A stretch of 33,372 nucleotides of DNA, taken from Telmatospirillum sp. Lineage in GTDB: Bacteria > Pseudomonadota > Alphaproteobacteria > Rhodospirillales > Magnetospirillaceae. How positions within the stretch are numbered: position 1 is the first letter of the stretch; each line of letters starts with the position of its first letter. The stretch spans positions 1-33,372 of the forward strand of contig JARLJB010000079.1 of assembly GCA_031291415.1 (NCBI GenBank), read 5' to 3'. The position numbers were made by a program, and so were the translations under genes. The notes below the pieces were generated by a model that searched no databases, was not told the origin of the DNA, and saw only the letters and a program-made list of their open reading frames with translations. Positions 1 to 33,372 of the stretch are shown piece after piece.

Positions 1-89
1 CGTCTCTGCCGGTGTTGCCGCCCAAAGCGGCAAGAAATGCTGTCGAGATTTGGTTGCTTGCCGGCTCCGCCGGCACACCGGCAGAGACG
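1..89. repeat. inverted repeat at left window edge
   Basis: The first 15 bases (CGTCTCTGCCGGTGT) are the exact reverse complement of 75-89, and the inner sequence is also GC-rich and partly self-complementary. It lies downstream of the stop of the DMT transporter gene, so it could act as a bidirectional terminator-like hairpin, but no T tract is visible. Its translated shadow resembles proline/alanine/threonine-rich dispersed repeats of proteobacterial genomes, so a dispersed palindromic repeat is more likely. It may extend beyond the window. Confidence 0.5.
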
Positions 90-165
90 CCGGTGCCACC
101 GAAGGGACAACGAACAAGGTTCCCACACCTAAGTCAGCGCCGATGCGCGAAAGCGGCAATGACGA

Positions 166-1095
166 CTACAAAATACCCGCAGTCGAACCTTTAAAGCGCC
201 TGACGACACGCTCTAGAAACCGGCCGGGGGAGAGAAGCGGCCCCAACTGTACGGCCAGCATGGCGGCGAGGATGGCGAGGCCACCAACCACCTGGGTCAG
301 GCTCATTCTCTCGCCGAGAAAGATCATGCCGCTCAACATGGTGAACAGGACCTCGCTGCTGAGCAGGATTGCGGCGTCGGCCGCGCCCGTATGGCGTTGC
401 ACGACGGCTTGCAGAGTGTAAGCGAGGCCAACCTCCAGAACGCCGATGAAGGCGATTTCCTTCCACGCCGCCACCAGCCCCGCCGCAATCGCCGGTTCGA
501 AAGCGGCAGCCCAGAGCGAGCAGATGGTGGCGCACACCAGATATTGGACAACCGCCAATACGGTCGGCAGGCCGGTCCGGTTGGAGCAATAGCCCACCAT
601 GATGATGTGCGCCGCCCAGAAAACGCTGCTGACAATGATCTGGGCGTCGCCCCAGCCGAAGGCCAGTTCGCCGCCACCGCTCATCAGGGTCGTGCCCAGC
701 ACCGACAGGGCCGCCGCCGGCCAGATGATGGGATGAGGTTTCTTGCGGAGAATGATCAGCTCGATCAGCGGGACCAGCGGCACGTAAAGTCCAGTCAGGA
801 AGCCGGTGTTGGCGACCGTGGTTTCCGCCACGCCCAGTTGCTGAGTGATCGAGGCGCCGCACATGATCAGGCCCGTCATCGCCATCATCGCCCAGTCCTT
901 GAGGCTGACCGCCGCCTGCCGGGCCCGCCAATGAAGGACCGCGACCGGCAGGACGACCAGGGCGCCCAAGAAAAGCCTGGCGGCGATGAACGTCGTCGGG
1001 CCGATATGATCGGCTGCGACTTTCTGAGCAACGAAGCCCACTCCCCAGATAACGGCGGTGAGAACCATCAGAGAATTGGCAGTGAGGCGGTTCAT
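166..1095 (-). CDS. DMT-superfamily transporter with two EamA domains
   Basis: This encodes a 309-residue, very hydrophobic inner-membrane protein with about ten predicted membrane segments in two homologous halves (EamA repeats, roughly residues 5-140 and 150-285). It begins with a segment reading MVLTAVIWGVGFVAQKVAAD, typical of drug/metabolite transporters. Family members export or import small metabolites; the substrate cannot be read from sequence. The ATG at 1095 is chosen because the first membrane segment begins about ten residues later. A perfect 23-bp inverted repeat lies 30-81 bases upstream of this start, so transcription may be controlled by a dedicated operator. The gene points away from its neighbours and appears monocistronic. 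Family confidence is high; specific role is unknown. Confidence 0.88.
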   Translation of the reverse strand: MNRLTANSLMVLTAVIWGVGFVAQKVAADHIGPTTFIAARLFLGALVVLPVAVLHWRARQAAVSLKDWAMMAMTGLIMCGASITQQLGVAETTVANTGFLTGLYVPLVPLIELIILRKKPHPIIWPAAALSVLGTTLMSGGGELAFGWGDAQIIVSSVFWAAHIIMVGYCSNRTGLPTVLAVVQYLVCATICSLWAAAFEPAIAAGLVAAWKEIAFIGVLEVGLAYTLQAVVQRHTGAADAAILLSSEVLFTMLSGMIFLGERMSLTQVVGGLAILAAMLAVQLGPLLSPGRFLERVVRRFKGSTAGIL

Positions 1096-1403
1096 CGGCG
1101 TGTCTTTGCGGAAGGGGCGGACCTTCCACCCATTATGTGATCATATTTACAGTAATATGATCACATAATGGGTGGATTAATCAAGCTCCCGGCGCATAGT
1201 CTTTCGGCAACAGGAGTGTCGCGCGGTGGGGCTTCCTGTTCCAATGCCATTATCATTAACTAATTGAAATATATATAATAAATACTATTTTCTCAAAAAG
1301 ACGCAACGCCGGTGTCGGATTTTCTCCGACAGACTCCATCCTCATTCGATAAATTAGAGAGAGATTCTGACGCGAGAATTCCCAATTATTTGATCACATA
1401 TCC
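1096..1403. other. intergenic region, 308 bases, no gene seen
   Basis: No plausible coding sequence is seen. The region holds the 23-bp inverted repeat (1125-1176), an AT-rich stretch at 1258-1300, a small hairpin TGTCGG/CCGACA at 1313-1331 lacking a T tract, and an isolated TGATCACATA half-site at 1391-1400 just past the stop of the next minus-strand gene. Confidence 0.6.
1125..1176. promoter_or_regulatory. perfect 23-bp inverted repeat upstream of DMT gene
   Basis: Arms 1125-1147 and 1154-1176 are perfect reverse complements separated by six bases (TACAGT). The inner arms are AT-rich and contain TGTGATCA; the outer arms are CCACCC/GGGTGG. The element lies where the promoter of the minus-strand DMT gene should be and has no following T tract, so an operator is preferred over a terminator. 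A single half-site, TGATCACATA, recurs at 1391-1400. The binding protein is unknown, and no regulator gene lies next to it in the window. Confidence 0.6.
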
Positions 1404-1940
1404 TTAACGGGCTATCGCCCAGACGATCTTGGCGCCATCGCCCGACAGATGGCACATCTCGGTCAGCTTTGCGGTCGACAGGCGGGCGGCGAACGTACTG
1501 TTTACGGTGACTTGGCCTTTCTGTGCCAGCAGCCACGATGTCTCGACACAGATCTTAGGGGGAATTTTCTCGGCGACGACCGTTACTCCGTCGGGGCGCC
1601 GGACCACCGAGAGAGTGCCGCCGAACCTGTGGTGAGTCATGCCATTGCCGTCGGCCGCCGCTTGAATTTCAGCGGTCAGGAGCTCCGCGGCGGTCGGCGG
1701 TCCGCGCCCGCCCGGACCCGCCAAAAGCAAACCCCCGCCCGCCAGACATGACAGAAGGACGGCGAGTGCAATCCAGAAGCCGTGATGCGGTTCGCCGTCG
1801 GGGTCGGGCGTGCGATGTCCGGACGACCGTCGCGCCGGCCGGTGCGGCGGACCGGAATGATGGGATGTCGACCCTTGTGACACAACAGCAGCAGTAAAAT
1901 GCGGCGTCGGGTGAAATGGCAAGAAGACTGGGCTCGTCAT
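1404..1940 (-). CDS. hypothetical membrane-anchored protein
   Basis: I do not recognise this family with confidence. The 178-residue product has a Pro/His/Arg-rich N-terminal part of about 50 residues, one hydrophobic segment (residues about 53-73, starting GFWIALAVLLSCLAGG) and a soluble C-terminal domain of about 100 residues. Two cysteines in the last 50 residues bracket a VTVNSTF segment, and the end reads KIVWAIAR. A hydrophobic stretch after a Gly-Phe pair, together with a Cys-bounded C-terminal loop, faintly recalls type IVb pilin-like proteins. However, the conserved Glu at position 5 of mature pilins is absent, so this is only a hint. ATG 1940 is preferred; GTG 1943 is adjacent, and a strong GGGAGGG ribosome site lies just upstream of both. 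The upstream spacer is AT-rich and palindromic. Confidence 0.6.
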   Translation of the reverse strand: MTSPVFLPFHPTPHFTAAVVSQGSTSHHSGPPHRPARRSSGHRTPDPDGEPHHGFWIALAVLLSCLAGGGLLLAGPGGRGPPTAAELLTAEIQAAADGNGMTHHRFGGTLSVVRRPDGVTVVAEKIPPKICVETSWLLAQKGQVTVNSTFAARLSTAKLTEMCHLSGDGAKIVWAIAR

Positions 1941-2013
1941 CACGAAGCCCTCCCATATAAATGGGCCTTAGACTTATATTATATTCGAAATCTACATTTC
2001 AAGTAACTGAAAA

Positions 2014-2029
2014 GTAAGTAATTACTTAC
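2014..2029. promoter_or_regulatory. 16-bp perfect palindrome, possible operator
   Basis: GTAAGTAATTACTTAC at 2014-2029 is a perfect palindrome in the AT-rich divergent spacer between the minus-strand hypothetical gene and the plus-strand SCP2 gene. It lies about 75 bases upstream of the former start, a position and shape typical of a dimeric repressor operator. No promoter element can be assigned with certainty. Confidence 0.4.
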
Positions 2030-2035
2030 AATTTT

Positions 2036-2056
2036 ACATAAATATTTTATTTATGT
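2036..2056. promoter_or_regulatory. second AT-rich inverted repeat, possible operator
   Basis: ACATAAATA (2036-2044) and TATTTATGT (2048-2056) are perfect 9-base arms separated by TTT. The element sits seven bases from the 16-bp palindrome in the same divergent spacer, so the two could form a compound control region. It could also be a small hairpin with no regulatory meaning. Confidence 0.35.
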
Positions 2057-2192
2057 TGGCGCAGCGCACATCGATTCCGATTCTTAAGGCTGGATTTTCA
2101 AAATCCGTCGCTCGATCGGAGTGATGGAACCACTCCCCAATCAGTTGCAAAAAACCTTCTGGCCGCCATCTTGACATTTGTCGCATGCAGGC

Positions 2193-2206
2193 TGACGTAT
2201 ACGTTA
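2193..2206 (+). promoter_or_regulatory. TGACGTATA-type operator before SCP2 gene
   Basis: TGACGTATACGTTA contains the perfect palindrome ACGTATACGT (2195-2204), 34 bases upstream of the SCP2 start. A TTGACA at 2171-2176 could be the -35 element, in which case the operator overlaps the -10 region. The same core is found upstream of fadL and merR. It resembles the palindromic ACGT-containing sites of LiuR-type MerR regulators, and the adjacent merR gene (6668-7063) is the natural candidate. This assignment is an inference. Confidence 0.5.
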
Positions 2207-2239
2207 ACTAAGAGCCCATAGCGGTGGGAGGAAAGAGGG

Positions 2240-2539
2240 ATGTCGGAAGAGAATATCGAGGAAAAGCTGAAGGCCGCATTGCCACAGCTCGCAAATCTGA
2301 GCGCTGTAGTCAAATTTGACCTCGGCGATGCGGGGCAGTGGCTGATCGATGGACGGCTCTCGACACCATTGCTTAGTCAAGAGGATGCCGATGCCGAATG
2401 CACGATCCTGATCAGCGCCGACAACCTGACAAAACTGCTTGATGGGCGCTTGGACCCGATGCTGGCCTATACCCTTGGAAAGATCAAGGTGCGAGGCTCC
2501 ATGGGGGTCGCCATGAAACTCGTTTCAGCGATCGGGTGA
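2240..2539 (+). CDS. SCP2 sterol-binding domain protein
   Basis: This encodes a 99-residue protein consisting of a single SCP2-like (sterol carrier protein 2) domain. The features are an N-terminal helix (MSEENIEEKLKAALPQL), strands around VVKFDLGDAGQWLIDG and ECTILISADNLTKLLDG, and the conserved C-terminal element LAYTLGKIKVRGSMGVAMKL. SCP2 domains bind acyl-CoAs, sterols or other lipids in the cytoplasm. A ribosome site (GGAGGAAAGAGGG) precedes ATG 2240. The gene is translationally coupled to the downstream DUF6134 gene by overlap and carries the TGACGTATA motif upstream. With the nearby fadL and fadD genes this suggests a role as intracellular carrier for imported acyl chains. The fold is recognised well; the ligand is unknown. 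Confidence 0.85.
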   Translation: MSEENIEEKLKAALPQLANLSAVVKFDLGDAGQWLIDGRLSTPLLSQEDADAECTILISADNLTKLLDGRLDPMLAYTLGKIKVRGSMGVAMKLVSAIG

Positions 2540-3177
2540 CGGCGATGAGCTTGTTATCCCGTCATTTCCTGGTGGCCGTGGCCGGCCTGGCATCGGGACT
2601 TTCGTCCGGTCCGGCGGCGGCCGAGCCGATATCCTATGTCATCCTCAAGGAGGGGCAGCCGATCGGTCACGAGACGGTGACAATCGATCGCCAGGGCGAT
2701 CTGACCACCGTTCAGGTTCAGACCGAAACGCGCGTCAAGGTGCTGTTCCTCGATTTCCACTACCACCATCAGCGCGTTGAAACCTGGCGCGCCGGACGGC
2801 TGGAATCGATGGTTGCCGATACCGACGACGACGGCGCCATCCACCATATCGAAGTGTCGCATCCGGGCCAGTCGGTTCGTCTGACGGTCGACGGCACGAC
2901 CCGTGAAACGGCAGGCGACGCTCTGCCGCTGACCTTGTGGGGCAAGGCCATCATCGACCATGGCAATCTCTACAGCATCGTCGACGCCGAGCCCTATCGG
3001 GTGACGATCGCCGCTCTCGGCAAGTCCACTCTGGCCTTGGGTGGTCGAGAGATGGCTGCTGAACATTACCGGATGACCGGCGACGTCGATCGCGATCTAT
3101 GGTTCGGATCCGATGGCCTGTTGCTCAAGGTTGCCTTCGAACGGCGTGGATATCCCATTGAAATAGTAAGGGAATAG
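2536..3177 (+). CDS. DUF6134 family periplasmic protein
   Basis: The product has about 210 residues with an N-terminal signal peptide (MSLLSRHFLVAVAGLASG, cleavage probably after AAAEP). A beta-rich domain follows: SYVILKEGQPIGHETVTI, then TETRVKVLFLDFHYHHQRVETW, and a C-terminal DRDLWFGSDGLLLKVAFERRG. This pattern is typical of DUF6134, a family of exported proteins of unknown function. GTG 2536 overlaps the SCP2 stop codon; ATG 2545 gives a protein three residues shorter and an equally good signal peptide, and neither has a strong ribosome site. The position between an SCP2 protein and a FadL porin, with shared operator-like motifs, suggests a periplasmic lipid-related task. This is inference; no catalytic motif is visible. 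Confidence 0.8.
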   Translation: MTAMSLLSRHFLVAVAGLASGLSSGPAAAEPISYVILKEGQPIGHETVTIDRQGDLTTVQVQTETRVKVLFLDFHYHHQRVETWRAGRLESMVADTDDDGAIHHIEVSHPGQSVRLTVDGTTRETAGDALPLTLWGKAIIDHGNLYSIVDAEPYRVTIAALGKSTLALGGREMAAEHYRMTGDVDRDLWFGSDGLLLKVAFERRGYPIEIVRE

Positions 3178-3195
3178 TCTGACCCGTCTTATGCC

Positions 3196-3240
3196 TAACG
3201 TATACATGTTGACGTATAGGTGTATGACTTGACGTATTCG
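3196..3240 (+). promoter_or_regulatory. triple TGACGTATA-type motif upstream of fadL
   Basis: Three copies of the core occur in tandem: TAACGTATAC (3196-3205), TGACGTATA (3210-3218) and TGACGTATT (3230-3238). The second and third copies begin with TTGACG and could themselves act as -35 elements; TCAAAT at 3252-3257 lies 17 bases after the third. The fadL start is 67 bases downstream of the last copy. The repetition of one core at three promoters in this locus argues for a common regulator. Confidence 0.5.
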
Positions 3241-3306
3241 TTTTTAATGAGTCAAATTTGAAACAACAACGGCCGGAAAACCGGACCGAAGAATTGGGAG
3301 TCGGAA

Positions 3307-4794
3307 ATGTCCTTAAGCACGCGTAATGCCACGCTCGTTTCTTGTCTGGGTCTTGCGGTTGTCTGTGGTTTGGCCGGTCAGGCCCGCGCCGCCGGATTCG
3401 CCTTGCGCGAGCAGAGCGCTGAAGGTTTGGGCGATGCCTTCGCCGGTCAGACGGCAAAGGCCTATAACGCCAGCACAGTCTTTTACAATCCGGCCGGCAT
3501 GACCAACCTTACCGGCAGCGAAGTGGCGGGGACCACCACCTGGATTGCTCCAGAGTCGACCTTCAAGGGAAGCAACAGCAACGTGATCGGCGGCAATGTG
3601 GCCGGGCGTGACAATGTCAATGCCATCAAAGCGGCAGCCATCGGTTCGGTGTTCGGTGTGTGGGATGCCAGTCCCGATTGGAAGTTCGGCGTCGCCGTGG
3701 CCACGCCTTTCGGGATGCGTTCCGACTACAAGGTGAATTGGGTCGGTCGCTACCAGGCATTGGCCTCCGACGTGACCGACGTCGATTTTTCGGTGGTCGG
3801 CGCCTATCGGATCAACGACCATCTGTCGATTGGCGGCGGTCCGCGCTTCGATTATCTGAAGGCCCGGCTGAGCCAGGCCATCAACTTCAATGCGGTCGGT
3901 CTGCAGGCGGCCCAGCAATATGCCACCGGCGCCAGGCAAGCCGCGGCCGCCGCCACGCAGTTGCAGGCCGCGGCAACCCAGGCGGCCGCCGCCGGCCAAG
4001 CCGCGACGGCTGCCGCTTACGCGGCGCAGGCGACGTCCTACGCGGCGCAGGCCCAGACGCTGGCCTCCGATGCGCAGACGACGGCCAGCTGGGGTGACGG
4101 CCTCGGCAAGGTGGAAGGCGACGATTACGGCGTCGGCTACAATCTGGGCGTCCTTTACGAGTTCAATAAGAACACCCGTGTCGGCCTCGACTACCGGTCG
4201 CGTTCGGCCCATACCCTGTCGGGAACCGTCAACAATCAGACTCCCGCGAGCCTGTCGCTGGCCGGCGCGGCAACCGCCGGGCTGTTCATCAATCAGAACG
4301 CCACCGCCAAGATCACACTGCCCGACAGCCTCAACCTCGGTTTCTATCACGACATCAACAGCCGCTGGGCGATCCTGTCGGATATCCAATGGACCCATTG
4401 GGGGCTGTTCAAGCAGTTGAACGTGATCGGCGCCAACGGCCAGGCGATCAGCTCGACCAACGAGAACTGGCAGGACACCTGGTTCGCCTCGCTGGGAGCG
4501 CATTACAAGATCGACAGTCAATGGATGGTGCACGGCGGTGTCGCCTATGACCTGTCGCCGATCAAAAATGATCAATACCGCACGGCGCGCATCCCCGATT
4601 CCAACCGCTATTGGCTGTCGGCCGGTGCCTCCTATGTCATTTCTCCGGCGACCGAACTTCACCTCGGCTACACCCATATCTTTGCCGACAAGGCCAACAT
4701 CAAGGAGACGGCCAACTCTCTGGCCGGCGTCCTGAACGGCAGCTACAGCAATAGCGTCGATATCGTCAGCAGCAGCTTCGTTCTGCGTTTCTGA
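3307..4794 (+). CDS. fadL: OmpP1/FadL family outer-membrane lipid porin
   Basis: This is a 495-residue outer-membrane beta-barrel of the FadL family, which lets long-chain fatty acids and other hydrophobic compounds across the outer membrane. The signal peptide covers residues 1-28 (ending ARAAG). It is followed by the family signature GFALREQSAEGLGDAFAG, the N-terminal hatch region, and then alternating amphipathic strands to a terminal Phe (SFVLRF), the usual outer-membrane protein ending. Residues about 197-261 form a low-complexity Ala/Gln-rich, probably helical insertion that makes this protein longer than Escherichia coli FadL. ATG 3307 has a GGGAG ribosome site. The gene lies directly upstream of an acyl-CoA ligase gene and behind three TGACGTATA motifs, consistent with fatty-acid-responsive control. 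The true substrate range is unknown. Confidence 0.9.
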   Translation: MSLSTRNATLVSCLGLAVVCGLAGQARAAGFALREQSAEGLGDAFAGQTAKAYNASTVFYNPAGMTNLTGSEVAGTTTWIAPESTFKGSNSNVIGGNVAGRDNVNAIKAAAIGSVFGVWDASPDWKFGVAVATPFGMRSDYKVNWVGRYQALASDVTDVDFSVVGAYRINDHLSIGGGPRFDYLKARLSQAINFNAVGLQAAQQYATGARQAAAAATQLQAAATQAAAAGQAATAAAYAAQATSYAAQAQTLASDAQTTASWGDGLGKVEGDDYGVGYNLGVLYEFNKNTRVGLDYRSRSAHTLSGTVNNQTPASLSLAGAATAGLFINQNATAKITLPDSLNLGFYHDINSRWAILSDIQWTHWGLFKQLNVIGANGQAISSTNENWQDTWFASLGAHYKIDSQWMVHGGVAYDLSPIKNDQYRTARIPDSNRYWLSAGASYVISPATELHLGYTHIFADKANIKETANSLAGVLNGSYSNSVDIVSSSFVLRF

Positions 4795-4865
4795 CGGTTG
4801 AGAACCGACCGGGGAGGGGCTTTCGCTTTCGGCGGAAGACCCCACCCCAGCCAGGAGGATCATCG

Positions 4866-6539
4866 ATGCACGATACTATCGATTGGCAGACGCCAATTGC
4901 CGTCAAGTCGGTCGGCGCCATCCTGGACGAGACGGTCCGTCTCTTCCCGGATCGCCCTGGCCTTGATTTTCTCGGCCGCCGCACGACCTATGGCGAACTC
5001 GGCCGTCTGGTCGACTTCGCTGCCCGGGGCTTTCAGCAGCTCGGGGTTCGCAAAGGCGTGAAAGTCGGGATCTGTCTGCCCAACACGCCCTATTTCGTAA
5101 TCTGTTACTACGCCGTGCTGAAGGCGGGCGGCACCGTGGTCAATTTCAATCCGCTCTATGTCGAGCGGGAGATCGCCCACCAGATCGAGGACAGCGGCAC
5201 CACCATCATGGTGACCCTCGATCTTCGGCAGATCTATCCCAAGGTCGCCGCCATGCTCGACACCACCTGTCTCGAGAAGGTGGTGATCTGTCCGATGGCC
5301 GATGTTCTTCCAGCGGTCCAGGGCCTGCTGTTCCAGGTATTGAAACGGTCCGAACTGGCCGACGTGCCGGCCGAGGATCTGCGCCATGTCACCTTTGCCC
5401 GATTGATCGCCAACGATGGGCGTTTGAAGCCGGTCGAGATCGACCCGAAAACCGATATCGCCGTCTTGCAATATACCGGGGGCACGACCGGCCTGCCGAA
5501 GGGAGCCGTGCTGACGCACGCCAATATCACTGCCAATACCGAACAGCTGAGCCGCTGGGTGCCGGAGATCGAACGCGGACAAGAACGCATGCTCTGCGTG
5601 CTGCCGCTGTTCCATGTGTTCGCGATGACGGTGGGGATGAATCTCGGGATCGCCTTCGGCGCCGAACTGATTCTTCTGCCGCGGTTCGATCTCGAGCAAG
5701 TGGTGAAATGCATCGCCCGCAAACGTCCGACGCTGTTTCCCGGGGTGCCGACCATCTACACGGCGATCAATGGCGCGGCCGAGAAGGGTGGATGGGATCT
5801 CTCGTCGATCCGCTGCTGCATTTCCGGCGGCGCGCCGCTGCCCATCGAGGTCCGTAGCCGCTTCGAACAGTTGACCGGTTGTTTCCTCGTTGAAGGTTAT
5901 GGCTTGAGCGAGGCCTCGCCGGTTGTCACCTGCAATCCGTTCCGTGCCGTCAAGGCGGGGTCGGTCGGCGTCCCGCTGCCGGGAACGACGGTGGAGATCC
6001 GCGCTCCGCACGATCCGACCGAGGTCCTGGCGCAAGGCGAAAAGGGTGAGATTTGCGTCCGTGGTCCGCAGGTGATGGCCGGCTATTGGCAAAGGCCGGT
6101 GGACACCGAACAGATCTTCATCGATGGCGCGCTGCGGACCGGCGATATCGGTTATGTCGACGAAGATGGCTACCTGTTCCTCGTCGACCGCATCAAGGAC
6201 GTCATCATCAGCGGCGGCTACAACATCTATCCGCGCGTCATCGAAGAGGCGCTCTACCAACACCCCTCGGTGGCCGAGGCGGTCGTCATCGCGGTTCCCG
6301 ATCCCTATCGCGGACAGGCTCCCAAGGCATTCGTCAGATTGCGCGACGGCCAAAAGACGACTCCTGAGGAATTGCGGCAGTTTCTCGCCGGCTATATCTC
6401 GCGCATCGAATTGCCGAAGGCCATCGAGATCAGAGACGTTCTGCCCAAGACGATGGTCGGCAAGCTGTCGAAAAAAGAACTGGTGGCGGAAGAAGAGGCG
6501 AAAGCCGCCGCCGGCGGATCGCTCGACAAGGCCTCCTGA
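4866..6539 (+). CDS. fadD: long-chain acyl-CoA synthetase
   Basis: This 557-residue AMP-forming ligase activates fatty acids with ATP and CoA, the step that traps acyl chains inside the cell before beta-oxidation. The adenylate-forming P-loop-like motif YTGGTTGLPKG is at residues 203-213. The second core motif GYGLSEASP and the hinge region RTGDIGYVDEDGYLFLVDRIKD are present, as is the C-terminal lysine region (LPKTMVGKLSKKEL), so all core motifs look intact. The length is usual for FadD. AGGAGG precedes ATG 4866 at good spacing. The gene is 71 bases downstream of fadL with no clear terminator between, so co-transcription is likely. Chain-length preference cannot be deduced. Confidence 0.92.
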   Translation: MHDTIDWQTPIAVKSVGAILDETVRLFPDRPGLDFLGRRTTYGELGRLVDFAARGFQQLGVRKGVKVGICLPNTPYFVICYYAVLKAGGTVVNFNPLYVEREIAHQIEDSGTTIMVTLDLRQIYPKVAAMLDTTCLEKVVICPMADVLPAVQGLLFQVLKRSELADVPAEDLRHVTFARLIANDGRLKPVEIDPKTDIAVLQYTGGTTGLPKGAVLTHANITANTEQLSRWVPEIERGQERMLCVLPLFHVFAMTVGMNLGIAFGAELILLPRFDLEQVVKCIARKRPTLFPGVPTIYTAINGAAEKGGWDLSSIRCCISGGAPLPIEVRSRFEQLTGCFLVEGYGLSEASPVVTCNPFRAVKAGSVGVPLPGTTVEIRAPHDPTEVLAQGEKGEICVRGPQVMAGYWQRPVDTEQIFIDGALRTGDIGYVDEDGYLFLVDRIKDVIISGGYNIYPRVIEEALYQHPSVAEAVVIAVPDPYRGQAPKAFVRLRDGQKTTPEELRQFLAGYISRIELPKAIEIRDVLPKTMVGKLSKKELVAEEEAKAAAGGSLDKAS

Positions 6540-6600
6540 ATCAGACCGCACCAATTCTGCTTTGCCAACGGAGACGATCATGAGTATTTTGTGCGCCGGA

Positions 6601-6642
6601 AAGATGACGTATAGGAGAGCTTTCAGCTCTTCACGTCATCTT
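6601..6642. promoter_or_regulatory. dyad with TGACGT ends upstream of merR
   Basis: AAGATGACGT (6601-6610) and ACGTCATCTT (6633-6642) are perfect 10-base inverted arms, with a nested AGAGCT/AGCTCT pair inside. TGACGTATA (6605-6613) is the same core found before the SCP2 and fadL genes. The dyad lies 26 bases upstream of the merR start and could be an autoregulatory operator. The right arm is followed by a short T run (TTTT to 6644), so it might alternatively serve as a terminator after fadD. Both readings fit the position. Confidence 0.5.
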
Positions 6643-6667
6643 TTGCACGCACGCGAGGAGCGTTGGC

Positions 6668-7063
6668 ATGGAAAAGATCTATTCGGTCACCGAACTGGCC
6701 CGGGACCTCGGCGTGACACCCAGAACCATCCGATTCTACGAGGACCAGGGGCTGATCTCACCGCAGCGGGCCGGCAATACGCGGGTCTATTCCTATCGCG
6801 ACCGGGCCAGGATGATTCTCATTCTGCGCGGCAAACGCCTGGGCTTTACGCTTCGGGACATCAAAGAATTTCTCGATCTCTATGTGGTGGACACCACGCA
6901 GGTCGAGCAATTGCAGCTGCTTGCCACCAAGGTGCGGACCCGGATCACCTCGCTCGAAGAGCAACGCCAAGCCGTGGAACAGACTTTGACCGAGCTCAAG
7001 GACGTCGAGCAGATGACGCTCGATGCCCTGGCGGCCAAGCGGAAACATTCGATCCCCGCCTGA
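6668..7063 (+). CDS. MerR-family regulator, LiuR-like
   Basis: This is a 131-residue transcription factor. Residues 4-70 form the winged helix-turn-helix typical of MerR proteins (YSVTELARDLGVTPRTIRFYEDQGLI, then TRVYSYRDRARM). Residues about 76-120 form a long coiled-coil dimerisation helix rich in Glu and Leu. The protein contains no cysteine, so metal or thiol sensing as in MerR/CueR/SoxR is unlikely. In proteobacteria, MerR proteins of this type (LiuR) control branched-chain amino acid and fatty-acid catabolism. The location between acyl-CoA ligase and the beta-oxidation genes, with TGACGTATA motifs before SCP2, fadL and its own gene, supports such a role. GAGGAG precedes ATG 6668. Target assignment is inferred. 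Confidence 0.88.
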   Translation: MEKIYSVTELARDLGVTPRTIRFYEDQGLISPQRAGNTRVYSYRDRARMILILRGKRLGFTLRDIKEFLDLYVVDTTQVEQLQLLATKVRTRITSLEEQRQAVEQTLTELKDVEQMTLDALAAKRKHSIPA

Positions 7064-7412
7064 ACGGTTTCGCCGTTGGTTTCGCAAAACAACCGTCTTT
7101 AGAAAATCGTCCTGAACCGTCGGCCACCGTTTCCCGCGGGGGCGTACGGCGTGCATATATCTCGACGTTTTTTCCGTGTCATTCCCGCGAAAGCGGGAAT
7201 CCATGCGGCGCCAGTAACCATATCCGCCGTTTCTGGATTCCCGCTTTCGCGGGAATGACGACATCACTTTTCGCAGACCTTGGTTTCAAGGTTGCCCCTT
7301 GCCCTGACACGCCTGCGCCTTGCGGGAGAGGCGGCGCTCCGCGTCCGCGGGCGAGGGACTATCTGCGCTCCCTCCGCCCCCTCCGATCTCTTTTCATTCT
7401 GGAGACTTGCCC
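7064..7412. other. intergenic region before thiolase, 349 bases
   Basis: No gene is seen. The region contains the 26-bp-arm inverted repeat at 7178-7259, a small CCTTG/CAAGG hairpin near 7279-7292 and the thiolase ribosome site GGAG at 7401-7404. No copy of the TGACGTATA motif was found here, so the thiolase operon either has a different promoter or is read from merR. Confidence 0.6.
7178..7259. repeat. dispersed palindromic repeat (CCCGCGAAAGCGGGAATCC type)
   Basis: Arms 7178-7203 and 7234-7259 are perfect 26-base reverse complements around a 30-base loop. Each arm contains its own small palindrome, TTCCCGCGAAAGCGGGAA. This is a well-known type of interspersed palindromic repeat in proteobacterial genomes, often recognised by its translated shadow FPRKRESR. 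Here it separates the merR gene from the thiolase operon. No T tract follows, so a terminator role is uncertain. Confidence 0.85.
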
Positions 7413-8549
7413 ATGAAGACCGTGGTTATCGCGGGCTATGCCCGTTCGCCATTCGCGCCGGCCAAAAAAGGCGAGCTGGCCAAAGTCCGTCCCGACGAAC
7501 TCGCCGCCCAGGTGATCCGCGAGTTGATCAGTCGCAGCGGCGTCAATGCCGACGATATCGAAGACCTGATTCTCGGCTGCGCCTTTCCGGAAGGCGAACA
7601 GGGTCTCAACGTGGCCCGGCTGATCGGGCTCCTGGCCGGTTTGCCGCAATCGGTGGGTGGCGTCACCGTCAACCGTTTTTGCGGGTCCTCGATGCAGTCG
7701 GTGCACAGTGCGGCCGGCGCCATCCAGATGGGCGCCGGCGAGGTGTTCGTTTGCGCCGGTGTCGAGAGCATGACCCGCGTGCCGATGATGGGTTACAACC
7801 CGCTGCCGCATCCCGGTCTCTACGCCAGTCTGCCGGCCGCCTATATCGGCATGGGCGACACCGCCGAGAATGTTGCGAAACAGTGGGGCATCAGCCGCGA
7901 CGAGCAGGAGCGTTTCGCAGCCGCCAGCCACCAAAAGGCCGCGGCAGCCCAGGGGGAGGGACGCTTCAAGGACGAGATCGTCACCATTACCCACGGTAAC
8001 CGGAGCATCGATGTCGACGGCTGCATCCGGCCGGAAACGACGGCGGCGGGGCTGGCCGAGTTGAAACCGGCTTTCGACCAGGCCGGAACGGTGACGGCTG
8101 GCACCGCCTCGCCGCTGACCGATGGCGCCGCGGCGGTTCTGGTTTGCAGCCTCGACTATGCCGAGAAACACGGTCTTACGCCGCTGGCCAAGATCAAGAG
8201 CATCGCGGTGTCGGGCTGCGCTCCGGAAATCATGGGCATCGGTCCGGTCAAGGCCAGTGGCAAGGCCCTCGATCGGGCCGGGCTGACCGCCGGGCAGCTC
8301 GATCTGGTCGAGTTGAACGAGGCCTTCGCCTCGCAATCGCTGGCCTGCATCCGGGACCTCGGTCTCACCGAGGACCGCATCAACCTCGATGGCGGCGCCA
8401 TCGCCATCGGCCATCCTCTCGGCGCCACCGGAGCCCGTATCGTCGGCAAGGCGGCCTCGCTCCTGAAAAGAACCGGCGGACGTTATGGTCTGGCGACCCA
8501 GTGCATCGGCGGCGGCCAGGGCATCGCCACCGTTCTGGAGGCAGTGTGA
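7413..8549 (+). CDS. fadA: acetyl-CoA acyltransferase (3-ketoacyl-CoA thiolase)
   Basis: This 378-residue thiolase cleaves 3-ketoacyl-CoA with CoA to release acetyl-CoA, the last step of beta-oxidation. The nucleophilic Cys90 lies in VNRFCGSSMQS. The second active-site motif GGAIAIGHPLGATGAR and the C-terminal TQCIGGGQG with the second catalytic Cys are all present. The frame is open upstream to 7320, but the family N-terminus (MKTVVIAGYARSPF) and a GGAG ribosome site support ATG 7413. The stop overlaps the start of the next gene by one base (ATGA-type coupling), so thiolase and the dehydrogenase/hydratase are probably translated together as a complex. A biosynthetic acetyl-CoA acetyltransferase role cannot be excluded by sequence alone, but the context favours degradation. 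Confidence 0.93.
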   Translation: MKTVVIAGYARSPFAPAKKGELAKVRPDELAAQVIRELISRSGVNADDIEDLILGCAFPEGEQGLNVARLIGLLAGLPQSVGGVTVNRFCGSSMQSVHSAAGAIQMGAGEVFVCAGVESMTRVPMMGYNPLPHPGLYASLPAAYIGMGDTAENVAKQWGISRDEQERFAAASHQKAAAAQGEGRFKDEIVTITHGNRSIDVDGCIRPETTAAGLAELKPAFDQAGTVTAGTASPLTDGAAAVLVCSLDYAEKHGLTPLAKIKSIAVSGCAPEIMGIGPVKASGKALDRAGLTAGQLDLVELNEAFASQSLACIRDLGLTEDRINLDGGAIAIGHPLGATGARIVGKAASLLKRTGGRYGLATQCIGGGQGIATVLEAV

Positions 8550-10873
8550 TGACGGACATCCGCAAAGTCGCCGTGATCGGCGCCGGGGTCATGGGGGCCG
8601 GCATCGCCGCCCAGGTGGCCAATGCCGGCGTGCCGGTGGTGCTGCTCGATATCGTCAGGGAGGGCGCCGCCAACCGCAGCATCATCGCCGAAACGGCGGT
8701 GGAAAAGATGCTGAAAGCCGATCCGGCGCCCTTCATGAGCAAGACGGCGGCCCGGTTGATCACCACCGGCAACACCGAGGACCATCTGGCCCTGCTGGGT
8801 GACTGCGACTGGATCATCGAGGCGGTGATCGAACGCCCGGACATCAAGCAGGCGCTTTACCAGAAGATCGACACCGTCCGCAAAGCGGGTTCGGTGGTGT
8901 CGTCGAACACCTCGACGATTCCGCTGGCGACCTTGACCGACGGGCTCTCGGACGCCTTCGCCCGTGATTTCTGCATCACCCACTTCTTCAATCCGCCGCG
9001 CTACATGCGTCTGCTCGAAGTGGTCCAAGGCCCCGTCACGCGGCCCGAGGCCGTTGCCGCGGTCAGCCGCTTCTCCGACATCGCGCTTGGCAAGAGTGTG
9101 GTGGCCTGCAAGGACCGTCCCGGTTTTATCGCCAACCGTCTTGGCGTGTTCTGGATCCAGTGCGCGGTGACGGAAGCCATCGACCAGGGGCTGGAGGTCG
9201 AAGAGGCCGACGCGGTCATCGGCAAGCCGATGGGTATTCCGAAGACCGGCGTGTTCGGCCTGATCGATCTGGTCGGTCTCGACCTGATGCCGCACGTGAT
9301 GGACAGCATGATCGGCCTTTTGCCGGAGAGCGATCCATTGCACGCCGTTCACCGCGAGCAGCCTCTGGTTTCACGGATGATCGCCGAGGGCTACACCGGG
9401 CGGAAGGGCAAGGGCGGATTCTACCGTCTGAACCGGGTCGGAGGCGCCAAAGTGAAAGAGGCGATGTCGCTGACCAGCGGCGAGTACCGTCCGCAGATCA
9501 AGCCTGATCTCGAAGTCCTGACGGCGACGCGAGGCGATCTCAAGGGATTGCTGGCGTCATCCGATCGTCTTGGCCGTTACGCCCTGCGGGTGTTGGGCCG
9601 GACTCTGGCCTATGCCGCCGCTCTGGTGCCGGAGGCCGCCCTGGATATCGCCGCCGTCGATGAGGCGATGCGGCTTGGCTATAATTGGAAATGGGGCCCC
9701 TTTGAACTGATCGACCAGTTGGGCGCCGCCTGGCTGGCGCAGCATCTGGCGGCGGAAGGGCTGCCGGTCCCGGCCTTGCTGAGGTTGGCCGGCGATCGGA
9801 CGTTCTATCGGGTCGAGGCCGGCAAGCGCCAGTATCTCGGCACCGACGGCGATTACCACGACATCGTGCGGCCGGACGGCGTTCTGCTGCTGGCCGACCT
9901 CAAGCTCAGCCACCAGCCGGTCCTGAAGAACGGCTCGGCCAGTCTGTGGGACATCGGCGATGGCGTCGCCTGCTTCGAATTCACCAGCAAGATGAACGCG
10001 CTCGATCCCGACACCATGGCCTTGCTCGGCAAGAGCCTCAAACTCGTGGCCAAGCAGTTCAAGGCGCTGGTGGTCTATAACGAAGGCAGCAACTTCTCGG
10101 CCGGCGCCAATCTGGGCCTTGCGCTGTTTGCCGCCAACATCGCGGCCTGGACCGAAATCGAGCAATTGGTGGCGGCCGGGCAGGAAACCTACCGGGCGCT
10201 GAAATACGCTCCCTTCCCGGTGGTCGGCGCGCCGTCCGGCCTGGCCTTGGGCGGCAGTTGCGAAGTCCTTCTGCATTGCGACGCGGTGCAGGCGCACGCG
10301 GAAACCTATGTCGGTCTGGTCGAGTGCGGCGTCGGCCTGGTTCCCGGCTGGGGCGGCTGCAAGGAGATGTTGACCCGCTGGAGCGCCCCCGGCGTTTTGC
10401 CGAACGGCCCGATGCCGGCGGTCGCCAAGGTCTTCGAGACGATCAGTACGGCCACGGTCGCCAAGTCGGCGGCCGAGGCCAAGGAGCTTCTGTTCCTGCG
10501 CCCCTCCGACGGCATCACGATGAATCGCTACCGCCTGCTGGCCGATGCCAAGGCCAAAGCCCTGGAATTGGCCCGCGACTATGTGCCGCCGCAGCCGGTC
10601 GAGCTGACGTTGCCGGGCGAGTCGGCCCGTGTCGGACTGAAGATGGCGGCCGAGGGTTTCCATCGGCGCGGCATCGCCACCAAGCACGACCTGGTCGTCG
10701 CCGGAGCCCTGGCCGCCGTGCTGTCGGGCAACGGGGCGGACGTCACCAAACCGGTGAAGGAGGAAGAGGTCCTTGAGCTGGAACGCAGCCAGTTCATGCG
10801 TCTGGTTCGCCATCCGGCGACGCTGGCGCGCATCGAAAGTGTCCTCGAAACCGGCAAACCCTTGCGCAATTAG
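8549..10873 (+). CDS. 3-hydroxyacyl-CoA dehydrogenase/enoyl-CoA hydratase, FadN type
   Basis: This 774-residue bifunctional beta-oxidation enzyme has the dehydrogenase first and the hydratase last, the reverse of E. coli FadB and like Bacillus FadN. Residues 6-185 bind NAD (GAGVMGAG with G11, G13 and G16). ITHFFNPPRYMRLLEVV carries the dehydrogenase active-site His. Two 3HCDH C-terminal regions follow (about 187-290 and 345-400). The crotonase domain (about 460-700) has FSAGANLG and two Glu residues in the expected places (GGSCEVLLHCD and GLVECGVGLVPGWGG), so hydratase activity is plausible. ATG 8549 overlaps the thiolase stop. The 3-prime end is 11 bases from the acyl-CoA dehydrogenase gene, so the three form an operon. 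Confidence 0.92.
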   Translation: MTDIRKVAVIGAGVMGAGIAAQVANAGVPVVLLDIVREGAANRSIIAETAVEKMLKADPAPFMSKTAARLITTGNTEDHLALLGDCDWIIEAVIERPDIKQALYQKIDTVRKAGSVVSSNTSTIPLATLTDGLSDAFARDFCITHFFNPPRYMRLLEVVQGPVTRPEAVAAVSRFSDIALGKSVVACKDRPGFIANRLGVFWIQCAVTEAIDQGLEVEEADAVIGKPMGIPKTGVFGLIDLVGLDLMPHVMDSMIGLLPESDPLHAVHREQPLVSRMIAEGYTGRKGKGGFYRLNRVGGAKVKEAMSLTSGEYRPQIKPDLEVLTATRGDLKGLLASSDRLGRYALRVLGRTLAYAAALVPEAALDIAAVDEAMRLGYNWKWGPFELIDQLGAAWLAQHLAAEGLPVPALLRLAGDRTFYRVEAGKRQYLGTDGDYHDIVRPDGVLLLADLKLSHQPVLKNGSASLWDIGDGVACFEFTSKMNALDPDTMALLGKSLKLVAKQFKALVVYNEGSNFSAGANLGLALFAANIAAWTEIEQLVAAGQETYRALKYAPFPVVGAPSGLALGGSCEVLLHCDAVQAHAETYVGLVECGVGLVPGWGGCKEMLTRWSAPGVLPNGPMPAVAKVFETISTATVAKSAAEAKELLFLRPSDGITMNRYRLLADAKAKALELARDYVPPQPVELTLPGESARVGLKMAAEGFHRRGIATKHDLVVAGALAAVLSGNGADVTKPVKEEEVLELERSQFMRLVRHPATLARIESVLETGKPLRN

Positions 10874-10884
10874 GATCGTTCATC

Positions 10885-12675
10885 ATGCCCAATTACCAGG
10901 CTCCCTTGCGCGACATGCGCTTTGTTCTCTACGAACTGCACCAGGGCGACGCCCTTGCCCAGTTGCCGGGATTCGAGGATTTCACGCGGGACCTTCTCGA
11001 TCCCGTGCTCGACGAGGCGGCCAAGATCTGCGGTGAAGTCCTGGCGCCGCTCAACCGGGTCGGCGACGAGGAAGGTTGCCATCTGGAGAATGGCGTCGTG
11101 CGGACGCCGACCGGTTTCAAGGAAGCCTACAACCTGTTCCGCGAGGGCGGCTGGACCGGCATCGCCTGCGATCCGGACTATGGCGGGCAGGGGCTCCCGA
11201 AATCGGTCAATACCCTGGTCGAGGAGATGATCTGCTCGTCCAACCTTTCTTTCGGCATGTATCCAGGCCTGTCGCATGGCGCCTATCTTGCCTTGCATGC
11301 CCATGGCTCGGATGAGTTGAAGACCCGCTATCTGCCGAACATGGTGTCGGGCGAATGGGCCGGCACCATGTGCCTGACCGAACCGCACTGCGGCACCGAC
11401 CTCGGCCTTTGCCGTACCAAAGCCGTGCCGCAGGACGACGGCAGCTACAAGATCTCCGGTACCAAGATCTTTATCTCGGCCGGCGATCAGGATTTGACCG
11501 GGAACATCATTCACTTGGTGTTGGCGAGGCTGCCCGACGCCCCGAAAGGCATCAAGGGGATCAGCCTGTTTCTGGTGCCGAAGCATCTGGTCAAGGACGA
11601 CGGCGGTCTTGGCGCCGCCAACGGCGTCACCTGCGGCTCCATCGAGCACAAGATGGGAATCAAGGGGTCGGCCACTTGCGTGCTGAATTTCGACGAGGCG
11701 ACCGGCTGGCTGGTCGGCGAAGCGCACAAGGGCATGCGGGCCATGTTCACCATGATGAACACCGAACGACTGGCGGTCGGTATCCAGGGCCTGGGCCTGG
11801 CGGAAGCTTCCTATCAGGGGGCTGTCGCCTATGCCCGCGAGCGGTTGCAGGGACGCTCGCTGTCGGGGACCAAGCATCCCGACAAGTCGGCCGACCCGAT
11901 TATCGTGCATCCGGACATCCGGCGCATGCTGCTCACCATGCGGGCGACCACCGAGGGCTGCCGGGCGCTGGGCGGCTGGCTGGCCCACGCGCTTGACGTC
12001 GAACATCATTCCGGGGACACCGAGGCGCGTCAGGAAGCGGAAGAACTGGTTGCCCTGATGACGCCGGTGGTCAAGGCGCTGTTCACCGATCTTGGCTTCG
12101 AAGCCGCCAACTTCGGCATGCAGGTCTATGGCGGTCACGGCTACATCCGCGAGAACGGCATGGAGCAGTTCGTCCGCGACGCCCGTATCGCGCAGATCTA
12201 CGAAGGCACCAACGGCATTCAGGCGCTTGATCTGATCGGCCGCAAACTGCCGGCCCATGCCGGCCGCTATCTGCGGCGCTTCTTCCATCCGGTCGCCGAT
12301 CTGATCGCCCTCAAGGTCGAGGACGAGCAGCTTGGCGTCTTCGTTCAGCCCCTTGCCAAGGCTTTCGTCCGCTTGCAGCAGGCGACCGGCCAGATCGCCC
12401 GCGTCGGTCTTGCCAAGCCGGAAGAGGCGGCGGCGGCGGCTTCCGACTACCTGCGTCTGCTGGGGCTGGTGGCGCTTGCCTACATGTGGGTGCGCATGGT
12501 CGAAGTGGCCTTGCCCAAAGTGGGAACGGCCGAGGATGCCGATGGCTTCTACCGCGCCAAGATCGGTACGGCACGCTTCTTCCTCGACCGCGTGCTGCCG
12601 CAGACCGGCGCCCTGTTCTCGGCCATCATGGCCGGTGGGGCGTCGATGATGGAGTTCGAGGAGGCGGCGTTTTAG
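10885..12675 (+). CDS. acyl-CoA dehydrogenase with C-terminal extension
   Basis: This 596-residue FAD enzyme makes the trans-2 double bond in acyl-CoA, the first oxidative step of beta-oxidation. The N-terminal helical domain (about 35-150), the middle beta domain with MCLTEPHCGTDLGL (about 155-265) and the C-terminal helical domain (about 280-445) are in the usual order. An extra C-terminal domain of about 150 residues follows, typical of the larger acyl-CoA dehydrogenase subfamily that starts MPNYQAPLRDMRFVLYEL. The predicted catalytic base is Glu440 in IYEGTNGIQ. The gene begins 11 bases after the FadN-type gene. Its TAG stop at 12673 is the first base triplet of a long imperfect palindrome. 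Electrons would pass to ETF, whose genes are not in the window. Chain length is unknown. Confidence 0.92.
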   Translation: MPNYQAPLRDMRFVLYELHQGDALAQLPGFEDFTRDLLDPVLDEAAKICGEVLAPLNRVGDEEGCHLENGVVRTPTGFKEAYNLFREGGWTGIACDPDYGGQGLPKSVNTLVEEMICSSNLSFGMYPGLSHGAYLALHAHGSDELKTRYLPNMVSGEWAGTMCLTEPHCGTDLGLCRTKAVPQDDGSYKISGTKIFISAGDQDLTGNIIHLVLARLPDAPKGIKGISLFLVPKHLVKDDGGLGAANGVTCGSIEHKMGIKGSATCVLNFDEATGWLVGEAHKGMRAMFTMMNTERLAVGIQGLGLAEASYQGAVAYARERLQGRSLSGTKHPDKSADPIIVHPDIRRMLLTMRATTEGCRALGGWLAHALDVEHHSGDTEARQEAEELVALMTPVVKALFTDLGFEAANFGMQVYGGHGYIRENGMEQFVRDARIAQIYEGTNGIQALDLIGRKLPAHAGRYLRRFFHPVADLIALKVEDEQLGVFVQPLAKAFVRLQQATGQIARVGLAKPEEAAAAASDYLRLLGLVALAYMWVRMVEVALPKVGTAEDADGFYRAKIGTARFFLDRVLPQTGALFSAIMAGGASMMEFEEAAF

Positions 12676-12828
12676 TGTTCTGACACATTCAGATGATTCC
12701 GAAGTTCCACCCCACCCCAACCCCTCCCCATCAAGGGGAGGGGCCAAAGAGCAACGGCTCCCTCCCCCTTGTGGGGAGGGCTGGGGTGGGGGAATTGACG
12801 GGATTCATGCGTTTGCGTCGGAACACTA
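12673..12828. repeat. palindromic repeat, copy A (long imperfect hairpin)
   Basis: The core (about 12707-12792) is a C/G-rich inverted repeat with arms built from CCCCACCCC, CCCCTCCCC and AAGGGGAGGGG blocks. Outer sequence also pairs: TAGTGTTCTGAC at 12673-12684 matches the complement of GTCGGAACACTA ending at 12828 with one mismatch, and the bases between are partly complementary. The whole 156-base unit could fold into one hairpin or be a small non-autonomous mobile element. It starts on the stop codon of the acyl-CoA dehydrogenase gene and ends 25 bases before the thioesterase start. Related copies are at 29324-29411, 29761-29798 and 31702-31786. Confidence 0.7.
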
Positions 12829-12853
12829 GAAGCGCGATGCGGGAGATGTCGGC

Positions 12854-13414
12854 ATGACCCAATTGATCCGCCTGCTCTGGGTGATCATCGTTTCGCTGTT
12901 TCGCGGGCGGTTGGGGGCGTTCGATGAATCGCTGCTGGCCTTCCGGGTGATGCCGGCCGACATCGACATCAACCTGCATATGAACAACGCCCGCTACCTG
13001 GCGATGATGGATCTCGGCCGTTGGGACTTTATCCTGCGGTCGGGGTTCTGGCGCCGGGTTCTCAAGGCAAGGCTGCAACCGGTGATCGGCGGCGCCGTCG
13101 TCCGCTACCGCCGACCGCTGAAGCCGTTTCAGCCGTTTGTCCTCAAGACGCGTCTGATCACCTGGGACGAGCGGTGGCTCTATCTCGAACAGGACATCGA
13201 AAGCCGGGGCGTGCTGGCGTGTTCCTCGCAGGTCCGGGCCGCCTTCGTGGGGCCGGCGGGACTTGTGGCGCCGGCCGACGTCGCCGCCCTGATCGGCGTC
13301 AAGCAGGGACCGCCGCCCGCGCCGGCCTGGATTCAAAACTGGCGTGATTTCGACATCGGTCTGGAAAAACAACCGCCGCTTCCGGCGGCAGGGGAAATGT
13401 CATGCGCTCATTGA
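12854..13414 (+). CDS. hot-dog fold acyl-CoA thioesterase-like protein
   Basis: This 186-residue protein has a hydrophobic N-terminus (MTQLIRLLWVIIVSLF, possibly a membrane anchor) followed by a 4HBT-type hot-dog domain. Visible family features are DIDINLHMNNARYLAMMDLG (the Asp/His/Asn cluster of thioesterases of the THEM6/4HBT_2 type), then VVRYRRPLKPFQPFVLKTRL and LYLEQDIESRG. Such enzymes hydrolyse acyl-CoA to free acid. It sits behind the acyl-CoA dehydrogenase and overlaps the SDR gene by 13 bases, suggesting co-translation and a part in lipid degradation or in balancing the acyl-CoA pool. A GGGAG sequence lies upstream of ATG 12854. Exact substrate is not inferable. Confidence 0.85.
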   Translation: MTQLIRLLWVIIVSLFRGRLGAFDESLLAFRVMPADIDINLHMNNARYLAMMDLGRWDFILRSGFWRRVLKARLQPVIGGAVVRYRRPLKPFQPFVLKTRLITWDERWLYLEQDIESRGVLACSSQVRAAFVGPAGLVAPADVAALIGVKQGPPPAPAWIQNWRDFDIGLEKQPPLPAAGEMSCAH

Positions 13415-14223
13415 AGGATAAGACTCTGTTCATCTCCGGCGCCAGCCGCGGCATCGGCAAGGCCATCGCCCTCAAGGCGGCGGCCGACGGCGCCAACATC
13501 GTCATCGCCGCCAAGACCACCGAGGAACATCCCAAGCTGCCGGGAACCATCTTCAGCGCGGCCGAGGAGATCGTCGCAGCCGGCGGCAAGGCATTGCCTT
13601 TGGCCGTCGATATCCGCGAGCCCGAGCAGATTGCCGCTGCCGTGGAAAAGGCGGTCGAGGTTTTCGGCGGCATCGACATCCTGGTCAACAACGCCAGCGC
13701 CATCAATCTGACCGGGACACTGGAGACGCCGGCCAAGCGTTACGACCTGATGATGGACGTCAACGTCCGCGGCAGCTTCCTCTGTTCGCAGGCCTGCCTG
13801 CCGCATCTGAAAAAGGCGGAAAATCCGCATATTCTGATGATGTCTCCGCCGATTTCCCTGGAGCCCCGCTGGTTCGGCCCGCATCTCGCCTACACCATGA
13901 GCAAGTACGGCATGAGCATGTGCGTTCTGGGGCTGGCGGAAGAGTTCCGGGATGCCGGCGTCGCGGTCAACGCCCTGTGGCCGAAAAGCGTGGTGGCGAC
14001 GGCGGCGCTGGCCATGCTGGGCGATGCGGTCAAAACCGACTTTTGCCGCCGCCCGGATATCGTCGCCGATGCCGCCTATGCCCTGCTGACGCGGCCCAGC
14101 CGGTCGACGACCGGACGATTTTGGCTCGATGAGGAAATCCTCGCCGAGGAGGGGGTAACCGATTTCGCCGGCTATGCCGTCGCGCCCGGTCATCCCCTGC
14201 TGCCCGATCTGTTCCTGGGCTAG
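13402..14223 (+). CDS. short-chain dehydrogenase, HSDL2-like
   Basis: This 273-residue SDR enzyme has the NAD(P)-binding motif [16 protein letters not shown] at residues 11-26, then NNASAI, a catalytic Ser in MMSPP and the YTMSK active-site Tyr/Lys pair. The segment [15 protein letters not shown] after the nucleotide-binding strand is typical of the HSDL2 (hydroxysteroid dehydrogenase-like 2) group, which is linked to fatty-acid metabolism. The reaction is presumably NAD(P)-dependent oxidoreduction of a hydroxy- or keto-acyl compound. An AGGGGAA ribosome site precedes ATG 13402, inside the end of the thioesterase gene. The TAG stop overlaps the oppositely oriented fbp stop in a CTAG shared by both genes. 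Confidence 0.9.
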
Positions 14224-15248
14224 ACCTCCGCCTTGCCGGCGGTCGCCTCATAGTCCTGGTGATAGCGTTCCAGCCGGTCCACCTCGTTTTTCGAACCGAG
14301 GATGACGCCGACCCGCTGGTGCAGGCCCGTCGGGTTGATGTCGAGAATCCGATCCTGGCCGGTGATGGCCCGTCCGCCGGCCTGCTCGACGATGAAGGCC
14401 ATGGGATTGGCTTCGTACATCAGGCGCAGCTTACCGCCTTGTTTGGTGTTCTTGTCATCGACGGGATACATGAAGACGCCGCCGCGGCAAAGGATGCGAT
14501 GAACCTCGGCGACCATAGCGGCAACCCAGCGCATGTTGAAATCCCGGCCGCGCGGCCCTTCGGCTCCGGCCAGGCATTCATCGATGTAGCGTTTCACCGG
14601 CGGTTCCCAAAAGCGGGCGCGCGAGGCGTTGATGGCGAATTCGCTGGCGTCCTCGGGGATCCGCATGTTGGGGTGGGTCAGCACGAAAACGCCGATGTTC
14701 TGGTCAAGGGTGAAGCCGTTCACCCCATGGCCGGTGGTCAGCACCAGCATGGTCGACGACCCGTAAATGGCATAGCCGGCCGCAACCTGCTTGACACCGG
14801 GTTGCAGGAACGATTCCAAGGTCTCTCCCGACGCGCCGTCGGGCAGTCGCAGGATCGAAAAGACACTGCCGACCGCGATGTTGATGTCGATGTTGGAAGA
14901 ACCGTCCAGCGGATCGAACAGCAACAGATAGCGGCCCGCCGAGCCGTGGACGACGTGGACGTCTTCCAGTTCTTCCGACGCCATGGCGGCATAATTCCCG
15001 CTTTGCGCCGTCATATGCAAAAAAATGTCGTTGGCCAGGACGTCCAGTTTCTTTTGTTCCTCGCCTTGCACGTTCTCGGTGCCGGCGACGCCCATGTTGC
15101 CGGCCATGGCGCCGCGGTTGACCTCGTGAGAGATCATCTTGCAGGTGGTCCGGATGTCGGTCAGCAGCGACGTCAGGGTGCCCGAACCGCCATAACGGTG
15201 CTGCCCTTCCATCAGGAACTGCGACAAGGTGACGCGCTTGTAGGACAT
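14220..15248 (-). CDS. fbp: fructose-1,6-bisphosphatase class I
   Basis: This 342-residue enzyme hydrolyses fructose 1,6-bisphosphate to fructose 6-phosphate in gluconeogenesis (and in the Calvin cycle where present). Class I features are visible: the metal-binding [16 protein letters not shown] motif, the preceding EELEDV segment, and [18 protein letters not shown]-like sequence near the C-terminus (here [18 protein letters not shown]). ATG 15248 ([12 protein letters not shown]) is chosen for the family N-terminus and a GGGGGA ribosome site; an in-frame ATG at 15323 would add 25 residues. It is convergent with the SDR gene and shares its stop region. mgsA lies upstream on the same strand, with a strong GC hairpin between. 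Confidence 0.93.
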
Positions 15249-15356
15249 GTTTCCCCCAGGGATTGTGCTCTCTGTGGTTGTATGACCTGCTTGCGAGGTC
15301 TCTGCAAGGCGCGATTCATTCATGGTCCACCTGCTGGTCGAAGGAGAAACGGTGCT

Positions 15357-15384
15357 CGCGCGCCCGGCCGGACCGGGGCGCGCG
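15357..15384 (-). terminator. GC hairpin between mgsA and fbp
   Basis: CGCGCGCCCGG (15357-15367) pairs with CCGGGGCGCGCG (15373-15384) around a five-base loop with one bulged C. On the minus strand the hairpin starts 12 bases after the mgsA stop. Only a weak T run (GTTTC) follows, so it may be a partial terminator or simply a transcript-stabilising hairpin. Confidence 0.45.
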
Positions 15385-15396
15385 ATGAAAGACGAA

Positions 15397-15852
15397 TTAG
15401 TGTACGTCGCTTGGCACGAGGCGATGCACGTAGCTTTCGTAGTCGGTCTTGGTGGGGGCGTAGGTCTCGTCGGCGAACAGCGGACTGTTGATCACGAAGT
15501 CGGCCGTCGAGCGGGTCATCGCCAGCACGATATTGTAAACCGTCGACATGCGGGTCAGAGCCTTGATGTCGACGTCGTGGGGCTGATTGGTCATCGGATC
15601 GATGAAGAAGAACAGGATATCGAGCTTGCCGTCGGCGATCATTGCGCCCAACTGCTGGTCACCGCCCAACGGCCCGGATTTCAAGCATCCGATCTTCAGC
15701 GAGGGACAGGCCTTCATCAGAAGTGTCCCGGTGGTACCGGTGGCGACCAATTGATGGCCGGCCAATTTGCTTTCGTTGATTTTAACCCAATCCTGAAGAT
15801 CGGCTTTGCGGGCATCGTGGGCAACCAGCCCAATCCGTTTTCCTTTACTCAT
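15397..15852 (-). CDS. mgsA: methylglyoxal synthase
   Basis: This 151-residue enzyme converts dihydroxyacetone phosphate to methylglyoxal and phosphate, a bypass that relieves phosphate-limited or carbon-overloaded glycolysis. Family signatures are the N-terminal [12 protein letters not shown] (active-site His/Asp region), [27 protein letters not shown] (the catalytic Asp lies in GGDQQ) and [19 protein letters not shown] with the conserved Asp and His. The length is that of the bacterial family. The start ATG 15852 matches family N-termini, though the ribosome site is weak. It lies upstream of fbp on the same strand, so both genes acting on triose and hexose phosphates could be co-expressed if the intervening hairpin is leaky. 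Confidence 0.93.
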
Positions 15853-16049
15853 CGATGATCTCGATCCATCCCATGGTGCTGACGATCAGAAACAATAAGC
15901 CGCGCCGTCTGAGGCGACAATCTTTACCGGTCGGTGGTGGACCTGACAGGCGGCAGCGGGGTGGTGACAGCCGGAGCGGCGGGCTTTAAAGTTGCGCGAT
16001 CGTTTTGCGACTCCGCTGCCTTCGGGCGGCCAGCGTTAGGATACCGCCC

Positions 16050-17255
16050 ATGAGACTTGGGACACCGCTTAAATCGTCGGCCTTGCGCGTCATGCTGCTG
16101 GGGGCCGGCGAACTGGCCAAGGAGGTGATCATCGCCTTGCAACGTCTGGGCGTCGAGGTCATCGCGGTGGATCGCTATGCCGATGCGCCGGGAATGCAGG
16201 TTGCGCATCGGGCCCATGTCGCGGTGATGACCGACGGGGCGGCTCTGCGGCGTCTGATCGAGGAGGAGCGTCCGCATCTGGTGGTTCCCGAGATCGAGGC
16301 GATCGCCACCGATGCCTTGTTGGCCGTCGAGGCCGAGGGACTGGCCGAGGTCATTCCCACCGCACGGGCCGCGCAACTGACCATGAACCGCGAGGGCATT
16401 CGCCGGCTGGCCGCCGAAACCCTGGGCTTACCGACGTCGCCTTACGCCTTTGCCGAATCTCTCGGCGATCTGCAGGCGGCGATCGACGGCGGCATCGGAT
16501 ATCCGTGTGTGGTCAAGCCGGTGATGTCGTCGTCGGGCAAGGGGCAGAGCGTGGTGCGGACCGCCGCCGACGTGGAGACAGCCTGGAACCATGCCATGGA
16601 CGGGTCGCGGGTGCGCGGCAAGCGGATCATCGTCGAAGGGTTCATCGATTTCGATTATGAGATCACCCAGTTGACCGTGCGCGCCGTCGGTGCCTCGGGT
16701 GCGGTGGAGACCTTCCTCTGCGCGCCGATCGGCCATCTTCAGAAGAACGGCGACTATGTGGCGTCCTGGCAACCGCAGGCGATGAGCGAGGTGGCGCTGG
16801 CCAAGGCCCGCGAGATCGCCCGGAAGATCACCGGAGAACTGGGCGGACGCGGCCTTTTCGGTGTCGAATTGTTCGTCAAAGGCGACCAGGTGTGGTTCTC
16901 CGAGGTCAGTCCACGGCCGCATGATACCGGCCTGGTGACGCTGGCGACGCAGCGGCAGTCGGAGTTCGAACTGCATGCGCGGGCCATTCTCGGCCTGCCG
17001 GTTGACACGACCCTGTCGGGGCCCGGCGCCTCGGCGGTGATCTACGGTGGTGTCGACGCCAAGGAAATCGCCTTCGATGGCGTCGCCGAAGCCCTGGCGG
17101 TCCCGGGGAGCGATATCCGGCTGTTCGGCAAGCCGGAAAGCTTCGTCAAGCGACGGATGGGAGTGGCGGTGGCGACCGGCGCCGATGTCGACGAGGCTCT
17201 GTCGCGGGCCAGGCTGGCCGCCAGTCTGGTTCGTCCGCTGGCGATCGGGGCCTGA
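16050..17255 (+). CDS. purT: formate-dependent GAR transformylase
   Basis: This 401-residue ATP-grasp enzyme makes formylglycinamide ribonucleotide from GAR, formate and ATP, the third step of purine synthesis and an alternative to folate-dependent PurN. The N-terminal nucleotide-binding region reads [30 protein letters not shown]. It is followed by [11 protein letters not shown], the ATP-grasp segment [19 protein letters not shown] and the C-terminal [19 protein letters not shown]. All are characteristic of PurT and distinguish it from PurK. The frame is open further upstream to 16005, but family N-termini match ATG 16050. It is convergent with the GGDEF/EAL gene, with 29 bases between stops and no obvious terminator. 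It appears monocistronic. Confidence 0.93.
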
Positions 17256-17284
17256 TTGTTCACCGTAGATTCGGAGAAGACAGG

Positions 17285-20086
17285 CTAAAGAAGCGACGAG
17301 AAGTCATCGACGGGGAGTGGGTGGCTGAACAAAAATCCCTGATAGGCGGAGCATCCTTGCTCGGCCAGGAACTCCCGCTGCTCTTCGGTTTCGACGCCTT
17401 CGGCAATGACCGCCAGCCCGAGGCTTCGCCCAAGGGCGACAATGGTGCGCGCAAAGGTCGCGTCGTTGCGATCGGTGAGGACATGCTGGACGAAGGATTG
17501 ATCTATCTTCAACTGGCTTAAGGGCAGCCGCTTCAGATAGGAAAGCGACGAATAGCCGGTCCCGAAGTCGTCGAGCGAGAAATTAAGCCCCTTGGCATTG
17601 AGCGCCGTCATTTTCGCGATGACGTCCTCGACATTGTCGAGGAACAGGCTTTCGGTCAGCTCCAGCTTGAGTTTCCGGGGATCGGCGCCGGTTCGTGCCA
17701 CGACGTCCAGAACCTGCTCGACGAAGTCGGCTTGTCGGAATTGGCGGGCGCTGACGTTCACGGCCAGCGTGAGATGGGCGGTTTCCGTCCGGCCGGCCCA
17801 AATGGCCATCTGCCGGCAGGCCGTTTCCAACACCCAATGGCCAAGCGGCAGAATCAATCCGGTCTCTTCGGCCAGTCCGATGAATTCGGTGGGGAGCACC
17901 AGGCCGCGTTCGGGATGTCGCCAGCGCAGCAGAGCCTCGGCTCCGACCAACCCAAGCGCGCCGTCGATCTGCGGCTGGTAGTAAAGCAGAAACTGGCTCT
18001 CCTTTATCCCCCGTCGCAGATCGTTTTCCAGGGCTGCACGGGTATTGACGGCCTCCTGCAGATCCGGGTCGAAGAAGCGCAGCGTGTTGCGGCCGGCCGA
18101 TTTGGCCTGATACATGGCGAGGTCGGCGCGTTTCAGAAGTTCATCGACCGACGAGTGGCGGTCATTGAACAGGGTGGCGCCGATGCTGGGCGTACTGTGC
18201 TGCTGGTGGCCGGCCAACAGGTAGGGCTGGTTGAGGACCGTCAGGATCTTCTTGCCGACGGTTTCGGTCTGCGTGGCCGAATCGTTGAGGTTGGCGCTTA
18301 AGTCCTCCAGCATGACGACGAATTCGTCGCCGCCCAGACGGGCCACCGTATCGCCTTCCCGCACGCAGGTGATGAGACGTTCCGCCACCTGTTGCAGCAA
18401 CAAGTCGCCGATGTCGTGGCCGAGTGTGTCGTTCAATGTCTTGAAATTGTCGAGATCGATGAAAAGCAGCGCGCCTTCCCGCTTGCTGCGGGAGCTCGAT
18501 GCGACCGCCTGTTGCAGCCGGTCGAGCAGAAGCCTGCGGTTCGGCAAGCCGGTCAACGGGTCGTAGAAAGCGAGATGTTTGATCTCGTCCTCCGCCGCTT
18601 TGCGCTCGGTAATGTCGACCAGCGTGCCTTCAAGACGGATCAGCACGCCATCGGCCATGATGCCGCGCGCCGACACCAGAACCAGGACTTCGCGGCCGTC
18701 CCGGCGGCGCAGCGACAGTTCGAGACCCCGGATGGAGCCTTTCTCCCGCAATGTCTGCAAAAGTATGGTGCGGGCCGAGGGATCGACGTGGATCTGACGG
18801 CCGATATCGGTGATCTCCGCCAGCATTTCTTCCGGCGAAGGCCAACCCATGATGTCGGCCATGGCCTGGTTGGCCGACAGCAGTCTGCCCTCGGGCGTTG
18901 TCTGATAGACACCCTCCATCAGATTTTCCAGCAGATTGCGATAGCGCGTTTCGCTGGCCCGCAAGGCCAGGGCCGTCTGTTTGAAGATTTCGGTGGCGGC
19001 GGCCATGCGGCCGATCTCGTCGCGGTGATCCTGAGCGGGAATGACCACGTCGAGCTTCCCTTCGGCAAGATGGCGCATGGCCACGGTCATGCGGACGATC
19101 GGCCGGGCGATTGACGTGCCGATCAACCAGGCCAGCGACAGGCCGAGCAGAATCGTCAGGCCGGTGACGGCCAGCAACAGGCGATGCAGCATCGCCACAT
19201 CGTTCAATTGCGCGGCGACGGTTTCGGTTCGTAGTTGTGCGAACACTTGCTTCAGATCGTCGAAAATCCGGTCGAGATCGCCTGTCGCCTTGTCGATTTC
19301 GGTCTCCGCCTCGGTTTCCGATGCCACCGCCCATTCGATGGCATCAGCCTCGTCGTCGTAGGTCGGAAGCTTGTCGCGGATGTAGTCGACGAATCTGTCG
19401 AAGCGGCGTTCGCCGGTGACGCCTTGAGCGGTAACGGCGGCCTTGAACTTGGCCATTTCCTGATGAGCACTTTCTGCATCTGCCGGCTGCAGGGTGACGA
19501 TGTAGCGGGTGACTGCGGCGCGGCTGGCGGCGAAGGATGCCTGCAACCACATTTTCGATTGCGCGATGGCCGCCGAATCGGTGGGCGAGGAGTTCGCACC
19601 CATGGCGTAGACCGTCGTGGCGATCGGAATGGCCGCTGCCAGGAAGCGGTCGACGGCGTCATGGTGACGCCGGCTGGCGGTGGCGGCGGCATTGAGCGCC
19701 ACCGCATGCCTGGCCAGGCTCGCCATGATTTCGTCCTGATGGGAAACCAGCAGGGAATGCTGGCCGAATGTGGCGAAGACCTGACTCACCGTTCGCATCA
19801 ACGCATCGCATTCGGCTTGAGTGGCGGCAATGTCGTTGGCTTTGCGGGTCCGCATGAAGGAATGGACCATGGTGTTCAATCGCGCCAGCTGCCCATCGGT
19901 CGTGGCGATGGCGACATCCATGTTGTCCAATTCGACAAGAACGCGGACGCTGGCGCTGATCTGCTCAAGCTGCATCCACGAGAATACCGCAAGGCCAGCC
20001 ATCATCAGCAGCAGGACAGCATAGCCGCCGGCCGTCCGCGACCGCACGCCGAAGTACGACAACAGGCGATCAAACCCTGCCGTCAT
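17285..20086 (-). CDS. membrane sensor with HAMP, PAS, GGDEF and EAL domains
   Basis: This 933-residue bifunctional c-di-GMP protein has TM1 (about residues 20-38), a helical periplasmic sensor region of about 260 residues, TM2 (about 305-322) and HAMP (to about 370). PAS (about 375-495), GGDEF (about 500-665) and EAL (about 690-930) domains follow. The diguanylate cyclase site GGDEF is intact at 585-589, with an RxxD inhibitory site five residues before. The EAL motif is intact at 717-719, and DDFGTGYSS is present, so both synthesis and hydrolysis of c-di-GMP are possible. The frame is open upstream to 20266, but ATG 20086, placed just before TM1, is the sensible start. It is 13 bases downstream of an orphan DctP gene, indicating an operon and a likely ligand-sensing partnership. 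Confidence 0.92.
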   Translation of the reverse strand: MTAGFDRLLSYFGVRSRTAGGYAVLLLMMAGLAVFSWMQLEQISASVRVLVELDNMDVAIATTDGQLARLNTMVHSFMRTRKANDIAATQAECDALMRTVSQVFATFGQHSLLVSHQDEIMASLARHAVALNAAATASRRHHDAVDRFLAAAIPIATTVYAMGANSSPTDSAAIAQSKMWLQASFAASRAAVTRYIVTLQPADAESAHQEMAKFKAAVTAQGVTGERRFDRFVDYIRDKLPTYDDEADAIEWAVASETEAETEIDKATGDLDRIFDDLKQVFAQLRTETVAAQLNDVAMLHRLLLAVTGLTILLGLSLAWLIGTSIARPIVRMTVAMRHLAEGKLDVVIPAQDHRDEIGRMAAATEIFKQTALALRASETRYRNLLENLMEGVYQTTPEGRLLSANQAMADIMGWPSPEEMLAEITDIGRQIHVDPSARTILLQTLREKGSIRGLELSLRRRDGREVLVLVSARGIMADGVLIRLEGTLVDITERKAAEDEIKHLAFYDPLTGLPNRRLLLDRLQQAVASSSRSKREGALLFIDLDNFKTLNDTLGHDIGDLLLQQVAERLITCVREGDTVARLGGDEFVVMLEDLSANLNDSATQTETVGKKILTVLNQPYLLAGHQQHSTPSIGATLFNDRHSSVDELLKRADLAMYQAKSAGRNTLRFFDPDLQEAVNTRAALENDLRRGIKESQFLLYYQPQIDGALGLVGAEALLRWRHPERGLVLPTEFIGLAEETGLILPLGHWVLETACRQMAIWAGRTETAHLTLAVNVSARQFRQADFVEQVLDVVARTGADPRKLKLELTESLFLDNVEDVIAKMTALNAKGLNFSLDDFGTGYSSLSYLKRLPLSQLKIDQSFVQHVLTDRNDATFARTIVALGRSLGLAVIAEGVETEEQREFLAEQGCSAYQGFLFSHPLPVDDFSSLL

Positions 20087-20099
20087 GATGGGGCGACCA

Positions 20100-21071
20100 T
20101 CAACGGGTCTCCCTGATCCGCTGGAGCTGTTCGGCACCGAACATCTTGTCGAACGTCGGTTCCAGTGGCGCCAGAGCTTTCTCGAAAGCGTCGCGATCGA
20201 CCGTGTCGATAACCTCGACGCCCCTGCTCCGTAAGGCGGCGATGGCGCGGCTTTCGTACCTGGCAACGGCGTCCCTGGTTGCCGCGGCTCCCGCCTTGGC
20301 GGCCGCCCGGATGGCGGCTTGTTCCTTTCCCGTCAGAGCTGCGAAAGCGTCGGTATTCATCATGAAAATCAATGGATTATAAAAATGTCTCGTCAAGGAG
20401 ACGTACTTCTGGACGTCGTCCAGGTGATTGGCGCGAAACACCAAAAGCGGATTCTCCTCGCCGTCGACCACCCCTTCCTTAAGAGCGTTGTAGAGGTCGG
20501 GCAGAAACATCTCGACCGGATCTGCCCCGAGAGCGAGGAAGGTCTGCCGGTAGATCGGGTTGGGCACGATTCTTATCTTGAGGCCGGCGAGGTCGCTGGG
20601 GACGCGGACCGGCCGTCCCGAGGTGGTGATGTGACGAAATCCCAGTTCGCCCCATGCCAGGACCACCACGCCCGCCTTTCCGAGCTTCGCCTCGAGCGAT
20701 TGGCCGATCGGGCCGTCCAGCACCTTGGCCGCGTGGTCCGAGTCCCGGAAAAGAAAGGGAAGATTGAGGATCTCGATCTCGGGGACCTGGGGGGCCAGCG
20801 AAATGCTGGTGATCAATGCCAGATCGATAGTTCCCAGTCGAATCGCATCCCAGAGATCGGGTTCCGGTCCAAGGGTGACGCCGCCTTTCTCATCGATCCT
20901 GAAGCGGCCAGGCAGGAGACGTTCCAATTCCGCCGCGAATATCTTGGCACCGATGCTGTGCGGACCATCCGGTGGAGAATTGTGTCCGAGAATCAGCGTC
21001 TGCGATGCTTGGGCCGAAAAGGCGAAGAACACAAATACGGCTAAAGTCGGCAGTAATCGAAACTTTGCCAT
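20100..21071 (-). CDS. TRAP-type substrate-binding protein, DctP-like
   Basis: This 323-residue periplasmic protein has a signal peptide (MAKFRLLPTLAVFVFFAFSAQAS) and a DctP fold: LILGHNSPPDGPHSIGAKIFAAEL, the ligand-contact region GFRHITTSGRPVRVPSDLAGLKIRIVPNP with the conserved Arg, and GVVDGEENPLLVFRANHLDDVQKYVSLTRH. Such proteins bind C4-dicarboxylates, keto acids or similar organic acids for TRAP transporters. No DctQ or DctM membrane subunits are present in the window, so it is an orphan here. GGAGG precedes ATG 21071. Its co-linear neighbour is a membrane GGDEF/EAL protein and the divergent gene is a Cache-GGDEF protein, suggesting it presents ligand to a signalling receptor instead of, or as well as, a transporter. 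Confidence 0.9.
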   Translation of the reverse strand: MAKFRLLPTLAVFVFFAFSAQASQTLILGHNSPPDGPHSIGAKIFAAELERLLPGRFRIDEKGGVTLGPEPDLWDAIRLGTIDLALITSISLAPQVPEIEILNLPFLFRDSDHAAKVLDGPIGQSLEAKLGKAGVVVLAWGELGFRHITTSGRPVRVPSDLAGLKIRIVPNPIYRQTFLALGADPVEMFLPDLYNALKEGVVDGEENPLLVFRANHLDDVQKYVSLTRHFYNPLIFMMNTDAFAALTGKEQAAIRAAAKAGAAATRDAVARYESRAIAALRSRGVEVIDTVDRDAFEKALAPLEPTFDKMFGAEQLQRIRETR

Positions 21072-21390
21072 ATTTACCTCCCCCAGCGACCAATCGATCG
21101 CCTATTCTTATATTTATTAAAAGATAAGACACTTTTTGCCGGTGAGCATCGGTGCCCCGTTGTCGGAACTAGAATAACCAGAAGATCAGATTCAGAGAAG
21201 ATCTTCCAACCAGGGAGCGTTGAAACCGCAAAAAAACAATGGTCCCGGCCCATTGGATGGGAAACACTGGTCTCTAAAACTTTTGATCGAGATCTGCTCT
21301 CGATTCTTCAACGATACGGCATCCTATTCAAATTCTCAGGCGTGGTCGTTTGCGCTACGATGCCAAAAGACTGAACGGGATAGACCTCCC
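21072..21390. other. divergent spacer between dctP-like and GGDEF genes
   Basis: This AT-rich stretch contains an imperfect TCTTAT/ATAAGA dyad around 21105-21128 that may belong to promoters. A TTG at 21220, after GGGAG, opens the same frame as the downstream GGDEF gene. The composition of 21220-21390 is less GC-rich than the gene body and its translation looks non-protein-like, so I treat it as leader. No other gene is seen. Confidence 0.5.
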
Positions 21391-23097
21391 ATGGGAGACT
21401 TGGAACGTGACGCGCCCGATCCCCTGTTGTCGCCGGTGGCCCCCGATCGACAGGATCATCGGGTTGTCATGCCTGGACGATCACGCTGGATCAGAACCGC
21501 CCTGGCGGCGACCGTCTTCCTTTGGTCTTTGTCGGCATGGTGCTGGTCCGGCCTGCTGGCCGGGCAACGGGCAGCGCGACTGATCGAGCGGGAGCAGGTG
21601 GCGGCCCAGATCGGGGCCGAGGCGATCGGCGAAAACATAAGCCGTCGCCTGGACCTTGCCCGCGGCATTCCGATTGTGATGGCCAAGGAACCGAGCCTGG
21701 TGGCGCTCCTGAACCGATTCGGTCCGAATGCCGCGCCCTCTCACCTGGCGGTGGCGGAGCAAAGCGAGCAGTGGCGCGCCGACCCGGCTTTACGCGATTT
21801 GTCCCGTCATCTCGGCGAGATCGTGGCGGAGACAGGCCTCAACACGCTTTTTGTGATGAACGCCGCCGGTGACTGCATAGCCGAGGGACGCTCGCCGGAA
21901 AACAGCGACTTCACCGGCGTCAATTATGCCGACCGGGACTATTTCCAGGCTGCCCGCAACGGTCGAAACGGCCGACAGTACGCGATTGGCCGCGTGACGA
22001 ATTTCCCGGGACTGTTCTTCTCCACTCCGGTATTCAGCGAGGGACAGTTTGTCGGCGCCGTCGGCGCGAGAATAAATCTGGCCAGTCTTTCCCGGCTGGT
22101 CACGGAAAAGGATGCCTTTGTCACCGACGACCGCGGCGTGATCATCCTCACGCAGGATCTCGGACTGCTGATGCGCACTTTGCCAGGGGCACCGATCGCC
22201 GATGTTGCCGCCGACGAACGGGAACGACGATACAAGAGGGTCGACTTCGAGGCGATCAACCTTACGCCATGGAAAGAAAAGGACTTCGCCGGCCTCATGC
22301 GTTGGCGGGACAAGATTTGGCCGTGCGTTCTGGCAAGGCAGACCAGTCCCGAGGGCCTGGTCACCGTCCATGTGTTCCGCGATCTCGAAGAACTGGGCGA
22401 CTTTCAGCGGGAGCGCCTGTGGCTGTTCGGGCTGCTGGTGCTGACCGGGCTCCTGGTCGTGCTTCTGGTGGCTGGTGGCGGCGAGTTCCTGCAGGCCAGT
22501 CGGCGTCACCGCGACGACTTGATGCGGCTGAACGAGCACCTGGCTCGCCAGGCAAGTACGGATCCCTTGACGGGCTGCGCCAACCGGCGCCGATTCCATG
22601 AGGTGCTTGAGGCGGAATGGCAGCGTTGGAACCGCTACGGCTGCCAATTCAGCGTCCTCAGTCTGGACCTTGATCATTTCAAGCGCGTCAACGACCGCTA
22701 TGGCCACCCTTGCGGCGACCAGCTGCTCCGCCATTTTGTCGCGGTGATCGAGAGCATCCTGCGACCGACCGACATCCTGGGACGGATGGGCGGCGAGGAG
22801 TTCGCGGTTCTCCTGCCGCAGACCAACGTGTGGGAGGCCGCGTCGATCGCCGAGCGGATCCGCGCAACCCTTGAGGCACAGCCGTCGGTGATCGACCAAA
22901 AAGCCGTTCCGCTGACCGTCAGTATCGGTGTCGCCGAGTGGCGGGCGGACAGGGACGTGACGGTCAGCGACCTGCTGGGCCGTGGCGACAAGGCGCTATA
23001 CAAGGCCAAGCGCGCCGGCCGCAATCGTGTCAGCGGCGACGATGGCTGCGCGCCGCCGCCCTTCTCGCCGAGCGACGTCTGTGGAATGACCGGCTGA
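21391..23097 (+). CDS. diguanylate cyclase with periplasmic Cache sensor
   Basis: This 568-residue membrane protein has TM1 (about residues 32-55), a periplasmic dCache-like domain (about 60-335), TM2 (about 345-366) and a GGDEF domain (about 390-555). The Cache domain carries YADRDYFQAARNGR and GLFFSTPVFSEGQFVGAVGARI, strongly reminiscent of DctB-type dicarboxylate sensors. The cyclase site is GGEEF at 467-471 with the RPTD inhibitory site five residues before, so it should be an active, product-inhibited c-di-GMP synthase. ATG 21391 is chosen; TTG 21220 in the same frame is an alternative but adds an atypical N-terminus. It is divergent from the orphan DctP gene, suggesting a shared signal, possibly an organic acid. 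Confidence 0.9.
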   Translation: MGDLERDAPDPLLSPVAPDRQDHRVVMPGRSRWIRTALAATVFLWSLSAWCWSGLLAGQRAARLIEREQVAAQIGAEAIGENISRRLDLARGIPIVMAKEPSLVALLNRFGPNAAPSHLAVAEQSEQWRADPALRDLSRHLGEIVAETGLNTLFVMNAAGDCIAEGRSPENSDFTGVNYADRDYFQAARNGRNGRQYAIGRVTNFPGLFFSTPVFSEGQFVGAVGARINLASLSRLVTEKDAFVTDDRGVIILTQDLGLLMRTLPGAPIADVAADERERRYKRVDFEAINLTPWKEKDFAGLMRWRDKIWPCVLARQTSPEGLVTVHVFRDLEELGDFQRERLWLFGLLVLTGLLVVLLVAGGGEFLQASRRHRDDLMRLNEHLARQASTDPLTGCANRRRFHEVLEAEWQRWNRYGCQFSVLSLDLDHFKRVNDRYGHPCGDQLLRHFVAVIESILRPTDILGRMGGEEFAVLLPQTNVWEAASIAERIRATLEAQPSVIDQKAVPLTVSIGVAEWRADRDVTVSDLLGRGDKALYKAKRAGRNRVSGDDGCAPPPFSPSDVCGMTG

Positions 23098-23119
23098 TCC
23101 GGGCCGGCGATAGCCGTGG

Positions 23120-23506
23120 TCACTCCGGCTTGTGACAGACCGCCTCGATATTGTTGCCGTCCATATCAAGGACAAAAGCGCCATAATATGCCGGGTGATA
23201 ATGAGGGCGAAGGCCGGGAGCTCCGTTGTCCCGTCCTCCCGCGGCGATGGCGGCCTTGTAGAAGGCATCGACGAGTGCACGGGATGACGCGGTGAAGGCG
23301 ATATGGCTGGTCGACGTCGTCGCCTTGCCGTTACCGATCCAAAAGAACGGATTCCCGTCGGCGCCGAAGCCGACGCTGGCGACGCCACCGGTCTGATCCG
23401 CGCTTACCTCCATTACGACGGTGATCCCCAGCTCCGCCAGGGCGGCGGCGTAAAAGGACCGGCTGCGGTCGAGATCGCGCACATGAATTCCAATATGGTC
23501 GAGCAT
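23120..23506 (-). CDS. VOC family protein
   Basis: This 128-residue protein has one glyoxalase/VOC domain: the N-terminal strand and helix MLDHIGIHVRDLDRSRSFYAAAL, a central FFWIGNGK strand, HIAFTASSRALVDAFYKAAIAAGG, and the C-terminal metal-ligand region YYGAFVLDMDGNNIEAVCH with its conserved Glu. VOC proteins include glyoxalases, dioxygenases and resistance proteins; the specific reaction is unknown. A GGAGG ribosome site precedes ATG 23506. Upstream is a promoter-like pair overlapped by a GTTC-N7-GTTC LexA-type box, suggesting SOS control. A paralogue of exactly the same length lies at 25166-25552. Convergent with the GGDEF gene, 22 bases apart. Confidence 0.88.
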   Translation of the reverse strand: MLDHIGIHVRDLDRSRSFYAAALAELGITVVMEVSADQTGGVASVGFGADGNPFFWIGNGKATTSTSHIAFTASSRALVDAFYKAAIAAGGRDNGAPGLRPHYHPAYYGAFVLDMDGNNIEAVCHKPE

Positions 23507-23572
23507 GACTTCCTCCGATGCGTCCGTTCCGAAAGGACCCTGGGGGCTTTCGAACGGCTTTCATGATGATTT

Positions 23573-23601
23573 GTTCTACATTTGTTCTCAATCTTCGTCA
23601 A
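23573..23601 (-). promoter_or_regulatory. candidate promoter with LexA box before VOC gene
   Basis: On the minus strand TTGACG (23601-23596), a 17-base spacer and TAGAAC (23578-23573) form a plausible sigma-70 promoter 67 bases upstream of the VOC start. GTTC-N7-GTTC at 23573-23587 (read on the plus strand) matches the direct-repeat LexA operator known from alphaproteobacteria and overlaps the -10 element, the expected repressing position. One match of eight fixed bases can occur by chance, so binding must be tested. Confidence 0.5.
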
Positions 23602-23636
23602 GATCGTCGGGGGGTGACGTACCCTATCTCTGCCGC

Positions 23637-23754
23637 TTGACTCCCTCCCCCACCTCAGCGTACAAACCATCCTCTCAGAAATTCTGAGACGCCGATAATG
23701 CCTCCGAGGAGGCCGGCCGGTCCGCGAAGACTCGCGCACCGGCCCGTTTTTGTT
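23637..23754 (+). ncRNA. possible small RNA or structured leader before ffh
   Basis: TTGACT (23637-23642), 18 bases, then TACAAA (23661-23666) resembles a promoter. The predicted transcript would begin near 23673 and fold into CTCAG/CTGAG and GCCTCC/GGAGGC hairpins. It would end at the strong terminator at 23715-23751, about 50 bases before the ffh start. It could be an independent RNA of roughly 80 bases or an attenuating leader for ffh. It lacks the conserved GGAAGCAGC-type loop of SRP RNA, so it is not the ffs gene. Confidence 0.35.
23715..23751 (+). terminator. Rho-independent terminator upstream of ffh
   Basis: GGCCGGT (23715-23721) pairs with ACCGGCC (23738-23744), with an inner CGCG/CGCG pair around AAGACT, and TTTTT follows at 23747-23751. 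This is a classic intrinsic terminator on the plus strand. The only plus-strand gene nearby is downstream (ffh), and the upstream VOC gene is on the other strand, so it must end a short transcript or act as an attenuator of ffh. Confidence 0.75.
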
Positions 23755-23801
23755 TGGCTGGACGGCGCCAGCGGGACGACAAGGGATCTGGTCGGCAGTT
23801 T

Positions 23802-25169
23802 ATGTTCGAGAGCTTAAGCACACGTCTTGGCGATATCTTCGAGCGGCTGAAGCGGCGCGGTGCGCTGTCCGAGGCCGACGTCTCGGAGGCGCTGCGCGAG
23901 GTGCGGGTGGCGTTGCTCGAAGCCGATGTGGCGCTGCCGGTGGTCAAGGACTTCATCGCGACGGTCAAGGAACGCGCCGTCGGCCAGGAGGTGGTGCGCA
24001 GCATCACGCCGGGCCAGATGGTGGTGAAGATCGTCCATGACTGCCTGATCGAGACTTTGGGCGACGGCGAGGAGATCAATCTCCAGGCGGCGGCCCCGGT
24101 TCCCGTGCTGATGGTCGGCCTCCAGGGGTCGGGCAAGACGACGACGTCGGCGAAGATCGCCGCCCGGTTGAAGGCCGTCGACCGCAAGAAGGTTTTGCTG
24201 GCGTCGCTCGATATCTATCGTCCGGCCGCCCAGCAGCAGTTGGAAATTCTGGCCGGACAGGTCGCGGTTGGATCGCTGCCGATCCTGATGGGCGAGCGTC
24301 CGGTGGCGATCGCCCGGCGCGCCATGGAGACCGGTCGCCGCGAAGGCTACGACGTGGTGATTCTCGACACCGCCGGCCGCCTGCATATTGACGAAGTCCT
24401 GATGGCCGAGGTCGCCGAGGTGCGCGACGCGGTGCATCCCGCCGAGACCCTGCTGGTGGTCGATGCGATGACCGGCCAGGACGCCGTCAACGTCGCCCGC
24501 GAATTCAACGAGAAAATCGGTGTCACCGGCTTGGTGTTGACCCGCGTCGATGGCGACGCCCGTGGTGGCGCGGCGCTTTCAATGCGGGCGATAACCGGCC
24601 GGCCGATCAAGTTCCTGGGGGCCGGCGAAAAGCTCGACGCCCTCGAGGTGTTCCATCCCGATCGCGTCGCCGGCCGCATTCTCGGCATGGGCGACGTGGT
24701 GTCCCTGGTCGAAAAGGCCATGGACAGCGTTGACCAGGACGAGGCCGAAAAGCTGGCCGCCCGCATGGCCAAGGGCAAGTTCGACCTCGACGACATGGCC
24801 TCGCAGTTTCGCCAGATCAAGAAAATGGGCGATCTCAAGGGCATCATCGGCATGCTGCCTGGTATCGGCAAGATCAAGAAACAGATCGACGAGGCCAATA
24901 TCGATACCCGCATGATCAATCGGCAGGAAGCCATCATCCTGTCGATGACCAAGGGCGAGCGGAAGAACCCGGATCTCATCAAGGCCAGCCGCAAGCGGCG
25001 CATCGCGCTTGGCGCCGGTGTCTCCATCCAGGACGTCAACAAGCTTCTGAAGCAATATCAGCAGATGGCGGACGTCATGAAGAAGGTGAGCAAAATGGGC
25101 AAGAAGGGCCTGATGCGCCACGGTCTTCCCGGTTTGTTTCCCCCCGGCGGCGGGAGATTCGGCGGATGA
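23802..25169 (+). CDS. ffh: signal recognition particle protein Ffh
   Basis: This 455-residue GTPase binds SRP RNA and targets nascent membrane proteins to FtsY and the translocon. The N-domain starts MFESLSTRLGDIFERLKRRG. The G-domain shows GLQGSGKTTTSAKIA (P-loop), DTAGRLHID, and the TRVDGDARGGAALS nucleotide-specificity region. The C-terminal M-domain has the GMLPGIGKIKKQIDEANID signature and RKRRIALGAG. The frame is open upstream to 23754, but family N-termini match ATG 23802. Its TGA overlaps the ATG of a VOC gene, and rpsP-rimM-trmD-rplS follow, the usual alphaproteobacterial operon. A terminator-like hairpin lies just upstream. Confidence 0.96.
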   Translation: MFESLSTRLGDIFERLKRRGALSEADVSEALREVRVALLEADVALPVVKDFIATVKERAVGQEVVRSITPGQMVVKIVHDCLIETLGDGEEINLQAAAPVPVLMVGLQGSGKTTTSAKIAARLKAVDRKKVLLASLDIYRPAAQQQLEILAGQVAVGSLPILMGERPVAIARRAMETGRREGYDVVILDTAGRLHIDEVLMAEVAEVRDAVHPAETLLVVDAMTGQDAVNVAREFNEKIGVTGLVLTRVDGDARGGAALSMRAITGRPIKFLGAGEKLDALEVFHPDRVAGRILGMGDVVSLVEKAMDSVDQDEAEKLAARMAKGKFDLDDMASQFRQIKKMGDLKGIIGMLPGIGKIKKQIDEANIDTRMINRQEAIILSMTKGERKNPDLIKASRKRRIALGAGVSIQDVNKLLKQYQQMADVMKKVSKMGKKGLMRHGLPGLFPPGGGRFGG

Positions 25170-25552
25170 TCGACCATCTGTCCGTCGCCGTCGGCGACTA
25201 TGCCCTCTCGCGCCGGTTCTACGATGCCGCCTTGGCGCCGCTCGGCTACCGGCCGGTCATGGAATTCGGCCAGGGGGCCGGCTATGGCGAGGCCGATCAC
25301 CCGTCGTTCTGGATCACCGGTGAGGGCGACCTTTCCGAGCAAATCGGCCGCTGGCGTGGTTTTCATATCGCCTTCGAGGCCAAGGATCGTGCCGCTGTCG
25401 ATGCTTTCTACCAGGCCGCGTTGGCGGCGGGCGGGAAGGACAACGGCGCTCCGGGTCTGCGTCCCGACTATCATCCCAACTATTATGCCGCCTTCGTCAT
25501 CGATCCGGACGGCTATCGCATCGAGGCGGTGTGTCACCGCCCCCAATCTTAA
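25166..25552 (+). CDS. VOC family protein in ffh operon
   Basis: This 128-residue single VOC-domain protein is a close relative of the product of 23120-23506. Both share the patterns DHxxxxVxDxxxSRxFYxAAL and AVDAFYQAALAAGGKDNGAPGLR (in the paralogue AGGRDNGAPGLR), and the C-terminal YYAAFVIDPDGYRIEAVCH with the conserved metal-ligand Glu. ATG 25166 overlaps the ffh stop codon (ATGA), so it is translationally coupled to ffh. It intervenes between ffh and rpsP, which are direct neighbours in many relatives. The substrate is unknown; lactoylglutathione-lyase-like or resistance functions are possible. Confidence 0.9.
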   Translation: MIDHLSVAVGDYALSRRFYDAALAPLGYRPVMEFGQGAGYGEADHPSFWITGEGDLSEQIGRWRGFHIAFEAKDRAAVDAFYQAALAAGGKDNGAPGLRPDYHPNYYAAFVIDPDGYRIEAVCHRPQS

Positions 25553-25583
25553 CCACTTTGACTGACCACGAGGAACGAACTCA

Positions 25584-25964
25584 ATGTCACTGAAGATCAG
25601 ACTGTCCCGCGGTGGTGCCAAGAAGCGCCCGTTCTACAAGGTCGTGCTGGCTGATTCGCGCAGCCCGCGCGATGGCAAGTTCATCGAGAAACTGGGCACC
25701 TACAATCCCATGCTGCCGGTCGATCACGCCGAGCGGCTGATTCTCAAGGAAGAACGGATCAAGCATTGGCTGTCGGTCGGCGCTCAGCCGACCGACCGTG
25801 TGGCGCGGTTCCTGGCCGTTGCCGGCTATATCGCCGCCCGCGTCCAGCCCGAGCAGAGCAAGCAGCCGCAGCCGAAGGCCAAGGCGCAGGAGCGTCTGAA
25901 GGAACAGCAGAAGGCCGCCGAGGCAGCCGCTGCCGCCGCCGCCGAGGCTCCCGCGGGCGAGTAA
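25584..25964 (+). CDS. rpsP: 30S ribosomal protein S16
   Basis: This 126-residue ribosomal protein is needed for 30S assembly. The family N-terminus [40 protein letters not shown] is present, followed by the [16 protein letters not shown] segment. Residues from about 92 onward form an Ala/Lys/Gln-rich, low-complexity tail ([18 protein letters not shown]), a longer C-terminus than E. coli S16 but common in alphaproteobacteria. A GAGGAACGAA sequence lies before ATG 25584. It is followed three bases later by rimM in the same operon. Confidence 0.96.
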
Positions 25965-25967
25965 TCG

Positions 25968-26510
25968 ATGAATGGACGCCTGTGCGTCGGAGTCATCCTC
26001 GGCGCACACGGGCTGAAGGGTGCCGTCCGCATCAAGAGTTTCACCGCCAATCCCGCCGACGTCGCGGCCTATGGCCTAGTGGAGGACGAAGCGGGAGAGC
26101 GGCGCTTTCGGTTACGGGTCCGGGGCGAGGTCAAGGGCGTGGTAACGGCGGAAATCGACGGGACTGCCGATCGAGCCGCAGCCGAGGCCTTGAAGGGTGT
26201 TCGCCTCTATGTGGCGCGGACCATGCTGCCGGCGGTCGAGGAGGAGGAGTTCTATTACTCCGATCTCGTCGGACTGGTTGCGGTTCGGGCCGATGGTGAG
26301 GCGTTGGGCAAGGTGAAGGGGGTCTTCGATTTCGGCGGCGGTGACGTCATCGAGATCGAGGGTCCGGGCGGTACGGTGATGATTCCTTTCACCAAAGCCG
26401 CGGTGCCGGTGGTTGATATCGCCGGCAGTCGTCTGGTGGTCGAGCCGCCGATCATGGTCGAGGCCGGGCCCGAGGATGATAAGGAGGACGCAGGGAATGA
26501 CGGAGAGTGA
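25968..26510 (+). CDS. rimM: 16S rRNA processing protein RimM
   Basis: This 180-residue 30S maturation factor binds S19 and helps processing of the 16S rRNA 3-prime domain. The N-terminal RimM beta-barrel starts [23 protein letters not shown], and the PRC-barrel region includes [39 protein letters not shown] and [14 protein letters not shown]. The acidic C-terminal tail ([16 protein letters not shown]) is unremarkable. The gene overlaps trmD by 14 bases, and the trmD ribosome site lies inside its last codons. Start ATG 25968 follows the rpsP stop directly. Confidence 0.94.
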
Positions 26511-27222
26511 TGCGCGGCCGGTTTGGACGGCCACCGTGCTTTCCCTGTTCCCGGAGATGTTTCCGGGTCCGCTCGGCCATTCGTTGGCGGGACGGGCCTT
26601 GGCCGAGGGCGTTTGGGCGCTGGAATCGGTGGACATCCGTGCTTTCGCACGCGATAAACACCGCTCCGTCGACGACACGCCCTTTGGCGGCGGCGCAGGC
26701 ATGGTCATGCGCCCCGACGTGGTGGACGCGGCAATCCGCGCTTCACACCGGGGCGGACCTTTGATCTATCTGACGCCCAGGGGACGCCTGCTCGACCAGG
26801 AGCGGGTGAAGCGTTTGGCGGCGGAAGGTCGGGCGACCCTCCTTTGCGGCCGCTTCGAAGGGGTTGACCAGCGCGTGCTGGACGCCCACGACGCCGAGGA
26901 AATCAGTCTCGGCGACTTCGTGTTGTCCGGCGGCGAGCCGGCGGCGCTGATGTTGATGGATGCCGTCGTGCGTCTTCTGCCCGGAGTGGTGGGCAAGGAG
27001 GAGTCGCTCACGGAAGAGAGCTTCGAGTGGGGGCTTCTTGAGTATCCCCACTATACCCGGCCCCAACTATGGGAGGGGCGGGCGGTGCCGGAGGTGTTGC
27101 TCTCCGGTCACCATGAGAAGATTCGCGCTTGGCGTGCATGCCAGGCGGAGCAGGTAACCCGGCAGCGCCGGCCGGACCTTTGGGACCGGTATGTCGCTGC
27201 CAACAAGGCAAAAGAGGGTTGA
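26497..27222 (+). CDS. trmD: tRNA (guanine37-N1)-methyltransferase
   Basis: This 241-residue SPOUT-family enzyme uses S-adenosylmethionine to methylate G37 next to the anticodon and prevents frameshifting. Visible motifs are [61 protein letters not shown] and the knot region [30 protein letters not shown]. The frame is open upstream to 26413, but [17 protein letters not shown] at 26497 fits the family, with AAGGAGGA as ribosome site. It overlaps rimM and is followed three bases later by rplS. Confidence 0.95.
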
Positions 27223-27225
27223 GCC

Positions 27226-27654
27226 ATGGACATTATTCAGGCGCTCGAAAAGGAGCAGATCGAGAAGCTGACCGGCGCGAAGACGATTCCCGACTTCGCT
27301 CCGGGCGACACCGTCAAGGTCAGCGTCAAAGTGGTGGAAGGTAGCCGCGAGCGCCTTCAGGCCTATGAGGGCGTGGTGATCGCGCGCAAGAACGACGGGC
27401 TTAACAGCTCGTTCACCGTGCGCAAGATTTCCTACGGCGAAGGCGTCGAGCGTATTTTTCCGCTCTATTCGCCGAACGTCGCCGAAATCGAGGTGATTCG
27501 TCGTGGCGACGTTCGCCGCGCCAAACTTTATTATCTGCGCGATCGTCGCGGCAAGTCGGCCCGTATCGCCGAGCAGACCACTGGCTACTCCGCCAAGCTG
27601 GCCGCTGCCGAGCGCGAAGCCCTTGCAGCCGAAAAAAAGGGCGAGAAGGCCTGA
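27226..27654 (+). CDS. rplS: 50S ribosomal protein L19
   Basis: This 142-residue large-subunit protein lies at the 30S-50S interface. The family core [36 protein letters not shown] and [35 protein letters not shown] is complete. The C-terminal Ala/Glu/Lys-rich tail beyond residue 120 ([16 protein letters not shown]) is a common alphaproteobacterial extension. It is the last gene of the ffh-rpsP-rimM-trmD-rplS cluster. A 251-base spacer with several hairpins separates it from leuC. Confidence 0.96.
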
Positions 27655-27685
27655 TTTTCAGGTTTTCTACCCGGTGGGGGCCAGT

Positions 27686-27874
27686 GGCGGTTCCTGCCGA
27701 ACGCCTGATCGTCAGGCATTCGGCTCCGCCAGAGCAATGAATTGTGGTGAGCGTCCGACGGATGGTGTAGCACGATCCGACGGACGCCTGCCCCGATGGC
27801 CCCTTTCGGCGATCAGCAGTCTATCCGGTGCAGAGCGGGACGGAACCGGCTCGGCTTCCGTTCCCTGCCTCTGC
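27686..27874 (+). promoter_or_regulatory. three consecutive hairpins between rplS and leuC
   Basis: Hairpin 1 (27686-27730) pairs GGCGG with CCGCC and CCGAACGCCTGA with TCAGGCATTCGG, with one mismatch. Hairpin 2 pairs GCGTCCGACGGAT (27751-27763) with ATCCGACGGACGC (27775-27787), with one mismatch. Hairpin 3 (27830-27874) pairs GCAGAG with CTCTGC around an inner GGGACGGAA stem and ends 31 bases before the leuC ATG. None is followed by a T tract. They could be transcript ends of the ribosomal operon or a structured leuC leader. No Leu-rich leader peptide was found. Confidence 0.4.
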
Positions 27875-27905
27875 CTCTCTCGAGAGTGAAGCAGCGAAGG
27901 ACGCC

Positions 27906-29309
27906 ATGGCCAAACCTCGTACCCTATTCGACAAGATCTGGGACAGTCACCTCGTCGATGTGCAGGATGACGGCACCTGCCTCATTTACATCGATCGCCA
28001 TCTGGTGCACGAGGTAACCAGTCCGCAGGCCTTTGAAGGACTGCGCAAGGCCGGCCGCAAGGTCCGCCATCCGGAAGCGACGCTGGCGGTGCCCGATCAC
28101 AATGTGCCGACCACCGACCGGTCGAAGGGCATTGTCGAGGAACAATCCCGCCTGCAGGTGCAAACCCTCGAAGACAACACGCGCGATTTCGGCATCGAAT
28201 ATCTGGCGATGGACGATATCCGTCAGGGCGTCGTGCATATCATTGGGCCGGAACAGGGCTTCACCCTGCCGGGAACCACGATCGTCTGCGGCGATTCCCA
28301 CACCTCGACGCATGGGGCGTTCGGTGCCTTGGCGTTCGGGATCGGCACCTCCGAAGTCGAACATGTATTGGCGACACAGACCCTGGTGCAGCGGCCGGCC
28401 AAGAATATGCTGGTGCGGGTCGACGGCGCCTTGCCCGAGGGCGTCGGCGCCAAGGATCTGGTGCTGGCCATCATCGGCCGCCTGGGAACCGCCGGCGGTA
28501 CCGGTTATGTCATCGAATATTCAGGCGAAGCCATTCGCTCGCTGTCGATGGAAGGCCGGATGACGGTCTGCAACATGACCATTGAGGCGGGGGCGCGGGC
28601 CGGACTGATCGCTCCCGACGAAACGACCTTCGCTTATGTTCAGGGCCGTCCCAAGGCACCCAAGGGCGCCGCCTGGGAAGCTGCCGTCACCTACTGGAAG
28701 ACCCTGCCCTCCGACGCCGGGGCCACTTACGACGCCGAAGTGGTGATCGATGCCTCGTCCCTGGTCCCGATGGTCACCTGGGGCACCAGCCCCGAGGATG
28801 TGCTGCCGATCACCGCCACAGTTCCCGATCCGGCAAAAGTGGCCGATCCCGGCAAACGGGCGGCCGTCGAACGGTCGCTCGCCTATATGGGCCTGACTCC
28901 CGGCACGCCGCTGTCCGAGGTCAAGATCGATACGGTGTTCATCGGATCCTGTACCAACGGCCGCATCGAAGATTTCCGCGCCGCCGCCGCCGTCCTCAAG
29001 GGCCGCAAAGTGGCTGCCGGAGTACGCGTGCTGGCGGTTCCCGGCTCCGGTCTGGTCAAGGAACAGGCCGAGGCCGAGGGGCTGGACGTCATTTTCCGCG
29101 AAGCCGGCGCCGAATGGCGCGAACCGGGCTGTTCCATGTGCCTGGCGATGAACGCCGACAAGCTCTCGGAGGGCGAACGCTCCGCCTCGACCTCTAATCG
29201 CAATTTCGAGGGTCGTCAGGGCCGTGGTGGCCGCACCCATCTGGTCAGCCCGGCCATGGCCGCCGCCGCCGCCATCACCGGCAAACTGACGGACGTGCGC
29301 AAGCTGTAA
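27906..29309 (+). CDS. leuC: 3-isopropylmalate dehydratase large subunit
   Basis: This 467-residue aconitase-family subunit isomerises 2- to 3-isopropylmalate with LeuD in leucine synthesis. The N-terminus is [17 protein letters not shown], and [28 protein letters not shown] is present. The [4Fe-4S] ligands are Cys349 (GSCTNGR), Cys409 and Cys412 (GCSMCLA). The frame is open upstream to 27828, but the family start and an AAGGA site support ATG 27906. Immediately after the stop, at 29324, starts a perfect 37-bp-arm palindrome that introduces a DUF559 gene between leuC and leuD, which are normally adjacent. Confidence 0.96.
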
Positions 29310-29323
29310 GGTCTCGGAATTTT

Positions 29324-29411
29324 TCCCCCACCCCCAACCCCTCCCCACAAGGGGGAGGGGAGAAAAGATGATGGCCCCTCCCCCTTGTGGGGAGGGGTTG
29401 GGGGTGGGGGA
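29324..29411. repeat. palindromic repeat, copy B (perfect 37-bp arms)
   Basis: Arms 29324-29360 and 29375-29411 are perfect reverse complements around a 14-base loop; each arm is built of C-run and G-run blocks around CCCCACAAGGGGG. It starts 15 bases after the leuC stop. The right end supplies GGGGGAG as ribosome site for the DUF559 gene (ATG 29419). The left arm supplies GGGGAGGGG before an alternative ATG at 29368 in the loop. No T tract follows on either strand, so it is not a simple terminator. Confidence 0.9.
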
Positions 29412-29418
29412 GAACGGA

Positions 29419-29835
29419 ATGGTTAACCAACGCGCGCGGTCCCTTCGGCATAATCAGACGGATGCCGAACGTGCGCTTTGGAAGCAGTTGCGGGACCTGA
29501 AAGCGGAAGGATACCATTTTAGGCGCCAGGCGCCGATCGGGTCGTATGTCGCAGTCTTCGCCTGCCATTCGGCGAAACTGGTGATCGAACTGGACGGTGG
29601 GCAGCATGGGACCGATGTCGGTCTTGGCGAAGACAGGCGTCGGACTCTCTGGATTGAAGGCCAGGGTTACCACGTTGTCAGATTTTGGAATAATGACGTG
29701 CTAGGCAATCCCGAAGGCGTTCTTTGGGCAATTCGAATGGCTCTGAGTTCATCGGGATTCCACCCCACCCCCAACCCCCTCCCCATCAAGGGGAGGGGAG
29801 ACGAGATAGCTGAGGGCCGGGATGGGGGACGGTAA
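29419..29835 (+). CDS. DUF559 (Vsr-like endonuclease fold) protein
   Basis: This 138-residue protein belongs to DUF559, whose members have the PD-(D/E)XK fold of very-short-patch-repair endonucleases; their role is unknown. Visible are [22 protein letters not shown], the [16 protein letters not shown] strand and [11 protein letters not shown] (residues 54-64), with [12 protein letters not shown] near the end. Most relatives have Asp in the IVDF position, here Val45 within YVAVF, so nuclease activity may be impaired. The C-terminus (residues 114-138) is encoded by a half copy of the palindromic repeat, and the ribosome site lies in the full copy upstream. The alternative start ATG 29368 adds 17 repeat-encoded residues. 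It interrupts the leuC-leuD pair; the stop is 13 bases from leuD. Confidence 0.85.
29761..29798 (+). repeat. palindromic repeat, half copy C inside DUF559 gene
   Basis: This stretch matches the left half of copy A (CCCCACCCC, AACCCC, TCCCCATCAAGGGGAGGGG blocks) but lacks the right half. It is translated as the proline/glycine-rich tail of the DUF559 protein ([13 protein letters not shown]). Together with full copy B it brackets the gene. Family members recur at 12673-12828 and 31702-31786. Confidence 0.8.
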
Positions 29836-29848
29836 GGAAAGGACGGAA

Positions 29849-30454
29849 ATGGACAAGTTCACCAAACTGACCGGCGTCGCCGCACCGCTGCCGATCATCA
29901 ATGTCGATACCGACATGATCATCCCCAAGCAGTTTCTGAAGACCATCAAGCGGACCGGTCTTGGTAAGAACCTGTTTGACGAAATGCGCTTCACCAAGGA
30001 CGGTCAGGAGGTTCCCGGTTTCGTGCTGAACAAGCCGGCCTACCGGAAGGCGACGATCCTGGTGGCCGGCGCCAACTTCGGCTGCGGCAGTTCGCGCGAG
30101 CACGCGCCTTGGGCACTGCTCGATTTCGGCATTCGTTGCGTTATCGCGCCCAGTTTCGCCGACATCTTTTATAACAACTGCTTCAAGAATGGCATTTTGC
30201 CGATCAAGCTACCGCAAGCCGAGGTCGACAAGCTGCTCGACGATGCCGGCCGGGGCGCCAACGCCGTGGTCAGTATCGATCTGGAGAAACAGGAAATCAC
30301 CGGCCCCGACGGCGGTTGCATCCGTTTCGAGATCGATCCTTTCCGCAAGTTCTGTTTGCTGAACGGCCTCGACGACATTGGACTGACGCTCCAGAAGCAG
30401 GAAAAGATCACCAGTTTCGAAAGCCGCCGCAGCCTCGAACAACCCTGGCTTTGA
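29849..30454 (+). CDS. leuD: 3-isopropylmalate dehydratase small subunit
   Basis: This 201-residue swivel-domain subunit pairs with LeuC in leucine synthesis. Diagnostic sequences are [74 protein letters not shown] and [22 protein letters not shown]. The frame is open upstream to 29822, but family N-termini and the AAGGACGGAA site support ATG 29849. Separation from leuC by a repeat-bracketed DUF559 gene is unusual; leuD may rely on readthrough from leuC. Confidence 0.96.
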
Positions 30455-30575
30455 CCCTTCACATTTAAGGCTGGCTCGTCGTCGCCCGATCCGCTGGTCT
30501 GCCATGCGGCCGGCAATCCATGGATCCCCGGGGCTAATCTCCGGAGGCGACGGGAACCGCAGGAGATACGTAATC

Positions 30576-31685
30576 ATGACCACCAAGAAGCTGTTCATTC
30601 TCGCTGGCGACGGTATCGGTCCGGAAGTCATGGCGCAGGTGCAGCGGGTCATCGACTGGATGGCCAAGAAGCGTCATATCGCCTTCGACGTCGCTGAGGG
30701 ACTGATCGGCGGTGCTTCCTACGACCGGTTCGGCCATCCGCTGACCGACGAGACGATGCAGGACATCTTCGCCGCCGACGCCGTTCTGCTGGGGGCGGTC
30801 GGTGGTCCGAAATGGGACAGCCTGCCCTTCGAGTTGAAGCCGGAGCGCGGGTTGCTGCGACTGAGAAAGGACCTCGAACTGTTCGCCAACCTGCGCCCGG
30901 CCTTCGTCTTCGACGCGCTGGTGGATGCCTCGAGCCTGAAGCCCGAACTGGTCAAGGGGCTGGACATCATGATCGTCCGCGAACTGACCGGCGGAGTCTA
31001 TTTCGGTCAGCCGCGCGGCATCGAGACGCTGCCCAACGGCGAGCGCCGCGGCGTCAATACGCAGGTCTATACCACGAGCGAGATCGTCCGCATCGCCGAC
31101 GTCGCCTTCGATTTGGCCAAGAAACGGCACAATCGGGTGCATTCGGTCGAAAAAGCCAATGTCATGGAATCTGGCGTGCTCTGGCGCGAGGAAGTGCAGA
31201 AGCTTCATGACGCCAAGTTCCCCGGCATCGAATTGCAGCACATGTATGCCGATAACTGCGCCATGCAGTTGGTCCGCGCTCCCAAGCAGTTCGATGTCAT
31301 CGTCACCGACAATCTGTTCGGCGACATTCTTTCCGATTGCGCCGCCATGCTGACTGGCAGCCTTGGCATGCTGCCGTCGGCTAGCCTGGGGGCGGCCGAC
31401 GCCAACGGGCATCGCAAGGCCGTTTACGAACCGGTGCATGGGTCGGCTCCCGATATTGCCGGCAAGGACATCGCCAATCCGCTGGCCACTCTTTTGTCCT
31501 TCGCCATGATGCTACGCTACAGCTTCGATATGATGGACGAGGCGGAGCTTCTGGAGCGGGCGGTGAAGAACGTGCTCGATGGCGGCCTCAGGACCGGCGA
31601 TATCATGCAGACGGGCAAAGCCAAGGTGTCGACCACGGTCATGGGCGAAAGCATCGTCCGCGAGATGGACAAGCTGGCCGGCTGA
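30576..31685 (+). CDS. leuB: 3-isopropylmalate dehydrogenase
   Basis: This 369-residue NAD-dependent enzyme oxidises and decarboxylates 3-isopropylmalate to 2-ketoisocaproate, the next step after LeuCD. Visible are [57 protein letters not shown], the catalytic Tyr/Lys and Asp regions ([38 protein letters not shown]) and [23 protein letters not shown] precedes ATG 30576 at ten bases; an open frame upstream to 30504 is not needed. The 121-base spacer after leuD shows no clear signal. The palindromic repeat copy D starts 17 bases after the stop. Confidence 0.96.
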
Positions 31686-31701
31686 GGATTGGGGTTGCGC
31701 A

Positions 31702-31786
31702 CCACCCCCACCCCAGCCCTCCCCACAAGAGGGAGGGAGCTGTGTCATTTCTCCCTCCCCTTGATGGGGAGGGCTGGGGTGGGGGG
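31702..31786. repeat. palindromic repeat, copy D
   Basis: C/G-rich inverted repeat with arms of about 37 bases (31702-31739 and 31751-31786) and an 11-base loop. Arm blocks CCCCACCCCAGCCCTCCCC are shared with copy A. It lies between leuB and the asd leader. It has no T tract, so it probably does not terminate leuB transcription by itself. Confidence 0.8.
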
Positions 31787-31872
31787 CGCGAACGCCGTTG
31801 CCTCTGGCGCTTTCCCCTTGCCTTCGGGAAGGCACTCAGGTAATGCTCTTTGCCCGACGGAAGGGGTGACCG

Positions 31873-31983
31873 ATGTCGCTATGCGTTTCCAGCTTTGATC
31901 TGCTGGCCGTGCCCACCAGGGCTGCGGACGCCCCCGTTGTTTTCACGACGACCACCCTCACTACCAAGAAAACCAAGGCTTGA
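31873..31983 (+). CDS. Thr/Lys-rich leader peptide of asd attenuator
   Basis: This is a 36-codon open frame with a very strong ribosome site (GGAAGGGG, six bases before ATG 31873). Residues 25-35 read TTTTLTTKKTK: seven Thr and three Lys in eleven codons. It then ends in Ala and TGA, three bases before the first strand of an alternative RNA structure. Such a run of regulatory amino-acid codons next to mutually exclusive hairpins is the hallmark of transcription attenuation. The downstream gene asd leads to lysine, threonine and methionine, so Thr and Lys are exactly the expected end-product codons. The peptide itself is probably unstable and without function. The N-terminal half (MSLCVSSFDLLAVPTRAADA) has no recognised feature. 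Confidence 0.8.
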   Translation: MSLCVSSFDLLAVPTRAADAPVVFTTTTLTTKKTKA

Positions 31984-32046
31984 AGCGCGGGCTGGTTGAC
32001 GTTTGTTTCGACAAAAGGCCCGCGGGAGCAACCCGGCGGGCCTTTT
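31971..32046 (+). promoter_or_regulatory. attenuator RNA elements upstream of asd
   Basis: Segment 1, AACCA (31971-31975, inside Lys-Thr-Lys codons 33-35), can pair with TGGTT at 31993-31997. Segment 2, CGCGGGC (31986-31992), can pair perfectly with GCCCGCG (32018-32024), forming an antiterminator. That latter stretch is also the 5-prime strand of the terminator stem. A ribosome stalled on Thr or Lys codons would mask segment 1, free segment 2 and prevent termination. The layout fits the classic trp/thr attenuation model; the pairing is read by eye and was not folded computationally. Confidence 0.75.
32013..32046 (+). terminator. intrinsic terminator of the asd attenuator
   Basis: AAAAGGCCCGC plus GGG (32013-32026) pairs with CCC, a bulged G and GCGGGCCTTTT (32032-32046) around the loop AGCAA. 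The T tract TTTTCGTTT follows. It lies 57 bases upstream of the asd ATG, so it would abort transcription before asd when the leader is fully translated. Confidence 0.85.
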
Positions 32047-32103
32047 CGTTTGTAAGGGGTCTCGGGGGGGCGGAACGGCGGCCTCTACTGTGGAGTTGAA
32101 GAG

Positions 32104-33123
32104 ATGGGTTACAAGGTTGCGGTGATCGGTGCCACGGGCAATGTGGGCCGCGAGATGCTTCAGATCCTGGCCGAACGGGACTTTCCCGCCGACGAGGTGA
32201 TCGCGCTGGCGTCGGAACGATCCGTCGGGCGTGAGCTGTCTTATGGCGACGACAAGATCGTCAAGGTCAGGGACCTGGCGACATTCGACTTCAAGGGCGT
32301 CGATATCGCGCTGTCCTCACCGGGCGCCAAGGTGTCGGCGCAATACAGCCCGCGCGCCGCCGCCGCCGGTTGCGTGGTGATCGACAACACCTCGCATTTC
32401 CGCATGGAACCCGACGTGCCGCTCGTCGTTCCCGAGGTCAATCCCAAGGCGATCGCCGGCTACAAGAAGCGGGGCATCATCGCCAACCCGAACTGTTCGA
32501 CCATCCAGATGGTGGTGGCCTTGAAGCCGCTGCACGATCTGGCGCGAATCAAGCGCGTGGTTGTTTCGACCTACCAGTCGGTGTCGGGCGCCGGCAAGGA
32601 CGCCATGGACGAGCTGTTCAACCAGACCAGGGCGATCTATGTGAACGATCCGGTCAAGCCGGAATGCTTCACCAAACAGATTGCCTTCAACGTCATCCCG
32701 CACATCGATGTCTTCATGGATGACGGGGCGACCAAGGAAGTATGGAAGATGGCGGTCGAGACCTGCAAAATCCTCGATCCCGACATCGCCGTGCACGCCA
32801 CTTGCGTGCGCGTTCCGGTGTTCGTCTCGCATGGCGAGGCGGTCAATGTCGAATTCGAAAACCCGATGAGCGAAGTGGCGGCACGCGCCGCCTGGTCGCA
32901 TGCTCCCGGCGTCATCGTCGTCGATCACCGGGCCAACGAGGGCTATGTGACGCCGATCGAGGCGACCGGCGAGGATGCCGTCTATGTCAGTCGGATCCGC
33001 AAGGACCCGACCATCAAGAACGGCCTGTCCTTCTGGTGCGTGGCCGACAATCTGCGCAAGGGCGCCGCGCTCAACGCCGTGCAGATCGCCGAGGTCCTGG
33101 CCAGCGACTATTTGAAGAAGTGA
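32104..33123 (+). CDS. asd: aspartate-semialdehyde dehydrogenase
   Basis: This 339-residue NADPH enzyme reduces aspartyl phosphate to aspartate semialdehyde, the branch-point precursor of lysine (and diaminopimelate for the cell wall), threonine and methionine. The N-terminal motif VAVIGATGNVGREMLQIL binds NADP. The catalytic Cys131 lies in NPNCSTIQMV, and VSTYQSVSGAGKDAMDEL and FVSHGEAVNVEF follow. The C-terminal FWCVADNLRKGAALNAVQIAE is typical. ATG 32104 follows GGAG at eight bases. It is preceded by an apparent Thr/Lys attenuator, so expression is probably repressed when both charged tRNAs are abundant. It ends the leu-asd cluster. Confidence 0.96.
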   Translation: MGYKVAVIGATGNVGREMLQILAERDFPADEVIALASERSVGRELSYGDDKIVKVRDLATFDFKGVDIALSSPGAKVSAQYSPRAAAAGCVVIDNTSHFRMEPDVPLVVPEVNPKAIAGYKKRGIIANPNCSTIQMVVALKPLHDLARIKRVVVSTYQSVSGAGKDAMDELFNQTRAIYVNDPVKPECFTKQIAFNVIPHIDVFMDDGATKEVWKMAVETCKILDPDIAVHATCVRVPVFVSHGEAVNVEFENPMSEVAARAAWSHAPGVIVVDHRANEGYVTPIEATGEDAVYVSRIRKDPTIKNGLSFWCVADNLRKGAALNAVQIAEVLASDYLKK

Positions 33124-33150
33124 TCGCGATAGAGCCTGTGAAAAAGTAAG

Positions 33151-33240
33151 ACAAGCGAGTGGCGCGGGCGTCTCACCCGCGTTCTGGCGAAGCCGGAAGA
33201 CAAGCATTTCCGCGGCTTTCGCGTCGGAGGCGGGCAAGAT
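33151..33240. repeat. hairpin-rich dispersed-repeat-like stretch after asd
   Basis: CGCGGG (33163-33168) and CCCGCG (33176-33181) form a small hairpin 39 bases after the asd stop. It is followed by a longer imperfect hairpin between GCGAAGCC (near 33188) and GGCTTTCGC (near 33218-33226). The translated minus-strand shadow (FRLRQNAGETPAPL) resembles interspersed repeats of proteobacteria. A role as asd terminator is possible but the T tract is poor. Confidence 0.4.
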
Positions 33241-33255
33241 GCTGTTTAGACCGGG

Positions 33256-33294
33256 GACATCCCTGACAGGTGTTCGGAGACATCCCTGACAGGT
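33256..33294. repeat. tandem 16-bp direct repeats, possible IS end
   Basis: GACATCCCTGACAGGT occurs exactly twice, at 33256-33271 and 33279-33294, 23 bases apart. Such duplicated motifs are common at the ends of insertion sequences, where they are transposase binding sites, and I recall similar sequences at IS ends. No transposase gene is in the window, and the sequence ends 78 bases later. Confidence 0.45.
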
Positions 33295-33303
33295 TGATGT
33301 GAT

Positions 33304-33343
33304 GCTTCACCGTCGCGCAGGTTAACCTGCGCGACGGTGAAGC
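33304..33343. repeat. 40-bp perfect palindrome at right edge
   Basis: The 40 bases centred on GTTAAC (33321-33326) are a perfect palindrome with no loop: GCTTCACCGTCGCGCAGGTT followed by its exact complement. No T tract follows on either strand. It could be a mobile-element end, a regulatory palindrome of a gene outside the window, or an assembly artefact at a contig edge. Confidence 0.7.
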
Positions 33344-33372
33344 GCGAAAACAAAACGTCGTAAATACCGTCC

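Follow-up and report, generated by a model that had tools for sequence, protein, structure and literature searches.

What controls the expression of asd in Telmatospirillum sp.? The window, i.e. the whole stretch of 33,372 nucleotides that was analysed, holds on its forward strand an open frame (32104..33123) which we take to be asd, encoding aspartate-semialdehyde dehydrogenase, the presumed controlled gene. An earlier note on this DNA had proposed that a combined threonine and lysine attenuator lies in front of it, and the upstream sequence was followed up in the window, among its relatives and in the literature.

Leader frame and alternative pairings upstream of asd

Between the end of leuB (31685) and asd, the forward strand carries a short Thr/Lys-rich frame of 36 codons plus TGA (31873..31983, stop at 31981-31983). 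Its translation is MSLCVSSFDLLAVPTRAADAPVVFTTTTLTTKKTKA*, with the C-terminal end TTTTLTTKKTKA. Six nucleotides 5' of the ATG lies the Shine-Dalgarno-like sequence GGAAGGGG (31859..31866), the candidate ribosome-binding site of a short and probably translatable leader, as expected of an attenuator. The codons for TTTTLTTKKTK (31945..31977), enriched in threonine and lysine, would be the regulatory ones, and the run matches two amino acids in which the pathway through asd ends. A sigma-70-like promoter was not found within 31600-32200, and the window had no match at gathering score to any Rfam family, the threonine leader, the lysine riboswitch and the T box included.

Two mutually exclusive RNA pairings follow on the same strand. 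Directly 3' of the leader stop, segment 2 (31984..31997) is the putative 5' strand of an antiterminator; its core (31986-31992) starts at the third base past the stop and can form 7 bp without a mismatch with 32018-32024 within segment 3 (32009..32026). Segment 3 is common to this antiterminator (2:3) and to a terminator-like hairpin (3:4, 32013..32046), whose 14-nt arms (32013-32026/32033-32046) are paired at 13 of 14 positions (93 %). An inverted-repeat search recovered the hairpin together with a longer alternative, 31986-32001/32009-32024. The simple terminator scan gave no site at 32013-32046; four T's are part of the stem, and the sequence after it is just CGTTTG. Judged by its sequence, the hairpin nevertheless qualifies as a putative intrinsic terminator before the structural gene, though the scan was silent.

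Taken alone, the folds of the window were only mildly unusual (z -1.49 and -1.94). The window sequence folded as 2:3 (-21.0 kcal/mol) when the RNA was cut before arm 4 of the terminator, and as the 3:4 terminator (-26.6 kcal/mol) when segment 2 was masked to imitate a ribosome sitting on the stop codon. At equilibrium the full-length RNA favoured the terminator, even with an early stall, thus the switch would have to be kinetic, with the antiterminator acting by forming first. The earlier note, which had described the 36-codon frame with its Shine-Dalgarno site and terminal Thr/Lys run as well as two incompatible pairings, and had proposed a comparison of their folding energies, is borne out on these points. 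Its 1:2 pairing, said to overlap the Lys/Thr codons, stood only in part: AACCA (31971-31975) and TGGTT (31993-31997) are both present, but their pairing did not exceed shuffles, with 28 of 100 shuffles of the leader codons equally good in the window and 4 of 41 leaders at 5 of 100 or better. In one clade the corresponding pair reads AACCGGC/GCCGGTT, and in another leader (L139) AACTGGC/GCCAGTT, one instance of compensation, recognised by eye.

Recurrence of the Thr/Lys leader at asd genes

Upstream regions of asd were collected from a set of relatives (61 genomes, the window's own included), 80 named loci, a class-wide sample and stretches taken by place. Ten loci that duplicated the last 180 upstream bases of another and four with less than 180 nt upstream were dropped, leaving 294 regions; two of these contained other letters and were excluded from the shuffle test, which thus covered 292. 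Of the short frames whose end lies 40 to 380 bases upstream of asd, the best one was scored by the number of Thr and Lys residues in its last 14 codons, and a strong leader was defined by a score of at least 7. Forty-six of the 292 regions had a strong leader; among 5840 dinucleotide shuffles 5 reached this score, and among the 292 reverse strands a single one did. An earlier set had presented 36 of 133 regions versus 2 of 5320 shuffles and 1 of 133 reverse strands. Given this recurrence, the element is far above chance despite the weak folds of the window alone.

Thr plus Lys was the top residue pair at the cut-off (43 of 226 loci), followed by Ala plus Thr with 33; all 15 residue pairs listed in this comparison include Thr. 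Among the last 14 codons of each of the 46 strong leaders were at least one Lys and at least four Thr codons, which establishes the Thr-plus-Lys specificity proposed for the window as real. Thr made up 43.5 % and Lys 17.4 % of these residues, versus 7.6 % and 7.5 % in low-scoring frames. Methionine and isoleucine, further products fed by asd, were not enriched in the 46 leaders (0.9 % and 2.8 % versus 3.1 % and 4.3 % in low-scoring frames). A Shine-Dalgarno match of at least 4 nt near some in-frame start was present in 43 of the 46, by a lax test without a control.

The third codon positions of the leader were the most variable. In two clades compared gapless from the stop, they had about twice as many differences as first or second positions, with 2.28, 1.94 and 4.72 differences per pair at positions 1, 2 and 3 in one clade and 1.45, 1.94 and 3.62 in the other. 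Pairwise codon differences over 12 codons were 123 synonymous and 123 non-synonymous in one clade, 223 and 317 in the other; as they are not mainly synonymous, the peptide itself seems to drift while Thr and Lys stay common. The leader might in addition act in trans, as a peptide or as a terminated RNA; rnTrpL and peTrpL of Sinorhizobium, as presented in the available parts of the reports (PMC7298713; PMC10117765), are a precedent and the point in favour of this. Read by eye, the N-terminal part of the leader is not conserved beyond close relatives, which argues against a function of the peptide, and we give such trans action a very small chance.

Counted by genomes, the strong leader preceded asd in 46 of 214, representing 15 of 152 families; an asd match was present in 392 genomes, of which these 214 had their upstream DNA read, each family contributing one or a few, and the frequencies are not unbiased, because families were thinly sampled and nearer asd genes were listed first. 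A strong leader was present in 28 of 35 genomes of the window's own family, the other seven being below the cut-off; it was present in 8 of 24 other families of the same order, with 16 below, and in 6 of 127 other families of the class. Absence of the leader frame or of its codon run in close relatives had been named as an observation that would count against the attenuator; both recur there. The set of relatives had an asd match in 60 of 61 genomes, and the asd upstream region of one genome of that set (G059) is not included in the analysis. The window's family includes Magnetospirillum sp. UT-4, present as a genome (G008) and as a named record (L031) with identical upstream DNA. None of the named loci outside the family reached the cut-off; a Magnetospira MAG (L041) and a Rhodospirillaceae MAG (L036) scored 6 and have the layout of segment 2 and hairpin. 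A further Thr/Lys leader with a terminator-like hairpin (L161) is located about 320 bases before asd, outside the position limits. L009 and L012 kept a similar hairpin without an adjoining Thr/Lys frame. In five leaderless loci (L024, L118, L123, L133 and L138) an upstream frame that looks like the end of leuB stops only 41-95 bases before asd.

Individual loci had further peculiarities. Where the leader would be, L009 has two inverted repeats, noticed by eye, which may have destroyed it. L026 carries a hairpin with 25-nt arms between attenuator and asd. A genome listed under the same genus (G002/L111) has a size of only 0.9 Mb and an AT-rich asd upstream region without the leader; it is possibly a reduced, host-dependent relative.

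The association with asd was also seen from the side of the RNA. A model of the element (R1) was built from an alignment without any asd sequence. In the window's own genome it gave one strong match, the window itself (E 7.6e-20); the next matches had E values of 0.0127, on the opposite strand at the same place, and 0.0214. Across 385 genomes of the class seven matches exceeded 44 bits. Two were the window and G013, the latter differing little from a sequence used in training; the remaining five all lay upstream of asd, in families other than the window's. At E 0.001 or better, 56 of the 385 genomes of the class sample had a match. Thirty of these loci were fetched: asd was beside the match in 10, no asd was shown in 20, and the 12 of the latter that were inspected look like the ends of other genes followed by hairpins. 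R1 was discarded as a general detector and is useful at high scores only, since below 44 bits most fetched matches were not at asd.

These many weaker matches to hairpins without asd, together with the end of leuB just upstream of the leader, would fit an ordinary terminator of the leuB transcript accompanied by a short frame arisen by chance. Such a coincidence does not account for the return of the Thr/Lys frame at 46 asd genes versus 5 of 5840 shuffles, for the drift in third codon positions, or for the adjacency of segment 2 and stop in the listed leaders. We consider it to have next to no probability, and both the chance frame and the plain leuB terminator were rejected on grounds of conservation (46 of 214 genomes). 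Other genes of the pathway lacked the leader: upstream of 8 hom, 19 DHDPS and 8 aspartokinase (lysC) loci of eight genomes no Thr/Lys leader of at least 7 of 14 was found, the best score being 5; the DHDPS matches include paralogues of uncertain role, and contig ends truncate some of the loci.

Conservation of the alternative pairings

Forty leaders, drawn from those scoring 6 of 14 or more, were aligned (A1). L082 (not leader-like), L031 (a duplicate), L136 (no hairpin found) and L004 (nearly identical to L003) were removed, and the weaker leaders L019, L026, L121, L129 and L139 were added by hand. In A1, whose statistics lean by this manual selection towards the expected form, four stem pairs of the terminator were changed on both sides; none of 500 shuffles reached four, and slid controls reached 3 pairs with double changes. 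The 2:3 core was paired in 97.1 % of the cells versus 19-47 % when slid, and showed no column covariation in A1, being nearly invariant. In 34 of 41 leaders, no more than 5 per 100 shuffled versions of segment 2 formed a duplex with segment 3 as good as the native one. In L209, among the strongest Thr/Lys leaders, there was no convincing 2:3 pairing, with 57 of 100 shuffles as good.

One family (f63) has the core GCGGCC/GGCCGC instead of GCGGGCC/GGCCCGC. Its own pairs (-17.3 to -19.3 kcal/mol) were stronger than the pairs formed when strands were exchanged with other families (means -15.7 and -14.2). Between families other than f63 such an exchange had little cost (on average -22.6 for own and -21.5 for cross pairs), and in f27, f11 and f14 the own pair was not the strongest in the swap table. 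The alignment of relatives suggested in the earlier note revealed leader, stop position, segment 2 and terminator recurring with diverged codons, and changed stems in some families. In the listed leaders no more than a few bases separate segment 2 from the stop codon, and a ribosome that terminates translation would be expected to mask it, given a footprint size taken from general knowledge.

A GC-rich hairpin ending in T's was found by the search routine in 42 of the 46 strong leaders, including the window's; no terminator was found in the other four. The presence of Thr/Lys codons at L279 and L291, where the routine found no terminator, would suit a switch at the level of translation, in which stalling in the leader alters the access to the asd ribosome-binding site and not termination. 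At L279 (family f95) the Thr/Lys leader TTKPTTKTAKAKTAFVR is followed by GC-rich inverted repeats close to asd without the usual terminator, and this locus is perhaps a translation-level version. For the element in general the 42 hairpins speak against such a switch, and in the window the hairpin ends 57 bases before the asd start (32046 to 32104), thus the hairpin itself does not cover that start. We regard translational control as unlikely.

Proposed switch and its relation to known leaders

With high probability the element is a ribosome-mediated transcription attenuator that senses threonine and lysine together and sets the read-through into asd. It is real and conserved, and very probably functional. 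With an ample supply of both charged tRNAs, the ribosome on the leader would reach the stop at 31981-31983 and cover segment 2; the terminator (32013-32046) could then form, and transcription would stop before asd, near 32046. Shortage of Thr-tRNA or Lys-tRNA would stall the ribosome in the TTTTLTTKKTK codons, segment 2 would pair with segment 3 before the 3' arm of the terminator is made, and the polymerase would enter asd. A stall on the earlier Thr/Lys codons is predicted to free segment 2, and a stall on the last Lys codon to cover it in part; this geometry relies on generally known ribosome footprints. Since segment 2 would be left free by a stall on the earlier codons of either kind, either amino acid should open the switch, in the manner of an OR gate.

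Leader peptides of this kind have a classical example in thrL of enterobacteria, in which codons for the end products and a choice between antiterminator and terminator control the aspartate pathway. The asd element shares these three traits. Unlike thrL, which has Thr plus Ile codons, it uses Thr plus Lys, precedes asd in Alphaproteobacteria and has no Rfam match. Lysine sensing is usually linked to riboswitches; the lysine riboswitch (L box) and the T box also control lysine or aspartate-family genes. From both the asd element differs by its leader frame and by the lack of an Rfam family at gathering score. Very probably it represents a known attenuation principle with an unusual double target, threonine and lysine. 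If this is true, lysine can be sensed by codon-driven attenuation, and a branched pathway can have two of its end products watched by one leader at the enzyme they share. It would also offer an explanation for the control of asd in Magnetospirillum-like bacteria, and the natural leader variants would be a set for direct tests of the OR logic and of the role of each codon. We see about even odds for the wider claim of a class of attenuators with a lysine-codon sensor, widespread in Alphaproteobacteria and so far uncatalogued, that acts as an OR gate on the branch-point enzyme asd. In this reading asd and not aspartokinase would be under translation-dependent control, and the core would have changed in a coordinated way in one other lineage at least.

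The spread of the leader, the anatomy of stop, segment 2 and terminator, and the specificity for asd were not found in the open-access literature; Vitreschak et al. 2004, reportedly an earlier survey of proteobacterial attenuators, may contain the leader. Attenuators for His, Leu, Thr and Trp in Rfam, as well as for Ile/Val and Phe, are named in the available text of PMC3766115; they belong to the same mechanism class as the asd element, and none of the specificities listed in that text includes lysine. The word asd is absent from the accessible parts of PMC2965389, PMC1273637, PMC3766115 and PMC2573895, and in those of PMC4117421 it denotes the anti-Shine-Dalgarno sequence and not the gene. 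The closest relative in print is SEP5 of Sinorhizobium meliloti, a small open reading frame that has, towards its 3' end, six Thr and three Lys codons and belongs to the 5'-UTR of what the paper names an aspartate dehydrogenase gene (PMC10117765, in excerpts). According to these excerpts its translation was seen by Ribo-seq and Western blot, it was proposed as a possible leader peptide, and the authors called it in 2023 conserved only in Sinorhizobium. SEP5 resembles the asd leader in its position in a 5'-UTR and its Thr/Lys codons near the 3' end; an antiterminator or terminator is not described in the excerpts, and the 'aspartate dehydrogenase' gene may correspond to asd. The dual Thr/Lys codon run has accordingly been noticed at least once, and the idea is not wholly new. 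The impression that such a leader is little described holds for its spread and anatomy in the open-access literature, and has to be qualified for the Thr/Lys leader frame as such.

Two repeat structures flank the region. Between leuB and the leader, at 31705-31785, lies a 35-nt inverted repeat of 89 % identity between its arms; it looks like a dispersed palindromic repeat, because its core CCCCACCCCAGCCCTCCCC recurs at 12773-12791 on the other strand. At the contig end 3' of asd (33256-33342), GACATCCCTGACAGG occurs twice together with the inverted repeat CTTCACCGTCGCGCAGGTTAACCTGCGCGACGGTGAAG, as read by eye, and this arrangement resembles the border of a mobile element.
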